In this document: piece by piece, positions 1-64,000 of the stretch
How positions within the stretch are numbered: position 1 is the stretch's first letter
Layout: each line of letters starts with the position of its first letter
NCBI GenBank assembly: GCA_003327425.1
Contig: QOQW01000006.1
Span: 1-64,000, forward strand
Direction of reading: 5' to 3'
Length of the DNA stretch: 64,000 bases
Origin: Candidatus Ozemibacter sibiricus
GTDB lineage: Bacteria > Muiribacteriota > Ozemobacteria > Ozemobacterales > Ozemobacteraceae
Position numbers and translations under genes: made by a program
The notes under the pieces: model-generated
The model's database searches: none
The model's input: only the letters and a program-made list of their open reading frames with translations
Told to the model about the DNA's origin: nothing

Positions 1-100
1 CGCCTAGGTACAAGCCCCCCCCTTACAATTTTTTTGGCCCCCCCCAAAAAATAGGAAAACAAAGTTCCCCCAAAACAGGGGAAAATGGCTACCAAACTGG
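1..100. other. low-complexity contig edge, probably artefactual
   Basis: The first hundred bases are unlike the rest of the window. They are AT-richer and built of homopolymer runs: eight C at 15-22, seven T at 29-35, eight C at 38-45, six A at 46-51. No gene or hairpin is visible. Low-quality or misassembled contig-end sequence is the simplest reading. Confidence 0.5.
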
Positions 101-144
101 GTTCGCGATATTCACCGATAATTGCTGCTTGCCGATGGCCTTTA

Positions 145-2892
145 TCAGAACCCGAGGCGAAGGATCAGCGGATGGCGGCGGCGTATTTCCAGGAGGTCGA
201 TCTCGAGATCCGGGCGGAAGGAGACCCCGCGGGTCAGGGTGAAGGTCTCCGGCTGGATCTGGAAGATGGCGGTGCCACGCGGCCCGGTCAGCAGCAGTTC
301 GCCTCCGGGTTGGAAGCATTGTTCGAGCTGGTCGGGCGTCAACGGCACCATCTCCTGATCGCTGTCGGTCTCCAGGAAGGGCAGGGGAATCACGTCGCCT
401 TCGGTCGGGTCAGGGACGGCCTCGCCCAGAGATGGGGCCGACCGGACGTGCACTTTGATGGTCGGATCGACGTAGATGAACTGGGAAAAGCGGTGGAACA
501 CTTCTTCCAGAGCGTTTTTAAGAGCCGCCTCGAGCGGTTGCCGGCTGCGGATGCGGTCGAGCAACAGCTGGGCCAGGTCGCCCAGCAGCGCTTCCAGAAC
601 CGGCACTTCGTTCTCCTGTTCGTCGGGGTCGAGGCAGGGGAAGCGGGCGCAACGGGCTCTGGCCTCCTGGCAGAGGCGCATCGGGGTGCGGGGAAGCAGC
701 AGCAGCTGGTCCACCACCCGGTCCCAGAACGTGCGCGTCTCCAGGATGATCTCGAGACGTCGGATGGGACGGCCAGTCCAGCGGCGTCGATGGCGGAGCA
801 GGAGGAAGCGGGAGGGCGAAGCCCGCCGCGACAGCCACGAATCGAGGGGCGGCAGGCTCAGGGAAGGGGCCATGATGCCTGGCGCCCCTGGCGGGGCAGG
901 GGTGACGGCAAGGTGCTGGAAGACCAGATCGGAGCTGATCTGGGGGGCCAGCAGGGGAATGGGCCGGGCGGAAGGCGGCGGTGGGAGGGAGACCGGCGAG
1001 GGATGACGGCGGTCCCATTCTTCAAGGGTCCAGAAGATGCCGCCGAAGGCTGCGGCGAGGGCGAGGGTCAGCCCCGCGGCGGCTTCCCAGGTGCCCCGAA
1101 GGAAAAATGCGGTCAGCCGTTGCCCCGCTCCGGCCTTGGTGCTCACCACAACCGGAAGGCCGGCAGCGGGCAGGTGGAGGAGGCCGATCAGGCCCAAACC
1201 AAGGCTGGCCGCGGCAAAGGAGGCGATGATCCAGATACGGCCGGGCCAGACCAGGTCAGGAGGGAGGCCGACCTGGGCCGCCAGAAGATCGATGCCGGCC
1301 AGGCCCCCCAGGTACCCCCAGGCGAGCAGCAAGCCAGCGCCGAGCCTGGGATGGAAGGTGAAATGCCCCCCATGGAGTCCATAGCCCAGGCTCAATCCCC
1401 AGATGACCAGCAGGAACCCGATAAGGGGGTGCCCAGTTGAGCCGGTAGCCAGGGCCGTGGCCAGGAATCCCCCGATGACGACCAGGGCCAGGCGGCCGTG
1501 CCAGCTCAGCCAGGCGGTTTCAGGGGTGTCGGGCGTGGGGCGTCGGGGTCCCACGACCAGCAACAGCCCGACCAGGAGAGCCAGAGCAGCCGGGAAGACC
1601 AGCAGCACCGCCCCGGCCCACTTCTGCAGGCGATCCGCCAGCAGGCCGTCCTGAAGAGAGACTTGAAACGCCAGCGGCTTGTGGCACTGGGTGGCGAGCA
1701 ACCGTCGCAGCATCTCGGTCGGTGAAAGGCCCAGCCTGGCCGCGAGCTGGGCGACGGGCGAACGACCTTGGGGCCCGCCGGTCCGGGCCGACTCATCCCC
1801 TTGCGGCGGCAGGACCAGGTCTTCGGCCAGGATCGTCGTGCCGCTGGCCGACCAGATCCTGAGCCGGAGGGGGAGTCCCTTCGGAAACGATCCAGGAAAG
1901 GGGATTCGCAGCATCCCCGCGGCCGAGGCCAGAGCATGGGAAGCCATCAGGTGGTTGCGTGCCCAGATCTCCAGGCGATGGGGCGAGGGCAGAGCCTGAT
2001 CGAACGTGATGAACAGACGCTGATCGATGAACCGTGCCTCCCATGCCGGGGGGGGCACCGGGGGTGGTTCGCTCCAGATCAATTCGGCTGGCGGCTCGGC
2101 GCGAGCGCCAGGGCTCAGGAGCCGATGCCAGAAATCGAAGCCGGGAATCAGGCGGTCGAGGTCGGGTAGAAGACTGGCCAGTGGGCGAGGTTGGAATGGG
2201 AAAAGAAGAGAGGTTTTGACCCGCCCGGCGGTCAGGTGGACCTGGAAATCGCCTGGCCCTGCGGTCGTGGGCAATCGCAAGATGAACCGGCCGGTGCCCG
2301 TCGTCGATGAGGTGACCAGCGTGCGGTTGACGATCTCCAGGCCGGAGGGCGGAACCGCCCGGACACGGGTCAGCAGGTTGGGCAGGGGCCGGGCGGTCGA
2401 CAGATCGAGGCCCGCGACTTCGAATATCCCCGTTTCCCCCGCGAATAGCGGCAGAGAGGGAGGAACCACCACCAATGCCAGCGGGGGGGCCAGTCGCAGG
2501 GCGAACGCGGCCAGATCGGCTTCAGGATACGAGGGCAGGAACAGCCTGGCGCGAAAGGGGCCTTCCGGCACCCCAGGCGGCAGAAACACCCGGGCCACAT
2601 AGCAACCTGGTTGGCGTTCCGTCAGGGGAACCTTGATCAGCGGGGGCGAGTCGCTCCGGGGGCCCCTGATCTGAAAATGCACCGGCAGATCGGTCAGGGG
2701 GCGGCCGCCCTCGGCGGTCCGGAAATAGAAGGCGATTTCCTGGGTGTCGCCGGTCTTCCAGCCGCTCGGGGGGGAAACGACGATCTCGGTCCGGGGAAGA
2801 CGCTCCAGCGACCGGATGAGCAGGAGGGCTGATCCGGCGAAACCTATGAGCAGGGCTCCCACGATCCCGAGGAGCAGCCAACGATTCTGCAT
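145..2892 (-). CDS. large multi-pass membrane protein with N-terminal beta-sandwich region, function unknown
   Basis: Encodes 915 residues that I do not recognise as a named family. Residues 7-27 form a membrane anchor or uncleaved signal. Residues about 35-230 are beta-rich with alternating hydrophobic strands and Pro/Gly turns, resembling macroglobulin- or Ig-like extracytoplasmic domains. A further predicted beta region lies at about 280-365. Six hydrophobic segments follow at about 427-448, 466-484, 488-505, 517-537, 551-577 and 602-621, then a Pro-rich linker and a soluble C-terminal part of roughly 290 residues. The start is the first ATG after a TTGACA-N17-TAGCTT promoter, but no clear Shine-Dalgarno sequence precedes it. 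It is divergent from recD2. An envelope role such as surface sensing or assembly is only inference. Confidence 0.75.
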   Translation of the reverse strand: MQNRWLLLGIVGALLIGFAGSALLLIRSLERLPRTEIVVSPPSGWKTGDTQEIAFYFRTAEGGRPLTDLPVHFQIRGPRSDSPPLIKVPLTERQPGCYVARVFLPPGVPEGPFRARLFLPSYPEADLAAFALRLAPPLALVVVPPSLPLFAGETGIFEVAGLDLSTARPLPNLLTRVRAVPPSGLEIVNRTLVTSSTTGTGRFILRLPTTAGPGDFQVHLTAGRVKTSLLFPFQPRPLASLLPDLDRLIPGFDFWHRLLSPGARAEPPAELIWSEPPPVPPPAWEARFIDQRLFITFDQALPSPHRLEIWARNHLMASHALASAAGMLRIPFPGSFPKGLPLRLRIWSASGTTILAEDLVLPPQGDESARTGGPQGRSPVAQLAARLGLSPTEMLRRLLATQCHKPLAFQVSLQDGLLADRLQKWAGAVLLVFPAALALLVGLLLVVGPRRPTPDTPETAWLSWHGRLALVVIGGFLATALATGSTGHPLIGFLLVIWGLSLGYGLHGGHFTFHPRLGAGLLLAWGYLGGLAGIDLLAAQVGLPPDLVWPGRIWIIASFAAASLGLGLIGLLHLPAAGLPVVVSTKAGAGQRLTAFFLRGTWEAAAGLTLALAAAFGGIFWTLEEWDRRHPSPVSLPPPPSARPIPLLAPQISSDLVFQHLAVTPAPPGAPGIMAPSLSLPPLDSWLSRRASPSRFLLLRHRRRWTGRPIRRLEIILETRTFWDRVVDQLLLLPRTPMRLCQEARARCARFPCLDPDEQENEVPVLEALLGDLAQLLLDRIRSRQPLEAALKNALEEVFHRFSQFIYVDPTIKVHVRSAPSLGEAVPDPTEGDVIPLPFLETDSDQEMVPLTPDQLEQCFQPGGELLLTGPRGTAIFQIQPETFTLTRGVSFRPDLEIDLLEIRRRHPLILRLGF

Positions 2893-2921
2893 GTGTCTGA
2901 GGCCCCGGCAGGGACGGGTTC

Positions 2922-2950
2922 AAGCTAACACCCGGCTGGCACCCTGTCAA
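2922..2950 (-). promoter_or_regulatory. sigma70-type promoter of the 915-residue membrane protein gene
   Basis: On the minus strand, -35 TTGACA (2945-2950) and -10 TAGCTT (2922-2927) are separated by exactly 17 bases. The -35 is a perfect consensus. Transcription would start near 2915, about 23 bases before the ATG. Confidence 0.7.
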
Positions 2951-3152
2951 CCGCGCAGCCAGTGACGGTATTTCTGAGGTCGAGTCGCCTGTTGAGGGAA
3001 ATCCGCAAGAATTGAGCAATGGATATGGCCCACCGAACGGAGACCTCTTCGACATGGCGAGAACGGCCGATTCGGGGCCGATCGAGCTTCCCCCGGGCTT
3101 CTGGCGAGACAATGGAAGGTGGGGTGCCAACCGGTGCGGTATCGGTGCAGGG

Positions 3153-3181
3153 TGGTCAGCGGGGAGATCATACCGTATAAT
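3153..3181 (+). promoter_or_regulatory. promoter of recD2 with very short leader
   Basis: TGGTCA (3153-3158), 17 bases, then a perfect TATAAT (3176-3181). The expected transcription start near 3188 leaves only about 10 bases before the chosen ATG at 3198. There is no Shine-Dalgarno sequence in that space. Confidence 0.55.
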
Positions 3182-3197
3182 TCCTCCTGTCACTCCC

Positions 3198-5399
3198 ATG
3201 GAAGCGGAATGCCTGACCGTCCTCGTTGAACGCATCACGTACACCAACCCCGACAACGGGTATTCGGTGCTCCGGACCTCCTGTCGGGGGCACCCCAATG
3301 GCGTGGTGGTGGTCGGCAACTTCGGGGTCGTCCATCCTGGCGAAGAGCTCCGCGTCTACGGCATGTGGACCTGCCACCCGCAGTTCGGGGTGCAGTTCCG
3401 GGCCATGCGGTACACGACGCTCAAGCCGGCCACCATCAAAGGCATCGAAAGATACCTCGGGTCGGGTATGATCAAGGGCATCGGGCCGGTGACCGCGCGC
3501 CGCCTGGTCGCCGCCTTCGGCACCGAAACCCTCGAGGTCATCGAACGCCACCCCGAACGCCTGACCGAGTGCCCGGGCATCGGGAAATCGCGAGCCGAGA
3601 AGATCACTGCGGGCTGGGCGCAGCAGAAGGCGGTCCAGGACGTGATGATCTTCCTGCAAGGCCACGGGATTTCCCCGGCCTATGCGGTCCGGATCTTCCG
3701 ATCGTTCGGGGCCGACGCGGTCCGCAAGGTCTCGGAAGACCCCTACATCCTGGCCTACGAAATCTCGGGGATCGGCTTCAAGACTGCTGACAAGATCGCG
3801 GCCGAGTTCGGCATCACCGGCACCGATCCGCGCCGCGTGCGGGCCGGACTGCTGTACCTGATGAATCAGGCGCTGGAAGACGGGCATGTATTCCTGCCCC
3901 AGCCTGAGCTGGCCAAACAGGCGCGCGACATCATGCAGTTCGATGACGACGCCGTGGTGGTCGCCGCCATCGATACCCTCCTGCAGGAAGAGCGTCTGTC
4001 CTTGCGCGTCTGGCAGGACCAGCGGCTCCTCTACCTGCCGCACGCCTACCAGGAAGAACAAGGGGCGGCCCACCGTCTGGCCGATCTGCTGTCCCGGCGG
4101 GCCCCCATCTCGCGGGAACGTCTGCTGGCGGCCCTCGATGGCGCCATGGCCCTGGAGGGGGTCTCGCTGACCGATCTGCAGGCCATGGCGGTCGAACGCA
4201 GCCTGGTCGAGCGGTTCCTCATCATCACCGGCGGTCCTGGCACCGGCAAGACCACCACCCTCCGCGCCGTGGTCGAGGCCCATCGGGTGCTGGGACGCCA
4301 GGTTGCCCTGGCCAGCCCGACCGGGCGCGCCGCCAAGCGGCTGGCCGAGGTCACCGGCCACGAGGCCAGAACCATCCATCGCCTGCTCGAATTCTCCCCG
4401 CAAGACAAAGGCTTCCGCTACAAGCCCGGCAACCCCCTGCCGTGCGATACCCTGATCGTCGACGAAGCCTCCATGCTGGATATGGGCTTGTTCTACCACC
4501 TGCTGCGGGCTTTGCCGTCGGGAGCGACCTTCGTCCTGGTAGGCGATGCCGACCAGCTGCCCTCGGTCGGCCCCGGGCTCGTCCTGCAGCAGCTGATCGC
4601 CTCGGGCGTGGTGCCGGTGGTGCGCCTGGAAACGGTGTTTCGGCAGGCCGAGACCTCGAGCATCATCACCAATGCCCACCGCATCAATCGCGGACAGATG
4701 CCGATCCTGCAGAAGCCCGACGGCAAGACCCGCACCGACAGCTATTTCCTCGAGATCGAATCCCCCGACCAGGGGATAGGACTGTTGAAAAATGTCGTGG
4801 CCTCCAGTCTGCCGAAGCGCTTCGGCTATGATCCGATCGCCGACATCCAGGTGCTGACGCCGATGCATCGGGGCAGCCTGGGGGCCGCGGCCCTGAACAC
4901 CGTCCTCCAGGAGGCGCTCAACCCGCCGTCTCCCGACAAACCCGAATTGAAGCACATGCACCGGGTGTTCCGGCCGGGCGACAAGGTCATCCAGTTGAAG
5001 AACAACTACGACCTCGAGGTGTTCAACGGCGACATCGGTCTGGTGCGCGAAGTGGCTCCCGAAGATCAAGAGCTGGTCATCGCCTTTCCGCAAGGCGAGA
5101 AGGTCTACCAGCCGGTCGACCTGCTCGATCTGTCACTGGCCTACGCCATCACCATCCACAAATCCCAGGGCAGCGAATACCCGGCGGTGGTGCTGGTGAT
5201 GACCACCCAGCATTACATGATGCTGCAGCGGAATCTGCTGTACACCGGGCTCACCCGGGCCCGCCGGACGCTGGTCCTGCTCGGGACGAAAAAAGCCATC
5301 TGGCTGGCCGTCAGCAACGCCAAACCGACCGTCCGCCATACGGTATTCGGCGCCCTGGTGGCCGAGAAGATGCAGGCGATCCTACCCTCCGAAAAATGA
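3198..5399 (+). CDS. recD2: RecD2-type ATP-dependent 5'-3' DNA helicase
   Basis: A superfamily 1B helicase of the RecD2 (RecD/TraA) type, found in bacteria without or outside RecBCD. The product has 733 residues. The N-terminal domain contains helix-hairpin-helix-like segments around residues 105-140 (GIGKSRAEKI), as in RecD2. Walker A, GGPGTGKTTT, is near residue 343, the DEASML box follows, and the C-terminal motif with IHKSQGSEY and GLTRARR is present. The frame is open upstream to 3012, but family proteins begin close to the ERITY motif, and a TATAAT sits just before the ATG at 3198, so that start is preferred. The last 18 bases overlap the convergent DUF5706 gene, leaving no room for a terminator. 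Expected role: DNA repair and replication-fork restart. Confidence 0.93.
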   Translation: MEAECLTVLVERITYTNPDNGYSVLRTSCRGHPNGVVVVGNFGVVHPGEELRVYGMWTCHPQFGVQFRAMRYTTLKPATIKGIERYLGSGMIKGIGPVTARRLVAAFGTETLEVIERHPERLTECPGIGKSRAEKITAGWAQQKAVQDVMIFLQGHGISPAYAVRIFRSFGADAVRKVSEDPYILAYEISGIGFKTADKIAAEFGITGTDPRRVRAGLLYLMNQALEDGHVFLPQPELAKQARDIMQFDDDAVVVAAIDTLLQEERLSLRVWQDQRLLYLPHAYQEEQGAAHRLADLLSRRAPISRERLLAALDGAMALEGVSLTDLQAMAVERSLVERFLIITGGPGTGKTTTLRAVVEAHRVLGRQVALASPTGRAAKRLAEVTGHEARTIHRLLEFSPQDKGFRYKPGNPLPCDTLIVDEASMLDMGLFYHLLRALPSGATFVLVGDADQLPSVGPGLVLQQLIASGVVPVVRLETVFRQAETSSIITNAHRINRGQMPILQKPDGKTRTDSYFLEIESPDQGIGLLKNVVASSLPKRFGYDPIADIQVLTPMHRGSLGAAALNTVLQEALNPPSPDKPELKHMHRVFRPGDKVIQLKNNYDLEVFNGDIGLVREVAPEDQELVIAFPQGEKVYQPVDLLDLSLAYAITIHKSQGSEYPAVVLVMTTQHYMMLQRNLLYTGLTRARRTLVLLGTKKAIWLAVSNAKPTVRHTVFGALVAEKMQAILPSEK

Positions 5400-5921
5400 C
5401 AGCACCATGCAGGCGATCCACAGCAGGCACGACAGGAACGTCATCGACTGGGCGCTGCTGTAGACCGAGAATTTCGCATGGGCGATGCTCGACACGATGT
5501 AGATGTTGCGCAGGAGGGAATCGAGAAACCGCCGGCAGTCATGGGCATTGAACTCATTGATGTAGGCTTCGGGGCTGGTCGTTTCGACGATGTCTTTGTA
5601 GTAGACCAGGCTGGTGGTGGCAGGATCATCATCGATCATCGGCAGCTTCCGCGTCGAAATGACGTTCATCGACAGCAGGATCGACAGGATGCACGACCCC
5701 AGGAATCCCAGGAACACCAGGTACCCCGGCCCGGACAGCTTCTGCAGGGTCGCGATGAAGGGGCTGAGCGCGGCCAGGAATATGGAATTGATGAGGAGCA
5801 GGCCGTTGGCCTTGGTATCGGCGAACTGGATCAGCCCCTGATTGTACGAAAGGATGCTGAAAGCGACCTCGATCTGCTTGGTCACCGGAACTTCTTCTTT
5901 GGTCTTCCGATCCAGATACAT
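5382..5921 (-). CDS. PycTM/DUF5706-type small membrane protein (Pycsar-effector-like)
   Basis: Encodes 179 residues. Membrane segments lie near 38-58, 66-86 and 158-177. The motif ADTKA at 34-38 just before TM1, the central VYYKDI...SPEAY segment (about 106-120) and the IAHAKFSVYSSAQ segment before TM3 match the DUF5706/PycTM pattern known from effectors of Pycsar anti-phage systems, where a cyclic pyrimidine nucleotide triggers membrane damage. A strong GGGAGGAG sits a few bases before the ATG. A long GC-rich hairpin lies in the leader. No uridylate/cytidylate cyclase gene is adjacent, so the defence role is unproven; many DUF5706 genes are solitary. The 3' end overlaps recD2 by 18 bases. 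Confidence 0.78.
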   Translation of the reverse strand: MYLDRKTKEEVPVTKQIEVAFSILSYNQGLIQFADTKANGLLLINSIFLAALSPFIATLQKLSGPGYLVFLGFLGSCILSILLSMNVISTRKLPMIDDDPATTSLVYYKDIVETTSPEAYINEFNAHDCRRFLDSLLRNIYIVSSIAHAKFSVYSSAQSMTFLSCLLWIACMVLSFFGG

Positions 5922-5942
5922 AGGCTCCTCCCAGGGAGAATC

Positions 5943-5977
5943 CAGCCGGCCCCTGACCCCGACGAGGGGCCTGGCTG
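5943..5977 (-). promoter_or_regulatory. stable leader hairpin upstream of the DUF5706 gene
   Basis: CAGCCGGCCCCT (5943-5954) pairs with AGGGGCC (5965-5971) plus GGCTG (5973-5977), a 12-bp GC-rich stem with one bulged base and a 10-base loop. It lies 21 bases upstream of the start codon and just upstream of the ribosome-binding site. No T-run follows on either strand, so a plain intrinsic terminator is unlikely. Confidence 0.5.
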
Positions 5978-6114
5978 TGATATGCCCTATGGTAGCAGAG
6001 TTTCGCGCCATTTGCATGGAGCATGGCTTGAACCTGACGGGGCGAGGGCAGCTTGATTCCGGCGGGCGGCCTCGGCGGGGGCGGCCCAAGAAATGGCGAA
6101 ACGGGCGGGCACCC

Positions 6115-6143
6115 TTGACGCTTTTCGAAACGGTTGTTAGGAT
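6115..6143 (+). promoter_or_regulatory. sigma70-type promoter of the glycine-zipper protein gene
   Basis: TTGACG (6115-6120), 17-base spacer, TAGGAT (6138-6143). Both boxes match the consensus in five and four positions. The leader would be about 45 bases, ending in an AGGGGG ribosome-binding site before the ATG at 6195. Confidence 0.65.
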
Positions 6144-6194
6144 TGAATTAAATTCCGGGGTACATCCAGATTTCAGAGTTTCAGGGGGTTCGGT

Positions 6195-7025
6195 ATGAAG
6201 AAGCGACGCCTGTTCACCACACCTCTGTGCATCGTGCTCTCCCTGTTGATGCTCATCGACTACGCCGTGTTCAACGTTCCGCCCGCCAAGGCGCTCGACA
6301 AGAAGAGCCTCTTGATCGGGGCCGGCGTCGGGGCGGCGGCGGGGGCAGGCATCGTGCTGGCCGCGCCGGCCATTGCCGGGGCCGTCGGGGCCGCCGGTGG
6401 CCTCGCCGGCATCGGGACGGCCATCGTCGGCGGTCTGGCCGCCGCGGGTGGAGCCCTGGTCGGCGTCGTCTCCGCCGTGGGCGGGGCCATCGCTGCCGGC
6501 ATCGGGGCCATCGGCGGGTTCATCATGGGCATCATCGGCAGTCCGCTCTTCATTCCCGCCCTCCTGGTCATCGGGGCGATCGCCATCGGCTACTACCTCT
6601 ACAAACGCCACAAGAAGCAGCAGCAGAGCAACTCCCCCGTCATTCCGGGCAGCGACAACATCGTGGTCACGCCCGGGGACTACGACATGAATCCGGTGTT
6701 CAATCCCACCGCGCCCGATCCCGTGACGATCGGCAATGAAGATACCATCACCATCGCCGGGAGCGATGTCACCATCAGCGATACACCGCCTTCCGTCTCG
6801 GTTCCGGCCACCACCGGCACCAGCGACACCACTCCCGTGGTCATCGGCGGCACCGATGCCACCAACGATGCCCTGGCGGCCGCCCATCGCCGCTACATTC
6901 AGGCCTACAACGAGTACACCCAGCTGGTCACCACCGGTGGCAGCGGCAATGTGAAGGAAGCCCTGGCCAAGTACAAGGCGGCCTACGCCGAGTACATGCA
7001 GTTGAAAGCCGCTTCCGGCCGCTGA
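6195..7025 (+). CDS. secreted or membrane protein with extended glycine-zipper region, function unknown
   Basis: Encodes 276 residues. A signal peptide covers about 1-34 (cleavage after AKA). Residues about 41-125 are almost entirely Gly/Ala/Val/Ile with many small-xxx-small glycine-zipper spacings. A hydrophobic segment at about 117-136 then ends in a basic stop-transfer stretch (YKRHKK). Residues 145-225 are Thr/Pro/Asp-rich and low-complexity, and the last 50 residues are predicted helical with two similar repeats (IQAYNEYTQL, KAAYAEYMQL). Such zippers pack in membranes or form pores and oligomers, but no named family is recognised. AGGGGG precedes the ATG. A convergent-side hairpin follows the stop. 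It is divergent from the DUF5706 gene. Confidence 0.75.
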   Translation: MKKRRLFTTPLCIVLSLLMLIDYAVFNVPPAKALDKKSLLIGAGVGAAAGAGIVLAAPAIAGAVGAAGGLAGIGTAIVGGLAAAGGALVGVVSAVGGAIAAGIGAIGGFIMGIIGSPLFIPALLVIGAIAIGYYLYKRHKKQQQSNSPVIPGSDNIVVTPGDYDMNPVFNPTAPDPVTIGNEDTITIAGSDVTISDTPPSVSVPATTGTSDTTPVVIGGTDATNDALAAAHRRYIQAYNEYTQLVTTGGSGNVKEALAKYKAAYAEYMQLKAASGR

Positions 7026-7062
7026 TCCCGACGCCGCCCCACGTCCTCTTCTCGCTTCTTCT

Positions 7063-7100
7063 CGCGCCCGGTCCGCCGGGCGCGGTTCATTTAACGAACC
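7063..7100 (+). terminator. candidate terminator between the glycine-zipper gene and rsmD
   Basis: An 8-bp perfect stem GCGCCCGG/CCGGGCGC (7063-7070, 7075-7082) with a 4-base loop is followed by a second hairpin GGTTC/GAACC (7084-7088, 7096-7100). No long T-run follows, so it may act in both directions between the convergent genes or not terminate at all. Confidence 0.4.
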
Positions 7101-7163
7101 ATGCTGGGCGGAGCACGTTGCCGCGTCGGTTCCAAGGGTGGTAGCCCCGGGGTGAGCAGAATC

Positions 7164-7787
7164 TCAGGCAGAGGGCCCGGGAGTGGGGGGGGCCGGTGCG
7201 GGATCGCCGGTTGCGGGTGCGAGGCTGGGTGGTCGGATCCGGAAGAAGGTCAACACCGTATCCCCAAAGGTCCGTTCGTCGAACAGCTCGAGGGCTGGCC
7301 GCCCGGCCAGGCCCAGATCGTCTTTCTTCTGGCGCTCGATGATAAAGATGGTGCGGGGAGTGAAGAGAGGACAGCTCGGCAACGCATCGAGGATCGGCGT
7401 CAGCAGTCCCTTCAGGTAGGGCGGGTCGATGCAGACGAGATCGAAGGGTTCGAGATCGGGGCGGGCCAGGAATTTCAGACAGTCCTGGCAGTAGACGCGC
7501 CCCTGCGCCGTAAAGCCGGTCAGGGCCAGATTTTCCCGGATGGTGCGGGCGCACTCGGGGGAATGGTCGACGAAGGCGGCGAACGAGGCCCCCCGCGACA
7601 ATGCTTCGATTCCCAGGCTGCCCGAGCCGGCGAACAGGTCGAGGAACCGGCAGTCGGGCAAGCGGGCGGCCAGGATCGAAAACAAGGATTGTTTGACCCG
7701 GTTCATGGCGGGGCGGGTCTTTCCCCCGCGAGGCATCTTGAGGGGACGGCCTTTGGCCGTGCCGGTGGCGACGCGCAGGGCGGTCAT
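7164..7787 (-). CDS. rsmD: 16S rRNA (guanine966-N2)-methyltransferase
   Basis: An S-adenosylmethionine-dependent methyltransferase that modifies G966 of 16S rRNA in the 30S subunit. The 207 residues contain the RsmD N-terminal GxxKGRxL segment, the family signature around TRPAMNRVKQSLF, the SAM-binding loop DLFAGSGSLGIEA near residue 50 and the catalytic DPPY near residue 120. The C-terminal tail is Pro/Ala-rich and adds about 20 residues to the usual length. The start lies 7 bases after the recG stop, so it is translated as the last gene of the HEAT-TPR, DUF4177-like, recG, rsmD series. A recG-rsmD pairing is seen in other bacteria. Confidence 0.93.
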   Translation of the reverse strand: MTALRVATGTAKGRPLKMPRGGKTRPAMNRVKQSLFSILAARLPDCRFLDLFAGSGSLGIEALSRGASFAAFVDHSPECARTIRENLALTGFTAQGRVYCQDCLKFLARPDLEPFDLVCIDPPYLKGLLTPILDALPSCPLFTPRTIFIIERQKKDDLGLAGRPALELFDERTFGDTVLTFFRIRPPSLAPATGDPAPAPPTPGPSA

Positions 7788-7794
7788 GCGGTGG

Positions 7795-10173
7795 TCATCC
7801 TCCGTCCATGAAGGTGTCGAACGCGGGGCCGAAACTTTCGGCGGTGCGGGCGAGGAACCAGTCGCGGATGGGCGGTGGTTCCCGGGTCAGCAGGTCGAAG
7901 GCCCGGCGCCGGGCCCGCTCGATCAGCTCGGGGGCAAGGGCATGCGCGAAGGCCGGGTGCGACAGGCCGCTCTGGTGGCGGCCCACCAGGTCGCCGGGGC
8001 CGCGCAGCCGCAGGTCTTCCTGGGCGATGACGAACCCGTCGGTCGTCCGGGTCAGGATGGCCAGCCGCTCGGATTCGGTCTGCGGGCTGATGAGAAGGCA
8101 GGTGCCGGGCCGGTGGCCGCGTCCGACCCGGCCTCGCAGCTGGTGCAACTGAGACAAGCCGAAACGGTGGGCATCTTCGATGATCATCAGGGTGGCATCC
8201 GGGTGGTCGATGCCCACCTCGACCATGGTGGTGGCGATCAACAACCGAATCTCGCCGGCCCGGAACCGGCGCAGCGTGGCCAGATTCTCGGCGGGCGGGC
8301 GCTGGCCCGAGACGGCGGCGAGGGGAACATCGGGCAGGGCTTTGCCCAGCTTGAGCAGGGCTTCGGCCACCGAGCGGCGGTCAGAGCGGGTCGAGGGTTC
8401 GATGACCGGGCAGATGAAGAAGGCCTGGCCGCCGGCGGCCAGATGGGCATGCAAGGCGGGCAGGGCGGCCTGCCATCCGGGCAGGATCTGGGTCTGGACG
8501 GGCACGCGTCCAGGCGGGGCGTCGCGCAGGGCGGTGACGTCCATGTCGCCGAAGATCGTCAGAGCCAGGGACCGCGGAATGGGAGTGGCCGACAGGGCCA
8601 GCAGATGGGGGCCGTGGGGCGGGGTCGTTCCTTCGCTCGCGCGCTCGGGACAGGGGCTTCCCTCGCGACTGCCCTTGGCCACCAGGGCGCGCCGGTGATC
8701 CACCCCGAACCGCTGCTGCTCGTCGATGACCACGAACCCGAGAGCCGCAAAGGCGACCTCATCTTGGAACAAGGCATGGGTGCCGAACAGGTGGCGCAGG
8801 CGCCCGGCGCGCAGGGCCGCCAGCAGCTCCTGCCGTTCCTGGGGCCGGCGAGAGCCGGTCAGCAAGCCCGTCTGCGGAGCCTCTTCCGGAAAGAATCGCA
8901 AGAAGGCCGCATGCTGTTGGGTGGCCAGGATCTCGGTGGGGGCCATGAAGGCGGTCTGGGCGCCGGGCCGGATCTGGCTGGCGAACAGCCGCATGGCCAG
9001 GAAGGCCACCACCGTCTTGCCGGAGCCGACATCGCCCTGCAGCAGGCGGTTCATCGGCCGCCCGTCAGGGGTGGCCAGATCGGCGAGAATGACGCCCAAC
9101 GCTCGTTTCTGGTCAGCGGTCAGAGCGAAGGGCAGGGGGAAGGGCGACTCGCTGGGCGGGGTTTCGCCTGATTCGCGCGGGAGGGACAGGGTGCCGGTGA
9201 GTCGTTCCCGGCGACGCAGCACGCCGATCTGGAACAGGACCTGATCGAAGAAGGAGAACGTCTCGCGGGCGCGGGCGGCGGCGGCGAGATCGCGGGGCCA
9301 ATGCGCGTCGAGGATGGCCTGGCGAAGCCGCGGGAACGGGGAGTCGGGGGCGAGGGTGGGAAAGGATGCTTCCCAATCGAGGGTGATCAGAAGGTGGGCG
9401 ATCAGCCGCCGCACGGTGCGCGGCGAGAGCCGGGCCTTGGCCAGGGCCGCAGAACTGGGATAGATCGGGGTCAACGCGCCGGCGACCGGGCTCGACCGCG
9501 AGGGAGCCGCTGGCTCGGCGAGTGTGGCCGCTGCCGGCGAGGCGGACGGATCGGGCGGCGTCGCCTGGAGAGCCGGTTCGGCCGGCGCCGCCGAGTCGGT
9601 CGGATCGGCTGGCGTCGCCTGGTCAGGCGGGTCGACGGGGTCCCACTCCGGGTTGTCGAGGACAGGGATGTCCTTGATCTCGGTGCCTGGCCCGAACAGG
9701 AAATACTCGCGGCCCACGACCAGCGAACGAGCCAGATACGGTTGGTTGAACCAGCGGGCGCGGGCTTCTCCGCTGGCGTCGCGGAACAGGGCCCAGACGA
9801 TGACGAGTCCTCCGCGAGGGCGCTGGAGCTTGAGGGCGGTCAGCCGGGCGCGGAAGACGCCCTGGCCGTCGCGGTCGGGGCGCAGCGCGGCCAGAGGCCG
9901 CAGCGCCGTGCGGTCTTCATACCGCCTGGGCAGGAAGCGCAGCAGGTCGAGCACCCGGGTGTAGCCGGCGGCGGCCAGGGCGGCGGCTCGTTTCGGGCCC
10001 ACGCCCGGAATGGCGGGAATGGCCGAGAACAGATGAGGTCGCGGCGCCCGGGGGCGACGGCGCACCGGCTGCCGGTCCGGCGGCGAAGCCGCACAGGAGG
10101 CAGGAGGACCGGCGTCCGGCAGCGTTCCGGCAGGCTGGCCGTGCCCCGCGCTCAGGTGGTGGTCAGCGGGCAT
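7795..10173 (-). CDS. recG: ATP-dependent DNA helicase RecG
   Basis: A superfamily 2 translocase that reverses stalled replication forks and processes Holliday junctions. It has 792 residues. The N-terminal wedge domain includes the PGVGPKRAAAL hairpin and the FLPRRYEDR motif. Walker A GDVGSGKT lies near residue 380, the SATPIPRSLALT motif III follows, and the RGRVGRG motif VI and the RecG C-terminal domain are intact. Two oddities are seen. Motif II reads DEQQRFG where RecG proteins normally have DEQHRFG. A Pro/Ala/Asp-rich low-complexity insertion of roughly 55 residues interrupts the wedge region at about 185-240. The first 40 residues are also Pro/Ala-rich. It follows the DUF4177-like gene by 21 bases and precedes rsmD by 7. 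Confidence 0.94.
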   Translation of the reverse strand: MPADHHLSAGHGQPAGTLPDAGPPASCAASPPDRQPVRRRPRAPRPHLFSAIPAIPGVGPKRAAALAAAGYTRVLDLLRFLPRRYEDRTALRPLAALRPDRDGQGVFRARLTALKLQRPRGGLVIVWALFRDASGEARARWFNQPYLARSLVVGREYFLFGPGTEIKDIPVLDNPEWDPVDPPDQATPADPTDSAAPAEPALQATPPDPSASPAAATLAEPAAPSRSSPVAGALTPIYPSSAALAKARLSPRTVRRLIAHLLITLDWEASFPTLAPDSPFPRLRQAILDAHWPRDLAAAARARETFSFFDQVLFQIGVLRRRERLTGTLSLPRESGETPPSESPFPLPFALTADQKRALGVILADLATPDGRPMNRLLQGDVGSGKTVVAFLAMRLFASQIRPGAQTAFMAPTEILATQQHAAFLRFFPEEAPQTGLLTGSRRPQERQELLAALRAGRLRHLFGTHALFQDEVAFAALGFVVIDEQQRFGVDHRRALVAKGSREGSPCPERASEGTTPPHGPHLLALSATPIPRSLALTIFGDMDVTALRDAPPGRVPVQTQILPGWQAALPALHAHLAAGGQAFFICPVIEPSTRSDRRSVAEALLKLGKALPDVPLAAVSGQRPPAENLATLRRFRAGEIRLLIATTMVEVGIDHPDATLMIIEDAHRFGLSQLHQLRGRVGRGHRPGTCLLISPQTESERLAILTRTTDGFVIAQEDLRLRGPGDLVGRHQSGLSHPAFAHALAPELIERARRRAFDLLTREPPPIRDWFLARTAESFGPAFDTFMDGG

Positions 10174-10194
10174 CGGCGCTCGATCGGCGGCGAA

Positions 10195-10389
10195 TCAACG
10201 GGGCTCGTCGTCGTACTGGAACAGTTGCTTGAGAATCATGAACCGATCGTTCATGTGGGCCAGTTCCCAGCCGTTCTTGCCCGCTTCGTCGAGCAGGGCG
10301 CCCAGGCGTTCCAGGAAATCCGGGCCGGCCAGGGTGGTCAGGTCGTAGGTTTTGTAGTTCCAGCAGCGGTTGGCTTTGATCAGGGCCAT
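10195..10389 (-). CDS. small DUF4177-like protein
   Basis: Encodes 64 residues, shorter than most annotated genes but well supported. GAGGAG lies 6 bases before the ATG, and it sits 19 bases after the HEAT-TPR stop and 21 before recG. The pattern WNYKTYDL near the start, then LGALLDEAGKNGWELAHMND and a hydrophobic strand ending in LKQ, is the beta-helix-beta layout of DUF4177-type proteins (GWEL motif). The function of that family is not established. Here it is probably co-transcribed with the HEAT-TPR protein and recG. Confidence 0.7.
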   Translation of the reverse strand: MALIKANRCWNYKTYDLTTLAGPDFLERLGALLDEAGKNGWELAHMNDRFMILKQLFQYDDEPR

Positions 10390-10408
10390 GGGTTCTCCTC
10401 GTACCTGG

Positions 10409-12721
10409 TCAGGATTGATCCAGGGTGGATTTGACGAACAGGTAGCTTTGCATGAGAGCTTTGAGCGACTCATCCGGTTGGGGCGACTGGGCGCAGGCGC
10501 GCAGCGTGGCATCCATGGCGGCGAAGGCCGCCGCGGGGTCGCCGGTCAGGGAATAGCAGAAAGCCAGCATCAGGTTCGATTCGACATCGAGCGGCGACAG
10601 GGCCACGGCCCGGGTCAGCACTTCGATGGCCTGTGGATATTCCCGCGCCTGGAGGTGGAGCATGGCCAGCTTCTGATACAGCACGGGGTTGCGCGGGGAC
10701 AGCTCGATGGCCTTCGATAGGAGCTGGATGCTTTCCGCCGTGTGCCCGCCCTGCTGGTAGATCTGGGCGAGGATGAGGTAGCCGCCCAGCAGCTTGGGGT
10801 AGATGTGCAGGGCGCGCAGGAGGTGTTCCCTGGCTTTCTCGTACTCCTTCTGCAGGTACGCGATGGTGCCCAGGTTGTAGTGGGCTTTGGCCGAGTTGGG
10901 GTGGAGCGCCAGGATTTTTTCGTAGAACCGGGCGGCTTCCGGAAATTTCTTCACTTGGAAATACAGATTGGCCAGTCCGATGGTCGCCTGCAGGTGGTCG
11001 GGGTCGGCCGCCAGTATTTTCTGGTAGATCTTCTCGGCCGAGGCGAACTCCTTGGCCTGCACGGCGCTGGCCGCCAGCTCGAGTTCGCGTTCGAACGATG
11101 GGGCCGGTCGGGCGGCCTCGGACGGGGCGACTGGGGGGGCTTGCTCCGCTGGGGCCGCCGGAGCAGCGGCCGGGGCCTCCGGTCGGGCGACCGATTCCTG
11201 GGCGGTCGGGCGGGGCGCGGCCGGCCCCGGCTGCCCGGTCGGCCCGGTTCCTTCGACCAGGTGGGCGATGAGGTCGTTGACGGCGGCCGCCAGGGACGGA
11301 TTCTGACTGATGGCTCGTCCGATCTCGCCGAGGACGAAGATGCCCGATTGCCGATGCTTGGCGTCGTTGCGGGTCAGCAGGGTCTGCAGATTGTCGAGAA
11401 CGGAAAACTCGTTCCACAGCCAGAGGGTCTTGATGACATTGGTCTTGACCCGGTTGTCCTCGTGAGAGAGCAGTTCCTTGAAGCGATGGACCAGGGCCGC
11501 CTCGGGCTTCTGCCGCGACAGCTTCTGGATCGCCTCGATGGCGTTGGCGACGACGCGCGGATCGGGGTCGTCGAGCGAGCGGACGAGCAGATCGCGGTGC
11601 CCGGGGCCGGCGCAATCACCCAGGGCGGAGACGATGGTGGCACGAACGATCGAGTTCGTCTCGCTGGGCAGTTTCTGCGCCAGCAGGTCGACGGCGCGCT
11701 GGGGCGAGCACCGGGCCAGGGCGATCACCGCCTGCACCCGCACATCGAAATTGGGATCGTCGAGGAGCGGGATGAGATGGCCCACGGCGTTGGGCGATTC
11801 GATCTTGCGCAGGGCGTTGGTGGCATTGCGACGCACGTCGGGATCTTCATCCTTCAAGGCCTGGGCCAGCTTGGGAATGAACCGCACATCGCGGATCTCG
11901 CCCATGGCATAGGCGGCCGACCCCCGGAACCACTTGTCGGGATGCGAGAGCATCTGGGTCAGGGTCTCGGAGACGTCGAAATCGCCGTATTTGAAGATGG
12001 CCTTGGCGACGTTGGCGCGGACGCGATTGTTGGGGTCTTCGAGGTAGGGCTGGATGATGCCGACGATCGAACTCGATTTGATGGCTTCGATCGCCTCGAT
12101 GGCGTTGGCGCGGACCCGGGCGTCCTCGTCGCGCAGGGCGCTCTGGAAGATGGGCAGCAGCCGCTCGTTGGCCATCGCCCCGAGGGCCATGATGATGGTG
12201 GAGCGGATGCGGGGCGATTTTTCCTGGGCCAGCAGGCGCTTGAGCAGGGGGATGGCGAAATGGCTCTTGAGTCGCCCCAGGGCGGTGATGGCCGAGATGA
12301 TGGCCTCCTCCTCGAAGAAGAGGCGACCGCCGCTGCGTTGCGAGCCCCCGGTGACGTTGGCATCGGCATACTCGTTGAGGGCCTCCATCAGCACGTTGAG
12401 GGCCTCGTCGTTCTTGATCATGCCGAGGGCCTGGGCCGCGTTGAACCGCACCTCCTGCTGACTGTCGTTGAGGGCGCTTACCAGCAGGGAGACGGCCTTG
12501 GAGCTTTCGAGGTTGCCGAGGGCGAGGGCCATGAAATCCTGGATGTTGTCGGTTTCATAGGTGCGCAGCAGGAAATCGGTGGCGCGTTCGCCCTTGAACT
12601 TGGACAGGGCGATGGCGGCTTCCCGGCGCTGGGCGTAATCTCCGCGTTGGAAGGTGTCGATGAGGGTGCCCAGCAAGGGGGCCAGTTTGGCGAGGATCGC
12701 GTCGGTCTGGGGCTTGTCCAT
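10409..12721 (-). CDS. HEAT-repeat/TPR fusion protein A
   Basis: About 770 residues. The first 480 are consecutive HEAT/PBS-lyase-type repeats, each with D/P-xVR-x-A helices (for example DEDARVRANAIEAIEAIK, DPNNRVRANVAKAI). A Pro/Ala-rich linker spans about 495-545. The C-terminal 220 residues are tandem tetratricopeptide repeats (A-x(3)-Y-x(2)-IL-x(2)-P pattern). No signal peptide or membrane segment is seen, so it is probably a cytoplasmic scaffold. A GTG at 12733, four codons earlier, is an alternative start. It is divergent from the PilT cluster and shares its architecture with the HEAT-TPR protein at 14991, which suggests a common job with the PilT ATPases; that link is inference. A TACACT -10-like hexamer lies at 12764-12769. 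Confidence 0.82.
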   Translation of the reverse strand: MDKPQTDAILAKLAPLLGTLIDTFQRGDYAQRREAAIALSKFKGERATDFLLRTYETDNIQDFMALALGNLESSKAVSLLVSALNDSQQEVRFNAAQALGMIKNDEALNVLMEALNEYADANVTGGSQRSGGRLFFEEEAIISAITALGRLKSHFAIPLLKRLLAQEKSPRIRSTIIMALGAMANERLLPIFQSALRDEDARVRANAIEAIEAIKSSSIVGIIQPYLEDPNNRVRANVAKAIFKYGDFDVSETLTQMLSHPDKWFRGSAAYAMGEIRDVRFIPKLAQALKDEDPDVRRNATNALRKIESPNAVGHLIPLLDDPNFDVRVQAVIALARCSPQRAVDLLAQKLPSETNSIVRATIVSALGDCAGPGHRDLLVRSLDDPDPRVVANAIEAIQKLSRQKPEAALVHRFKELLSHEDNRVKTNVIKTLWLWNEFSVLDNLQTLLTRNDAKHRQSGIFVLGEIGRAISQNPSLAAAVNDLIAHLVEGTGPTGQPGPAAPRPTAQESVARPEAPAAAPAAPAEQAPPVAPSEAARPAPSFERELELAASAVQAKEFASAEKIYQKILAADPDHLQATIGLANLYFQVKKFPEAARFYEKILALHPNSAKAHYNLGTIAYLQKEYEKAREHLLRALHIYPKLLGGYLILAQIYQQGGHTAESIQLLSKAIELSPRNPVLYQKLAMLHLQAREYPQAIEVLTRAVALSPLDVESNLMLAFCYSLTGDPAAAFAAMDATLRACAQSPQPDESLKALMQSYLFVKSTLDQS

Positions 12722-12849
12722 GGGCTTTCTCACTGTTCATGCCGATTCCGGCGGTTTTCCCGCAGTGTAGCACGGAAATCCCCGCGGGAAAAGAGGGCGG
12801 CCTCGCGGGGTTTTCCCGGGTTGATGGATAGGTACCGAGAAGAACAAGG

Positions 12850-12858
12850 TGGTATACT
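12850..12858 (+). promoter_or_regulatory. extended -10 promoter of the PilT cluster, possibly leaderless
   Basis: TGG-TATACT (12850-12858) ends 8 bases before the ATG at 12867. No Shine-Dalgarno sequence fits in that space and no good -35 is seen. With a usual -10 to start distance, transcription would begin at or within two bases of the start codon. Confidence 0.5.
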
Positions 12859-12866
12859 GGCAGGGT

Positions 12867-13946
12867 ATGGCTGACGAGACCAGTTTGTACCAGTTGTTGA
12901 AGCACACCTACGAGTGCCGGGGATCCGACCTCCACCTGAAGGTCGGTCTGCCGCCGGCCATCCGTATCGATGGGGCGATCACCCAGGTCGACGGGGTCCG
13001 GTTCAATCGTCGGGAGTTCGAAAAGGTGATCGAGGCCCTGCTGACCCCCGCCCAGCAGGACCGCTTCAAGGCCGGCGGCGAACTCGATTTCGCCTACGCG
13101 CTCGAGGGGGTCTGCCGATTCCGGGTCAACCTCTATCGCGACATCAACGGCATCGGCGCGGTCTTCCGCGTCATTCCCTACAAGGTCTTCACCTTCGAGG
13201 AGATCGGTCTGCCGCTGGCCGCCCAGAAACTGATCGAGCAACCCAACGGGCTGATCCTGATCACGGGCCCGACCGGCGCCGGCAAGACCTCGACCCTGGC
13301 CAGCTACATCAGCTACGTCAACGCCAAGGCGCGACGCCACATCATCACCATCGAAGACCCCATCGAATTCCAGTTCGAAGACCAGCTCAGCATCATCAAC
13401 CAGCGTCAGGTCGGCGCCGATGTGCCCGGCTTCTACGAAGGACTGTTGACCGTGCTGCGTCAGGATCCCGATATCGTGGTGGTCGGCGAGATGCGCGAAC
13501 CTCGCACCATCGCCCTGACCCTGAACGCCGCCGAGACCGGCAAGCTGGTGCTGGCTACCCTGCATACCACCTCGGCGGTCCAGACCGCCGAACGGATCAT
13601 CAACGTCTTTCCCGAGAACCAGCAGCGGCAGATCCTGCATCAGTTGTCGATGGTCCTGCGGGGGGTGATCTCGCAGACCCTCCTGCCGAAGATCGGTGGC
13701 GGGCGGGTGGCGGCCTTCGAGGTGCTGATCAACACCTCGGCCGTGCGCTCGTTGATCGGAGAGGGCAAGATCCACCTGATTCCGAGCTTCCTCGAGACCG
13801 GCACCGAGTATGGCATGCAGACCATGGACATGTCGATGGTGCAACTGGTCAAGAATGGGCTGGTCAAAGCCGAAGAGGCGCTGGCCCATTCGCCCACGCC
13901 GGCCAATCTGAAGAAACTGCTGCAGGCCCTCCGGGACCGGGACTAG
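12867..13946 (+). CDS. PilT-type retraction ATPase, canonical (copy 1)
   Basis: A hexameric AAA-like secretion ATPase of the PilT family, which drives type IV pilus retraction from the cytoplasmic side. It has 359 residues. The N-terminal PAS-like domain starts with SDLHLKVG. Walker A GPTGAGKT lies near residue 134, the Asp box TIEDPIEF near 162, Walker B VVVGEMRE near 203 and the His box TLHTTSA near 231. All catalytic residues are present. The C-terminal part, normally carrying the AIRNLI motif, reads SAVRSLI. The frame stays open to a GTG at 12849, but the ATG at 12867 fits the family N-terminus and the promoter. It is first of a co-directional run with spacings of 10, -4, 76, 4 and -4 bases. 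Confidence 0.93.
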   Translation: MADETSLYQLLKHTYECRGSDLHLKVGLPPAIRIDGAITQVDGVRFNRREFEKVIEALLTPAQQDRFKAGGELDFAYALEGVCRFRVNLYRDINGIGAVFRVIPYKVFTFEEIGLPLAAQKLIEQPNGLILITGPTGAGKTSTLASYISYVNAKARRHIITIEDPIEFQFEDQLSIINQRQVGADVPGFYEGLLTVLRQDPDIVVVGEMREPRTIALTLNAAETGKLVLATLHTTSAVQTAERIINVFPENQQRQILHQLSMVLRGVISQTLLPKIGGGRVAAFEVLINTSAVRSLIGEGKIHLIPSFLETGTEYGMQTMDMSMVQLVKNGLVKAEEALAHSPTPANLKKLLQALRDRD

Positions 13947-13956
13947 GAGGCAAGGC

Positions 13957-14994
13957 ATGCTGCGCATCCATTCCTACTTCGAAACCGCCATCGCCCGTCG
14001 GGCCTCCGACCTCCATCTGAAATGCGGCAGCCCGCCCACCCTGCGCATCGGCGGGCGCCTGGTGCCCCTGCCCGAAGAACCGCTGGCCCACCAGGAGATG
14101 CCCAATCTGTTCCTGCCGCTGATGGATGTCCGGCAGCAGGAGCAGTTCCGGGCCTGCCTGGAAGCCAATTTCATGATCAACTACCAGAACCGGTGGCGGA
14201 TCCGCGCCTGCATCTTCCGGCAGCGGGGCAGCCTGTCGGGGGCCTTCCGGTTCATTCCCACCAAGGTGCCGAGCATCGACCAGCTCAAGCTGCCGGTGCG
14301 CCTGAAGGAGATGGCCCTGCGTCCGCGCGGCCTGTTCCTGGTGACCGGGCCGGCCAACAGCGGCAAATCGCACACGCTGGCCGCCATGGTCCATGAAATC
14401 AACAAGAGCAGCGCGCGGCACATCGTCACCATCGAGGATCCGATCGAATTCGTCCACAAGCCGCGGCGCTCGATCTTCACCCAGCGCGAGATCGGCCTGA
14501 TGACCAAAGATTACCAGTCGGCCCTGATCTACGCCCTGCGCGAAGACCCCGATGTCATCCTGGTCGGCGAGATGCGCGACATCACCACCATCGAGATGGT
14601 GCTGACCGCGGCCGAGACCGGGCACCTGGTCCTGTCGACCCTGCATACGGTCGGCGCCGTGCAGACCATCGATCGCATCATCAACGTCTTCCCCGGTCAT
14701 CGGCACGATGAGATCCGCACCCAGCTCTCGCTGTCGCTGCTGGGCACCATCTCCCAGATCCTGCTCCCCGGCCGGGAGAAGAACGAACGGGTGATGGCCT
14801 ACGAGCTGATGATCCTCAACCCCGCCATGCGCAACCTGATCCGCGAGAAGAAGACGAACCAGTTGAAGTCGGCGCTGATGCTGGCACGCAAGGAAGGGTG
14901 CGTCACCCTCAAGGACAACCTCACCGAGCTGCTGCGCGATGAACGGGTCGATGCCCGGCTGATCAACGCGCTGATGAAGGAGATCGTCGAATGA
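13957..14994 (+). CDS. PilT-type ATPase, canonical (copy 2)
   Basis: Encodes 345 residues, a paralogue of the preceding gene. The N-terminus again has ASDLHLKCG. Walker A GPANSGKS is near residue 131, the Asp box TIEDPIEF near 159, Walker B VILVGEMRD near 203 and the His box TLHTVGA near 229, so it should hydrolyse ATP. The C-terminal AMRNLIREKK matches the PilT AIRNLIRE motif better than copy 1 does. AGGAGG precedes the ATG by 6 bases. Its stop overlaps the next start (ATGA). PilT/PilU pairs are common in pilus systems, and copies 1 and 2 could be such a pair. Confidence 0.93.
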   Translation: MLRIHSYFETAIARRASDLHLKCGSPPTLRIGGRLVPLPEEPLAHQEMPNLFLPLMDVRQQEQFRACLEANFMINYQNRWRIRACIFRQRGSLSGAFRFIPTKVPSIDQLKLPVRLKEMALRPRGLFLVTGPANSGKSHTLAAMVHEINKSSARHIVTIEDPIEFVHKPRRSIFTQREIGLMTKDYQSALIYALREDPDVILVGEMRDITTIEMVLTAAETGHLVLSTLHTVGAVQTIDRIINVFPGHRHDEIRTQLSLSLLGTISQILLPGREKNERVMAYELMILNPAMRNLIREKKTNQLKSALMLARKEGCVTLKDNLTELLRDERVDARLINALMKEIVE

Positions 14995-17153
14995 GCCTGG
15001 GGCCCGAACTCGAACCCTTCCGGCTGGTCAAGGCGGCCCGCCGGCTGCTGCGGCCGGCCACCGCCGCGCTCGAGGCGCGCGTCGCGGCGGGCGACGACGA
15101 TGACGCCCTCTATGCCGCCCTGCTCGCTCTCGGCAAGATCGGCGACCCCGCCTCCCTCGAGGTGCTGCAGGGGGCGCTCGATCGGTTCCCCGAGCGGCCG
15201 GAGCCCATCGCCGCCCTCGGCCATTACCGCAGCAGCACGCCGGTGCCCAAGCTGCTCAAGCTGCTCGAGAACCCCGATCATCCGTTCAAGGAGGAAGTGG
15301 TGCGGGTGCTCGGCGAGATCGGCGATCCGATGGCCGGCAAGGTGTTGAAGGAGCTGCTCCATGACCAGGACCGCATGGTGCGATACCATGCCGCCTGGGC
15401 GTTGTACAAGATCGGCGGGCGCGATGTGGCCCAGAGCCTGTGCCGTCTGCTGTCCGACCCGGACGAATGGATCGTCATCAACGTCCTGGAGATCCTGTCC
15501 CGCCTCAAGGAGGTCGAGGCCATTCCTTCGCTGGTGGGGCAGTTCGAGATCGCGCGCGATCCGCGGTTGAAGGCGATCATCATCAGCACCCTGGCCAGCT
15601 TCGGCGAGACCCAGCTGCTCAAGGTCTTCGAAGAGGGCCTGAAATCGTTCGACCCCCGCATCCAGGCCAATGCCGTCGAGGCGATCAGCCTGCTCAAGAT
15701 CTCGGGACTCGAGATGAAACGCAAGCTCAAGCGGTTCTACGGGCATTCCAACAACCGGGTGCGGGCCAATACCGCCCTGGCCCTGCATCGCATCGACGAG
15801 GCCACCGTCACCCAGGAGATCCAGGCCATGCTCGACAGCCCCGATGTGGCCACGCGGCGCTCGGCCGCCTTCGTCCTGTCGAAGGCCGCCCTGCCCGGCC
15901 GCGATGCCATGATCGACCGGCTGCTCGGCGATCCGTCCTATGCCGTGCGGAAGATGGCCCTCAAAGCCGCTCTGGCCCTCGAGACCGGGGTCTCCATCGG
16001 TCGCATCCAGCCGCTGCTGACCGATCAGAACATCTGGGTCAGGCGCGAAGCGGTCGATTGCGCCCGCAAGATCCCCGAATTCCCCGCCGCGGTCATCCTC
16101 GAGGCCTTCAAGGCCGAGAAGAGCCCTCCCGTGCTCGACAGCATGCTCGATTTCATCGTCGAGCGGCACCTCGATCAGGCCGTCGACGCCATCCTGGCCA
16201 AGATCCGCGAAGAGCCCGAGGAGGGACTGCCCAAACTGCTGTCGGCGCTGGGCCACCTCGAGGCGCGGGACGCCATCCTCAAGGCGCGCAAATCCTTGGG
16301 TGCCGCGACCCCCGAGATCATGCGGGAATACTACATCGCCCTCCTCCTGCATGGCGACCTCGGGGTGCTGGCAGAGATCAGCGCCGCCCTCCAGGACCGG
16401 AAACGGGAGGAGGAGGTCCTCCTGCACATCGAGCTGGCCGGCGAGCTGGGCGCCTTCCTGCAGCAGACCGACCGGTTCTCGCGGCGGCTGCATGAAGCCC
16501 TGGCCGCCGAAGTCGCCAAAGACCTGGCCGGGGTGGCGACGCTCGACGCGCCTCCCGCCCCGCCCGCCCTCCAGAAGGACGCTCTGCCGCGCGGGCTCGA
16601 ACTGGTGGCGCAGGGCCGGCTCGAAGAGGCCATCCGGTTCTTCGAGGAGTATCTGCGCGCATTTCCCGGCAGCACCGAGGCGCTCTACCATCTGGCTGCC
16701 GCCCTGTTCCGCCAGGGGGAGGTCGAAAAGGCCCTGCCCATCTTGCTCGAGCTGCTCGAGAAAGCCCCCGGCCATGTCGCCGGCGAATTGCTGCTGGGGC
16801 AGATCCATTTCCAGCGCAAGCGCTGGGATGAGCTGATGAAGCTCTATGAAAACCTGTGCGGCCGGCTCCCCCGGGATGACCCCAAAACGCTCGGCCAGGT
16901 GCAGGGGGCCCTGGGGCTGGCCTATTTCCATCTCAAACGCTACCAGAAGGCCATCGAAACCCTGAACCAGGCCATGGCGACCAACCCGCGCGATCTGTCC
17001 TCCTGCTACCACCTCGCCCTTTGCTACTATGCGGTCAAGGAGCACGCCAAAGCGCTCGGGCTGCTGCGGAACCTGAAGGCCACCCTGCCGGCCGACAGTC
17101 GTGTCTTCCGCAATGTCGAAGAACTGATCCAGAAATTGGAAGACGAGGGTTGA
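14991..17153 (+). CDS. HEAT-repeat/TPR fusion protein B
   Basis: Encodes 720 residues with the same order of domains as protein A at 10409-12721. Residues about 15-500 are HEAT repeats, several with clear D-P-xVR signatures (DPRIQANAVEAI, SNNRVRANTALAL). A short Pro/Ala linker lies near 515-530. Residues about 535-715 are tetratricopeptide repeats (EEAIRFFEEYLRAFPGS, QKAIETLNQAMATNP). There is no signal or membrane segment. Translation is coupled to PilT copy 2 by a 4-base overlap, which makes a physical or functional partnership with the PilT ATPases likely. No known pilus protein with this composition comes to mind. Confidence 0.85.
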   Translation: MSLGPELEPFRLVKAARRLLRPATAALEARVAAGDDDDALYAALLALGKIGDPASLEVLQGALDRFPERPEPIAALGHYRSSTPVPKLLKLLENPDHPFKEEVVRVLGEIGDPMAGKVLKELLHDQDRMVRYHAAWALYKIGGRDVAQSLCRLLSDPDEWIVINVLEILSRLKEVEAIPSLVGQFEIARDPRLKAIIISTLASFGETQLLKVFEEGLKSFDPRIQANAVEAISLLKISGLEMKRKLKRFYGHSNNRVRANTALALHRIDEATVTQEIQAMLDSPDVATRRSAAFVLSKAALPGRDAMIDRLLGDPSYAVRKMALKAALALETGVSIGRIQPLLTDQNIWVRREAVDCARKIPEFPAAVILEAFKAEKSPPVLDSMLDFIVERHLDQAVDAILAKIREEPEEGLPKLLSALGHLEARDAILKARKSLGAATPEIMREYYIALLLHGDLGVLAEISAALQDRKREEEVLLHIELAGELGAFLQQTDRFSRRLHEALAAEVAKDLAGVATLDAPPAPPALQKDALPRGLELVAQGRLEEAIRFFEEYLRAFPGSTEALYHLAAALFRQGEVEKALPILLELLEKAPGHVAGELLLGQIHFQRKRWDELMKLYENLCGRLPRDDPKTLGQVQGALGLAYFHLKRYQKAIETLNQAMATNPRDLSSCYHLALCYYAVKEHAKALGLLRNLKATLPADSRVFRNVEELIQKLEDEG

Positions 17154-17229
17154 CCGCCCGCCCTGCCCGTTCACGATTCTTCGGACCCTGCCGATAGAAA
17201 GGTCCGACTCCACACTCGAGGGACGCGCC

Positions 17230-18291
17230 ATGGATGGTCTGTTCAAGTTGTTGGCCGATCTCGCCAAGAAAAAGGTGTCGGCCCTGCACCTCGCCCCGGG
17301 GGAGATCTGCTTCATCCGGAAGAATGGTCTATTGGAGCCGCTGACAGGGATTTCGTTCGGCGAAAACGAGGTCAAGCAGTTCATTCTCAAGACCAGCACC
17401 CCGCGGGCTCGGGAAATTCTCGGCAAGGCGCGGCAGGTGACGTACGCCTTCGAGCATCCCGCCCTGGGGCGGTTCCGCTGTTCCGCCTTCTTCGCCAAGA
17501 ACCGGTTCGCGGTGGCGGTGCGGGTGATTCCCGACAAACCTCCCTCGCTGGCCGAACTGGGGCTGCCCGAGGCGGTCAAGAAGATCCTGGCCCGTCCCGC
17601 CGGCCTGATCGTCGTCGCCAGCCCCTCCGGCCACGGCAAGACCACCACCATCGCGGCCCTGCTGGGGTTCATCAACAGCCATTTCCAGAAGAATGTGGTG
17701 ACCGTCGAGAATCCGGTCGAGATCAGGTTCCGCGATGAGATGTCCGCCTTCATCCAGCGCTCGATCCCGCTCGATGTGGCCAACTTCTACGAGGGTCTGG
17801 TCGAAGCCTACCGGTTGTATCCCGACGTCGTCATGACCGACAGCATCAACTATGCCGATGCCTTCGATCAGGCGCTGTTCCTGTGCGAATCCGGCTGCCT
17901 CGTCATCGCCGCCACCGATGGCGGCAGTTGCCAGCAGATCATCGAGCGGCTCATCTATTCCCGCCCCAAGGAAGAGCGCGACTCGCTACGCGGCAAGCTG
18001 GCCGCCCATCTGGCCCTGATCATCAGCCAGCGCCTGGCGCCGCGCCAGGACACCATCGGACGGATTCCCGTCTTCGACATCCTGGTCAACACCCCGCAGG
18101 TGAAAACGCTCATCAAGAACGAGAACCTCGTCATGCTCAAAAGCATTCAGGAACAGGATCAAGCCTCCGGCATGCAGACCTGCGATCGGCATCTGCTGAC
18201 CCTGGCCCAGAAGAACGTCATCTCCCCGGCCACGGCCGTCGCTCTGGCCGACGACCCGCAGGAGATGCAGACGCGATTCGCCAAGAGGTGA
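17230..18291 (+). CDS. PilT-like ATPase homologue with altered catalytic boxes (copy 3)
   Basis: Encodes 353 residues, clearly homologous to PilT along its length but diverged at the active site. Walker A reads SPSGHGKT near residue 131, with the first Gly replaced by Ser but Lys and Thr kept. The Asp box reads VENPVE instead of IEDPIE. The Walker B position reads VVMTDSI, so the usual Gly-Glu is Thr-Asp. The His box TLHTxxA is replaced by ATDGGSC, with Asp 230 where His is expected. It may still bind ATP while hydrolysing poorly. The N-terminus keeps only the remnant SALHLAPG of SDLHLKxG. It starts 76 bases after HEAT-TPR B, with a GAGGGA before the ATG. Confidence 0.88.
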   Translation: MDGLFKLLADLAKKKVSALHLAPGEICFIRKNGLLEPLTGISFGENEVKQFILKTSTPRAREILGKARQVTYAFEHPALGRFRCSAFFAKNRFAVAVRVIPDKPPSLAELGLPEAVKKILARPAGLIVVASPSGHGKTTTIAALLGFINSHFQKNVVTVENPVEIRFRDEMSAFIQRSIPLDVANFYEGLVEAYRLYPDVVMTDSINYADAFDQALFLCESGCLVIAATDGGSCQQIIERLIYSRPKEERDSLRGKLAAHLALIISQRLAPRQDTIGRIPVFDILVNTPQVKTLIKNENLVMLKSIQEQDQASGMQTCDRHLLTLAQKNVISPATAVALADDPQEMQTRFAKR

Positions 18292-18295
18292 CGGC

Positions 18296-19333
18296 ATGGA
18301 CCTGAAGAACCTGCTTGCCAAGATCCATCAACAGGGCGCCACCGAACTGCACCTGAAGGCCGGATCGCCGCCGCTGATCCGGCAGAACCGCTTTCTGCGC
18401 AAGATCGATCTGCCGGCCCTGACGCCCGATGACCTGAAGGACGTGCTGCAGACGGCGCTGCCCGAGGAAGAACGGAAACGCCTGCCCGCCTTGCGGTTCC
18501 ACGAGGTCAACGTCTTCGGCGAGCCTCCGTGCAACTATCGGTTGCAGGTCCTGCAGGCTCAGGGCGAGTTCATCGTCATCATCCGCATCATCGCGGCCAC
18601 GGTGCCGGGCTGGCCAGAGCTGGGGTTCCCCTTCGCCCTCGAGCCCCTGACCAAAGCGGCGATGGGCCTGTTCATCCTGGCTGGACCGGCCCGCTCCGGC
18701 ATCTCGACCTCGCTCGCCTCGTTCGTCGAACGGATCAACCAGAACCGGCCATCCCATATCCTGGTGATCGAGGATCCGATCGAGTACACCTTCGAGCCGA
18801 AGAAGGCGCGCATCTCGCATCGCCAGTTCAAGAAGGACATCCAATCGGTCGAGCAGGGCATCAATTTCGCCAAACGCATGGACGTCGATGTCCTGGTCCT
18901 GGGCGATTTGAAGCGGGAACTGCCGTTCGGCAACATCCTCGATTTCGTGGCCGGCGGCCATTTCGTCGTCCTGTCGATGCAGACCTTGGGCGTGCAGAAT
19001 ACGGTCGAGAAGATCCTGTATTCCTTCCCAGAATCCGACCGCGAGCATGCAGCCAATGTCCTGGCGCATTCCCTCCTGGGCATCTGCTCGCAGGCTCTGT
19101 TGCACAGTCCGACGCAGAATCGGATGGTCCCGGTGCACGAAGTGATGCTGGTCAACAACACGCTGCGCCAGATCATCCAGAAAGGGCGCACCGCGCAGAT
19201 CGATCCCAATCTGCGGTCGGCGGGCGAAGGCAGCCAGCCGTTCGATGTGCCGTTGGCCAAGCTGGTGCGCGACCAGGTGCTGCCCAAGGAGGCGGTCGAC
19301 GCCTTCCTGGCGTCCTTCAGGGGGGGGAAATGA
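18296..19333 (+). CDS. PilT-like protein with destroyed Walker A lysine (copy 4), probable pseudo-ATPase
   Basis: Encodes 345 residues, full PilT length. The P-loop reads GPARSGIS at residues 130-137; codon 136 (18701-18703) is ATC, giving Ile where the invariant Lys should be. The Asp box IEDPIEY is kept. Walker B reads VLVLGDLKRE, with Glu changed to Asp. The His box reads SMQTLGV, with Gln 229 for His. The reading frame is intact and the protein otherwise well conserved, so it is a maintained protein rather than a decaying gene. A structural or regulatory subunit of a mixed PilT ring is the likeliest role. It overlaps the following pseudopilin gene by 4 bases (ATGA). Confidence 0.9.
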   Translation: MDLKNLLAKIHQQGATELHLKAGSPPLIRQNRFLRKIDLPALTPDDLKDVLQTALPEEERKRLPALRFHEVNVFGEPPCNYRLQVLQAQGEFIVIIRIIAATVPGWPELGFPFALEPLTKAAMGLFILAGPARSGISTSLASFVERINQNRPSHILVIEDPIEYTFEPKKARISHRQFKKDIQSVEQGINFAKRMDVDVLVLGDLKRELPFGNILDFVAGGHFVVLSMQTLGVQNTVEKILYSFPESDREHAANVLAHSLLGICSQALLHSPTQNRMVPVHEVMLVNNTLRQIIQKGRTAQIDPNLRSAGEGSQPFDVPLAKLVRDQVLPKEAVDAFLASFRGGK

Positions 19334-19737
19334 AGCGAATGTCGTCGAACGGGTCTCGGCAGGCGCGGGGCTGCCGCCACGGCTTCACGTTGATCGAAAT
19401 GAGCGTGGTGGTGGCCATCATCGGGATCTTGTACTTCACCGTGGTGCCGCTCTACGGAACCACCATCCAGCGGGCGCGCGAAACCGCTCTGCGAGAGAAT
19501 CTCCAGGTGCTGCGCAAGACCATCGACCTCTACTTCAAGGATCGGGAGGTCTGGCCGGCCGATCTGGCGACCTTGGTGAAAGATGGCTACCTGCGCGCCG
19601 TGCCGGTCGATCCTCTGACCGGCCGAGCCGACACCTGGGTCACCGTGCCGTCGAACGTCGGCGCCTTCGATGTCTTCGATGTCCATTCGGGGGCGGCCGG
19701 CACCGGGCTGGACGGCACCCCGTATGCGACCTGGTAG
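19330..19737 (+). CDS. type IV pilin/GspG-like prepilin
   Basis: Encodes 135 residues. It has a classical prepilin signal: an 18-residue basic leader ending in RHG, then FTLIE, so a prepilin peptidase should cut after Gly18 and leave Phe1 with the conserved Glu5. A hydrophobic helix of about 20 residues follows. The rest resembles minor pseudopilins: a helix around ALRENLQVLRKTIDLYF, then WPADLATLVKDGYLRAVPVDPLTG, which is the GspG-type layout. It overlaps the stop of PilT-like copy 4. Together with the next gene it supplies exported filament or initiator subunits for this machine. Confidence 0.9.
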   Translation: MKRMSSNGSRQARGCRHGFTLIEMSVVVAIIGILYFTVVPLYGTTIQRARETALRENLQVLRKTIDLYFKDREVWPADLATLVKDGYLRAVPVDPLTGRADTWVTVPSNVGAFDVFDVHSGAAGTGLDGTPYATW

Positions 19738-19773
19738 CCGGCGGTTGACCGGTCGGCTGCGGAGGCACGGCCC

Positions 19774-20211
19774 ATGACCCCGGGTCAGCCCAGCCGTGAG
19801 GCAGCCGGCCGTTTCTCGCCCCCAGGGAGACGAGCAAGCTCCGACCGAAGGCGGGGAACCGCCCTGCTCGTGCTGGTGCTGAGCCTGATCTTGCTGGGCG
19901 TCGGCCTGGCAGTGGGCCTGCCACGCGCCACCCACGACGTGAAACGGGCCAGGGAGGTGCAATTGCGCTTCATCCTCGGCGAGTATCGACGGGCGGCCGC
20001 CCGCTTTCGGGAGCGGCACGGCCGGTGGCCCACCCGCCTCGAGGAGCTGGAGGCGGACGCCAGTGGCGTCCGTTACCTGCGCCGCCGCTATCGCGACCCC
20101 ATGACGGGAACGTTGGATTGGCAGGTCGATCTGGCGGGCGACCAGTTCTGCGTTCGCTCGACCAGCTCTGACCTCAGCCTGGCCGGGGTTCCCTACCGGG
20201 AGTGGCGTTGA
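19774..20211 (+). CDS. GspG-like pseudopilin with atypical leader
   Basis: Encodes 145 residues. After a basic leader ending RRRG (Gly28) comes TALLVLVLSLILLGVG, a hydrophobic helix lacking the Glu5 that pilins use to enter the growing filament. The C-terminal half contains the pattern ERHGRWPTRLEEL, then YLRRRYRDPMTG followed by LDWQVDL, typical of GspG-like pseudopilins. Either it is cleaved by the prepilin peptidase as a tip or minor pseudopilin (GspK-type proteins also lack Glu5), or it stays as a membrane-anchored protein. GGAGG lies 8 bases before the ATG. It ends the PilT gene run. Confidence 0.8.
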   Translation: MTPGQPSREAAGRFSPPGRRASSDRRRGTALLVLVLSLILLGVGLAVGLPRATHDVKRAREVQLRFILGEYRRAAARFRERHGRWPTRLEELEADASGVRYLRRRYRDPMTGTLDWQVDLAGDQFCVRSTSSDLSLAGVPYREWR

Positions 20212-20470
20212 GCGGCTCCTTCTGACCGTTCTCGCGGGCATCCGAACGTGGCTGCCAGAAATCCGTTGGGAGCGCGGGGCGGGCGGTGGCCAGCCTGACT
20301 TGTGGGGCGAAGGCATCGAGGGCGACCCCAGCCCCCGCTTGGCGCTCGCCCCCCAGGAAGAGGCCCCCTCCCAGGCTCTTTCCTCGCGCTGGGACTGGCG
20401 TGCCTGGGGGCGGTTTCTTGTACAAGCGTGTGGTGCCGTGCGACCCCCAGGGGCGATCGGGCTCCCCGAA
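20212..20470. other. gap without recognisable gene
   Basis: Between the last pseudopilin and the hup terminator. Open frames here lack ribosome-binding sites and resemble no protein. No T-rich terminator for the plus-strand run was seen and no known RNA fold was recognised. Confidence 0.5.
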
Positions 20471-20500
20471 AAAAGAACTGCCCCCCGCTGAGGGGGGCAG
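20471..20500 (-). terminator. intrinsic terminator of hup
   Basis: On the minus strand, a 9-bp perfect stem CTGCCCCCC/GGGGGGCAG (20478-20486, 20492-20500) with a 5-base loop is followed by TTCTTTTTTC. It lies 20 bases after the hup stop, a textbook Rho-independent terminator. Confidence 0.85.
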
Positions 20501-20520
20501 GAGAAGTCGTCGGGGCTTGG

Positions 20521-20802
20521 TTACTTGGCCTTGTTGATGCTGTCTTTCAGGTCTTTGCCGGGGATGAACTTGGCGACCTTCTTGGCGGGAATGTTGATGG
20601 GCTTCTTGGTCTTGGGGTTGACACCCTTGCGGGCGGCGCGCTTCACGGTGGTGAAGGAGCCGAAGCCCACCAGCTGCACCTTCTCGCCCTTCTTCAGGGT
20701 CTCGCGGATGCAGTGGATGAAGGCCTTGAGGACGGCTTCGGATTCGACGTTGGTGATGGCGGCCTTCTTGGCGATGGTTTTGACCAGTTCGGACTTGTTC
20801 AC
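20521..20802 (-). CDS. hup: HU family histone-like DNA-binding protein
   Basis: A small nucleoid protein that binds and bends DNA as a dimer. The 93 residues follow the HU pattern from MNKSELVKTIA to the KFxPGKxLKxxIN end. The family signature GFGSFTTVKRAARKGVNPKT covers the DNA-binding arm. Translation starts at a GTG, preceded by AGGAGG with a 7-base spacer. The gene stands alone with an AT-rich upstream region and its own terminator. HU versus IHF cannot be settled completely from sequence, but the arm PKTKKPINIPAKK is HU-like. Confidence 0.95.
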   Translation of the reverse strand: MNKSELVKTIAKKAAITNVESEAVLKAFIHCIRETLKKGEKVQLVGFGSFTTVKRAARKGVNPKTKKPINIPAKKVAKFIPGKDLKDSINKAK

Positions 20803-20838
20803 GGGGGGACCTCCTGTTGAAGATTGAGTAGTGGTGCC

Positions 20839-20905
20839 ATTCTACTAGCATATAAATTCGACAGACGCAATACTGGATTGAAAAATTCGAGAATTTTTTT
20901 TTGAA
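20839..20905 (-). promoter_or_regulatory. AT-rich promoter region of hup
   Basis: The most AT-rich stretch outside the contig edge. It holds possible -10 hexamers TATGCT (20847-20852) and TAGAAT (20839-20844) and a perfect AT inverted repeat AAAAATTC-GA-GAATTTTT (20881-20898) followed by more T. The A/T tract could act as an UP element or an HU autoregulatory site. No convincing -35 is assigned. Confidence 0.45.
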
Positions 20906-21000
20906 ACCCCGACCATCAGACCGATTGCCGGGCCGATCTTCCGGAAAACCAGGAATATCAAGGATCTGAAGGGATGGGCGCGGAAAAAGCCGTGGAAAGC

Positions 21001-22725
21001 TCAGTTTTTCGCGGTTGTACGCGATTTTTCGGGTTTGATCGGCGTCCGGCCAGGGGACCTGGCCAAGAGCGATCGGGCGAAGGCCCGGCCGTCATCGTCG
21101 GTGCGGCCGACCATCCGGGCGATCTCGGCCTCCCGGTCCCGACCTTGTACAAGATTGATGGTGACCTCGGTACGATCGTTGGCCACGGATTTGACCACGG
21201 TGAAGTGCCGGTCGCCTTCTTTGGCGATCTGGTGGAGATGGGTCACCAGGAGGACCTGCTTGGTGGCACCCAGCTCGCGGAGGCTGGCTGCCACGGCTTC
21301 GGCGGTGGTGCCACCGATGCCGGCATCGATCTCATCGAACAACAGGGTGGGCAGGTCGTCGCCTCGCGCCAGCACCCGCTTGAGGGCCAGTGCCACCCGC
21401 GACAGCTCGCCGCCCGAGGCGATCTTGCGCAGGGGGCCGGCGGGGGTCCCGGGATTGAGGCCGACCAGGAACTCGACGGTTTCGGCTCCCTCAGGGCCCG
21501 GATCGAGGGGCCGGAACTCGACCTGGAATTTCGCGGTGGCGAAGCCCAGACCATCCATGGCCTGAGACACCAGCTTCTGCAGCTGGATGGCCAACTGGCG
21601 ACGAGCCGACGAGGTGGCGGTTGCCAGTTCGGAATAGCGGGCCTGGGCCTGGGCGAGGGCAGTGCGCAGCTGCTCGCGGGTTGAATCGGGGGCGGTCAGC
21701 TCGGCCATTTCCCGGGTGGCGTCCTCGCGCAGGGCGAGAAGGCCGGCGGGATCGGTGCCGAACCGGCGGCAGGCTCGATGGATCTCGCCCAGCCGGTTCT
21801 GGACCCAGGCCAGCCGCTCCGGATCGAAGACCACGGCTTCGGCGGCGGCGCGGAGGTCCTTGTCGATGTCTTCGACCTCGTAGAACAGCGATTCCAGGCG
21901 GCCGTGCAGGGGAGCGAGGTCGGGAGCGTGGGGAAGGATATCGAAGAGGGCGTCGCGGGTCCGGCGGAGGAGGCCGACGGCGCCGACCTGGTCATCCGAC
22001 CCGCCGAGGGCTGCGGCCCCCGTCTGCAAGGCAGAGGCGATCGCTTCGGCGTGCGACAGCCGGTCGGCTTCGTGGCGGAGGGCCTCCTCTTCGCCAGGAT
22101 CGCGCAGGTCGAGGCCATCGAGCACGCGCAGGGTGTCTTCGAGGTCGGCCAGCCGCCGCGACCCGTGTTGTAGACGTTCTTCCAGATCATCCAGTTGTCG
22201 TTGCAGCGCCTGTCGGGTTTCCCAGGCCTGCCGCAGATCGAGCAGCCGGCGAGCGTGGAGGTCGCCGCCGGTGCGGTCGAGCAGCCGACGTTGGGTCTCG
22301 GGTTGCAGCAGGGTCTGATGCTCATTCTGGCCATGGATTTCCATCAGGGACCGCCCCAGGTCCTTGAGGGCGCTGGACGTGGCGAGGATGCCATTGATGA
22401 AGATCTTGTCGCTGCCCTCAGGGCGAAAGGTGCGGGTGATGACCAGCGAGGCCGGCGTCTCTTCGTTGGTGAAGCCGAGGCGGTCGAGGACGGCCCGCGG
22501 GCCCGGCACCCGCGACAGATCGAAGACGGCGTGTACCTTGGCGGCGGCGGCGCCGGGCAGGACCAGTCCAGCCTTGCCTTTCTTGCCGAGGATGAGCTTG
22601 ACGCCTTCCAGCAGCAGGCTCTTGCCGGCGCCGGTCTCGCCGGTGATGACGTTGAGACCCGGCCCGAACGTCAGGTGGGCCTCGCGGACGAACAGGAAAT
22701 TCTCGAGTACCAGCTCGGTCAGCAT
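21001..22725 (-). CDS. recN: DNA repair ATPase RecN
   Basis: An SMC-like protein acting in double-strand break repair. It has 574 residues. Walker A GETGAGKS is near residue 30, the family stretch MEIHGQNEHQTLL near 130, and coiled-coil arms follow. The ABC signature ASGGELSRV and Walker B LLFDEIDAGIGG are near 430-470. The arms are of usual RecN length. The C-terminal tail is Lys/Arg-rich. It starts one base after the SpoIID-like stop, so the two are translationally coupled and share the promoter at 24185-24213; that pairing with an envelope protein is unexplained. Confidence 0.95.
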   Translation of the reverse strand: MLTELVLENFLFVREAHLTFGPGLNVITGETGAGKSLLLEGVKLILGKKGKAGLVLPGAAAAKVHAVFDLSRVPGPRAVLDRLGFTNEETPASLVITRTFRPEGSDKIFINGILATSSALKDLGRSLMEIHGQNEHQTLLQPETQRRLLDRTGGDLHARRLLDLRQAWETRQALQRQLDDLEERLQHGSRRLADLEDTLRVLDGLDLRDPGEEEALRHEADRLSHAEAIASALQTGAAALGGSDDQVGAVGLLRRTRDALFDILPHAPDLAPLHGRLESLFYEVEDIDKDLRAAAEAVVFDPERLAWVQNRLGEIHRACRRFGTDPAGLLALREDATREMAELTAPDSTREQLRTALAQAQARYSELATATSSARRQLAIQLQKLVSQAMDGLGFATAKFQVEFRPLDPGPEGAETVEFLVGLNPGTPAGPLRKIASGGELSRVALALKRVLARGDDLPTLLFDEIDAGIGGTTAEAVAASLRELGATKQVLLVTHLHQIAKEGDRHFTVVKSVANDRTEVTINLVQGRDREAEIARMVGRTDDDGRAFARSLLARSPGRTPIKPEKSRTTAKN

Positions 22726-22726
22726 G

Positions 22727-24178
22727 TCAACCTGCCTCTGGAGGGGAATGACCCCGGACCTCTCCGACCTGGATGGTGGTTGGGGTGCCTCCTGGGGCCG
22801 GTGGGAGTTCGGGGAGCGGTGGGGTGGGGGAGAAGGCGCCGCGGGAAGAACGACGCGGGGGCATGACGCTCCAGAACCACTTCTGAAGCGTTCCTTCCAA
22901 CGGAACGGCAGGGCCGGCCCCCGTCGGCGAGGTCTTGGCGATCTGGGAGAGCGTTTCTTTGATGGTGGGCGGTCGGGCGCGGGGAAAGGCCGGCCCAGGA
23001 ACAGGGAGCGCGGGTGGGGGCGGGGGCCGGGTGGTAGCGTAGCGCATGAGGGCCAGACGGGTGCCTGGGTAGTAGAAGCTCAGGATGGCGGCTTTGCTAT
23101 AGCCGGCCAGGCCCATGCCGATGGCGCCGTCCTGGCACAGACCGACTCGGTGGCCCCGGCTGGGGCGCAGGACGCGGCGATGCTGGGGAATGGCCGCCAC
23201 CCGGCTCGGCGGCTGGCGTTCGAGCGCGGCGACGCCTGCTTTGATCTCGTCAAGGGCGAGGTTGCAGAAATACCCTCCTTGCCCGAGGGAATCATCGTGG
23301 GCGGGCAGATACGGAACGTCGGCCCCGCCCCAGACGGCTTTCGAAGAAGCGAGACGCCCGCCGCACCGCGCATGGTAGACGGTATTGGCGAACTGGCCAT
23401 CGTACAGCAGGACTTCGCCGTGGGTGCGGCTGACGGCCTGCGAGGAGGCCGGCAATTCGGCCAGCATGCCCGGATAGACCTGGCAGTGGACGCGGTCGCA
23501 GAGATCGAAGCCCGAGGCCGCATGCCGCTTGAGGTTGCGCAGGGCGTAGGTCCGCGCCGCCACCGCCTGGGCCTCGAACGACGCCCGGGGGGCGTGGTCC
23601 CCCATCTCGGCAGGGACGACCCCTTTGAGGTAGTCCTCCAGGTCGACCACGTTGACCGCGAACAGATGGCCTTTCCAGGGCGCGATGACCAGCGAACCGC
23701 GGTAGGCGTACAAGGTCTTCGAGGGGGTGTCGTCGGGGCCGCCCAGGGCCCAGGTGCCACCGGGTTCGCCCGACGGAGAAGCCGGGGTGGTCGGGCGAGG
23801 CTTGCGGGAGCGGGAAGAGGACCCGATTCTGATCAGCAGATGGCTGGGCGGCCGCCCGACGGCGGAAAACACCAAGGGCCTGGCGCTGCGAGCGAGCACG
23901 GTGGAGCCGACCAGGACGGCGAGGCCGTGGGCGTGGGCGACGACCGTCGCTTCGGGAAGGGGACCGGGATGCAGAGCCCGCCGCTGGGCTGGATCGTAGA
24001 TTTCGAGCGCTCCATTGGAGGGCGCGATGACGACCTGGGTGGGAAACCCCAGTTGGTACAAACCGATGCGCAGGCGGAAATAAGGCGCTACGGCGGTGAC
24101 CGACGCCGCAGCGGTCGGCATTCCGATGGCCGCCAGGAAGGCGACCACGGCCAGGCCGATCAATACAGGCGTTCGCAT
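22727..24178 (-). CDS. SpoIID/LytB-domain secreted protein
   Basis: Encodes 483 residues. A signal peptide covers about 1-25 (cleavage near AAA). The SpoIID domain includes the conserved LEDYLKGVVPAEM and AQAVAARTYAL segments, the CQVY...AV segment and the C-terminal GHRVGLCQDGAIGMG, where GHGxGxSQ is usual. SpoIID proteins are peptidoglycan lytic transglycosylases of sporulation; relatives in non-sporulating bacteria act on, or enhance amidases of, the cell wall. The C-terminal 110 residues are Pro-rich and low-complexity. No Shine-Dalgarno sequence precedes the ATG, and a TTGACG-N17-TACAAT promoter ends 6 bases before it, so the mRNA is probably leaderless. It is coupled to recN. Confidence 0.88.
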   Translation of the reverse strand: MRTPVLIGLAVVAFLAAIGMPTAAASVTAVAPYFRLRIGLYQLGFPTQVVIAPSNGALEIYDPAQRRALHPGPLPEATVVAHAHGLAVLVGSTVLARSARPLVFSAVGRPPSHLLIRIGSSSRSRKPRPTTPASPSGEPGGTWALGGPDDTPSKTLYAYRGSLVIAPWKGHLFAVNVVDLEDYLKGVVPAEMGDHAPRASFEAQAVAARTYALRNLKRHAASGFDLCDRVHCQVYPGMLAELPASSQAVSRTHGEVLLYDGQFANTVYHARCGGRLASSKAVWGGADVPYLPAHDDSLGQGGYFCNLALDEIKAGVAALERQPPSRVAAIPQHRRVLRPSRGHRVGLCQDGAIGMGLAGYSKAAILSFYYPGTRLALMRYATTRPPPPPALPVPGPAFPRARPPTIKETLSQIAKTSPTGAGPAVPLEGTLQKWFWSVMPPRRSSRGAFSPTPPLPELPPAPGGTPTTIQVGEVRGHSPPEAG

Positions 24179-24184
24179 GGACCG

Positions 24185-24213
24185 ATTGTAGACGACGGCC
24201 CTTCCCCCGTCAA
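24185..24213 (-). promoter_or_regulatory. promoter of the spoIID-like/recN pair, leaderless geometry
   Basis: TTGACG (24208-24213) and TACAAT (24185-24190), spacer 17, on the minus strand. Only 6 bases separate the -10 from the ATG at 24178, so the expected first transcribed base is the A of the start codon. Confidence 0.72.
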
Positions 24214-24256
24214 GGCGGATCTGCGGAGGATGGCGGGGGAAGTTCGGCGTGCAGAG

Positions 24257-25405
24257 TCAGTTCTGGCGGGCGTGATAGGGGCAGGCCACGCTGTGTCCGT
24301 TGCCCAGCGCCAGCAGGGGCGGGGGGAACTGCGCGCAATCAGGCTGGACGATCGGGCATCTGGTGCGGAATCCGCAGCCCGAGGGCTTGTTCAACGGCGT
24401 GGGGACTTCGCCTTGCAGGATCTGTCGGCGGGCCCGCGGGCGCGTGGGGTCGGCCTGCGGAATGGCCGACAGCAGCGCTCGCGTGTAGGGGTGGCGCGGG
24501 TTGTCGAACAGCTCGGCGGTCGGGGCGATCTCGACGAGGTTGCCCAGGTACATGACCGCGATGCGGTCGGAGATGTGCTCGACCACGGCGAGATCGTGGG
24601 CGATGAACAGATAGGTCAGGCCGAACTCTTCCTGCAGGTCCTGCAACAGGTTGATGACCTGGGCCTGGATCGAGACGTCGAGGGCCGAGACCGGCTCATC
24701 GGCGATGACCAGACGAGGGTTGGTGGCCAGAGCGCGCGCGATGCCGATCCGCTGGCGCTGCCCGCCCGAGAATTCATGCGGGTACCGCTGGGCCTGCTCG
24801 GGCGAGAGGCCGACCTTCTCGAGCAGCCAGGCGACGCGGTCGTCCATGCCGGCGGCGCCGAGGTGCGGCTGATGGATGGTCAGCGGCTCGCGGACGATGT
24901 CATGCACGGTCATCCGAGGATTGAGCGAGGCATACGGATCTTGGAAGATCATCTGGATCTCGGCCCGGAAGGGGCGCATCTGGGCGTTGTCGAGACGGGC
25001 CAGGTCGACGGTCACCGGCACCCGCATCGGGAAGGGGCGTACCGACCAGGCCCGCTTCTCGTCGGAAAGGGCGTGGACCTGCACTTCCCCGCTGCGGCGG
25101 GAGCGGAAGAGGATCTCGCCGCCGGTCGGTCGGTAGAGATTGGCCAGGCATTTCCCCGTCGTCGATTTGCCGCAGCCCGATTCCCCGACCAGGCCGAGCG
25201 TCTCGCCCTCGTGCAGAGTGAACGAGACCCCGTCCACCGCCTTGACCTCCGCCACCTGTCGCTGGAAGAGGCCGCCGAAGACCGGGAAATACATGCGCAG
25301 GTCGCGTACTTCCAAGATGGGGAGTCGATCGGCCAGTACCGGAGAGCTGGCGGGTTGGGGGGCGGCGAGGGGCATTCTTGAGTCGGTCGGCGGTGGCTGG
25401 CTCAT
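24257..25405 (-). CDS. peptide-type ABC importer ATPase, DppF/OppF-like
   Basis: Encodes 382 residues of the cytoplasmic nucleotide-binding subunit. Walker [10 protein letters not shown], signature SGGQRQR, Walker [13 protein letters not shown] and the oligopeptide-transporter C-terminal extension with GCGFRTRCP and further cysteines (a zinc or iron-sulfur-type loop) are seen. A longer-than-usual stretch between Walker A and the Q-loop carries [11 protein letters not shown] and more. The ATG overlaps the upstream stop as ATGA, which settles the start; a TTG five codons earlier is the only alternative. It is the last of five importer genes. Confidence 0.93.
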
Positions 25406-26475
25406 AGCTGGCCTTGGCAAGGAGGGGTGGTGGCGGATTGGGTGGGCTGAGGGGGGCGGTGGCTGGCGCGATCAGGCGTTGACGAGGCGGCGGGGCGGGC
25501 CAGATGGCAGCGGACGAGGTGGCCAGGGACCGTCTCGATGAGCGGAGGCGGCAGGGTGGAACACTGGTCGAGACGTTCGGGACAGCGGGTCGAGAAGCTG
25601 CACCCGGCGGGCAGCTCGAACAACGAAGGAACCGTGCCTTCGATCGTCGGCAGGCGTCGGACCTTCTGCCCGCGCCGCGGCAGGGAGCGCAGCAACCCGC
25701 GGGTATAGGGATGCCCGGGGGCGGTGAAGATGGTGCGGGTGTCGCCGATCTCCTGGATCCGCCCGCAGTACATGACGGCCACGCGCTGGCAGGTCTCGGC
25801 CACCACGGCCAGGTCGTGGGTGATGAGCAGGATGGCCGCCCGTCCCGACTTCTCTTTGGCGGCCAGCATCAGCTCGAGGATCTGCGCCTGGATCGTGACA
25901 TCGAGGGCGGTGGTCGGTTCGTCGGCGATCAGCAGCGCCGGCTGGCAGGCCAGCGCCATGGCGATCATGACGCGCTGCCGCATGCCGCCCGAGAACTGGT
26001 GAGGGTAGTCGAACAGCCGCTGGCGGGCGGCCGGAATGCCGACCAGGTCGAGCATCTCGGCGGCGCGGTCGAGGGCGGCGGGGCGCGACAGGCGCTGGTG
26101 GAGCATGATCGCTTCGGCCACCTGGTCGCCGATGGGGAAGACCGGGTTGAGGCTGGTCATCGGTTCCTGGAAGATCATCGAGATCTGGTTGCCCCGGATC
26201 TGTCGGATGCGCTCGTACGAGCCGCGTCGATAGCCCTCGAGCAGGTCTTCGCCGCCGAAGAAGATCTGACCGTCGACGATCCGCCCGGGCGGGTCGGGAA
26301 TCAACTGGAGAATCGACAGCGCGGTCACCGACTTGCCTGATCCCGATTCCCCGACGAGGCCCAGCACCTCGCGTTCGCGGATCGTGAAATCGACGCCATC
26401 GACGGCGCGGGCGAGGCCGGCCTCGGTGCGGAACCAGGTCTTCAGGTCGGTGACACGCAGCAGGTCGTCAGGCAT
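25402..26475 (-). CDS. peptide-type ABC importer ATPase, DppD/OppD-like
   Basis: Encodes 357 residues, the partner of the DppF-like ATPase. Walker A GESGSGKS near residue 40, signature [14 protein letters not shown], Walker [13 protein letters not shown] and the C-terminal [11 protein letters not shown] motif are present. In the E. coli Yej system both ATPases are fused as YejF; here they are separate. A Ser/Pro/Thr-rich tail extends the C-terminus. It follows the permease gene by 37 bases. Confidence 0.93.
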
Positions 26476-26512
26476 GGTGGCGGGGGGGGCCGGCGCGGCC
26501 AGGGAGGCCGGT

Positions 26513-28048
26513 TCAGCGCAGGCGCGAGTACTCCTTGGGGTCGAAGGCTTCCCGGATCGCCTCGCCGATGAACGAGACGAGCAGGAGCGTGCCGAACAGG
26601 GCGACCATCGGCGACAGGCCGAGCCAGGGCTTCGACAGATTGGCCAGCCCCTGGCCGAACAGCTCGCCCCACGAGGGGGTGGGCGCCGGCAGCCCGAAGC
26701 CGAGGAAGTCGAGCGAGACCAGGGCGCCGATGTTGCCGACGATGGCGAAGGGGGCGTACGAGATGACCGGGGTCAGCGCATTGGGCAGGATGTGCCGGAA
26801 GATGATGGCCCCGTCGGTGCAGCCGATGGCCCGCGCCGCCGCCACATAGTCGCGGGCCTTTTCCCGCAGGAACTCGGCGCGGATGTAGTAGGTCATGCCC
26901 ATCCAGCCGAACAGGCACAAGATCAGCGCCAGCAGCGTGAAGCTGGGCACCATGATCGAGCTGATGATCATCACCGTGTAGAGGAAGGGCATCGCCGACC
27001 AGATCTCGACGAACCGCTGCAGGATGATATCGAAGGTGCCGCCATAGTAGCCGAGCAGGGCGCCGATCGTGATGCCCAGGGCGTAGCAGATGAAGGTGAC
27101 CACCAGGGCGAAGGTCAGCGAGATGCGGAAGCCGTAGACCATGCGGGCGAAAACGTCGCGCCCGCGGTCGTCGGTGCCCAGCAGGTGCTGGAAGGGGCGG
27201 GGCGGGGTGATGCCGGGCTTGAGGGGCAGCAACCCTTCCAGGGCCATCGCCTTGTAGACCTGGAGAGGCTCGAGCTGGCGCCACCCGGGCCGCTGCGCCA
27301 GCAGATCGGCCGGCGGCGTGGCGGGCAGCTCGAACCAGCCTTCATCCCAGTAGCAGAGCCGCCAGGCGCTGCTCAGCCAGGTCGGCGGATGGGGCGGTCG
27401 GCCCGGCAGTTCATGCAGCAACGATTCGATGGGCCCATAGGGGTAGAGGGGAAGAATGACCAGATCGTCGCCCCATTCTTCGCGGTAGCGCCGGTCCTGC
27501 TCGGTCGCGGTGCCGGCCGCCAGGCGGGCGGCCCGCTCGCGGGCCTGCTGCTGGTAGAGCTCGCGCAGCCGCCGGTAGTTGGGCATGCCGTAGCCTGTCA
27601 TGCCGAAATCCCGGGCGCGGGCGAACGAGAACAGCGTGAAGTGCCACTTCCCCTGGTAGCGGACGGCGATGGCCCGTTCGTTGATCAGGAATTCGGCCCC
27701 GAACGAGGCAACGTACAATCCGAGGATGATCAGGAATGAATAGTAGCCGCGCCGCAAGGTGGTGAACTTGCGCCAGCGCCGCTGAAAGAGCGGGCTGCCC
27801 AGGAACAGGGCGAACGCATCATAGACCGACCCGGCCAGCGGCAGAACCCACCACGCCCCGACCCCGGCCACCGCCACCGCGAGAGCCCAGGTCACGAGCG
27901 CCGCTTCTCCTGAGCCGGCCGGCCCGACCCGGGCGGCCAGCCCGCTGGCCGGCACCAGCCACCACCTCGCGGCGACCAGCAGGGCGAAAAACCCGAGGTA
28001 CGGCGGCAGGGTGCGCACCCAGGCGAGCAGGCGAGACAAATGGGTCAT
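26513..28048 (-). CDS. yejE: ABC importer permease, YejE-like
   Basis: Encodes 511 residues. The C-terminal half is a DppC/YejE-type permease: [20 protein letters not shown] at its start is characteristic of YejE, and the EAA loop reads [22 protein letters not shown]. It is longer than YejE because of an N-terminal region with three or four hydrophobic segments (about 15-35, 48-70 and 100-125) and a soluble part at about 130-270. GAAAGGA precedes the ATG. It works with the YejB-like permease and two ATPases to import peptide-like substrates; the substrate is not evident. Confidence 0.88.
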
Positions 28049-28066
28049 GCGGTCCTTTCTTCCGTC

Positions 28067-29293
28067 TCAGCTGAACCGGATGCGCGGATCGATCGCGCAG
28101 TAGAGCATGTCGGCGAAGATATTGCCGAGCAGCTTCAGACTCGAGGCGATGACCAGGATGCCAAGCGTGACCGGATAATCGCGGGCGACCAGGGCGGTGT
28201 AGCCCAGGTAGCCGAACCCGTGGATGTTGAAGACCTTCTCGATCAGATAGGACCCCGCCAGCACCAGCGACAGCATGTGGCCGAGGCCCGTGGCGATCGG
28301 AATCAGCGAGTTGCGCAAGGCGTGCTTGAAGATCACGGTGCGCTCCGAAAGCCCTTTGGCGAAGGCGGTGCGTACGTAGTCCTGGCCGAGGTTCTCCATC
28401 AGCGAGTTCTTCATCAGCACCGTTTTCGAGGCGAACATCCCCAGCACGTAGCAGAAGACGGGCAAGATCATGTGCCAGATACGGTCGAGGACCTGGCCGA
28501 ACCACGACAGGTCGTCGCTCGAGCCCCGCGTCAGGCGCTGCCGCTTGGCGGGCGGCACGGCAGCGAAGGCGGGGTGCCGACTGTTGATGAACTGTCCGGG
28601 GCGTAGCTGGGGGTGCTTGGCCCGCTCGTCGTCGGGTATGTCTTCGACGCGCGCGCCCTCGAGCAGGAAGCCCGCCAGGTAGGAATCAGGCCCGATCTGG
28701 GCACTGGACACACCCCCCAGCGGGAAGACCGACCAGAAACTGCCGCCGCCGAACAGCAGCAACAGCAGAATGCCCGCCGACCAGCCGGGGATCGAATAGG
28801 CGATGAAGACCAGCACCGAGGTGGCGGTGTCGAAGGCCGAGCCGTGCTTGACCGCCTTCCAGACCCCGAGCGGGATGCAGATGGTGTAGGACAGGATGAA
28901 CCCGGTCAGGCCGAACCACAGCGAGACGGGCAGGCTGTCGCGGATGACGTCCCAGACGGGGCGGGCGAAGGTGTCGGAGGTGCCCAGATCGAGCTGCACC
29001 ACCCGGCCCAGCCAGGACAGGTAGGCCAGGTAGAACGGTTTGTCGAAGCCATAGATGGCCCGCAGCTTCTGCATCGTCTCTTCGCTGATGACAGGGCCGC
29101 CGTCGGTGGCGCTGCTGCCGCCGGCATCGCCGGCGCCGCCTTCCCCGGTCAGGGCCTGCAACTGCTGGTAGCGCAGGACGGCCTGCTCGACCGGCCCGCC
29201 CGGCACGAAGCGGGTGACCGTGAAGCACAGGAAGGTGATCCCGATGAAGGTCGGAATCATCAGCAAAAACCGTTGCAGGAAGTAGGTGGTCAT
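28067..29293 (-). CDS. yejB: ABC importer permease, YejB-like
   Basis: Encodes 408 residues of the DppB/YejB permease type. The N-terminus (YFLQRFLLMIPTFIGITFL, then FVPGGPVEQAV) is typical of YejB. Gly/Ala/Ser-rich low-complexity sequence lies near residues 50-65, and a long periplasmic loop spans about 190-240. The EAA loop reads YVRTAFAKGLSERTVIFKHALRNSLIPI. The start overlaps the binding-protein stop as ATGA. Confidence 0.9.
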   Translation of the reverse strand: MTTYFLQRFLLMIPTFIGITFLCFTVTRFVPGGPVEQAVLRYQQLQALTGEGGAGDAGGSSATDGGPVISEETMQKLRAIYGFDKPFYLAYLSWLGRVVQLDLGTSDTFARPVWDVIRDSLPVSLWFGLTGFILSYTICIPLGVWKAVKHGSAFDTATSVLVFIAYSIPGWSAGILLLLLFGGGSFWSVFPLGGVSSAQIGPDSYLAGFLLEGARVEDIPDDERAKHPQLRPGQFINSRHPAFAAVPPAKRQRLTRGSSDDLSWFGQVLDRIWHMILPVFCYVLGMFASKTVLMKNSLMENLGQDYVRTAFAKGLSERTVIFKHALRNSLIPIATGLGHMLSLVLAGSYLIEKVFNIHGFGYLGYTALVARDYPVTLGILVIASSLKLLGNIFADMLYCAIDPRIRFS

Positions 29294-31473
29294 GGGGCGG
29301 TCGTCTTCGGGGTCGGGGTGGGGAGGTCCTGGCGCGGGTACCGTTCATCCCACCACCGTACGACCTCCGGCTCGATCGGCAGCGCGGTGCCAGCGGCCCG
29401 GGCCGTTTCGAGGGCGCGCTCCTTCTCGGGGTCGACCCACCAGAGCGCGACGATGCTGCGTTCATCGCCGTTCTTGGCCAGCACGCCAGGCGGCATGCCG
29501 AACCGGTTCCAGTACAGCAACCGGGTGTGGGCCGCATACCAGCCGAAGGCGTACAGGTGCTCGCGGCAGACGATGCCATCGATTTCGCGCACCGCCTTGA
29601 TGCGATCCTGGGGATCGAACATCGCCGGATACGACGCGCAGATGGCGTCGACCCGGGCGTTCTTGAAGCCCCAGATGTTGTTGTTGTTCGGCTTGTCGGC
29701 GAACTTCGAATGGAAGGTGCTCTCGGGGTTGGGGAACAGGAGGCCGCCGTAGGCCCGGTTGCTGAGCAGGAAGTTGCGTTCCCCCACTTCCTTGATGTCG
29801 GTGGCCCAGGTCACCTGTTTTAGGTTGAGCTTGATGCCGACGTCTTTCAGATCTTCTTGAAAGATGGTCAGGTAGCGCTCGGTCGAGGCCGAGGTGAAAT
29901 TCAAGGAGACTTCGAATCGTTGGCCGTTCTTGGTGAGCCATCCCTCGGCGTCGCGGTCGGCTTGCTTCCACCCGGCCGCTTCGAGCAGTTCGACAGCCCG
30001 GTCAGGATCGAAGCGGATCTTCGGATTGTCGGGATTCTCGTAGGGCGAGTTCGGGAAGAAGGTGTCGAGGTACTCGTACTCGTTGAAGAACAGCTTGTCC
30101 ATCATCTTCTCGCGGTTGAACAGGTGCGCGAAGGCGAGGCGGACCCGCTTGTCATCGAACGGCGGTCGACGCAGGTTGAAGGCGATGCCCGACACCCCGA
30201 CCGGCTGGTGGGTGTAGACCTTGCGCCGCTGCACCCAGCCCTTGGCGATCTGCGGCATCAAAGCCGGAATGAAGACTTGGTGCCATTCGCGGGCCACGTT
30301 GACCAGCAACCAGTCGAGTTCGCCCTTCTTGAATTTCTCTTTGATCAGGTTCTCGTCTTCGATGAACAGGAACTGCAGGCGGTCGAAATTGTAATAGCCG
30401 GTGTTCTTCTCGCGCTCGACCTGCCACCAGTCAGGGCGTCGCTCCAGCACGACCTCTTGGTTGACCTTGCAACTTTCAAATTTGTACGGACCTGAACCTG
30501 GTAGCATTTTGAACTGGTACTCTTCGAGGAACTGGCGCGCCGTCAGGCGGTCGAGCACGTGGGCGGGGTAGATGGTGAAGCCCACGGCGGCCGACATGAA
30601 GGCTCGCCAGTTGAGTTCCTTGGACCGGAAGACGACGATTCGCTCGCCCAGGGCCACGGGTGGTTCGTACTTCTTCCAGTAATCGTTGGTGAACGGGTCG
30701 TCGAGGTCGGGATCGGTGAAGAACCGGTAGGTGGTCAGCACGTCGCTGGCGGTGACGGGCCGGCCGTCCGACCAGCGGGCGCTGGGGTCGATCTCGAACA
30801 GGAAGGTCTTCTGGTCGGGGCCGATCGCCCAGCGCCGGGCCAGGTTGGGAACATATTCGAAGGTGATGGGATCGAGATCGAGCAGGGTCTCGTAGACCAG
30901 CCCTTCGAGCGTGCGAGTGGTGGCGGAGTTGCTGTTCCGCCCGAAGGGTCGCAGGGTCGGCGGGAAGGCGGTCGAGACGTAGCGGAGGGTGCCACCCTTC
31001 TTCGCCTCGCGGCTGCCCAGGCCCTTGTAGCCCTCGTTGGTCTGCCACTGGACGGTCTCGAGCAGGGAAGCCAGAGATGAAGGCGCCGCCACCGCCGTGG
31101 CGGCGGTCGCCAGACCGCCCGCTTCCTCCGAAACGGATGGCGTTGGGGAAGCAGGCATCGGATCGACCGTCGAGGCCACGCTCGGGACGGAGCCGGTATC
31201 GGCGGCAGCGCTGGCTTCTGACAGGGAAGACGAGGGAGGGGCCGAGGCGAGGACGGCCGACGGAGATGACCCCACCATCGCCCCACCGGGCAGGCGGTCG
31301 AGGCGCTCGATCAGGGCATGAATGGCCCGAGTCAGCTCCTGCAGGGCGCGGGTGTTGGCCTCCAGGGCCGCGGTGTCGTCGCTGGCTTGGGCCCTGGCTG
31401 GCCAAAGGAAGAACAGCGATAGCCCGAAAGCAAGGGCAGACCACAGAAAGGTCGGGCAACGGTCGGGTCGCAT
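29290..31473 (-). CDS. yejA: periplasmic solute-binding protein of peptide-type ABC importer, YejA-like
   Basis: Encodes 727 residues. The signal peptide ends near residue 30 (ARAQA) with no lipobox, so the protein should be free in a periplasm. Residues about 30-60 form a short helical, coiled-coil-like segment. Residues about 60-145 are a Ser/Ala/Pro linker. The family 5 solute-binding domain follows from about 160, with GSREAKKGGTLRYVS, WAIGPDQKTFLFEIDPSARWSDG and GSGPYKFE patterns of YejA relatives. The preceding helix plus linker is unusual. The frame is open to 31587, but GAGG before the ATG at 31473 and the signal peptide fix the start. The promoter lies at 31501-31529. The gene is divergent from a GH13 enzyme. 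Confidence 0.9.
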   Translation of the reverse strand: MRPDRCPTFLWSALAFGLSLFFLWPARAQASDDTAALEANTRALQELTRAIHALIERLDRLPGGAMVGSSPSAVLASAPPSSSLSEASAAADTGSVPSVASTVDPMPASPTPSVSEEAGGLATAATAVAAPSSLASLLETVQWQTNEGYKGLGSREAKKGGTLRYVSTAFPPTLRPFGRNSNSATTRTLEGLVYETLLDLDPITFEYVPNLARRWAIGPDQKTFLFEIDPSARWSDGRPVTASDVLTTYRFFTDPDLDDPFTNDYWKKYEPPVALGERIVVFRSKELNWRAFMSAAVGFTIYPAHVLDRLTARQFLEEYQFKMLPGSGPYKFESCKVNQEVVLERRPDWWQVEREKNTGYYNFDRLQFLFIEDENLIKEKFKKGELDWLLVNVAREWHQVFIPALMPQIAKGWVQRRKVYTHQPVGVSGIAFNLRRPPFDDKRVRLAFAHLFNREKMMDKLFFNEYEYLDTFFPNSPYENPDNPKIRFDPDRAVELLEAAGWKQADRDAEGWLTKNGQRFEVSLNFTSASTERYLTIFQEDLKDVGIKLNLKQVTWATDIKEVGERNFLLSNRAYGGLLFPNPESTFHSKFADKPNNNNIWGFKNARVDAICASYPAMFDPQDRIKAVREIDGIVCREHLYAFGWYAAHTRLLYWNRFGMPPGVLAKNGDERSIVALWWVDPEKERALETARAAGTALPIEPEVVRWWDERYPRQDLPTPTPKTTAP

Positions 31474-31500
31474 GACCACCTCAGGCAAGGGGATGGGGGT

Positions 31501-31529
31501 ACCATACAGTGCCCGCCGCAAAATGGCAA
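31501..31529 (-). promoter_or_regulatory. promoter of the Yej-like importer operon
   Basis: TTGCCA (31524-31529) and TATGGT (31501-31506), spacer 17, minus strand. The leader is about 20 bases and contains the GAGG ribosome-binding site. Confidence 0.65.
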
Positions 31530-31665
31530 CAAGGAGGGCAAAGAGTTCTGATGGACGAACAACCCTGCAATGGCCCTTGGTCGCCATCCCACCGGCCGGC
31601 TGACAGAGGAGGCCGCTCGATGGCAGTGGTCACGGGAGAACGTGCGGTGGAGCTTGCTTTGCTAT

Positions 31666-31695
31666 TTGCCGATGGCCGTGCCTTTGTGCTATGCC
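31666..31695 (+). promoter_or_regulatory. weak candidate promoter of the GH13 gene
   Basis: TTGCCG (31666-31671), spacer 18, TATGCC (31690-31695). Four matches in each box. It sits about 55 bases before the ATG. Confidence 0.35.
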
Positions 31696-31750
31696 AGAAT
31701 CACCCCGACTGGGGGAAACCCGGGGATCGCTCGCCCCGCAGGGAGGCGCC

Positions 31751-33358
31751 ATGCCGTTTCAGGCTGCCAAGCTCGTCCTCACAGGAGTGATGCTGCTCAT
31801 GACCATCCACCTTGCCGCTGCCGAACCCGACCGGGGGTTGATGAACCGGTACGATGTCGCGCGCGATGCCGAACTCCGCGAGCGGGCCGCCGACTGGCGG
31901 AACGGGGCGATCGTCTACCAGATCCTGGTCGATCGCTTCGCCCCGCCGGGCGATCCCCAGGCCAAAGCCCGCTTCTACCAGCCGCCGCGGGTGCTGAAAG
32001 CCTGGAGCGAACTGCCCCGGGGCGGCCCTTTCCTCGAAGCGGCTCAGGTCTGGGCGCACGAGATCGAGTTCTGGGGGGGCGACCTGGCCGGGCTGCAGAG
32101 CCGTCTCGACTATCTGCAGCAGCTCGGAGTCGAGGTCGTCTACCTCAATCCGATCTTCGAGTCGTTCACCAACCACAAATACGACGCCTGGGACTACCAC
32201 AAGGTCGATCCGGCCTACGGCACCCGTGAAGATCTGGCCCGCCTGGCCGACGACCTGCACCGGCGTGGCATGCGCCTCGTCCTCGATGGGGTCTTCAACC
32301 ACATGGGGCGGCAGAGTCCGATGTTCCAGGATGCCCTGACCAATCCGAACAGCCCCTGGCGCGACTTCTTCCAGATGACGCCGGCCAACGGGCGTGGCTA
32401 CGTCGGGTGGCTCGACGTTCCCAACCTTCCCGAACTCAAGCTCGAGAACCCCGCCGTGCGCGACTGGCTGTTCGGCCGCGACGACTCTGTCGTCCAATCC
32501 TACCTGCGCCGCGAAGGGATCGATGGCTGGCGGCTCGATGTCGCGTTCGACCTGGGGTTCCGCTACCTGCACGACCTGACCCAGGCCGCCCATACGGCCA
32601 AGCCTGGCTCGCTGGTCATCGGCGAGATCTGGAACTATCCCGAGGAATGGCATCCCTCGGTCGATGGCGTGATGAACATGCATGGCCGCCAGATCCTCAT
32701 CCGAATGCTCGAGGGGAAGCTCGACCCCCGCCTGGCCGCCGAGATGTGGGAAACCTTGATCGCTGACGCCGGCATGCAGCACATCCTCAAGACCTGGCTG
32801 GTGCTCGACAACCACGATACGCCGCGGCTGGCCACCCTGCTGCCCGAAGACTGGCAGCAACGCATGGCGCGGGTGCTGCAGTTCACTCTGCCCGGCTCAG
32901 TGTGCTTGTACTATGGCAGCGAGGTTGGTATGACGGGCGGGCGCGATCCCGAGATGCGCGCCCCCATGCGCTGGGACCTCGTGGCCGCCGAGCCGCCGCT
33001 GTGGCGCTTCCATCGCGATCTCATCGCGCTGCGCAAGCGGGAACCCGCCCTGCGCTACGGCGATTTCCGCCGTCTGCCGGCCGCCCGCACCTTCGCCTTC
33101 CTGCGTCGCACCAACGTCGTCCGTCAGACCGTCCTCGTCGTGGCCAACCCGGGCCCGCGCGCCGTACAGGAGTTCATCCAGGTGCGCGACAGCAAGCTGA
33201 TGGATGTCACCCACCTCCAGGATCAGCTATCCGACCAGCGCTGCACCGTCTATTCCGGGTGCCTCGACGTCAAGGTGCCGGCTCGTACGGTGCTGGTGCT
33301 CAAGCCGGTCACCGATCCCCTGCCCAAAGGGTACAACCGGTACGACCGCATCTATTGA
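31751..33358 (+). CDS. secreted GH13 (alpha-amylase family) glycoside hydrolase
   Basis: Encodes 535 residues. A signal peptide covers about 1-24 (LAAA). The TIM-barrel catalytic motifs of family GH13 are all there: DGVFNH (region I), GWRLDVAFD with the nucleophile Asp near residue 263 (region II), IGEIW with the acid Glu near 291 (region III) and LDNHD near 354 (region IV). The start FYQILVDRF-like IVYQILVDRFAPPG and the loop with YLNPIFESFTNHKYDAWDY resemble neopullulanase, cyclomaltodextrinase or maltogenic enzymes. The product acts outside the cytoplasm on alpha-glucans or cyclodextrins; the exact substrate is open. GGGAGG precedes the ATG. It is divergent from the Yej-like importer. Confidence 0.92.
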   Translation: MPFQAAKLVLTGVMLLMTIHLAAAEPDRGLMNRYDVARDAELRERAADWRNGAIVYQILVDRFAPPGDPQAKARFYQPPRVLKAWSELPRGGPFLEAAQVWAHEIEFWGGDLAGLQSRLDYLQQLGVEVVYLNPIFESFTNHKYDAWDYHKVDPAYGTREDLARLADDLHRRGMRLVLDGVFNHMGRQSPMFQDALTNPNSPWRDFFQMTPANGRGYVGWLDVPNLPELKLENPAVRDWLFGRDDSVVQSYLRREGIDGWRLDVAFDLGFRYLHDLTQAAHTAKPGSLVIGEIWNYPEEWHPSVDGVMNMHGRQILIRMLEGKLDPRLAAEMWETLIADAGMQHILKTWLVLDNHDTPRLATLLPEDWQQRMARVLQFTLPGSVCLYYGSEVGMTGGRDPEMRAPMRWDLVAAEPPLWRFHRDLIALRKREPALRYGDFRRLPAARTFAFLRRTNVVRQTVLVVANPGPRAVQEFIQVRDSKLMDVTHLQDQLSDQRCTVYSGCLDVKVPARTVLVLKPVTDPLPKGYNRYDRIY

Positions 33359-33393
33359 ATCGCCTCGACCATTTCTGGCAAGGAGGAATTCCC

Positions 33394-33834
33394 ATGGCTT
33401 CCGAACAATGTCCTTTGACTCCGCTCGATGAATTCCAGCGGCAGGCCAGCATCCTGCGGGCCGTCAAAACGATCGCCGTGGTCGGCATGTCGCCCAATCC
33501 CGACCGGCCCAGCCACGAGGTCGGCCTGTTCCTGCGCGATCGGGGCTACCGGGTGATCCCGGTCCATCCCGCCGCGGCGGAGATCGGAGGGCTGAAAGTG
33601 GCCAGAACCCTGACCGAAGCGGCCCAGATGGCGGGCGGCATCGATCTGGCCGATCTCTTCGTCTCGGGCGATCGCCTGGTGGCGATCGTGGAGGAGGCGC
33701 ACCGCCTGGGCATTCCCCGGATCTGGTTCCAACCGGGGGCCGAACATGCCGGAGCCGAACAGCAGGCGCGCGCCTACGGCATGGAGGTGGTGACGCGGGC
33801 CTGCACCATGGCGGTGCTCAAACGTCTCGGCTGA
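33394..33834 (+). CDS. CoA-binding domain protein (YccU type)
   Basis: Encodes 146 residues forming a single Rossmann-like CoA-binding domain. Features are TIAVVGMSPNPDRPSHEV near residue 27 with the GxSxxPxRPS pattern, then YRVIPVHP, DLADLFVSG and IPRIWFQPGAEH, which recur in the YccU family of succinyl-CoA-synthetase-like CoA binders. No ligase domain is attached, so it is a binding or regulatory protein of unknown target. AGGAGG precedes the ATG. It follows the GH13 gene by 35 bases. Confidence 0.9.
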   Translation: MASEQCPLTPLDEFQRQASILRAVKTIAVVGMSPNPDRPSHEVGLFLRDRGYRVIPVHPAAAEIGGLKVARTLTEAAQMAGGIDLADLFVSGDRLVAIVEEAHRLGIPRIWFQPGAEHAGAEQQARAYGMEVVTRACTMAVLKRLG

Positions 33835-33852
33835 TCGCCCTCGCTCGCTGCG

Positions 33853-33890
33853 GTCTGGTGGCCGCCGCCTCTACCGCTGGCCAGCCAGAC
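33853..33890. terminator. candidate bidirectional terminator
   Basis: GTCTGGTGGCC (33853-33863) pairs with GGCCAGCCAGAC (33879-33890) with one bulge, between two convergent transcription units. No T-run on either strand, so efficiency is uncertain. Confidence 0.45.
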
Positions 33891-33909
33891 GGCAGGGCCC
33901 AACCGGGGG

Positions 33910-34839
33910 TCAGCGGGTGCCTCGTTCGTAGGGCTGGCCGAGAGCGGCGGGGGGGCTGGCCCGATGCCGGGCCGACGAGGTGAACCAGAGGGCGCCCAGG
34001 GTGGCCAGGTATGGCAGCATTTTCAGGAGTTGCGGCGAGATGCCGTAGGATTGCAGGGTGAACTGGGCGACATCGATGCCGCCGAACAGGAAGGCGCCGA
34101 GGAAGGCCCGCCACGGATTCCACAGGGAGAAGATGGTCAGGGCCACGACGATCCAGCCGCGGCCAGCCGTCATGCCTTCGATCCAGGAGGGGCTGTAGGC
34201 CAGGGAGAGGTAGGCGCCGGCCAGGCCGGCCATGGCGCCCCCGAAGACGGTGGCTACCACGCGCACCCCGATGACATCGAGGCCGAGGGTCTCGGCCGCC
34301 ACCGGGTTTTCGCCGACCGTGCGCAGGGCCAGGCCCCAGCGGGTGTGGAACAGCACGGCCCACAACATCAGGCCGCTGGCCACCGCGAGGTAGAACAGAG
34401 GGTCGCGTTGGCACAGCAGAGGGCCGACGATCGGCACGCTGGCCAGCCCGGGCAGGGGCCAGGCTTCGAACCGCACCGGCAGGGGTTGCCCGATGTAGCC
34501 TTTGCCCAGCAGCATGCTCAGCCCCAGCCCCAGGGAGGTCAGGGCGAGGCCCGAAACGACCTGGGTGGCGCGCAGGCAGATGCAGACCACGGCATGCACC
34601 AGGGCCAGCAGGGCGCCGCTGCCCATGGCCGCCAGCACCCCCAGCCAGGGCTGGTGGGTTTCGAAGGCCACGGCGAACCCGCTGACCGCGCCGACCGCCA
34701 TCATCCCCTCGATGCCGAGGTTCATGACTCCCGACCGCTGGGTGAAGATCTCGCCGAGCGTGCCGAGCAGCAAGGGAGTGCCGGCCACCAGGCTGCGGGC
34801 CAGGACCGACATGACCAGAGAATCTGGCGCCTCAGCCAT
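33910..34839 (-). CDS. BMP-type nucleoside ABC importer permease 2
   Basis: Encodes 309 residues of the branched-chain/BPD_transp_2 permease class that serves simple-sugar and nucleoside importers. The pattern GTPLLLGTLGEIFTQRSGVMNLGIEGMM near residue 18 is characteristic of the second permease of BMP-type nucleoside importers, with about eight hydrophobic segments. It overlaps the first permease by 8 bases and ends the four-gene unit. Confidence 0.9.
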   Translation of the reverse strand: MAEAPDSLVMSVLARSLVAGTPLLLGTLGEIFTQRSGVMNLGIEGMMAVGAVSGFAVAFETHQPWLGVLAAMGSGALLALVHAVVCICLRATQVVSGLALTSLGLGLSMLLGKGYIGQPLPVRFEAWPLPGLASVPIVGPLLCQRDPLFYLAVASGLMLWAVLFHTRWGLALRTVGENPVAAETLGLDVIGVRVVATVFGGAMAGLAGAYLSLAYSPSWIEGMTAGRGWIVVALTIFSLWNPWRAFLGAFLFGGIDVAQFTLQSYGISPQLLKMLPYLATLGALWFTSSARHRASPPAALGQPYERGTR

Positions 34840-35923
34840 GGCTCGACCTCGGGGTGGCGACCGTCGTGCGGCGGATCCGCCAGGTCTGGAAGAAATCGCC
34901 GATCAGCAGCGCGAACAGGATCATCCCGTTGAAGATATGCACGGTGGCGAACGGCAGGCCGAGCGAGGTCTGGATGACATCCCCGCCGACCAGCAGTCCG
35001 CCGAAGAACAGCGAGCTGAGCACGCACCAGCCCGGATGCAGCCGGGCCAGGTAGGCGGTGATGATGGCGGTGAACCCGTATCCCGAGCTGATCGAAGCCG
35101 GTGAGGCCAGATGCCGATGGATGCCGGCCACCTCGCCGACGCCGGCCAGTCCAGCCAGCGCTCCGCTCAGCAGCATCACCCGCAGCACCACGCCCGCGGC
35201 ATCGATCCCGGCGTAGTGCGCGGCATCGGGGTTCTCGCCGACCACCCGCACTTCGAACCCGAACCGGCTGCGCGCCGCCAGCACGGTCAGCCCGACCGCG
35301 GCCAGCAGGCCGAGCCCCAGGGTCGGCCAGTGGATCCGGGAGCCGTAGAGGGTGGGCAGAGTGGCTGCGGCCATGAAATCGTCGGTGTAGGGGAAGCCGA
35401 ACTGGCTTTTGCCTTTCCAGGGACCGTAGACGAGATATTGCACGAATTCGGCTGCCACGTAGTTCAGCATCAAGGTCGAGATGGCTTCGTTCATGCCGTG
35501 CCGAACCCGCAACCAGGCTGGAATCAAGGCCCACAGCGCCCCGGCCGCCGCCCCGGCCATGAACATCAAGGGCAGCACGGTAACGTCGGGCAGGATGGGA
35601 GCCAGGAACAAGGCTACGCCGGTGGCGCCCACTGCTCCAGCCAGGAGCTGGCCTTCCCCGCCGATGTTCCAGATGCGACCTCGGAAGGCGAGGCACAGCC
35701 CCGTTCCGGTCAGGATCAAGGGAATGGCCTTGGTCACGGTATCCTTGCGCCCGAAGGTGCTGCCGAAGGATCCTTGGCAGACCTTGGCGAGGGCGGTGAC
35801 GGGGTCGACCCCTTTCAGCAAAAAGACCAGCCCGCCGCCGAGCAGGCCGACCGCCACCGACAGCACCAGCCAGCCCAGCGCCTGCCAGGCGGTGGGCGGG
35901 GAGCGGCGCTCGAGACGGATCAT
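34832..35923 (-). CDS. BMP-type nucleoside ABC importer permease 1
   Basis: Encodes 363 residues. The motif [26 protein letters not shown] and the [15 protein letters not shown]-like segment [16 protein letters not shown] mark the first permease of nucleoside-type importers. Eight to ten hydrophobic segments are predicted. Its start overlaps the ATPase stop by 4 bases and its end overlaps the next permease by 8. Confidence 0.9.
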
Positions 35924-37452
35924 GGCGGGCGGGGAGCGGCGAACCGGGCGTCGCCCATCAGCAGACCGATCTCGGCGCGGGTGATGGTGCGGGGATCGGC
36001 GATCCAGCGCAAGGTTCCTTCGAAGATGACGGCGACGCGATCCGACAGGGCCAGCACTTCATCGAGGTCCTCCGAGATGAGCAGAATGCCGCCGCCGGCC
36101 TGCCGCCGCTCGAGCAGCTTCTGGCGGATCAGTTGCGCGGCTCCGATGTCGACACCGTAGGTCGGATGGGCGGCCACCACGATGGGCGGATCCTGCCACA
36201 ACTCCCGCCCGACCAGGAACTTCTGGATGTTGCCCCCGGAAAGACTGCGCGCCAGGGAGTCAGGGCCGGCCGCGGCCACCACGCCATAGGCGTTGATGAT
36301 GGCCCGGGCTTTGTCGCCGATGGGGCCGGGTTGCAGCAAGCCATGCCGGCAGTAGGGCGGCCGGGCGTAATCCTTGAGCACGGCGTTGTCGTGCAGCGTC
36401 ATGGCTCCGACCATGCCGTACCGCAGCCGTTCTTCGGGAATGTGGGCGAGGCCGGCCTGGGCGGCGGCCCGCGGGTCGCCGGGCGGGAGGGCCTGGCCGC
36501 GCACCTTGATCGTGCCCTGGAGGGGCCGGCGCAGACCGGTGATGGCTTCCACCAGTTCTTTCTGGCCGTTGCCGGAAACCCCGGCGATGCCGACGATCTC
36601 GCGGCCATGCACGGTCAGATCGAGCTGGCGCACCGCCGGCCGGCCCCGGTCGTCCATGACGCTCAGGCCGATGACCTCCAGCAGAGGCTCGTGCGGGAAC
36701 AACGGCGGCCGCGGCAGAGCGAAGGCGACCGGCCGCCCGACCATCAGGGCGGCCAAGGCCTCTTTGGTGGTGTCACGGGTGGCGACGGTGCCGGCGTGGC
36801 GACCGCCGCGCAAGATCTGGATGCGGTCGGTGATCCGCATGATCTCGTCGAGCTTGTGGGTGATGAAGATGACGGCCTGGCCTTCGGCGCGCAGGCGATC
36901 GAGGATGGCGAACAGCTCCTTCGCTTCGCCCGGGGTCAGCACCGAGGTGGGTTCGTCGAGGACCAGCAGCCGAGCCCCGCCCAGCAGGGCTTTCACAATC
37001 TCGACGCGTTGCTGCTGCCCGGCCGACAACTCCCAGATGTACGCGTCGGGGTCGACCTGCAGGCCGTACCGTTCGCTGAACTCCCGCAGGCGGGCAGGAA
37101 CGTGGCGGGTGGGAGCGAAGAAGGGGACGTCGGGCAAGGCCAGAGCAAGGTTTTCCGCGACGGTATGGGTGGGAATCAGCATGAAATGCTGATGGACCAT
37201 GCCGATGCCCAGGCGGCGAGCGTCACGCGGCGAGGCGATCCGCACGGGTTGACCATCGAGGAAGATGCCGCCCGCCTCGGGGGGGTACAGGCCGAACAGC
37301 ACGTTCATCAGCGTGCTCTTGCCGGCCCCGTTTTCCCCGAGCAGACCGAGGATCTCGCCGCCGCGCACGGTCAGATCGATGGCGTCGTTGGCGACGAGGC
37401 CGCCGAACTCCTTGCGGATGCCCCGCATCTCGAGCAGACCGAACGGGGGCAT
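35920..37452 (-). CDS. BMP-type ABC importer ATPase with two nucleotide-binding domains
   Basis: Encodes 510 residues in two tandem ATPase halves, as in sugar and nucleoside importers. The first half has a full Walker A (GENGAGKST), signature [11 protein letters not shown] and Walker [12 protein letters not shown]. The second half has the degenerate P-loop [10 protein letters not shown] typical of the class, signature LSGGNIQKF and [13 protein letters not shown]. It sits between the binding protein (47 bases upstream) and the permeases. Confidence 0.93.
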
Positions 37453-37499
37453 CTCAGGGTGTCAATGGCCAGCGGATGGCGGGAAGCCAGAACCTGGAT

Positions 37500-38687
37500 C
37501 TACTTGGGAACGCTGCCCACCACATTGTCGACGTACCAGTCGATCGTCCAGAGCTGGTCGTGGGTGGCGCGTTCGCCGGCTTTGATCCGTTCCTGACCGG
37601 TGTTGTCCTTGATCGGCCCGGTGAAGGGGTCGAAGGAGACGGTGGCGTCGGTCATCTGTTCGATGCGTTTCATGACGAGGTCATGGATGTTCGTCTTGCC
37701 CAGGACGGGGTCGGTGTGTTCGATTTTCTTCAGCACCTCGACGAATTTGGGATTGATGGGTTGGCCGGGTTCGGCCCCGATGGCGGCGGCTCCTTCCTTC
37801 ATGAGCCACCAGTGGTCTTTGCCTTCGAACCGTCCTTCGCGAATCGAGGTCACCAGCATTTCATACAGGCCGGTCCAATCGACCAGCTGCCCGGAGACCG
37901 CGGAATTGGGCCCGAACCGGCCCATCGGGCTGTAATGGGAGAAGGTGTAGACCGGCCGCCCCTTGGCGGTGTGCTCCTCCCCGACCTGGATGACCGCCGG
38001 CGAATCTTCGGTGAAGGCCAGGGCGTCGCAGCCTTCGGCGACGAGGGCCTCGGCCGCCTCGCGACACTTGGCCGGATCATACCAGGAGTACAGCCATTTG
38101 ACGTGGACCCGCGCCTGGGGATTCACTTCTCGGACGCCGAGAGCATAGGCATTGATGTGTCGCACCACTTCAGGGATGGGGTGGGCTCCGACGTAGCCGA
38201 CCTTGTGGCTTTTGGTGAGAGCCCCGGCCATCAGCCCGTTCAGGTAGTAGGCCTGGTACAATTCGGCGAAATAGGTGGCAAGATTCTTGGCCTGCTTGTA
38301 CCCCGAGCAATGAGCGAAGATCTTGTCGGGATACCGCTGGGCGGCGGCTACCGTGTCATTCATGTAGCCGAAGCTCGTGGCGAAGACGACGTCGCAGTTC
38401 TCCTCGGTGATGAGACGGTCGATGACCCGGCCGGCATCGGCTTCAGGAACGGATTCGACGTAGGTGGTGGTCAGCCAGGGGAATTTCTTGACCAGGGCCT
38501 GCCGGGCCTGCTCGTGGGCGTTCGTCCAGCCATAGTCGCCGATGGGCCCCACGTAGATCAGGCCTGCCTTGACCGGCTTGCCCTCGGCAGGAGGCCCTTC
38601 CCGCCCCTGGGCCGCCGACAGCCATCCGCCCAGCACGACCAGGATGCCGACCAGCCCGGGCAGGAACCACTTGTACTCGCGCTGCAT
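37500..38687 (-). CDS. BMP/PnrA-family periplasmic binding protein
   Basis: Encodes 395 residues. The signal peptide spans about 1-28 (cleavage near SAAQG) with no lipobox Cys, unlike the lipoprotein relatives of Gram-positives and spirochaetes. The mature part has the BMP-family KAGLIYVGPIGDYGWTNAHEQAR start, then VFATSFGYMND, KVGYVGAHPIPEVVRHINAYALG and GRPVYTFSHYSPMGRFGP. Relatives bind purine nucleosides or autoinducer-like ligands. GGGAGG lies before the ATG at 38687, which fixes the start although the frame is open further upstream. Confidence 0.92.
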   Translation of the reverse strand: MQREYKWFLPGLVGILVVLGGWLSAAQGREGPPAEGKPVKAGLIYVGPIGDYGWTNAHEQARQALVKKFPWLTTTYVESVPEADAGRVIDRLITEENCDVVFATSFGYMNDTVAAAQRYPDKIFAHCSGYKQAKNLATYFAELYQAYYLNGLMAGALTKSHKVGYVGAHPIPEVVRHINAYALGVREVNPQARVHVKWLYSWYDPAKCREAAEALVAEGCDALAFTEDSPAVIQVGEEHTAKGRPVYTFSHYSPMGRFGPNSAVSGQLVDWTGLYEMLVTSIREGRFEGKDHWWLMKEGAAAIGAEPGQPINPKFVEVLKKIEHTDPVLGKTNIHDLVMKRIEQMTDATVSFDPFTGPIKDNTGQERIKAGERATHDQLWTIDWYVDNVVGSVPK

Positions 38688-38721
38688 GAAAGACCTCCCA
38701 ACGATGGTATCTGCTGCTGGC

Positions 38722-38749
38722 ATGGTATCACGCCCACGGGAAATTGCAA
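38722..38749 (-). promoter_or_regulatory. promoter of the BMP-type importer operon
   Basis: TTGCAA (38744-38749) and TACCAT (38722-38727), spacer 16, minus strand. ATGGTATC occurs twice, at 38703 and 38722, as a direct repeat spanning the start region, which could be a regulator site. Confidence 0.55.
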
Positions 38750-39075
38750 GAAACTCCGCGGGCACGGGGCAGGTCAGAGCCTCCGGGCAGCGGCATCAGG
38801 AACGGATGGGCGGCGATCGGTCGGGGCCGGTCGCCATCGAGCGCCGAGGCAGAGAGTCTCCGGGGCTGGCAGGGTGTCGGAACCCTCGGCCTGGGTGAGG
38901 CCATCCCCAACCGGTTCTGGCCTGCACCAGCAGAACCAGGGCGAAGTCGCTCATCAGGCCCGCAGACCTGGTCGCGAGCGAGGTGTCACTCAGAGCCGTG
39001 GCGCGGGCCGGGAGAGGCTTGTTCACAGAGGGGGCTCCCGCGGTCTCCGCTCGCCGATCGATGGCGCGTGGGCTC
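38750..39075. other. gap without recognisable gene
   Basis: GC-rich sequence between the BMP promoter and the cytochrome stop codon. Short open frames have no ribosome-binding site and no family resemblance. No T-run terminator was seen. Confidence 0.5.
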
Positions 39076-40617
39076 TCAGCGAGCGGGAGTCGGCAACAAC
39101 CCCTTCATGCGGAACACATCATGCATCCGGCTCAGGTTCTCGTTCAGTTCCCACCAACCGTTCTTGAAGGCGGCATAGTCGGGTGCGCCGGTCATGGCCG
39201 AGGCATAGCGGATTGAGTTGCCATAGAAGAGCCATTGCCGCACCCACATCTTCTCGAGGGTCTCGTCGAAGGGGTTGGTTTTGTCCTCGAAGCCTTTTTC
39301 CCAGGTGGACAGCACCAGCCGGGTGGCGGTCAGGGTCATGGCATCGGTTTCTTTCAGGGTCTGATCGAATTTGGCGAAGTGTCCTTCGATGACCCCTGCC
39401 GAGTGGCAAGCGCCGCAGACTTCGGTCATGGCTCGCTTGCGATCGTTCTGCTGACCCGGGGTCAAAAGAAATTCGGTGGCAGGTTCGCCGGAGAAGGTGG
39501 TGGGCAGGGGCAGGCCATCCTTGTTGCGGATGCTGGTGGTATCGCCCGATGTCGGCTGGGGGTGGGTATACGGCAGTCCGAAGATGCGCACCCAGAGCCG
39601 GGCGCCGAAATCATGGGTGCGTTCGGCGATGATGGTGTTGGCGCCGTGTGTGATCAGGCTGTTGTGGCAGGTCGCGCAGGTCGGAGCGGTGAAGTGCTTC
39701 CCCACCTGCCAGGGAACGGCGGTGAAGTCCCAGTTCTTCTCCAGGGAATTGTAGATATTGCCGTGCTTGCTTTCTTTGTAGACATTGTAGGCAGGCACGT
39801 CCGGTTCGAGGTGGCACTGCCCGCAGGTCGATGGTTTGCGCGCCACTTCGATCGAGAAGGCGTGGCGCGGGTGGCAGGAGGTGCAGGCCCCCAGACTGCC
39901 GTCGGGGTTGCGCCGGCCGACGCCCTGATTTGGCCACCCCTCGAGCTGCGGAATTTCGGCATCGCCAAGATTGCTGGTCACCGTACGAGTTCCCGAGGCG
40001 ACCACGAGGGTGCCGTGGCAGCCGAGACAGGCTTCGTGGCGGGTAGAAGCCGTAGAGGGGTGCGCGTGCAGCGCGCCATTGTCGAAGCGGCGCTGGCCGA
40101 TGGAAGCCTCAACCAGGGTGTGGTAGAGGGGATTATCCATCAGATTGCCGAGGGCGTGGGCTTTTTTGCTGCCACGGTATTGACTGACTTCGGCGGGGTG
40201 GCAGACCTGGCAGTCGTTGGGGCTGACCACGGTATGGATCTTTCGACCGAAATGATCGAACGCATCGGGATGTTGCTCAGCATTCAGACCGTGACACTCG
40301 AAGCAGCCGACGGCGTGGCGGGACAGCGCCTCAGGAAGCTGGGTCGCGGAAATGCGCTTCTCGAGGGCCGATTTCTGCATGGCGTCGGCGGGGGCGATGC
40401 CGGCATGCCGACTGGATTCCCAATCCTGGACGAGGCCGGGGGTCAAGGTGCGGTGGCAGGTCAGACAGGATCTGGTGGCGCCGCTGATCCTGGGGGTGGC
40501 GGTGGCGGCAAGTCTGGGGTCAGGGGTGACTCCAGGGGGAGAGGCCAGATTGGCTGCGAAAACCGTCCAAGGCAGAAGCATCAAAAGGGCCAAAGGAAAG
40601 AGGCATGGGCGACGCAT
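39076..40617 (-). CDS. octahaem c-type cytochrome, hydroxylamine-oxidoreductase-like
   Basis: Encodes 513 residues. A signal peptide covers about 1-22. Eight CxxCH haem-binding motifs are present in order: CLTCH, CFECH, CQVCH, CLGCH, CTSCH, CGQCH, CATCH, CGACH. No CxxCK motif of the nitrite-reductase type is seen. The number of haems, the size and the conserved end after the eighth haem (WLFYGNSIRY, then GAPDYAAFKNGWWEL) match the HAO family, which oxidises hydroxylamine or hydrazine or, in the reverse direction, reduces nitrite. Whether the catalytic cross-linking Tyr is present cannot be decided by eye; several Tyr occur in the right region. An extended -10 promoter lies at 40652-40660. Electron-transfer partners other than the small membrane protein upstream are not in the window. 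Confidence 0.9.
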   Translation of the reverse strand: MRRPCLFPLALLMLLPWTVFAANLASPPGVTPDPRLAATATPRISGATRSCLTCHRTLTPGLVQDWESSRHAGIAPADAMQKSALEKRISATQLPEALSRHAVGCFECHGLNAEQHPDAFDHFGRKIHTVVSPNDCQVCHPAEVSQYRGSKKAHALGNLMDNPLYHTLVEASIGQRRFDNGALHAHPSTASTRHEACLGCHGTLVVASGTRTVTSNLGDAEIPQLEGWPNQGVGRRNPDGSLGACTSCHPRHAFSIEVARKPSTCGQCHLEPDVPAYNVYKESKHGNIYNSLEKNWDFTAVPWQVGKHFTAPTCATCHNSLITHGANTIIAERTHDFGARLWVRIFGLPYTHPQPTSGDTTSIRNKDGLPLPTTFSGEPATEFLLTPGQQNDRKRAMTEVCGACHSAGVIEGHFAKFDQTLKETDAMTLTATRLVLSTWEKGFEDKTNPFDETLEKMWVRQWLFYGNSIRYASAMTGAPDYAAFKNGWWELNENLSRMHDVFRMKGLLPTPAR

Positions 40618-40651
40618 CGGATTTCACCCCCAGGGTTTAGGTGTTGTCGGC

Positions 40652-40660
40652 AACATACCA
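40652..40660 (-). promoter_or_regulatory. extended -10 promoter of the octahaem cytochrome gene
   Basis: TGG-TATGTT on the minus strand, about 35 bases before the ATG. The -10 overlaps an inverted repeat TGTTG-TCGG-CAACA (40642-40655), which could be an operator or leader hairpin. GGGGGTG precedes the ATG. Confidence 0.5.
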
Positions 40661-40738
40661 GTAATCTGGCCGCCGTGCAGAGCCGCCAGCGTTTGGACCA
40701 CGGCGTTCCGGGCGGCTCGACCGGGCCGGCGCAGTCAT

Positions 40739-41056
40739 TCAAAAGGGATCGTCATCCTCCTGGCGAGAGGGGGATTCGTCGGAAACGCACTGGCTCGTGA
40801 CCTGGAAAAGGGCGCGAACAAAAGCCGCCAATCCGTAGTACATCACGAGGAGCTTGAGGAAATCGACGGGGCCTGGCAGCGGGGGGCTGGCTTTGCCGAG
40901 ATGATCGAGGACCAGATAGCCGGTCAACAAACCAGCCACCAGGACGAGAAACATGAGGTGGTGCCAGACCGAGCGCCAGGAGCCGGCCAGTTGAAAGATG
41001 GCGAACAACAGCAAAAGCCCCAGCAGCCCTGGCAGGAGGTCCATCATGTGGTTCAT
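40739..41056 (-). CDS. small three-helix membrane protein, function unknown
   Basis: Encodes about 105 residues with three hydrophobic helices: about 7-23, 30-53 and 66-86. The C-terminus is acidic (EDDDPF). It is not a recognised family. The start is uncertain: the ATG at 41056 lacks a ribosome-binding site, and the frame is open upstream to a GTG at 41137. It lies 121 bases upstream of the octahaem cytochrome on the same strand and could be its membrane partner, but the cytochrome has its own promoter. Confidence 0.5.
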   Translation of the reverse strand: MNHMMDLLPGLLGLLLLFAIFQLAGSWRSVWHHLMFLVLVAGLLTGYLVLDHLGKASPPLPGPVDFLKLLVMYYGLAAFVRALFQVTSQCVSDESPSRQEDDDPF

Positions 41057-41178
41057 GCGAATGGTTGTCGGGCGGTAGAGATGAGAATGGGGCGGGCGGA
41101 AGGGGTTGGCGGTTCGGCCTCGGCAAGGGAACGCCACGAGATGTCGAGCCGCCTTCTCAGGAAAGAATTAGGAACCAC

Positions 41179-41194
41179 CGAGGCGCCTGCCTCG
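41179..41194 (-). terminator. weak hairpin after the metallopeptidase gene
   Basis: CGAGGC-GCCT-GCCTCG, six pairs, about 40 bases after the stop codon on the minus strand. The following sequence GTGGTTCCTAATTCTTTC has only a scattered T content. Confidence 0.3.
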
Positions 41195-41231
41195 CCAGCG
41201 AACATCATGGGGTATGGTCTGCTCGAGTGGC

Positions 41232-44200
41232 TCAGGGCAGGAGGATCATCTCGCTGCCCGGCAGCAGAGCTTCACCATCGACCGCGACGGTGACGGGATA
41301 ACCGCTCTGGGTGGTGCCGTCGAGGAACCATTCGACGGCCACGGAATCCCAGGGTTGGAGGATCTGCGGCCGGGGTGCTTTGGCGATCGTGGTGTCAGGG
41401 GCCCCATAGAGGGTGAAGCTGACCTCGGTAGCCTGAGGCGCGATCAGAGTGGCGACCGCCGAGATGGTCCAGCCGCCGGCGCGAGGTTCGGCCTTGACCT
41501 GGGTGAGGCCGACCCGCGGCGCGAGGGCATCGTCCTCGGTCTTGGCCAGCACCTGGGCGCACTGGGCGAGGCGGGCGTCGAGCGTGGCGACGGCGCGATC
41601 GAGGCGCGCAGGGAGGTCGGCGGCGGGCAGGGTGCCGGCGGCGGCGGGCAGCAGGGCCGCCAGCACGTCGGCGCGGGCCAGATCCGCCGCGATGGCCTGA
41701 TCGGTCATGCCAGCGAGATCGCCTTCGCGAGAGGTGCCGGCGAGGGCGGCCTCGCAGGTCAGGGTCCACAGACGGTCGGTAGGTTCGTAGGCTTCTTCGA
41801 ACGCGACCAGCTCCTCGGCCACCGCGGCGAGGGCGGCGGTGTCGTGGGCGGCGAAGGCCTGCCGGGCCCGGTTGGCGAGGGTGTGGTAGTCGGCTTTGAG
41901 CGTGCCCAGAGTGCGCAGGGTCGCCCCGAACTGCGCGGCTTTCACCGGGAGGCGGGGGAGATCGCTGGCCTTGGTCTGGGGGAGGGGCTGATCGGGATGG
42001 AAGGCGAGGTGCAGGCCTTTCTCGAGCTGGCCACGGGTGCGGCAGAATTCGATCAGGCTGCTGGTCATGCCATGGACCAGAGCGCCGCCAGAGAACGTAG
42101 CCGAGATGATGCCGACGACCTTGCTGATGTTGGTCGGGTCGATGAGACTGGCGTAGCCGGCGATCTGGGCGACCGCCTTGGCGATCTTGGCAGCCTCGAC
42201 CTCTTTGAGGGTGAAGGCATGCTTCTTGGCGAGGTCGGCCGCCCACTCCTCGAACAACGAGGTGGCCGTCTGGGGGTCTTCGTCATCGAGGACGGCCCGG
42301 CGGGCGGCTTCGGTGGTGCCGGTGAAGTCGCCTTTGACGGCGGTGGTCACGGCGGTATCGAGGAAGCTCTGGGTCTTGGCCACATAGCCGACCTTGGGCA
42401 GACTGACGAAGGCATACTTGGCCACCGTCTTGGCGGCCCAGGGCTTCATCCAGGAGGTTTCTTCGGTGACGGGGGCTTGCAGCAAGCGGGCGGCCACCGA
42501 GCCGCCGAGCTGGACGACGATGGGGACGATGGTGGAATAGGGGGGCTTGAGCTTGACCGCGATCAGGTTGGTGACGCGGGTGATGATGCCGATCGATTTG
42601 CCGATGATCAGCTTGACCACCTTCTGGGTGAGGGTGCCGACGATAGGTACGTTGGCCAGGCCGTTGGAGATCTGCAGCAAGGTGGACCGGCCGGTCAGCA
42701 CCAGCTTGACCGCCTCGTGGAGGGTGTAGCCGAAGTCCTCGGCCATCAGCAGGTTGTTGTTGTAGAGACGCTCGACGAGGTCTTCGAAGATGGTCAGGCG
42801 TTTGAGGGCTTCCTTCACCGGACTGGCCGGCTCGCCGCCAGCCCGCAGCGTGTCGATCCAGGACTGGGCGGCGGTCTCATCGTAATCGACGATGCCCAGG
42901 CCCTCGGGGAAGGGGATGTTGGGCAGGTTCAGGCTGAGCTGCAGGATCTTGTACATCTGCAGGATCTGCCCTTCGAGAAATTGCGGGTCGATCTTGAGGT
43001 GGGTCAGGGCGTTGATCAGTTCCTGTTTCTTGTTGCACAGGTAGAGGATGTTGGTGTGCGAGGTATCGGTCTCGTCGCCACGAGTGGCGGGAGGGGCGGC
43101 CGCGGTCTGATCGTCGGCGGTCTGGCGGTCGGCTGAGAGGCCGTTCAGCAGGGGGGCGAGCGCCTCCTCGACGGCGGGGTCTGTCGCTTCCCCGTGCCCG
43201 GCGGCGAAGGTGCGACGCTCGGCGAGCAGGCGCAGCAGCGGTTCATAGCCGGGTTTGGCGCCAGCGGCCGCCAGGATGCGGGCGTTGGCCACGGCCTCAG
43301 GGGTGCGGGCCGGGTCGAGCAGATCGGCAGCCGCGCGGGTGATCTCTTCGATCTGCCGGGTGGTTCCCTGGTAGAGTTCGTCGAGACCGGGCTGGCCGTC
43401 CTTCATCAGGGGTTCGAGCGTGGCGAGCAGCTGCTGGCCACGCTCGAGCCCAGCCAGGTAGCCGCGCATCGTGGGTTGGGGGTTGAGGGTGAACTTCACG
43501 TCGTATTCGAGAGGTTTCTTGGTGGTGTTGCCCACCAGGAGCGACACGGCGTTCAGTTCGGCGCCCAGGCCGGCGATCGTTTTGGTGGCCTTCCAGTCCT
43601 TGTCAAGGGGCAGATCGTAGACCTTGGTCTGGCAGGATTCGACGACCAGGCGCACGACCGGGGCTTCCTTGGGCCCGAAGATCACGCCCTTCTTGGCGGC
43701 CACGTCGATCTGCACCTTCCCTTCGAGGGGCATCAGGTTCGGGTCTTTGGGCGTGATGGTGATCTGGCCGTGGTCGGTGCTGACGTATTCAGGGTTGAAG
43801 AGGGAGAAGTTGACCTTGGTGATGCCTTTGTCGAGCACGGGCCCGAATTTGAAGACGGGATAGTTGCCCCCGCACCTGGTCAGCAGCGTCTTGCCGGGTT
43901 CGAGTTCGCGGGTGTCGGGCGGCCACAGCTCTTTGGGCGGAAGAACGCCGTCGTTGACGTTCCACAGCACGAAGCCGGGGCCGGGCAGATTGACGCAGAT
44001 GATGTCGGCGACCGTGGGGAACGGCGGGCTCCAGAAGGGGTAGGATTCGACCCGGTAGTAGTCGGTGGCCCAGGGCTGGACGGTGTCTTTGAACGCCTGC
44101 GGTCCTGACCGCGGATCGACGGTGCGGTGCATGACCTTCACCGGCAGGGTTTCATCGTAGTGCCATTTGCCGCCCCCATTGTAGGGGTCGTTCAGGTAAT

Positions 44201-45206
44201 TGGCCACCGACCAGTCGCTCCAGACCTTTTCGAAGGTGGTCTGGTAGCCGCCCTTGGCCAGCGCCTCATCGATGCTCTCGATGCCCTGCTTGGGGTTGCT
44301 GGAGACCAGCAACGACATGGGAGTCGTGGTGCCCGGGTATTTCTGGTACAGGTAGTAGAAGAACAGGTAGACGGCGCCGTAATCGGTGATCGAGTTCTTC
44401 CAATCGGCGATCGTGTGGTCAGGGGCGCGGGTGAAGGCCATGATCTGATTGGGGTGGCCGAATCCGCAGACCTTGAACGCATACTGGGACTGCCCTTCAT
44501 TGATCCATTTGGTCTCGCGCGGATCTTGGTTGAAATGGATCAGGTGCTGGAACTCATGGGCGACGACACCCATGTAGAATTTGTCTTTGGGATCGGAAGG
44601 ATAGAGATCGAGGTAGATCATTTCCCGCTCGTTGCTCTGCGGGAAGTCTTTCACCGAATACTCGTTGAGCGGGAAGAAATACCCGCCGACGTAGCCTTTG
44701 CCGGGTTCCCAGCCGTCTTTGATGTCCAGCATCAGCAGGGTGATGCGGTTGTCGCCATCGATGCCGGGTTTGGGCTCGCTGCCGAAGCATCGGGTATCGG
44801 TCGGATAGATGTTGGTGTCGAATTGGGCCACGATGCTGTCGAGGGTCGGTCCGTCGACCTTCTGGCCCTTTTCGACGTAGAGGTAGCAGTGCTTGCCGAT
44901 CCGTTCGAGCACGGCGGTGACGCGCTCGAACTGCTTGGTGGCGATGTTCATCGCCCAGAAGGTCTCTTCGCCGCCGATCGGAACGCCCTCGCGGGGGGTG
45001 CGCCGGGTGATTCGCCGGAAGCGGGTGGCGGCGGCGCGGGCCATATCGTCGAAGAGGGGGGTGGCGTCGACCCAGGTCGGACGGTCAGGATCGAGGGGTG
45101 TCGCCTCGTCGAGACGCAATTGCTGCCAATCGGGGGCTGGCAGGTCGCTGGCGAAGGCGGTACAAGCCAACAACACGAACAGGAGAGACCAACAACAACG
45201 TTTCAT
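41232..45206 (-). CDS. very large secreted zinc metallopeptidase (HExxH, M30/M6-like) with long helical C-terminus
   Basis: Encodes 1324 residues. A signal peptide covers about 1-20 (TAFAS). The catalytic motif HEFQH is at 217-221, followed by WINEGQSQYA with Glu237 as probable third zinc ligand, and GGYFFPLNEY before it; this resembles hyicolysin-type (M30) peptidases. A beta-rich region covers about 370-570. Residues about 600-1200 are mostly helical, including a stretch rich in hydrophobic and Gly residues (about 770-860) that might associate with membranes. The last 130 residues are beta-rich, closing with SEMILLP. GGAGG lies before the ATG at 45206. A good promoter is at 45279-45307. The C-terminal 900 residues match nothing I know. 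Confidence 0.82.
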   Translation of the reverse strand: MKRCCWSLLFVLLACTAFASDLPAPDWQQLRLDEATPLDPDRPTWVDATPLFDDMARAAATRFRRITRRTPREGVPIGGEETFWAMNIATKQFERVTAVLERIGKHCYLYVEKGQKVDGPTLDSIVAQFDTNIYPTDTRCFGSEPKPGIDGDNRITLLMLDIKDGWEPGKGYVGGYFFPLNEYSVKDFPQSNEREMIYLDLYPSDPKDKFYMGVVAHEFQHLIHFNQDPRETKWINEGQSQYAFKVCGFGHPNQIMAFTRAPDHTIADWKNSITDYGAVYLFFYYLYQKYPGTTTPMSLLVSSNPKQGIESIDEALAKGGYQTTFEKVWSDWSVANYLNDPYNGGGKWHYDETLPVKVMHRTVDPRSGPQAFKDTVQPWATDYYRVESYPFWSPPFPTVADIICVNLPGPGFVLWNVNDGVLPPKELWPPDTRELEPGKTLLTRCGGNYPVFKFGPVLDKGITKVNFSLFNPEYVSTDHGQITITPKDPNLMPLEGKVQIDVAAKKGVIFGPKEAPVVRLVVESCQTKVYDLPLDKDWKATKTIAGLGAELNAVSLLVGNTTKKPLEYDVKFTLNPQPTMRGYLAGLERGQQLLATLEPLMKDGQPGLDELYQGTTRQIEEITRAAADLLDPARTPEAVANARILAAAGAKPGYEPLLRLLAERRTFAAGHGEATDPAVEEALAPLLNGLSADRQTADDQTAAAPPATRGDETDTSHTNILYLCNKKQELINALTHLKIDPQFLEGQILQMYKILQLSLNLPNIPFPEGLGIVDYDETAAQSWIDTLRAGGEPASPVKEALKRLTIFEDLVERLYNNNLLMAEDFGYTLHEAVKLVLTGRSTLLQISNGLANVPIVGTLTQKVVKLIIGKSIGIITRVTNLIAVKLKPPYSTIVPIVVQLGGSVAARLLQAPVTEETSWMKPWAAKTVAKYAFVSLPKVGYVAKTQSFLDTAVTTAVKGDFTGTTEAARRAVLDDEDPQTATSLFEEWAADLAKKHAFTLKEVEAAKIAKAVAQIAGYASLIDPTNISKVVGIISATFSGGALVHGMTSSLIEFCRTRGQLEKGLHLAFHPDQPLPQTKASDLPRLPVKAAQFGATLRTLGTLKADYHTLANRARQAFAAHDTAALAAVAEELVAFEEAYEPTDRLWTLTCEAALAGTSREGDLAGMTDQAIAADLARADVLAALLPAAAGTLPAADLPARLDRAVATLDARLAQCAQVLAKTEDDALAPRVGLTQVKAEPRAGGWTISAVATLIAPQATEVSFTLYGAPDTTIAKAPRPQILQPWDSVAVEWFLDGTTQSGYPVTVAVDGEALLPGSEMILLP

Positions 45207-45278
45207 TCTACCCTCCACGCGACATACTCGAACGCCGTACTCGGACCACGTTGGGATTGTTGGGGGGACAGTGTTTCT

Positions 45279-45307
45279 ATTCTACCGACCTGTAGCTTCA
45301 GTGACAA
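45279..45307 (-). promoter_or_regulatory. promoter of the metallopeptidase gene
   Basis: TTGTCA (45302-45307) and TAGAAT (45279-45284), spacer 17, minus strand. The leader is about 65 bases. Confidence 0.68.
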
Positions 45308-45335
45308 GAAGGAGAGGTGGATTTCCTGAGGGGGA

Positions 45336-45354
45336 GCAACATAAATCATGTTGC
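45336..45354. repeat. perfect inverted repeat upstream of the metallopeptidase promoter
   Basis: GCAACAT-AAATC-ATGTTGC, seven pairs around a 5-base centre, 28 bases upstream of the -35. Its AT content and position suggest a regulator-binding site rather than a terminator. Confidence 0.45.
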
Positions 45355-45738
45355 GAGCCATGGGTGGAATGGCGCGAAGATCGGTGAAGATCGGCCTGGC
45401 TGGCGGATGGACAAGACCCGAAGGCCGGCCGGTGAGATGTTCCAGGGGTGGCCCATGCTTTCAGCCCGGCGATGGATGGAAAAACGGGGGGAAAGGGGGA
45501 AGGACGTGGTCGGGATCAAGGAATTGCTGCCAGTTCTGGCAGGGCACCCAGGGACGGAGATGCATCACCTGGGTTCGGGGCGCCGGGTGGAAGCCAAAGG
45601 TCCCTGGGAGCCATGATCCCGCCCCTCGACAGCGTTGCGGGTTGGGGGCCGATCGGACCGCGTCCGACAGCCCTTTGGCAGGCAAGGGTCGACCGCCAAA
45701 GGTTCGTCTGAGCGTATGCCCCGGCAGGCTCGAGATCC
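45355..45738. other. gap without recognisable gene
   Basis: A GC-rich stretch. Long open frames cross it on both strands but have atypical composition (many Gly, Arg, Trp), no ribosome-binding sites and no domain. No known RNA fold recognised. Confidence 0.5.
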
Positions 45739-45767
45739 TTGCGATCGGACTCGACTTGGAATACAAT
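45739..45767 (+). promoter_or_regulatory. promoter of the coiled-coil protein and xdhC
   Basis: TTGCGA (45739-45744), 17-base spacer, TACAAT (45762-45767). The leader is about 58 bases. Confidence 0.62.
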
Positions 45768-45831
45768 GCCATGCTGATGGTCGGGCTGGTGTACCGGCCG
45801 CACAAGGGCTCACCCGTGGGGGAGTTGTGGC

Positions 45832-46269
45832 ATGAATGATCTATTGAAGCTCTTGTCGGAACTCCAAGGCCAGGTGCGGGCTCTGGAAGAACATGTCGAG
45901 CAGATCCGCGACCTTCGCCAGGAGCTGGTCGACCTCGAACGCCGCCTGCAGGCGGTGCGCATCTTCGACCTGCGCGGCCACGTGCTCGGCACCCTGGGCG
46001 ACGGCCAGTATCGGCTGTCCCTGGCGACGGGCGAACGGGCGTTCCTGCGCTCCCCGAGCGTTTTCGACAAAGGCCAGGCGATCGCGCTGGCGGGCGTCCA
46101 GATCGGCACGATCGATGGCGGTGGGGGCCTGGCCATCCGGGTCTTCCGGGAAGCCACCCCCGACGATCATTTGCATGAAGAGGCCTTGCGGCGTCAGATC
46201 ACAGATCGGAAAGCCCGCTTGTCCCGTTTGGAGATCGAGACCTTCGGGGGTACGGGAAAACCCCACTGA
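45832..46269 (+). CDS. coiled-coil protein of unknown function
   Basis: Encodes 145 residues. Residues 1-45 form a heptad-type coiled coil (LLKLLSELQGQVRALEEHVE and on). Residues 46-105 are beta-rich with GHVLGTLGDGQYRLSLATGERAF-like strands, suggesting a small barrel. The last 30 residues are helical and charged. No signal peptide. GGGGGAG lies about 8 bases before the ATG and a good promoter precedes it. I do not recognise the family. It lies 84 bases upstream of xdhC and may share its transcript. Confidence 0.72.
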   Translation: MNDLLKLLSELQGQVRALEEHVEQIRDLRQELVDLERRLQAVRIFDLRGHVLGTLGDGQYRLSLATGERAFLRSPSVFDKGQAIALAGVQIGTIDGGGGLAIRVFREATPDDHLHEEALRRQITDRKARLSRLEIETFGGTGKPH

Positions 46270-46353
46270 GCCTTGGAGTCTTTCTCTCGCGTCCCTCCCC
46301 GGGAGACCTAGGGGCTTCCCGCCCCCGATCGGATCACCTGTTCGGAGCCAACC

Positions 46354-47316
46354 ATGAGTGATGTGAAATCCCTCTTCACGGGAATGATTGACGAAGTGGC
46401 CGCGGGTCGGCCGGTAGCGTGGTGCATCGTTGTGGAAACCACTGGTTCCACTCCACAGGTCCCGGGGGCCATGATGTACGTTGACGCGGCGTCGCAGACG
46501 CATGGAACGATTGGTGGCGGCTGCGTCGAAGCCGAGATGCGCCGTCGGGCTTTCGATCTCCTGCAACGGGGAGCGTCCGACCTCGTCGAGATCGTGCTCG
46601 ATCACGATCTGGGGTGGGATGATGGCCTGATCTGCGGGGGCACCATGAAGATCGCCGTGTTGACCCTGTCACGTATCGAGCAGACTCTCGATCTCCGCGA
46701 AGCCCTGGCCCGCCTGAACCGTGGAGAGACGGCCGAAACGACCATCGAGCTGGCTGGTGTGCCTTCCCCTTGTTCCTACCGGGTGCATTTCGAACCCGAT
46801 CCGAAGCTGGTCATCGCTGGGGCGGGGCACATCGCCCAAGAACTGGCCAGGTTGGCGGTCGGTCTGGGTTTCCAGGTAACGGTTGTCGACAACCGTGCCG
46901 ATTATGCGCATCCGCGGCGGTTCCCTCCGCCCATCGCACTGGCGGTCGGCGAGATCGATCAGACCCTGGCCACGCTGCCTCTGGACGGCGCGACCTATGT
47001 CGTCATCGTGACCCGTGGCCACAAGCACGACCGTACTGCTCTCGAGGCGGTGATCCGGTCGTCGGTACGATATCTCGGCATGATCGGCAGCGAGCGCAAA
47101 GTGAAGATGATCTTCGATCAACTCATGGAGAAGGGCATTCCCGCGGAACTCATCAAGCGCGTTCGGGCTCCGATCGGACTGTCCATCAATGCGATCACCG
47201 TTCCAGAAATCGCCGTCAGTATCGCTGCTCAATTGATTGCTGCGCGTCGCGAACGCGTCGAAGAGATGGTGACGGGACCGTTCCCTCTCGCCTTTAGCCA
47301 GAATATGAAGGGGTGA
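46354..47316 (+). CDS. xdhC: XdhC/CoxI-family molybdenum-cofactor insertion chaperone
   Basis: Encodes 320 residues. XdhC proteins bind and sulfurate molybdenum cofactor and hand it to xanthine-dehydrogenase-type enzymes. The N-terminal domain has CIVVETTGSTPQVPGAMM and GTIGGGCVEAE near residues 24-63 and DLGWDDGLICGG near 89. The C-terminal Rossmann domain has KLVIAGAGHIAQELARLA near 150, RGHKHDRTAL, YLGMIGSERKV and the ending PIGLSINAITVPEIAVSIAAQLIA. All family signatures are intact. GGAG precedes the ATG. No molybdenum hydroxylase gene lies in the window; the FmdE-like gene next door is the only other molybdenum-linked candidate. Confidence 0.93.
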   Translation: MSDVKSLFTGMIDEVAAGRPVAWCIVVETTGSTPQVPGAMMYVDAASQTHGTIGGGCVEAEMRRRAFDLLQRGASDLVEIVLDHDLGWDDGLICGGTMKIAVLTLSRIEQTLDLREALARLNRGETAETTIELAGVPSPCSYRVHFEPDPKLVIAGAGHIAQELARLAVGLGFQVTVVDNRADYAHPRRFPPPIALAVGEIDQTLATLPLDGATYVVIVTRGHKHDRTALEAVIRSSVRYLGMIGSERKVKMIFDQLMEKGIPAELIKRVRAPIGLSINAITVPEIAVSIAAQLIAARRERVEEMVTGPFPLAFSQNMKG

Positions 47317-47438
47317 AAAGGTGGTTTACGAGCTGCGAAGGTGGTTCCCGCCCAGTCGAAGGGTGCCCGGCGGTTCCCGAATGTCTTCAAGGCAACCGAG
47401 GCCCTGATCCATGATTGAGCGGACTCGCCCCGCCTGGG

Positions 47439-48074
47439 TTATGAGATGCGAGGTTGGCCAGCCGCTTGGGGCGACGCCTGCGCCTGGTGGCAGGGCCGGC
47501 ACCAGGGGCGCCCGTCGACCAGGAGGTGGCGCCCGTCCATGACGGTTTCCCCGCAGGAGGTGCAATTCACCTTGATCATGGGCTTGCCGGGCAGATCCTC
47601 CGGGGCGAACGTCAGGGTGACCGGCTGTATGGCGAAATGCGCCTCGAGCGGGAAGGCCAGGAAGACCGGGGCAGCCTGGTCGCGGTCGTGCAGGTCGAGG
47701 CCGGCCTCCTCGAGGCGAGCGGCGATCTGGGAATAGGTGCCATCGCGCTGGGCGAGGCGAACGCCTTTCCCCTCGGGCAGGCGGACGAACGAGGCGGCGA
47801 ACCTTCCCCAATCGCGGATCTTCATGGTGCGTCGCCCCACCCGGCAGCCGGTGACCGACATCACGGCATCGGTCAGACAGCGGTCGATCTCGGCCACCAC
47901 GATCAGATCACGGTCGGGAAAAGCGGGCAGTCCCAGCAGGTGCTGGGCATACATGGCCATCTTGACGCCGGTGTACATGCCGGCGCACAGATGGCCGTGG
48001 AAGAGTTCGGCCTCGCGCAGTCGTTCGCGATAGGTGGCCAGATCGAGGTGAGGGGTGCCGTTGGGTTCGCTCAT
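47439..48074 (-). CDS. FmdE-family protein with C-terminal zinc ribbon
   Basis: Encodes 211 residues. The N-terminal domain resembles FmdE (formylmethanofuran dehydrogenase subunit E) with FHGHLCAGMYTGVKMA near residue 24, then the IDRCLTDAVMSVTGCRVG pattern. The C-terminal 45 residues hold two CxxC pairs (CTSC, CRPC) forming a TraR/DksA-like zinc ribbon. Outside methanogens, such FmdE-zinc ribbon proteins are often found near molybdenum enzymes, and their role is unsettled. GGGAGG precedes the ATG at 48074; the open frame upstream is not needed. It is convergent with xdhC. Confidence 0.87.
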   Translation of the reverse strand: MSEPNGTPHLDLATYRERLREAELFHGHLCAGMYTGVKMAMYAQHLLGLPAFPDRDLIVVAEIDRCLTDAVMSVTGCRVGRRTMKIRDWGRFAASFVRLPEGKGVRLAQRDGTYSQIAARLEEAGLDLHDRDQAAPVFLAFPLEAHFAIQPVTLTFAPEDLPGKPMIKVNCTSCGETVMDGRHLLVDGRPWCRPCHQAQASPQAAGQPRIS

Positions 48075-48144
48075 TGTTGCCTCCCGAAGGGAAGTGGCCT
48101 GGTAGGAAGCTGGGCGGCCTCTTCCCGACTGTTCCCGATCGACA

Positions 48145-48173
48145 ATCGTACCAAGTTTACGATGGTGGGGCAA
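48145..48173 (-). promoter_or_regulatory. promoter of the FmdE-like gene
   Basis: TTGCCC (48168-48173) and TACGAT (48145-48150), spacer 17, minus strand. The leader is about 65 bases. Confidence 0.5.
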
Positions 48174-48396
48174 GGGCGTGAGGAGCGCCAGGCGCGCGCT
48201 GACGTGGTGCCTGACCTCCCAGCCGGGGGGCATAAGCCTGGCGGTCGATCGCTTTGACGCTTGCCCAGGTTTCTGTCAGCGACAGCCAGTTGGCAAAGGG
48301 AGCTGGCCGTCCCAGGGGGGGAGAGGCTGCGGAAACAGTGGCCACTTCCTGCTCTGACCATCAATTTCAGATTTGTGGTGGCTTTCGGGCGGATGG

Positions 48397-48425
48397 TTGC
48401 ATTTGGGAAGACGCTGTTTCATCAT
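48397..48425 (+). promoter_or_regulatory. weak candidate promoter of the multi-pass membrane protein gene
   Basis: TTGCAT (48397-48402), spacer 17, CATCAT (48420-48425). The remaining intergenic space 48174-48396 holds nothing I recognise. Confidence 0.35.
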
Positions 48426-48466
48426 GGAGGGGCGCGGCGTTTCCCGAAGACGCCAGGGACCGATCG

Positions 48467-49588
48467 ATGGCCCGAGAGGAAACGCTGGCGGTCGAAAGAG
48501 CGCAGGAACCAGGAGCCGCACTTGTGTCGACGAAAAACTCGCCAGAACCCACCCACAGGGGTGGCGGTGTCGTCGCCTCGTCCTCCGTGCCCTGGTTGCG
48601 TGAGCCGGGGCGGGTGAGGCTGATCCTGGGCGGTGGGGTCGGCCTCTGGCTGCTGTCGTTGGCCGCTCGCCTGGTCTGGCCGGATGACATTCGCCTGTTC
48701 TATGAGCTCGGGCTGCTCTATCTGGTCGTGGTGGGCTGGTTGGGCCCGGCCTTCCTTCGCGCTCGTCGAGAAGCCCTGCGTGGCATCCTCGACCAGCACG
48801 TGGCGGGCGATCCGGTCTTCGAATCTCTGTACGCGAGCTACCTTCAGCGTTACGAACAGGGATGGCGGCCCCTGGCGGCGGGTCTGGCGGTGGCCATTCT
48901 GTTCATCGGCTTCCGGTGGGGCATCAGTTGGGACGTGCTGCCATACCGGTCCGATCTGGCCCGACTGGCGGTCACCCTGGCCGGCGCGCTCGCCAGTGGC
49001 CTGTTCGTCCGCACCTTGTGGCTGCTGTTGGGGTTCGGCGGCCTGGTGACCGACATGAGCCGCGAACTCGAGGGGCGGGGGGCGCGGCTGTTCTCGCTCG
49101 AACTGCTGGAGCGGGCTGGCGCGGGGTACGCGCGCACCGCGTTCGGCGCGTCCTTCCTGTCGATGGGTCTGTTCTGGATGGTCATGGCCTCGCGCAGCCT
49201 GCTCATCGATCGGCCGGGCGACCTGGCCGAGACCCTGCCCTCGATGATGGTGGTGCTGTTGCTGGCCTTGGTTGTGCCGCTGGCCTACCTGGTGATCCCC
49301 ATCTGGCGCCTCCATCGCATCATGGCCCAGCGGAAAGAAGAGATCCGGCGTCTGTTCGCCGCCGAGCATGCGGCCACCGAAGCCCGGTTCCTTGCGCAGC
49401 CCGATCGCGAGATGGCCGAGGCGTATCTGCGCGGGCGCCAGGTGATCGCCGAGATCGACAATCTGCCCGAGTGGCCGTTCCGATTCGAGGCCCTGGCCAA
49501 GGTGATCACGGTGGTGGCCGTTCCTGGCGCCCTGTTCATCTGCAAGGAGATTCTCGTCGACGTCCTGGTCGAACTGTTGAAAAAGTAG
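48467..49588 (+). CDS. multi-pass membrane protein of unknown function
   Basis: Encodes about 373 residues with seven hydrophobic segments: roughly 49-70, 78-98, 137-158, 170-200, 224-245, 260-285 and 342-366. A charged helix-rich cytoplasmic stretch lies between the sixth and seventh (RKEEIRRLFAAEHAATEARF). The first 45 residues are polar. The start at 48467 has AGGGA upstream; the frame is open to 48254 but that part lacks a ribosome-binding site. No family recognised, no transporter motif seen. Confidence 0.65.
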   Translation: MAREETLAVERAQEPGAALVSTKNSPEPTHRGGGVVASSSVPWLREPGRVRLILGGGVGLWLLSLAARLVWPDDIRLFYELGLLYLVVVGWLGPAFLRARREALRGILDQHVAGDPVFESLYASYLQRYEQGWRPLAAGLAVAILFIGFRWGISWDVLPYRSDLARLAVTLAGALASGLFVRTLWLLLGFGGLVTDMSRELEGRGARLFSLELLERAGAGYARTAFGASFLSMGLFWMVMASRSLLIDRPGDLAETLPSMMVVLLLALVVPLAYLVIPIWRLHRIMAQRKEEIRRLFAAEHAATEARFLAQPDREMAEAYLRGRQVIAEIDNLPEWPFRFEALAKVITVVAVPGALFICKEILVDVLVELLKK

Positions 49589-49776
49589 GGCCCACCGTGG
49601 GGTTTGCGCGCCGCGGGAGCGAAGGCTGGATGGTCGGGGATGGCCGCCGTCGACGAGGCGCTGGCCGGTTGGCTGGCCGAAACGGCGAGGAGTCGCGGTG
49701 GCCCTGCTCGCGGCGGGGCGACTCGATTGGCACCACCTGTTTGTGGAATGGCCCCGGATTCTGGTAGAACGGAAGC

Positions 49777-50877
49777 ATGACGAGCGAAAGGGTGGCAGGA
49801 ACCAAGGAACCGGGCGGGCTGGCGACGACTCTGGTCGATGGACGATCGACCGGCCGTGACGGGGCCGGCCGAGCCGGCCTGTTGCTGCGGGCGTGGCGGG
49901 AGCGCTGGGCACAGCAGGAATGTTGGCCGCCTGAAGAGGTCGATGCCTTCCTGTTGCGCGGCTGGGGCCTGCCCGATGCCGAGTCGGTGATTCGTCGGGC
50001 GGTGGCTCAGATCGAGGCTGGCAAGGAAGGCCCCCTCGATGTCTGGCTGTCCACACCAGCGGGCGAAGAGCGGCTGGCGGGGACGTCCCAGGCGCTGAGC
50101 GACCAGGGCGACCTGGTCGAGGCCTTGCCGCGCCTTGGCTTGACCGGCCTGACCGTTGCCATCGACGACCGCACTCATCTGACGATCGAGCTGACCGCCG
50201 CGGCTGACCGCCCCCTCTGGGGCGCGGGACGCCCGTCCCCGCATGGTCCATGGTTCCGACACCTCGAGGAAGGACTGATCGCCCTCGATCGCGAAGGCGG
50301 GCGGGTCACAGCGGGGCTCGCTCCGAACTGGCCGGCGATGGCCGCCAACGACCAGATCTGGGCCTGGTACCGCCTGGTTCGGCTGGGGTTGCGCGTGCGG
50401 CGATTCCGCCTGGATGGCGGGCCGCTGGTCGCTGACCCGGCGGCCTTGGGGTTCGGTGTCGTCACGCCTTCCTTTCTGCCTCGGTCGGCCTGGGAAGATC
50501 TTTTCGAGATCCTCGATCGGCGTCCTCTCGCGGATTGGCGGCTCGAACCGGGCTTGCTGCCGGGCCTGTTCCGGGATATGCAGATCCGGCGCCTCCGATT
50601 GGCCATGGCCGTGGCACGGCACCTGCGCGGGCTGGCCTGTCGATCGCCGAGCGAGCAGGAAGCCAGCCGTCGGGTGCTGCGGGCTTTCCTGGGAGGCGAG
50701 GCCCTTCTCGAAAGCCTGTCCCATGAGTTCCAGCTTCGGCATGTCGATCTGCGTGAAATCGAATCGCAGATCCGGTGGCGGGCGCAGGGCCTGCGTCGCC
50801 TCCTGCACGCGTTCGAGCGGCCCCCTGCCTACATCGCCCGGGCCGCCCGCCTGGCGATGACGCCTGTGCCCGCCTGA
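49777..50877 (+). CDS. hypothetical soluble protein
   Basis: Encodes 366 residues, rich in Arg, Leu and Trp. Codon use matches the neighbours, with GC-rich third positions. The middle (about 105-230) alternates strands and helices (LGLTGLTVAIDDRTHLTIEL); the C-terminal 100 residues are mostly helical and basic. No signal, membrane segment or known motif. A GAACGGAAG before the ATG is a weak ribosome-binding site. It is convergent with the Aas fusion, 26 bases apart. Confidence 0.6.
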   Translation: MTSERVAGTKEPGGLATTLVDGRSTGRDGAGRAGLLLRAWRERWAQQECWPPEEVDAFLLRGWGLPDAESVIRRAVAQIEAGKEGPLDVWLSTPAGEERLAGTSQALSDQGDLVEALPRLGLTGLTVAIDDRTHLTIELTAAADRPLWGAGRPSPHGPWFRHLEEGLIALDREGGRVTAGLAPNWPAMAANDQIWAWYRLVRLGLRVRRFRLDGGPLVADPAALGFGVVTPSFLPRSAWEDLFEILDRRPLADWRLEPGLLPGLFRDMQIRRLRLAMAVARHLRGLACRSPSEQEASRRVLRAFLGGEALLESLSHEFQLRHVDLREIESQIRWRAQGLRRLLHAFERPPAYIARAARLAMTPVPA

Positions 50878-50903
50878 GTCACCACGCCGCGCGGGGCGGG
50901 GCC

Positions 50904-53900
50904 TCAGCTTTTCGCGGCGGCGGGAGCGGCAAAGGCCTCGAGAGCGATCTGCCGGACGGTGCGGAGGTCGACCTTGCCGGTGCCCAGCACAGGGATGGCA
51001 GGCACCTGGACAAAACGTTCCTTCTTGGGGATGAACAGATTGGGCAGGCCCTGGGCCGCCAGCTTGTCGAGCAGCGGGGGAATGCGCTCGAGCGGCAGAG
51101 TGGTGAGCACGGCGAGGGCCTCGCCCTTCTTCTCGTCGGGGATGCCGGTGACGGCGAAGACCTGGGTGGTGGCGCCGGCCGCCTCCATCAGCGCTTCTTC
51201 GACCTTCCCATGCGGGACCATCTCGCCGCCGATCTTGCTGAAGCGCGACAACCGGTCGGTGATCTTGACGAACCCGTCTTCATCGATGATGGCGATGTCG
51301 CCGGTGACGTACCAGCCGTCGCGCATCACCTTGGCCGTCAGATCAGGGCGCCCAAGGTAGCCGGCCATGACGTTGGGCCCCTTGACCAGTAGCATGCCGG
51401 GCTGCCCGACGGGAATCGGTTCGCCGGTCTCGGGATCGACGGTGCGCACGCTGACGCCCGGCACGGGGTGGCCGACGAACCCGCGACGCGATCCCACCTG
51501 GTAGATGCCCGCTTCGCGGATGTCGAGCGTGCTGACGGTGATGGCGGGGGCGCATTCGGTGGCGCCGTAGCCCTCGATGGGGCGGATCCCGAACTTCTCT
51601 TCGAACGCGGTGGCCAGCCGCTCGGTCAGCTTCTCGGCACCGGTGAAGACGAGGCGCAGGCTGCCGAACTGCCCCGGCGCGCAGCGCCGCATGTAGAGCT
51701 GCAGAAACGTCGGGGTGGCGATCAGGAAGGTGATGGCGTGCTGTTCGACCAGTTCGCCGATCCTGGCGGCATCGAGGGGATTGGGGTGGAAGACGATGCC
51801 CATGCCGCATTTCAGCGAGAACCACAACGACATGAAGCCGAACGAATGGAAGAACGGCAGCACGCCGAGCAGTCGATCGCGGTGCCCGACGGGCAGCGCC
51901 TGTCCGACCCCTTCGATGTTCGACAGGATGTTGTAGTGGGTCAGCACCACGCCCTTGGGCGTCCCGGTGCTGCCGCTGCTGAAGATGATGGTGGCGGGGT
52001 CGTCGGGGCCGACGCGCCGATCGGCATAGCACAGCCATTCGAGCAGCGGCAACGGCGCCAGCAGGCCGATCGCCAGGCAGTAGAGCTTCTCGAAGGGTCC
52101 GATGTCCTTCCCCACCTCTTCTAGGAACACGGGGCGCAGACCTGACGGCAGGGCGACCTTCGCTTTGTCCAGGAATTCCCGGCTGGTGACGACGGTCTGC
52201 AGGCCGGCCTGCTGGGCGGCCGACTCGAGGCCGGCCAGGCCGGTGGTGAAGTTGAGGTTGACGGTGACCTTGCCCAGAAGGGTGGCGGCGAGGTTGACCA
52301 GGGCGCCGGCGATGGACGGGGGAAGGCAGATGCCGACGTGGCGCTGGCCCTCCCATTCGTGCCGGAGGCGCCGGGCCAGGGCGACGGCCCCGGCCAGCAC
52401 GCCCGCTTTGGTCATCCAGCGGTTGGCGTCGGCGAAGGCGCAGCGCCAGGGCCGGGTGCGCAGGCTGCGGATGGCCTCGTGGTGCAAGGGAAAGCTGTCG
52501 GGTTTGCGGTGTTCCCAGGCGGCCGTGCCCAGCTCCTGCACGATCTGGCGAAGGCGCACCGTGGGCGTATCGGACGGCAGGGGCGCCCCGAACTGGATGG
52601 TGATCGGATAGGGGTACCGTTCAGGCAGCTTCGAGAAGAAGGCGCCGCCCGCCCGCGAATAGAAACTGCCCCACAGGCGATCGAGGTAGATCGGAATGAT
52701 CGGGGCGGTGCGCCCCTTGATGATGCGTTCAAGCCCCCGTCGGAACGGCAGCAGGTGTCCGATGCGGGTCATCTGGCCTTCCGCGAAGATGCAGACCAGA
52801 TCGCCCTGATCGAGGCAGTCGCCGGCCTGCCGCAGGGCTTTGAGGATGACCCGCAGGCCGCCGGTGGCGGAGACCGGGATGGCGTTCATCCAGCGCATCA
52901 ACGGGTGCAACCAGAAGTTGTAGTAGTAGATCGAATCGACGATGAATCGCACCTGGCGATGGGTACTGGCCATGATCAGAAAGCTGTCGATGAACGAGAC
53001 GTGGTTGGGTACCAGCAGAGCACCGCCTTCGCGCGGGACGTTCTCTTCCCCGACGATGGTCAGGCGATAGAAGGTGTGGGTCAGGATGACGAAGATCAAG
53101 CGGATGAGGAAATCAGGCAGCAGCCAGACCGCCCACACCGTTCCGCCTACCGTGAACAAGGAAGACAGCGTCAGGATGGCCCGGGTCGACAGGCCCAGCC
53201 AGGCCAGGCCGCCCGCCCCCAGCGAGCCGGCCATGATGCCGAAGAAGACGAACACGTTCGTCAGAGCGATGATGCCGCCGCGCCGGTCGGCCGGAGCCCG
53301 CCACTGCACGATGGCGTTCAGCGGTACCACGACGAGCCCGCTGGCCAGGCCCAGCAAGACCATCAGCAGCAGGGTGTAGCCGTACGTCGGCCCCCACAGG
53401 CTGAACAGAAGGCTGAAGAACGCGATGCCCAGAGCCCCCAGCGGGATCAGGCCGTATTCCACCAGGTGCCGCGAGAGTCGGCCGGCCCACAGGCTGCCCA
53501 GGCCGACGCCGATGCCATAGAACGCGAGCGGCAGGCCGGACCAGGTATCGGAATTGGCCCAGTCGCGCGTCAGGGCTTTCGTGTAGACCAGGATGTCCTG
53601 GCCCAGGAGGCTGGCGGTGAACCAGAAATAGATCGAGCCCAGCACGGCCAGATAGAGCACGCGATCGGCGCCGATCGCCTGCCAGGAGCTGCGGATGGTG
53701 GCGACGAATCCGCCTTCGGCGCGGGCGGGCGGCACGGGCGGCACGTACCACGAGGCGATCCAGCCGATCAGGGCGAAGAGGGTCAGCAGGCCGCCGGCCA
53801 GGGCGGGGGTGGGGCCGGACAGGTCGAGGAGCAGCCCGCCGGCGCCGGTGCCGAGAATGATGGCGAGGAAGGTCCACATCTCGAGGCGGGCGTTCCCCCA

Positions 53901-54344
53901 GGCCAGGCGCTCGGGTGGCAGCAGTTCGGGAATGATGCCGTATTTGGCGGGGCTGAAGAAGGCCGATTGCATGCCCATCAGGCCGAGCACGATCAGGGGG
54001 AGCAGGCGCGGGGCATCGGTGGCGAGGGCATAGGTGCCCAGACCCATCAAGCCGATCTCGAGGGCTTTCAGCCAGACGATCAGCGTGCGTTTGCTCCAGA
54101 GGTCGGCTAGCATGCCCGCCGGCAGGGAGAAGAGGGCGAGGGGAAGGGTGAACACGACGTAGGCCAGGGTCGTCTGGGCCTGGCTGGCGCTCTCGAAGGC
54201 GGGATCGGCGGTGGTGAGCCCGGCGGTGGCCGCCCGGATGGTCAGCAACGCGACCATCATCTTCCAGGCGTTGTCGTTGAAGGCTCCGAAGAACTGAGCT
54301 ACCAGCAGGGCGGTTAACGGCGATTTCGGCTCGTTCGCTGTCAT
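50904..54344 (-). CDS. aas: LplT-PlsC-Aas fusion: lysophospholipid flippase, acyltransferase and acyl-ACP synthetase
   Basis: Encodes 1146 residues with three enzymes in one chain. Residues 1-410 are an MFS transporter of the LplT type ([14 protein letters not shown] at the start), which flips lysophospholipids inward. Residues about 420-600 are a PlsC-type acyltransferase with NHVSFID (447-453, the HX4D box) and EGQMTR near 522. Residues about 625-1140 are an AMP-forming acyl-ACP/acyl-CoA synthetase with [10 protein letters not shown] near 790, GYGATEC and the [14 protein letters not shown] motif. In E. coli LplT and Aas are separate proteins of one pathway that re-acylates lyso-phosphatidylethanolamine. 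Expression is from an extended -10 embedded in a palindrome (54369-54399). Confidence 0.93.
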
Positions 54345-54368
54345 GGGCTGTCCTCTCGCGGGGATTGA

Positions 54369-54399
54369 CCGGATTCCGAAGGAGTATACCAGAATCCGG
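54369..54399 (-). promoter_or_regulatory. extended -10 promoter of aas centred in an inverted-repeat operator
   Basis: On the minus strand TGG-TATACT has its -10 at 54383-54388. A perfect 8-bp inverted repeat CCGGATTC (54369-54376) and GAATCCGG (54392-54399) with a 15-base centre encloses it, so a dimeric regulator bound here would block polymerase. Confidence 0.55.
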
Positions 54400-54441
54400 C
54401 GCGTTTCTTCGTCAGGGCAGCCCTCGTCTCGGCAGGATTTG

Positions 54442-54450
54442 TGGTAGTCT
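54442..54450 (+). promoter_or_regulatory. extended -10 promoter of phosphofructokinase
   Basis: TGG-TAGTCT, about 31 bases before the ATG at 54482. The -10 lies in a small palindrome GGTAG-T-CTACC (54443-54453). No clear -35. Confidence 0.4.
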
Positions 54451-54481
54451 ACCGGGGAAATCCAGCGAGGGGAGGATTGGC

Positions 54482-55720
54482 ATGAAGAAGACCCGCACCA
54501 ACTGCATTGGCATCCTGACCTCGGGCGGAGACTGCCCCGGCCTCAATGCGGCCATTCGAGGCGTGGCCAAGGCGGCCATGGCCTACGGCATGAAGGTGAT
54601 CGGCATTCATGATGGCTTCCGAGGGTTGGTCGAGAACCGCACCACCATCCTCGATTCTCTGGCGGTGAGCGGTCTGCTGACCCGGGGCGGAACCGTGCTG
54701 GGCACCAGCCGCGACAAACCGCACAAGATGCCGATGGGGGGGAAGGAACGCGATATGACCCAGGTTGCGGCCGAAAATGCCTGCCGGCTGCAGCTCGACT
54801 GCCTGGTCTGCCTGGGGGGCGGCGGCACCCAGAAGAACGCCATGCATCTGCACCGGGAGGCCGGTCTGCGCGTGATGACCCTGCCCAAGACCATCGACAA
54901 CGATGTCTTCGGCACCGATATCACCTTCGGGTTCGACACCGCCATGGAGATCGCCACCGATGCGATCGACCGGCTCCATAGCACCGCCACCAGCCACCAT
55001 CGCATCATCGTCCTCGAGATCATGGGGCACAATGCCGGGTGGTTGACCCTCGGGGCGGGTATCGCCGGTGGTGCTGATGTGATCCTTATTCCCGAGATTC
55101 CCTACGATCTCGAGAAAGTCGCTGCCCATCTGAAAGAGCGCCGGGCCACCGGCAAGCGCTTCTCGATCATCGCGGTGGCGGAAGGGGCGATGACCATCGA
55201 AGAGGCCGAAGAGCAGGCCGAAGCCGCCAAGAAAGCCGCCAAGGAAAAAGAGCGGAAGAAGTCCGGTGAGTCGGACCAGAAGAAAGAAAAAGCCGAGGGC
55301 AAAGAGGGGGGGAAAGGGAAAAAGAAAGATCCCTCCAGAGAAGAAAGTGATGAGCCCCTGCCAAAGGAGGGAGGGGCCGTCGCCTCGGCAGGTCGGGTCC
55401 GGTTGGTGCAGGAACCCAAGGCCAGTCGCATCGCCCGCGAACTGCAGCGCCTGACCGGAACCGAAGCGCGGGTCACCTCTCTTGGCCATGTGGTGCGAGG
55501 CGGCACGCCTTCGGCCACCGACCGCCTCCTCTGCACCCGGTTGGGAGTGCGAGCCGCCGAGCTGCTGGCCGAGGGTGTCTACAACGTCATGGTGGCTGTG
55601 AAAGGCGATCGCTGCGAGCCGGTGCCGCTCGAGCAGGTGGCCGGCAAACGCCGGGTGGTGCCGCTCGACCATCCCTGGATCCAGGCGGCGCGCTTGACTG
55701 GCACTTCGCTGGGCGATTGA
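54482..55720 (+). CDS. pfkA: 6-phosphofructokinase with charged internal insertion
   Basis: Phosphorylates fructose 6-phosphate in glycolysis. It has 412 residues, longer than typical bacterial enzymes of about 320. The N-terminal [11 protein letters not shown], the [12 protein letters not shown] segment, catalytic TIDND, the [13 protein letters not shown] and the [11 protein letters not shown] segments are present. Two substrate-determining positions differ from E. coli: the GGDGS motif reads GGGGT (Asp103 replaced by Gly, Gly104 kept), and PGTIDND reads PKTIDND (Lys at 124). The Gly104/Lys124 pair occurs in a PFK subgroup separate from the classical ATP and PPi types, so the phosphoryl donor is not certain. 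Residues about 238-302 are a Lys/Glu-rich low-complexity insertion. GGGAGG precedes the ATG. Confidence 0.9.
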
Positions 55721-55742
55721 TTCCCGCCACGGTGACAGACGT

Positions 55743-56066
55743 ATGGAGACGAAACCGAACAAGAACCATGAGACCATCGCGCTGTGGCTTGGTGAGACGC
55801 AGGCCGTGGCGGTTGGGCGCTGGCTGATGGTGCTGGGGTTGCTGATGGCTCTGGTGGTGCTGCCGGGCTGTATTGACCTTTCTGGGAAGCAGACCCGGGA
55901 AAACGAAAAGCTTCGCCGTGAACGAGACCGTCTGGAGAATGAATTGCGGCGGGTCCGCTCGAAGTTTGATGAACGCGACCGGCTGATGCAGGAGAAGATG
56001 CGGCTCGAGATGGAGATCGAACAATTCCAGCAGTTCCTGGAACAGGAGGGAGGGCAGACGCCATGA
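55743..56066 (+). CDS. small coiled-coil lipoprotein 1
   Basis: Encodes 107 residues. A hydrophobic stretch ends in the lipobox VLPGC (Cys43), after which the mature protein of 65 residues is a single charged coiled coil (RENEKLRRERDRLENELRRV). The 42-residue leader is long for a lipoprotein signal, so translation may start further downstream, for example at Met29. Only weak ribosome-binding sites are seen. It follows phosphofructokinase by 22 bases and overlaps the next lipoprotein gene (ATGA). Its layout suggests a periplasmic rod or spacer, but no family is recognised. Confidence 0.7.
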   Translation: METKPNKNHETIALWLGETQAVAVGRWLMVLGLLMALVVLPGCIDLSGKQTRENEKLRRERDRLENELRRVRSKFDERDRLMQEKMRLEMEIEQFQQFLEQEGGQTP

Positions 56067-56455
56067 AGAAGCGGCCATGCGTTGATGGGTTGCCTCGGTC
56101 GCCAGGACAGGTTGGTCGAGTCGCTGCTGACCCCCGGGTGACGGCAACCTCGGCCGAGGCAGGTTTCCACCTATCGAGGGTGAGCCTGGTCTTGCTGGTG
56201 GGGCTGCTTTGCCCTTGGCTGACGGGGTGCGAGATCGCCTGGACCGCTGACCTGCTCGAAGAAAAGGCGAAACTGGAACAGGATATCGCCATGCTGAAAC
56301 GCAAACTCGAAGAGATTGCCGGGCTGGACGAGGAGATCAACGCCTTGCGAGCGCGGATCGAGTCCTACCAGAAGAAGCTTGAGGGGATGCGGCAGGCGAA
56401 CCCGGAAGCCTGGCGTCGCCTGCAGAATCGCTTGAGTGGGCAGGCTGCCCCCTGA
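56063..56455 (+). CDS. small coiled-coil lipoprotein 2
   Basis: Encodes 130 residues. The lipobox WLTGC gives a mature N-terminal Cys near residue 57, followed by a coiled coil of about 60 residues (EEKAKLEQDIAMLKRKLEEI). The annotated leader is too long for a normal signal; a GTG inside the hydrophobic run start (just after LSR) is an alternative. It is the same kind of protein as the preceding gene and overlaps it by 4 bases, so the two probably form a pair, perhaps a hetero-coiled coil. No family recognised. Confidence 0.7.
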   Translation: MKKRPCVDGLPRSPGQVGRVAADPRVTATSAEAGFHLSRVSLVLLVGLLCPWLTGCEIAWTADLLEEKAKLEQDIAMLKRKLEEIAGLDEEINALRARIESYQKKLEGMRQANPEAWRRLQNRLSGQAAP

Positions 56456-56458
56456 ACC

Positions 56459-56871
56459 ATGTCATCGTTCTGGTTGCCAGACGAATCTTCTCGCCCTGCC
56501 GGGTATCATCGCTTCTGGCCAGTGTTTCGGAAAACCTGGGTGGGCGGATTCCTGTTCATGTTGGTGATGTTCGTCATCCAGTGCTTTGGCACGGCGGGTG
56601 AGGGCAGGATCGTGCAGAAAGAAGTCGACCATCGTCTCAGAAGCGGGCTATCCCACTATTTTCTCCTGGACTCCGGGCAGCGCCTGCGGGTTCCGCCGGA
56701 GGTCTACGACCTGGGGCAACCGCAGCAGATGGTTCGAAAACGGCGATTCTCCGCCTCCTATCAGGTCAATGGAGTCTGGTACAGCGCCTGGGGGGGTATC
56801 TGCCGGCAATGTTCATCATCCCTACCATCGTGGCCGTTGGATTTGCCCTGTTCGGAATGAAGCCTGAATGA
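56459..56871 (+). CDS. small two-helix membrane protein, frame broken at a G run
   Basis: In the starting frame the product has 133 residues. It has a membrane helix at about 28-44, then a soluble beta-rich part resembling DUF3592-type domains, then a Cys/Ser-rich tail that looks out of frame (stop at 56860). If the G7 run at 56770-56776 had one G more, the frame would continue as AWGG-YLPAMFIIPTIVAVGFAL and end at 56871, giving a second membrane helix and a sensible end. So this is a one-base indel, by mutation or sequencing error, or slippage at the G run. Its start lies 3 bases after lipoprotein 2. Confidence 0.6.
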
Positions 56872-56953
56872 AAGAGTTGACACCCCGTGGTCGATGGTGG
56901 CGTGCGAAAGAACGTGCCAGTGACAGGAACGCAACGGGCCCTGTATTCAGCAT

Positions 56954-56972
56954 CGACAGAAACCTTCTGTCG
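56954..56972. terminator. hairpin after the lipoprotein gene group
   Basis: CGACAGA-AACCT-TCTGTCG, seven perfect pairs, about 80 bases after the frameshifted gene and between convergent units. No T-run follows on the plus strand. The rest of 56872-57087 holds only an unsupported 62-codon frame. Confidence 0.35.
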
Positions 56973-57087
56973 AACCTCAGCTGAAGAAATACTGGGGACG
57001 ATCGCCTCGGGCTTTCCCTTTCCCGTAGAGATCGCGCAGCGGAACGCCTGGTGGCAGGAAATCGTCATTTTCTAAGCCTGTTTGCAG

Positions 57088-58230
57088 CTATTGGTAGGCG
57101 GCCAGTTTGGCGATGGTGTTCTGGAGGGCCTGGCGCAGGGTGGGGTCGGTTTCGCGCTGGAGGGCGGCGGTCAGGGTGGGCAGGCTGCTGCTCGCGGTCT
57201 CACCCATCAGGCCGAGGGCGTGGATGGCCGCTTCGCGGGCGGGGGCTTCCCCTTCCTGGATGAGGCGCTCGAGCGAGGTCAGGGCTTCCCCGCCGATCTG
57301 GGCCAGGATATCGGCGGCCACCCAGCGCACGGTGGCGTTCGGGTTGGTCAAAATGGTCACCAGGTTGGGCACGGCGGCTGGCCCGATCTGGGCCAGGGCT
57401 TTGGCGGCCAGCCAGCAGACGCTGGGACTTTCGGTGCAGAGGGCTGCGGACAGGGCGGGAACCGCTGGGGCGCCGATCTTGACCAGGGTGGCAGCAGCCC
57501 AGCATTGATGTCCGGCGTCGGAACTGCGCAAGGCCTTCATCAGCTCAGGGATGGCGTCAGGGCCGAAGCGAGTGACCGCCTCCCCACCTTCCTCGGGTCG
57601 GGGGTGGCCACGCTTGATTTCGGCGATGAGGGTCGGCAGCACATGGGGGCCGATGCCTTCCAGAATATCCATGGCGGTGTACTGCAAATCGCGGTCAGGC
57701 TGGTCGAGGAGTTTCATCACCTGAGAGACCGCCGGTTGCCCGATGCGGATCAGCACCTCGGCGGCGGCACGTCGCAGCGGCTCCTGCGACAGGGCGGCGA
57801 TCAGCGGTTCGATGGCGGCTTCCCCCAGGTCCTCCAGGGTAAGGGCGAGAAACCGCCGAATGAACGGGTCCCGATCGGCGAGCAGGCGGATCATTCGGGG
57901 CAGCCCGGTGATCCCCAGGCGAGAAAAAGTGGTGACGATCGTTCGTTTCAACAGGTCGTCGCCGCTGGTCAGCTTCTTTTCCAGGTCTTCGAGCAGGGTG
58001 GGGGTGGCGATGCGCAGGCGCCCCGCCACGATCGCCGCAGCGCGGCAGACCATGGGTTCCGGATCGCGGACCGACATCTCCAGCAGGGGGGTGATGTCCC
58101 GGCCGTGCGCCAGCCAGGTCGGCAGCTCCAGGATCGCCATTTCGCGCAATCCAGGCAGCGGTGAGAACAGAGCCTTGAGAAAGGCTTCCCAGGCGTCTTC
58201 AGAAGGGGCTCGGCCGATGGTGTCAGTCAT
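57088..58230 (-). CDS. HEAT-repeat protein
   Basis: Encodes 380 residues, almost wholly HEAT/PBS-lyase repeats of about 30-37 residues. Examples are PAVSQVMKLLDQPDRDLQYTAMDILEGIG units and repeated IGxxAVPxL motifs (IGAPAVPALSAAL, IGPAAVPNLVTIL). There is no signal, membrane helix or TPR part, in contrast to the two HEAT-TPR fusions elsewhere in the window. A TACAAT -10 hexamer lies at 58254-58259, 23 bases before the ATG, and no ribosome-binding site is visible. A protein-protein scaffold is likely; its partner is unknown. Confidence 0.82.
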   Translation of the reverse strand: MTDTIGRAPSEDAWEAFLKALFSPLPGLREMAILELPTWLAHGRDITPLLEMSVRDPEPMVCRAAAIVAGRLRIATPTLLEDLEKKLTSGDDLLKRTIVTTFSRLGITGLPRMIRLLADRDPFIRRFLALTLEDLGEAAIEPLIAALSQEPLRRAAAEVLIRIGQPAVSQVMKLLDQPDRDLQYTAMDILEGIGPHVLPTLIAEIKRGHPRPEEGGEAVTRFGPDAIPELMKALRSSDAGHQCWAAATLVKIGAPAVPALSAALCTESPSVCWLAAKALAQIGPAAVPNLVTILTNPNATVRWVAADILAQIGGEALTSLERLIQEGEAPAREAAIHALGLMGETASSSLPTLTAALQRETDPTLRQALQNTIAKLAAYQ

Positions 58231-58346
58231 GGCATTCGGTGACGGTGGGAACCATTGTACCCCGGTCTGACCAGAAAGGCCAGTCGGACGATGGGCGGGC
58301 GAGCTGCGGGCTGGCGGCGGGCTGGCGAGGGGGGCGGCCAGACGTG

Positions 58347-59264
58347 TCAGGGGCGGCCGCGCATCCCGGCCGCGGTGGCCACGTGGGTCAGAAACCCTCG
58401 CCAGGCCTCGATGTAGGCCGGGAGCTCCCAGACCGGGTCGTTGTGGCCGACGCCGTCCAGCCAGAGGTGGTGCTTGGACGAGGTCGGGGCCGCGGCCAGC
58501 AAGGCCTCTCCGTCGGCGAAGGGAATGACCTCGTCGTCGCGCGAATGGATGACCAGCAATGGGCCGTGATAGCCCGACAGAATGCCGGTGGAGGGCAGAT
58601 CGCGCGACAACACCAGGGGGCCGATGAGGGGAAAGCGTCGTCCGGCCCGCCAGCTCAACGAGCGAAACCCCGACTCGAGTACCAGGCCGGCGATCCGGTC
58701 GAGGCGGGGCGCGGCCAGAGCGGTAGCAATGCCGGTTCCCAGGGATTCCCCGAAGAGGATCACGCGCTCGGGCTCGACGCCCCGCTGCGTGTGCAGCCAA
58801 CGCAGGGCGGCTTCGCCGTCCTCGACCGCCCCCGCCACGGTGGGGCGGCCCTGGCTGGCGCCGAAGCCGCGATAGTCATAGATGAACACATCGAGGGGAA
58901 GCGTCGCTACCAGCGCAGCGATGCGGGGAAACCGCATCCCGAGGTGGCCGGCATTGCCATGCGAATAGAGCAGCACATGACGGGCCACCGGGGCGTCATT
59001 CGAGCGAACGCCGGCCCCAGGACCGGTGGAGCTGGCAATGCTGACATAGACCCCGTGCAGGAGGGATCCGTCGGCGGTCGGGAACATCACATCCTGCCAG
59101 ATCTGCCCATGAACAGGCGGTAGCGGGGGCGGCCCCGGCAGACGGATGGGAAAGAAGATGACTCGGTTCTGTCCAAGGTACAAGAGAGCCGCCAGAACCA
59201 CCACCACGGCAACGAGGCTGCGAAGAACCAGCCATGCTTTCATCCAGAGCGCGGGTTGGCCCAT
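58347..59264 (-). CDS. membrane-anchored alpha/beta hydrolase (BEM46/ABHD-like)
   Basis: Encodes 305 residues. An N-terminal hydrophobic anchor lies at about 12-30. The oxyanion stretch HVLLYSHGNAGHLGMR is followed by IYDYRGFGASQG, the nucleophile elbow GESLG, an acid in HSRDDEVIPF and the catalytic His in GVGHNDP, so the serine hydrolase triad is complete. This matches BEM46-type hydrolases with unknown substrates, probably esters or peptides at the membrane. An ATG seven codons later is an alternative start. A GGAGGG lies 12 bases before the first ATG. Confidence 0.9.
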   Translation of the reverse strand: MGQPALWMKAWLVLRSLVAVVVVLAALLYLGQNRVIFFPIRLPGPPPLPPVHGQIWQDVMFPTADGSLLHGVYVSIASSTGPGAGVRSNDAPVARHVLLYSHGNAGHLGMRFPRIAALVATLPLDVFIYDYRGFGASQGRPTVAGAVEDGEAALRWLHTQRGVEPERVILFGESLGTGIATALAAPRLDRIAGLVLESGFRSLSWRAGRRFPLIGPLVLSRDLPSTGILSGYHGPLLVIHSRDDEVIPFADGEALLAAAPTSSKHHLWLDGVGHNDPVWELPAYIEAWRGFLTHVATAAGMRGRP

Positions 59265-59321
59265 GCTGCGGTTGGACCCTCCGTAGGGAAGCGGTTCAGT
59301 CTCAGGCTCCCAGGCTGCCCT

Positions 59322-59349
59322 ATTTTAGCATCTTCTCACGTTCGGTCCA
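59322..59349 (-). promoter_or_regulatory. promoter of the alpha/beta hydrolase gene
   Basis: TGGACC (59344-59349) and TAAAAT (59322-59327), spacer 16, minus strand. The leader is about 50 bases. Confidence 0.52.
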
Positions 59350-59715
59350 GCCCTGGCCGAAACAGGCCCAGAGCCATCCAGGCTGGCCCTCTGTCGGCCT
59401 GGACGCCGCGGCCTTGTCACCGACCGAGCGGGGGCGATCGGCCAGGTGACCGCGTCGCGATCGACCGGCCGTGACCAGAGAGCCAGAAACGGGTTGCGGC
59501 AAACGGCATCGCTGGCAGCGAGGCCGTCGGCCGCGGGGGCGGCCCGGCGTGTGGGTGGTGCTGGCCGGACGAGCGAAGGGGCCGAGCGTTCTGCCGGGGC
59601 CGTCGAACTCGAAGGGTTGGGCTGATAGGGGGGGAGCGGCCTGCCCCGGACAACCCCAGAACCAGCGGCGATGAACTGGCCCACTCGCCTCCCCGGCGGG
59701 CAACGCGGGGCGATC
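59350..59715. other. gap without recognisable gene
   Basis: GC-rich sequence between the hydrolase promoter and the end of the sensor gene. Frames on both strands are Arg/Pro/Gly-rich and lack ribosome-binding sites. An 18-base word at 59458-59475 also occurs at 49843-49860. Confidence 0.5.
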
Positions 59716-60834
59716 TCAGGCCCGTGGCCGGCCCAGCAGGCAGATCAGCGAAGTCAGGTTCCCCCGGCCATCTTTGACCGGGATGAAGGTGAGGTGCATC
59801 TCGTAGGCATAGTTCTCGCCGATGGCGTCGAGGCTTTCGTTCACCGGCCAGATCTGGGTTTTGACCGCCTGGGCGATCCGGTTCTTCAGCTCGATCGGGA
59901 GCGGCGTCTGCGCCAGGGGCAGCTCGTAGACGTCGTCCCAGGCCAGCTGGAAGAATTCCAGGCAGGGGTTGTTGGCGAAGGCCACCTGCATTTCGGCGTT
60001 CAGCAGGAGCAGAGGGGCTTCGAGATGGTTGGCCAGGGCGGCGAACCGGTTCTTCTCATGCAGGATCTTTTCGACCTTGAGGCGATCGCGGGTGGCGATG
60101 TGCTGCACCATGTGAGCGAGGGCTTCGAACACCTGACCGAGATCGTCGTCGGAATCGGTGCGAACGGTGATGCCGTAATCGCCGTCCCGTATGGCATGGA
60201 TGAGATCGCGCAGCCGCCGGATCGGCAAACGGATCTGCTGCGTGAAGAAGAACGAGAGCCCGATGGTGCCGGCCACGGTCAGAATGCCCAGGATGCCCAT
60301 GCGGGTCTGCAGAGCCTTGGTCACGCGGGCGATCTGGCCCTGGTCGGCGGCCAGGATCTTGAGATCCTGCCGTTCCAGGGCGCGCAGGGCGGCGGCGATC
60401 TCCTCCTGGGAGTCGAAGAGGTCGAAGAGCAGCGCCGGGTCGCTGGCAGGCCCGGCGGCGGTGGCCGAGGCCAGGGTCTGCTGGTAGAGATCGAGGTGGG
60501 CGAGCAGAATGCTCTGACTGGCCACCAGCCGGGGGTCGGTGGTTTCCCCTCGGCGGACATGCTGGCGCAGGCGGTCGATCTCCCGGATGGCCTCGGCCAG
60601 GCGCTGCGGACGGCCCTGGTGGAGGGCTGCCATGACGTGGGCGCGGATCTCGGCGAAGATCTCCCGGCCTTCGGCGGCGAAATTGGCCAATTTCAGGTCG
60701 GCCGCCAGCGAGGAGCGGATCTCTTCGTTGAGGGCATGCAGGTGATACACGGCGAACAAGCCGAAGAAAAAGACCAGGAAGACCGTGAACACACCGGCCA
60801 GTTGGAAGCGTCGGGTCATCGACAGGCGGATCAT
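59716..60834 (-). CDS. HAMP-PAS membrane sensor without output domain
   Basis: Encodes 372 residues. A first membrane helix (about 11-30), an extracytoplasmic helical sensor region of about 145 residues (ELIRSSL to VTKAL), a second membrane helix (about 179-197), then a HAMP domain (IRLPIRRLRDLIHAIRDGDY) and a PAS-type domain (LEAPLLLLNAEMQVAFANNP) up to the end. No histidine kinase, GGDEF, EAL or methyl-accepting domain follows. It overlaps trkA by 4 bases (ATGA) and should be made together with the potassium transporter, so it may sense envelope or osmotic state and act on TrkA directly. That role is inference. Confidence 0.85.
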   Translation of the reverse strand: MIRLSMTRRFQLAGVFTVFLVFFFGLFAVYHLHALNEEIRSSLAADLKLANFAAEGREIFAEIRAHVMAALHQGRPQRLAEAIREIDRLRQHVRRGETTDPRLVASQSILLAHLDLYQQTLASATAAGPASDPALLFDLFDSQEEIAAALRALERQDLKILAADQGQIARVTKALQTRMGILGILTVAGTIGLSFFFTQQIRLPIRRLRDLIHAIRDGDYGITVRTDSDDDLGQVFEALAHMVQHIATRDRLKVEKILHEKNRFAALANHLEAPLLLLNAEMQVAFANNPCLEFFQLAWDDVYELPLAQTPLPIELKNRIAQAVKTQIWPVNESLDAIGENYAYEMHLTFIPVKDGRGNLTSLICLLGRPRA

Positions 60835-61535
60835 TCCTGCACCTCGCGCGCCATCGGTTCGGTCAGAGCGCGCAACCGCTCGTCCTGTCCGACCACCACC
60901 AGGATGTCGTCGCGGGTGATCTCCTGGTCAGGAGAGGGCAGATCGTTCAGTTCGATCTTGATCACGTTCTCGCCGCGCTCGTTGATGGCCGGCAGCTTGC
61001 GCTTGATGGCGATGACATTGACGCCCGCTTTGGCGCGCAGATTCAGGTCTTTGAGGGTGCGACCGAGAAATTCCTTGGGGGGAACCACTTCGATCAGCGA
61101 ATGGCCAGAGCTGAGCGTGATGCTCTCGAGGATGTGCGGGGCGATCAGCCGGGAGGCCATCTGTTCTCCCATCTGTTCTTCGAGCGAGAAGACCTCGGTG
61201 GCGCCGACCTCCATCAGGATCTGGGCCTGGGTACGACTCATGGCTCGCGACAGGATGCGGGGAACCCCGAGGCGGCGCAGCAGGGCGGTGGCCATGATGG
61301 AGGTCTCGACATTCTCGCCGATGGCGACGATCGCGACGTCCATGTCCTGAATCCCCAGGTTGCGCAAGGCGATCTCGTCGGTGCAGTCGGCGATGGCCAC
61401 GTGCGAGACGTGATCCTTGAGGCGGTCGATGGCGGCCTCGTTGCGGTCGAGGGCCATCACCTCCCCCCCGCGCGCGAACAGGGAGATGGCGAGCTTGGCG
61501 CCGAAACGCCCCACTCCGATGACGACGAACTGCAT
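60831..61535 (-). CDS. trkA: TrkA/KtrA potassium-channel regulatory subunit
   Basis: Encodes 234 residues, the cytoplasmic gating ring subunit. The RCK-N Rossmann domain starts VVIGVGRFGAKLA with the nucleotide-binding GxGxxG, then DRNEAAIDRL and VAIVAIGENVETSIMATALLRRLG. The RCK-C domain covers about 140-230 (IEVVPPKEFLGRTLKDLNLRAKAGVNVIAIKR). This is the single-module KtrA form rather than the double-length TrkA of E. coli. RCK-C domains of such proteins bind c-di-AMP in several bacteria, which fits the riboswitch of this operon. AGGAGG precedes the ATG. Confidence 0.95.
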   Translation of the reverse strand: MQFVVIGVGRFGAKLAISLFARGGEVMALDRNEAAIDRLKDHVSHVAIADCTDEIALRNLGIQDMDVAIVAIGENVETSIMATALLRRLGVPRILSRAMSRTQAQILMEVGATEVFSLEEQMGEQMASRLIAPHILESITLSSGHSLIEVVPPKEFLGRTLKDLNLRAKAGVNVIAIKRKLPAINERGENVIKIELNDLPSPDQEITRDDILVVVGQDERLRALTEPMAREVQE

Positions 61536-61556
61536 GGCGTGCCTCCTGGAAGGACC

Positions 61557-63272
61557 TTACCCGACCATCAACCGGGTGGGGGGATAGCGGACATGACCGG
61601 CGATGGGCGCGGATCGGATCGACAGGGCCCAGGTCAGGGGCCCGATCCGACCGATGAACATCAGCAGAATGAGAACGAGTTTGCCGAGGGGCGACAGGGC
61701 GGCGGTGATGCCGGTGGAGAGCCCTACGGTGCCGAAGGCGGAGACGGTTTCGAACAGAAGAGGCAGGAGGGGCTGGGGCTCGGTGACGGTCAGCACGAAG
61801 GTGCAGCCGGCGATCAGGCTGGCGGCCAGGGCGGTGATGAGGAAGGCCCGGACCACGGTGACCGGCGGAATGGCGCGCTCCCGCACCACGACCTGCGAGT
61901 CGCCGCGCATCTCGGCATCGAGGGCCAGCAGCATGGTGCCGAGGGTGGTGGTCTTGATGCCGCCCCCGGTCGAGCCGGGGCAGGCCCCCACGAACATCAG
62001 CAGGATGGTGAAAAACTGGGCGCCAGCCGACAGCCGAGCGTAGTCGATGGTGTTGAAGCCGGCGGTCCGGGCGGTGGCGGAGGCGAAGAAGGCGGTCAGC
62101 AGGCGCTCCGGCCAGGACAGGTCGCGCATGACCGGGCCCGGCAGTTCGAGCAGAAGCAGCATCAGCGTGCCGCCTCCCAGCAGAAGGCCGGTCATGCCCA
62201 GCGCCATCAAGGAGTGCACGTCGTGGGCCAGCCGACGGTCGCCGCGCAGGAAGCCGTTGATCGCGCTCAGCACCGAGAAGCCGAGGCCGCCCGTGATGAG
62301 CAGGCCAAGGATGGCGGCGTTGATGACCGGGTCGCTGCGGAAGCCCATCAGGTTGTCGGAGAACAGGGCGAAGCCGGCATTGCAGAATGCCGAGATGGCA
62401 TGGAAGACGCCCAGATAGAGGGCCTGCCCGGCGCTGCATTCCAGCACCATGGCGAAACGCGCGGCCAGCACCAGCGCTCCGACCCCCTCGATCACCAGGG
62501 TCCATTTCAGGATGTCGCGCAGGGTCTGGCGCAACGCGGCGTGATCGGAGGCGTCGAGGACGGTCTGCAACACGGAGCGTTCGGACATGCCCAGGCGCTT
62601 GCCGACGAGAAACGCGGCGCCGGTCGACAGCGTCATGATGCCCAGCCCGCCGACCTGGATCAGACCGAGAATGACCAGTTGACCGAACAGGGAAAAATAG
62701 GTCGGCGTGTCGACCACGATCAGACCAGTGACGCAGGCGGCCGAGGTGGCGGTGAAGATCGCCGTCAGGAAGGAGGGCGCGTGGCCGGGGTCGACCGAGA
62801 CCGGCAGGAGCAACAGGAACGTGCCGATCAGGATGAGGCCCAGGAAACTGCTGGCGATCAGGCGGGCGGGGCGCTCGGAGATGGTCTGGGCGAAGTTCGG
62901 CAGGGTGCTCGCGGCCAGATACCGATGGAAATAATGGGTGAGCTGCCGCACGCAGAGAACATGGGCGGGATGGACGCCCCCAAAGGTCAGCACCAGCAGC
63001 GGCACAAAAAAGACCAGATCGATGGCGGCCCTGACCAGAAACGCCAGCAGCCCGGGGGCGATGGCCATCGCCGTGAGCAGGTGCAGGGCATAGAGCGGGT
63101 AGATGGGAATCGCGGTCAGGTCTTTGAAGCGCTGATAGACGGCATGGCCTTGGCAGGTGGGATCAAGGATCAGGAATGCCACCTCCAGCAAGGCGAACAG
63201 GTTCATCGTCCGTCGGCAGGCGGTGTGCAGGCGGTGGACGGACCAGAGAGAACCAGCGGCGTGATCGGTCAT
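61557..63272 (-). CDS. trkH: TrkH/KtrB potassium uptake channel subunit
   Basis: Encodes 571 residues. Four pore loops of the potassium transporter superfamily are seen in order: TATSAACVTGL, AISAFCNAGF, SATARTAGFNT and SAFGTVGLSTG. An N-terminal region of about 130 residues with three extra hydrophobic segments precedes the core, longer than KtrB. GGGAAG lies before the ATG at 63272; a further ATG at 63374 in frame lies on a segment without a ribosome-binding site. It is the first gene of the operon (trkH, trkA, sensor) and carries a leader of about 285 bases with a c-di-AMP riboswitch. Confidence 0.94.
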   Translation of the reverse strand: MTDHAAGSLWSVHRLHTACRRTMNLFALLEVAFLILDPTCQGHAVYQRFKDLTAIPIYPLYALHLLTAMAIAPGLLAFLVRAAIDLVFFVPLLVLTFGGVHPAHVLCVRQLTHYFHRYLAASTLPNFAQTISERPARLIASSFLGLILIGTFLLLLPVSVDPGHAPSFLTAIFTATSAACVTGLIVVDTPTYFSLFGQLVILGLIQVGGLGIMTLSTGAAFLVGKRLGMSERSVLQTVLDASDHAALRQTLRDILKWTLVIEGVGALVLAARFAMVLECSAGQALYLGVFHAISAFCNAGFALFSDNLMGFRSDPVINAAILGLLITGGLGFSVLSAINGFLRGDRRLAHDVHSLMALGMTGLLLGGGTLMLLLLELPGPVMRDLSWPERLLTAFFASATARTAGFNTIDYARLSAGAQFFTILLMFVGACPGSTGGGIKTTTLGTMLLALDAEMRGDSQVVVRERAIPPVTVVRAFLITALAASLIAGCTFVLTVTEPQPLLPLLFETVSAFGTVGLSTGITAALSPLGKLVLILLMFIGRIGPLTWALSIRSAPIAGHVRYPPTRLMVG

Positions 63273-63406
63273 GGCGATCTTCCCGGGCGGACAGGCGCCT
63301 CCGGCGCTGGGCGGCCCATCAGAGCGCGCCTGGCTGGCCGACCAGGTCAGCCGAAAGAACCGATCGACGGGCATACCCGATCACGGGCAGTCCCATGCAG
63401 CGTGTC

Positions 63407-63430
63407 AGACCTCCGGGGAACCGGGGGTCT
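63407..63430 (-). promoter_or_regulatory. hairpin after the c-di-AMP aptamer, candidate expression platform
   Basis: AGACCCCCGG (minus strand) pairs with CCGGAGGTCT across a 4-base loop, ten pairs including one G-T. It follows the aptamer by about 10 bases. No T-run follows, so it is either an atypical terminator or part of a translational or Rho-dependent switch. Confidence 0.5.
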
Positions 63431-63439
63431 CCTCCTTCT

Positions 63440-63554
63440 GTCGCCTACGAGGTTAGCTGGCGGGTTGGGCGCTGAAGGTCGCCCTTCCAGGCGGGCTGGA
63501 ATTCACCCCAGGACGTGGGTCCCCCGTTTCCGATCTGCTCGGAACTCGGCGTGG
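63440..63554 (-). promoter_or_regulatory. c-di-AMP riboswitch (ydaO/yuaA class) in the trkH leader
   Basis: Read on the minus strand. The conserved segments of the ydaO class all appear in the right order: CGGGGGACCCA, TGGGGTGAAT and, near the 3' end, AACCCG, CAGCTAACCTCGTA. The closing stem P1 forms from CGCC near 63548-63551 and GGCG at 63442-63445. The class binds c-di-AMP and normally turns expression off when the signal is high, commonly ahead of potassium transporters and cell-wall genes. The promoter start site lies only a few bases before the aptamer. Confidence 0.95.
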
Positions 63555-63564
63555 CATGGCCCCA

Positions 63565-63593
63565 TATATACGCTCCCCCGCGGGATTTGTCAA
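63565..63593 (-). promoter_or_regulatory. promoter of the trkH-trkA-sensor operon
   Basis: TTGACA (63588-63593) and TATATA (63565-63570), spacer 17, minus strand: the best promoter match in the window. Transcription would start near 63558, just ahead of the riboswitch. Confidence 0.8.
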
Positions 63594-63692
63594 CTACCGG
63601 ACTGCCCTCTGCCACCAGTCTGGAGGGGGCTGGATGTCTCGGGGCGGCGACGCGGCCATCTGCCCACATCTTGTCGTGACACGGCCGATCGG

Positions 63693-64000
63693 TCACGGAA
63701 TCGCCGGAAGAGGGATCGGGGCGGCCGGGTGACCGTGGCGGGTGCAGCGGATGTGCCAGGGTTGCGTGGGGGAGCGAGGGTCGGGGGGAGCGTAGAGGAG
63801 GGTGTAGGTGCCCGGCTCGCCCGGCAAGGAAGCCAGGCCTTCTCCGCAGCCGAGACGGGGCGGAAGATAGCCACCGGCCTGCAGTTCAGCGAGAGGAACG
63901 GGGCCCGTGGCGATGGCCAGTGGCGCTGTGGCGTGGTCGAGATTGTACAGCTCGATGGCGCTTTCCAGGCGTCGAAGGTCGTTGAAACAGCGCCGTTGCC
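63693..64000 (-). CDS. C-terminal end of a type IV pilin-like protein (runs off the window)
   Basis: At least 101 residues of a gene entering from the right edge. The first visible residues are RCFNDLRRLESAIELYNLDH, the alpha-helix after the missing prepilin leader, a pattern typical of pilin/GspG-like subunits. It is followed by LAELQAGGYLPP, as in pseudopilins, and an unusual Cys/His/Pro-rich end (WHIRCTRHGHPAAP). The stop lies 100 bases upstream of the trkH promoter. The missing prepilin cleavage site cannot be checked. It supports a larger pilus gene set in this genome. Confidence 0.75.
   Translation of the reverse strand, partial: QRRCFNDLRRLESAIELYNLDHATAPLAIATGPVPLAELQAGGYLPPRLGCGEGLASLPGEPGTYTLLYAPPDPRSPTQPWHIRCTRHGHPAAPIPLPAIP

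Follow-up and report, generated by a model that had tools for sequence, protein, structure and literature searches.

The sharing of one pilus base by two retraction ATPases is an open question, and the evidence on it comes mainly from engineered dead PilT. When V. cholerae PilT carries a dead Walker A or Walker B motif, PilU still powers retraction; the authors of that work suggested that a PilU ring lies beneath PilT, and their tests argued against PilT/PilU hetero-hexamers (PMC6762196). PilU-like density beneath PilT is cited in a later paper (PMC13142100). Larger sets of PilT paralogues have been described in Geobacter sulfurreducens, with PilT1–PilT4 that have all motifs intact and are described at separate loci, and in M. 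xanthus, which has several (PMC5065972). In M. xanthus, SgmX, a protein with 14 TPRs, brings about the polar localization of PilB (PMC11580455). No relevant report on degenerate PilT, pilus pseudo-ATPases or HEAT repeats with PilT was found in the open-access literature searched.

The locus described here was first noted from its sequence as a run of four PilT-like genes with HEAT-TPR and pseudopilin genes. It was proposed to encode an undescribed retraction or secretion machine whose active and inactive motor subunits would form mixed rings, assembled or gated by the repeat proteins. The accompanying statement that no pilus system with four paralogues is known was too strong, given the four of G. 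sulfurreducens. The window analysed is a stretch of 64,000 nucleotides (G000:C39:1-64000) from a 5.7 Mb genome of Candidatus Ozemobacteraceae (Riflebacteria).

Layout and conservation of the gene run

All genes of the run were found where the original prediction had placed them, on one strand and with a second HEAT-TPR fusion divergent next to them (Table 1). For T1, an ATG start at 12867 is more likely than the GTG at 12849, because orthologue matches mostly start near residue 7. Three 4-base overlaps had been claimed and only two were found (T2/HTB and T4/PSP); T3 is separated from T4 by 4 bases and preceded by a gap of 76. A promoter scan returned one match against 0.9 expected.

Table 1. 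Features of the gene run and its divergent neighbour, with positions in the window
Feature	Coordinates	Strand	Evidence
HTA, HEAT-TPR fusion, 774 aa	12733-10409	-, divergent	Pfam HEAT_2 + TPR
T1, intact PilT-type ATPase	12849..13946	+	TIGR01420 420 bits
T2, intact PilT-type ATPase	13957..14994	+	TIGR01420 392 bits
HTB, HEAT-TPR fusion, 720 aa	14991..17153	+	HEAT + TPR domain matches
T3, pseudo-ATPase by sequence	17230..18291	+	Residue replacements 19/19; AF2 model
T4, pseudo-ATPase by sequence	18296..19333	+	Replacements at 133, 136 in 19/19; AF2 model
PSP, GspG-like pseudopilin	19330..19737	+	N_methyl, TIGR01710/TIGR02532 matches
ORF145, pilin-like protein	19774..20211	+	Kept in relatives; no Pfam/NCBIfam match

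The locus encodes neither a platform protein nor an assembly ATPase nor a secretin, GspE and GspF being absent too. The host genome has 29 T2SSE-domain and 22 T2SSF-domain matches, of which the window contains only the T2SSE matches of T1–T4; these counts point to numerous type IV filament or type II secretion machines. Elsewhere in the window, all on the minus strand, are a SpoIID-domain protein adjoining RecN (22727-24178), a predicted protein of 1328 aa that matches no Pfam family and has a signal-like N-terminus (41232-45218), and a 1146-aa fusion of MFS transporter, acyltransferase and AMP-binding domains (50904-54344).

Conservation was assessed in 40 genomes of the phylum, many of them incomplete, with 24 from the family and 16 from seven other families. 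T3 orthologues (45-93% identity) were present in 19 of the 24 family genomes and in none of the 16 others, where the best matches had ~32% identity. In a scan that reached close relatives only, the closest named relatives of T3 came from two MAGs, one of Candidatus Ozemobacteraceae (93%) and one of Candidatus Riflebacteria (84%). T4 had the same distribution, plus partial copies in G009 and G025, both at contig ends, and a T4 profile scored 526-619 bits for full-length orthologues and no more than 230 bits for other proteins. Among the 19 genomes with full-length T3 and T4, the two genes were adjacent in tandem in every one, and T1-T2-HTB-T3-T4 was contiguous with small gaps in 16; these 16 include the window itself and G012 and G023, in which T2 or T1 is truncated by the end of a contig. 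PSP directly followed T4 in 14 of the 19 and did not adjoin it in genus g10 and G008. HTA orthologues occurred in 22 of the 24 family genomes, adjoining T1 in most genera and lying apart in some.

Between close species, protein identity was as high for T3 and T4 (93-95%) as for T1 (92%) and RecN (89%). The gene order was retained between genera at which T3 and T4 identity falls to ~43-60%, indicating that the run is more than chance; it is a conserved feature of Ozemobacteraceae and not a local curiosity. In three genomes (G008, G010 and G011), T3-T4 lay apart from T1-T2-HTB, which shows that the two halves of the run are separable modules. Cassette-A T2 and HTB were not found in the G008 (96% complete) or G010 (94% complete) assemblies. 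The HTA gene of G008 is cut at a contig end, and the flanks of cassette A in G011 are not syntenic in G010, so that the G010 copy may sit on a missing contig. Together, the separation and the missing T2 and HTB suggest that T3 and T4 may do without T1 and T2.

Two active-type and two degenerate PilT paralogues

T1 and T2 scored above the cut-off of TIGR01420 (pilT_fam, 319.1 bits), and T3 (265 bits) and T4 (211 bits) fell below it. With the Walker A lysine numbered 136, T1 had Walker A, Walker B and His box intact in 13 of 13 orthologues (Lys136, Glu204 and His229). T2 retained Lys136 and His229 in 15 of 15 and Glu204 in 14 of 15, with a Walker A motif GPANSGK[ST]H and an AIRNLIRE-like motif. 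Both fit the two canonical PilT genes of the original prediction. A sample of over 50 further PilT-family proteins from across the phylum retained Lys136 without exception and Glu204 with a single one, G030.C15_1555, which has Asp.

The other two copies, which had been predicted to be of an inactive type, were degenerate at catalytic residues in all 19 orthologues. In T3, Gly203-Glu204 was replaced by Asp-Ser (19/19), removing the Walker B glutamate, Asp160 of the Asp box by Asn (19/19) and Thr230 by Gly (19/19); the His-box histidine was absent and Lys136 retained (19/19). In T4, Gly133 was replaced by Arg and Lys136 by Ile (both 19/19; GPARSGIST) and Thr210 by Pro (19/19), Glu204 was Asp in 18 of 19 and His229 was mostly Gln, and the Asp box was kept (Glu159, Asp160 and Glu163). 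About 60 columns were invariant in each orthologue set. Since the replacements are fixed, T3 and T4 are, by sequence, conserved pseudo-ATPases, and they probably lack ATPase activity. AF2 models, made for monomers, had a pLDDT of 84.5 for T4, with the whole chain matching PilT/PilU structures (TM ~0.8-0.9), and 83.8 for T3, with the order of elements as in the PilT fold and a low-confidence loop (161-184) directly after the Asp box.

Trees of 97, 46 and 93 sequences placed T3 and T4 each in a single clade (support 100/100), a point that the original prediction had set as a check, and T1 and T2 likewise formed single clades. Among the 40 genomes compared, the T3 and T4 clades were confined to Ozemobacteraceae. 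The original prediction had named two outcomes that would speak against it, a gene order not conserved in relatives and recent decay of copies 3 and 4, and neither was found.

A second cassette (cassette B, below) has genes T1' and T2', which grouped with T1 and T2, respectively, each with support of 100. Families f5 and f6 have T1-T2-related PilT pairs that lack HTB. These relationships can reasonably be read as an old T1-T2 pair that was joined by HTB in Ozemobacteraceae and then duplicated as a unit, one copy being with T3-T4. A single shared origin of T3 and T4 was borderline (p-AU 0.050). T3 joined the first gene of a third adjacent PilT pair, cassette C, as a weakly supported sister (91/96, at a node where long branches meet); T4 may derive from the T2 side or from the second gene of cassette C. 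The cassette C pair lies at G000:C7:418454-420552 (L090) and is also present in G022.

HEAT-TPR proteins and pseudopilins

HEAT and TPR proteins are typical protein-binding scaffolds. Among the phylum genomes compared, the HTB family was restricted to Ozemobacteraceae, and a paralogue belongs to cassette B. This cassette, T1'-T2'-HEAT/TPR' (G000:C29:198282-203430; L040), encodes a HEAT-TPR protein of its own, and a pilB-pilMNO operon that includes a pilin is ~5 kb away; the T2' of the cassette has Pro at the position of the His-box histidine. A HEAT-PilT fusion of 963 aa is encoded at G000:C39:120557-123448 (L045:6557-9448), and nine further long PilT proteins, from families f1, f5, f6, f7 and f8, were all HEAT-PilT, making ten of ten tested. 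Cassette B and these fusions support a physical or functional link between HEAT solenoids and PilT motors in the phylum. The fusions suggest a kind of motor partner that no report in the open-access literature searched describes. A gating role of HTB on T1–T4 themselves would go beyond what the fusions show.

Two pseudopilins had been predicted. This held for PSP, which has the prepilin N-terminal motif and a GspG-like match that scores under the family cut-off. ORF145 is pilin-like and conserved and does not have the canonical GFTLIE motif, the prepilin Glu5 motif being missing. In other families, relatives of PSP adjoin a T2SSF platform gene (G003 and, by eye, G002) or cluster with GspE, T2SSF and PilM-like genes (G036). 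The pseudopilins suggest a short pseudopilus or pilus as cargo. Downstream of ORF145 in G012 (L055:5563-8175), and in the same direction, are three more pilin-like ORFs whose N-termini look prepilin-like by eye; the two that were scanned had no Pfam match.

Candidate functions and comparison with known systems

The reading that we prefer, at a probability of about 0.45, takes the run as an accessory motor module that serves a pilus or pseudopilus, T1/T2 being the active pair and T3/T4 a non-cycling coupler or brake. The conserved gene order, the fixed residue losses, the single clades, the high identity between close species, the predicted fold of T4, the duplication of T1-T2-HTB near pilus genes, the HEAT-PilT fusions and the V. 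cholerae precedent speak for it. The module would be specific to Ozemobacteraceae and would serve a type IV pilus or a type II-secretion-like pseudopilus machine encoded elsewhere. T1 and T2 would be an ATP-burning PilT/PilU-like pair, and HTB would serve them as partner or adaptor. T3 and T4 would retain the PilT fold without cycling: T3 probably binds ATP without hydrolysis, and T4, with Arg133 and Ile136 in its phosphate loop, is for that reason probably unable to bind it normally. Like the dead PilT of V. cholerae that still supports PilU, T3/T4 could form a ring that does not cycle, here a natural one, and act as coupler or brake on T1/T2 or on another motor. As a ring, or as positions within one, they would dock on a platform protein or on the T1/T2 ring and either hold the pseudopilin filament as a brake or pass on the stroke of the active pair. 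Ring formation, the docking site, the brake or coupler role and the pilin substrate are what we infer from the locus, and the estimate stays near its value because the two halves are separable in some genomes and the platform gene is missing from the run. The genomes in which PSP does not adjoin T4 and the V. cholerae tests against hetero-hexamers also weigh against this reading.

The separability also bears on a reading that we regard as possible and clearly less probable, namely that T3-T4 and PSP act independently: a static ring without catalytic activity would fix a short GspG-like endopilus to a platform protein encoded at a distance, with T1/T2 as mere neighbours. The genomes in which T3-T4, with or without PSP, stay together while T1-T2-HTB is elsewhere or not found argue for it, as do the PSP relatives beside platform or GspE genes, whereas the contiguity of both halves in most genomes and the absence of PSP beside T4 in g10 and G008 argue against it. 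We are equally doubtful of a filament motor of four paralogues, two active and two obligatorily inactive, in which stacked or mixed rings are held by HEAT-TPR proteins and the dead subunits set brake or direction.

An improbable reading is that T3 and T4 signal as decoy and sensor, T3 sensing ATP and T4 being locked, and tune retraction by sequestering HTB, T1/T2 or PilC. The retention of Walker A in T3 and its replacement in T4 would suit such a role, as would the scaffold nature of HEAT/TPR proteins and the existence of TPR pilus regulators such as SgmX. However, the domain scan found no extra regulatory domain in T3 or T4, and the full PilT fold predicted for them, with N-terminal domain and C-terminal helices, is that expected of a ring subunit. 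It is more improbable still that T3 and T4 are ATPases with altered chemistry: the Asp box of T4, its usual Asp at 204 and the Walker A of T3 would allow this, but T3 lost Glu204 and the His-box histidine together, and T4 lost Lys136 along with the change of Gly133 to Arg, throughout the 19 genomes. That the two are decaying lineage-specific paralogues, as their low scores against PilT models might suggest, is hardly credible given old single clades that span genera, and recent decay was rejected on the fixed residues, the invariant columns and the gap in T4 profile scores, with the conserved gene order also against it.

Compared with known systems, PSP resembles the pseudopilin GspG of type II secretion and type IV pilus systems in its prepilin motif and GspG-like match. 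The locus differs from a type II secretion system in the missing GspE, GspF and secretin and in a second pilin-like ORF without the canonical motif. HTA and HTB recall SgmX of the M. xanthus type IV pilus as repeat-protein scaffolds tied to pilus motors, but are HEAT-TPR proteins encoded with PilT genes. G. sulfurreducens shares the number of four PilT paralogues per genome, although its copies are intact and unlinked. The PilT/PilU pair of type IVa pili is matched by T1 and T2 as adjacent intact PilT-family ATPases; here, four copies lie in one run with HEAT-TPR genes and, in contrast to the engineered V. cholerae proteins, the dead paralogues are natural, fixed and additional to an active pair. 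A lineage with anciently fixed dead PilT paralogues would be a natural test of inactive rings as couplers or brakes.

Follow-up and report, generated by a model that had tools for sequence, protein, structure and literature searches.

The locus raises the question of why a PilT-like gene that has lost the P-loop lysine should persist with an intact frame, and what its product might still contribute. We analysed 64,000 nucleotides of DNA from Candidatus Ozemibacter sibiricus (the window), which belong to contig C39 of a draft genome in 58 contigs (5.7 Mb, 97.9% complete) and hold four PilT-like genes, c1 to c4. Together with a gene for a HEAT and TPR repeat protein (HT), these are arranged in the order c1, c2, HT, c3, c4, prepilin (Table 1). 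The initial annotation singled out c4 as a selected pseudo-ATPase subunit. We replace that focus on c4 alone with the c3-c4 pair, the complementary degeneracy of c3 having been missed earlier.

Table 1 Features of the PilT-like cluster, in window coordinates
Feature	Position	Strand	Remarks
H0, divergent HEAT + TPR repeat protein	10409..12733	-	Pfam matches
c1, canonical PilT-family ATPase	12849..13946	+	GPTGAGKT / GEMR / LHT; pilT_fam 420.3 bits, above cut-off
c2, canonical PilT-family ATPase	13957..14994	+	GPANSGKS / GEMR / LHT; pilT_fam 392.2 bits, above cut-off
HT, HEAT + TPR repeat protein between c2 and c3	14991..17153	+	HEAT_2 + TPR Pfam matches; syntenic in most loci
c3, second putative PilT-derived pseudo-ATPase, 353 aa	17230..18291	+	Motif losses, PilT/PilU fold
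c4, putative PilT-derived pseudo-ATPase, 345 aa	18296..19333	+	ORF with intact frame
c4 degenerate P-loop GPARSGIS	18683..18706	+	GGA CCG GCC CGC TCC GGC ATC TCG
c4 Arg133	18692-18694	+	Invariant, 19/19 orthologues
c4 Ile136, codon ATC	18701-18703	+	Ile in 19/19 orthologues
c4 Asp204, replacing the catalytic Walker B Glu	18905..18907	+	Asp 18/19, Glu in locus L038 only
c4 Gln229, replacing the gamma-phosphate-coordinating His-box His	18980..18982	+	Gln 17, Ser 1, Pro 1 (n = 19)
Prepilin / GspG-like pseudopilin	19330..19737	+	N_methyl PF07963 and IV_pilin_GFxxxE, above cut-off
Second pilin-like small protein, one N-terminal hydrophobic helix	19774..20211	+	By appearance only; conserved downstream, about 12 loci

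The P-loop of c4, its ATC codon and the uninterrupted reading frame are as first described. The two further substitutions claimed for the protein, at the His box and at the Walker B glutamate, are borne out by an alignment with Pseudomonas aeruginosa PilT that is gapless and keeps the same numbering to about residue 273: Lys136, Glu204 and His229 of PilT are Ile, Asp and Gln in c4. In PilT, Glu204 is catalytic and His229 coordinates the gamma-phosphate (PMC6858323, PMC6762196). With the P-loop lysine gone, the c4 site should not bind Mg-ATP productively, and with the Glu to Asp and His to Gln changes it should not hydrolyse ATP. Other elements of the site are retained in all 19 orthologues, namely the Asp-box Glu163, a position at which all of c1 to c4 carry Glu, and the first arginine finger, R82. 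At the second finger position, R97, the orthologues carry Lys (14), Arg (3) or His (2); both fingers follow our own mapping of PilB R271 and R286. Conservation does not extend to the AIRNLIRE region of c4.

Beyond the active site, c4 still resembles PilT throughout. It scores 46.3 bits against T2SSE (PF00437; gathering cut-off 24.9) and 211.4 bits against TIGR01420 (pilT_fam), below the curated cut-off of 319.1, and its profile matches solved PilT sequences end to end. An AF2 model built from the family alignment (pLDDT 85.9) has the two-domain PilT fold, PAS-like plus RecA-like, and its best PDB matches in Foldseek are PilT2 and PilT4 over the whole length (TM 0.80-0.89). Confidence is among the lowest in this model at the P-loop, where pLDDT averages 66 over residues 131-140.

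Whether the loss of the lysine reflects damage or selection can be judged from the relatives of this locus. We compared 19 loci, the window and 18 more from a second collection, all from Ca. Riflebacteria, family Ozemobacteraceae; the named relatives of the locus are almost all metagenome-assembled genomes. The aligned orthologues have Ile, not Lys, at residue 136 in every case, so the objection that related genes might keep the lysine fails, and the 18 from outside the window all come from separate assemblies. None of the 19 carries the Walker A motif GxxxxGK[ST]; the replacement motif GPxRSGI[ST] is fixed among them. Residue 133, invariably Arg in c4, is Gly in c1, Asn in c2 and Gly or Cys in c3. 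The other PilT- or PilB-like paralogues of the genome (13 checked, including c1) all have GxxxxGK[ST], as does c2. The codon for Ile136 occurs as ATC, ATT and ATA, and has changed at least eight times on the c4 protein tree, always synonymously and with no replacement. By our own codon-table estimate, about 17-25% of changes to an Ile codon would be synonymous without selection, and eight out of eight would then have a chance probability of the order of 1e-5 if the residue were not under selection. The dN/dS check suggested at the outset gave 0.047 for c4 (NG86, pairwise with the nearest orthologue), and a codon model gave gene-wide omega values of 0.074 for c4, 0.063 for c3, 0.051 for c1 and 0.041 for c2. 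By these values, c4 changes at a somewhat higher rate than the catalytic c1 and c2, yet under clear purifying selection.

These observations leave next to no room for chance loss of the lysine codon in one genome, whether by decay or through an assembly error. The draft state of the assembly, in its 58 contigs, speaks for such an error and nothing further does; Ile in 18 orthologues from separate assemblies, the use of three codons and at least eight synonymous changes refute it. Relaxed constraint after gene death is likewise ruled out by the intact frames and by an omega of about 0.07. It is therefore well supported by the comparison that the loss is a fixed, selected change and not damage. 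Catalytic residues have been lost from c4 and their loss is conserved in its orthologues, as is expected of a pseudoenzyme. On this comparative evidence, we read c4 as a PilT-derived pseudo-ATPase that became fixed in the common ancestor of the Ozemobacteraceae we sampled. The initial reading of c4 as a selected pseudo-ATPase has thus gained the support of the invariant Ile, the low dN/dS and the invariant motif. Inactivity is well supported by the sequence, and both the loss of ATPase activity and assembly as a subunit are predictions.

Its upstream neighbour c3 has degenerated in a different way. In 19/19 loci it retains the Walker A Lys (residue 137) together with R82 and R97, the two arginine fingers. 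The catalytic Glu is lost in all of them (E204S, with the neighbouring G203D, giving TDS for GE), as are the Asp-box Asp (D160N, ENP for EDP) and the His-box His229, which is replaced by Glu in 10 loci and by Asp in 9. Since the Lys and the arginine fingers are kept while the catalytic Glu and His are lost, established motif logic predicts a protein that binds ATP and does not hydrolyse it. It scores 68.5 bits against T2SSE (PF00437; cut-off 24.9) and 265.2 bits against TIGR01420 (below the cut-off of 319.1). An AF2 model from the family alignment (pLDDT 85.4), whose top PDB matches are PilT and PilU over the whole length, gives c3 the same two-domain fold.

The two degenerate genes travel together. 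They are adjacent and in the same order, with c3 directly upstream, in all 19 loci; four bases separate them in the window and a few bases elsewhere. Of 36 genomes from the phylum, the same 18, all from one family, have both c3 and c4 at full length, with c4 orthologues 43-94% identical; a fragment of c4 is found in one further genome (G008). Another genome (G010) has short c4-profile fragments only, two of them on contigs C69 and C74, and two genomes (G005, 94% complete, and G013, 70%) have no clear c3 or c4 orthologues. Outside this family but within the phylum, the best matches to c4 reach no more than about 32% identity and resemble ordinary PilT. A scan of 84,980 species with short motif patterns, which could miss divergent relatives, recovered only Riflebacteria-type loci, and in a plasmid collection all matches were below 60% identity, the best of those listed, at 32%, being PilT-like. 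The apparent absence of c3 and c4 outside the phylum is drawn from these motif-based and family-level searches, which are not exhaustive. The complete Riflebacteria-type locus also occurs in a record labelled Ca. Methylomirabilis (L029), probably a MAG under a wrong name.

The four copies, each a single clade in the tree, usually lie in one cluster. Three loci (L030, L037 and L038) carry the c3-c4 pair without c1, c2 or HT beside it. A c2 orthologue is missing altogether from the genomes of the first two (G007 and G011), and in the third (G014) c2 is on a different contig. Since the pair persists without these neighbours, c3-c4 is the minimal conserved unit, and the idea that c3 and c4 depend on c1 and c2 is weakened. 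The partial distance correlation between c3 and c4, which controls for the distances of the other genes, is 0.51, among the two strongest; it has no valid significance test and is suggestive only. From pairing and motifs, we take c3 to be the obligate genetic partner of c4, degenerate in a complementary way.

The canonical copies keep their catalytic motifs. In c1 all four are intact in 14 loci apart from H222K, a His to Lys change at the first His-box position that is present in 14/14 full-length orthologues. In c2 they are intact in 14 of the 15 full-length loci; the remaining orthologue (L024:2292-3338) reads GKMRD (E204K) on a contig of 2.3x coverage, probably a sequencing error. HT and a second, divergent HEAT and TPR repeat gene, H0, flank the c1/c2 pair. 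The partial distance correlation between c2 and HT is the strongest observed (0.54), and the two are possibly a second partner pair. Downstream, the start codon of the prepilin gene overlaps the c4 stop (ATGA), and a prepilin follows c4 in most, not all, loci. Pfam and curated profile searches gave no family match for the product of the next gene, at 19774..20211. The genome as a whole (G000) has 28 matches to the PilT/PilB ATPase superfamily in its 5.7 Mb, an unusually large complement of motors for pili or secretion, and includes PilT domains fused into long ORFs, such as one of 984 aa at C39:122252.

Given these findings, we propose, with a probability of roughly 60%, that c3 and c4 join in a heteromeric PilT-like ring or adaptor which does not hydrolyse ATP and by which active PilT motors are coupled or gated. 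In this model, c3 (ATP-binding, non-hydrolysing) and c4 (nucleotide-free) would assemble into a heteromeric ring or arc, which would dock on a PilC-like pilus platform and/or under an active PilT ring, made of c1/c2 or another PilT. Binding of ATP to c3 would set the conformation of the ring while the nucleotide-free c4 interfaces stay fixed, and the assembly would act as an adaptor or clutch, either coupling active PilT rings to the platform or braking them. We infer the c3-c4 complex, its lack of ATPase activity and its role in pilus-motor regulation from sequence, and it is the neighbouring prepilin gene, and that gene only, that suggests a link to a working pilus.

Precedents for parts of this model come from Vibrio cholerae. 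There, PilT K136A gives no retraction by itself and still supports PilU-driven retraction (PMC6821130), and PilT E204A behaves as if locked in the ATP-bound state (PMC6762196). A recent study of PilU makes the case that PilT, even when catalytically inactive, can keep PilU in a competent shape, and cites density resembling PilU beneath PilT in situ (PMC13142100). In V. cholerae the two proteins appear to make separate homohexamers, not mixed rings (PMC6821130, PMC6762196), so mixing of c3 and c4 cannot be assumed. Three further points weigh against the model: the second arginine finger is Lys in 14/19 c4 proteins, the lack of conservation in AIRNLIRE may alter how c4 binds a PilC-like platform, and the c4 P-loop is modelled with low confidence.

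The formation of independent, stacking homohexamers by PilT and PilU would suit an arrangement in which c3 and c4 each make a ring of their own, stacked in the same manner as dead adaptors, with c4 permanently nucleotide-free and c3 permanently ATP-bound; apart from the lack of mixed rings, the mechanism would be that proposed above. The tree, in which c3 and c4 are each a clade without demonstrated sisterhood, is compatible with this. We regard it as unlikely, because the strict pairing of the two genes and their complementary defects are easier to explain through shared interfaces. Somewhat less probable again is that c3 and/or c4 enter hexamers of c1/c2 as non-catalytic subunits and leave only part of the interfaces to fire, on the pattern of F1-ATPase alpha/beta or of other heterohexamers. 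The usual clustering of all four copies would fit such mixed rings, as would the retention of both arginine fingers in c3 and of R82 in c4, but the pair occurs in G007 and G011 without a c2 orthologue and in G014 away from c2, which argues that the c1/c2 of the cluster are not required.

In some phage terminases a displaced Lys or Arg serves in the P-loop, and it is conceivable that Arg133, invariant in c4 and absent from c1 to c3, stands in for the lost lysine, leaving c4 able to bind a nucleotide or another phosphate ligand, with Glu163 still in place. Of the three alternatives considered here we give this the least credence: with the catalytic Glu and the His-box His also gone, a full ATPase cycle is improbable, and the PilB residue that our alignment places opposite Arg133, T327, touches the subunit next to it (PMC5424180), which suggests that Arg133 may have an interface role instead. 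A heteromeric, non-hydrolysing c3-c4 assembly remains the reading we prefer. Its boldest form holds that Ozemobacteraceae use a dedicated non-hydrolytic ring of two complementary pseudo-ATPases, one ATP-locked and one nucleotide-free, as an evolved pilus-motor clutch, and that no natural heteromeric module of pseudo-ATPases was known before in the PilT/VirB11-like motor family; this we advance tentatively, at somewhat less than even odds.

Compared with the PilT/PilU family (TIGR01420; PDB 3JVV, 6OJX, 5FL3, 9N32), c4 agrees in fold, in length and in the order of its domains (PAS-like at the N-terminus, then RecA-like), has the same Asp-box EDPxE and R82 finger, and has a pilin gene nearby. It differs in the fixed replacements of the Walker A Lys, the Walker B Glu and the His box His, in a family score below the cut-off and in the lack of conservation of AIRNLIRE. 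Annotation pipelines are prone to label both c3 and c4 as 'twitching motility ATPase PilT', a label that should be read with this warning in mind. Geobacter sulfurreducens likewise has four PilT paralogues, PilT1-4, in one genome; however, all four keep the Walker A Lys, the Walker B Glu and the Asp and His boxes (PMC5065972), whereas c3 and c4 have lost catalytic residues.

The two V. cholerae mutants have natural counterparts here. The lysine changed in PilT K136A is changed naturally in c4, to Ile instead of Ala, and the glutamate changed in PilT E204A is changed naturally in c3, to Ser instead of Ala. In c3 and c4, unlike the mutants, the changes are fixed family-wide in separate paralogues, and further residues of the site are altered. 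The division between structure and ATP turnover in PilT-like rings has been probed only with the artificial K136A and E204A mutants, where PilU can function although PilT is dead; evolution appears to have split the two mutant-like states into distinct, co-inherited proteins, c4 and c3, which offer a natural system for telling apart what ATP binding, ATP turnover and scaffolding contribute in PilT rings. In our searches of the open-access literature, we found neither a natural pseudo-ATPase of the PilT family nor a dead-paralogue arrangement in the PilT/VirB11-like family. Hetero-oligomeric ring ATPases with non-catalytic subunits include F1 alpha/beta, ClpR and CMG/MCM. Much as in those systems, catalytic and non-catalytic paralogues are kept together in c1 to c4, with a putative division of labour. 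Pseudo-ATPase subunits are already known from ring motors, and what would be new here is a co-inherited, complementary pair of them within the PilT family.
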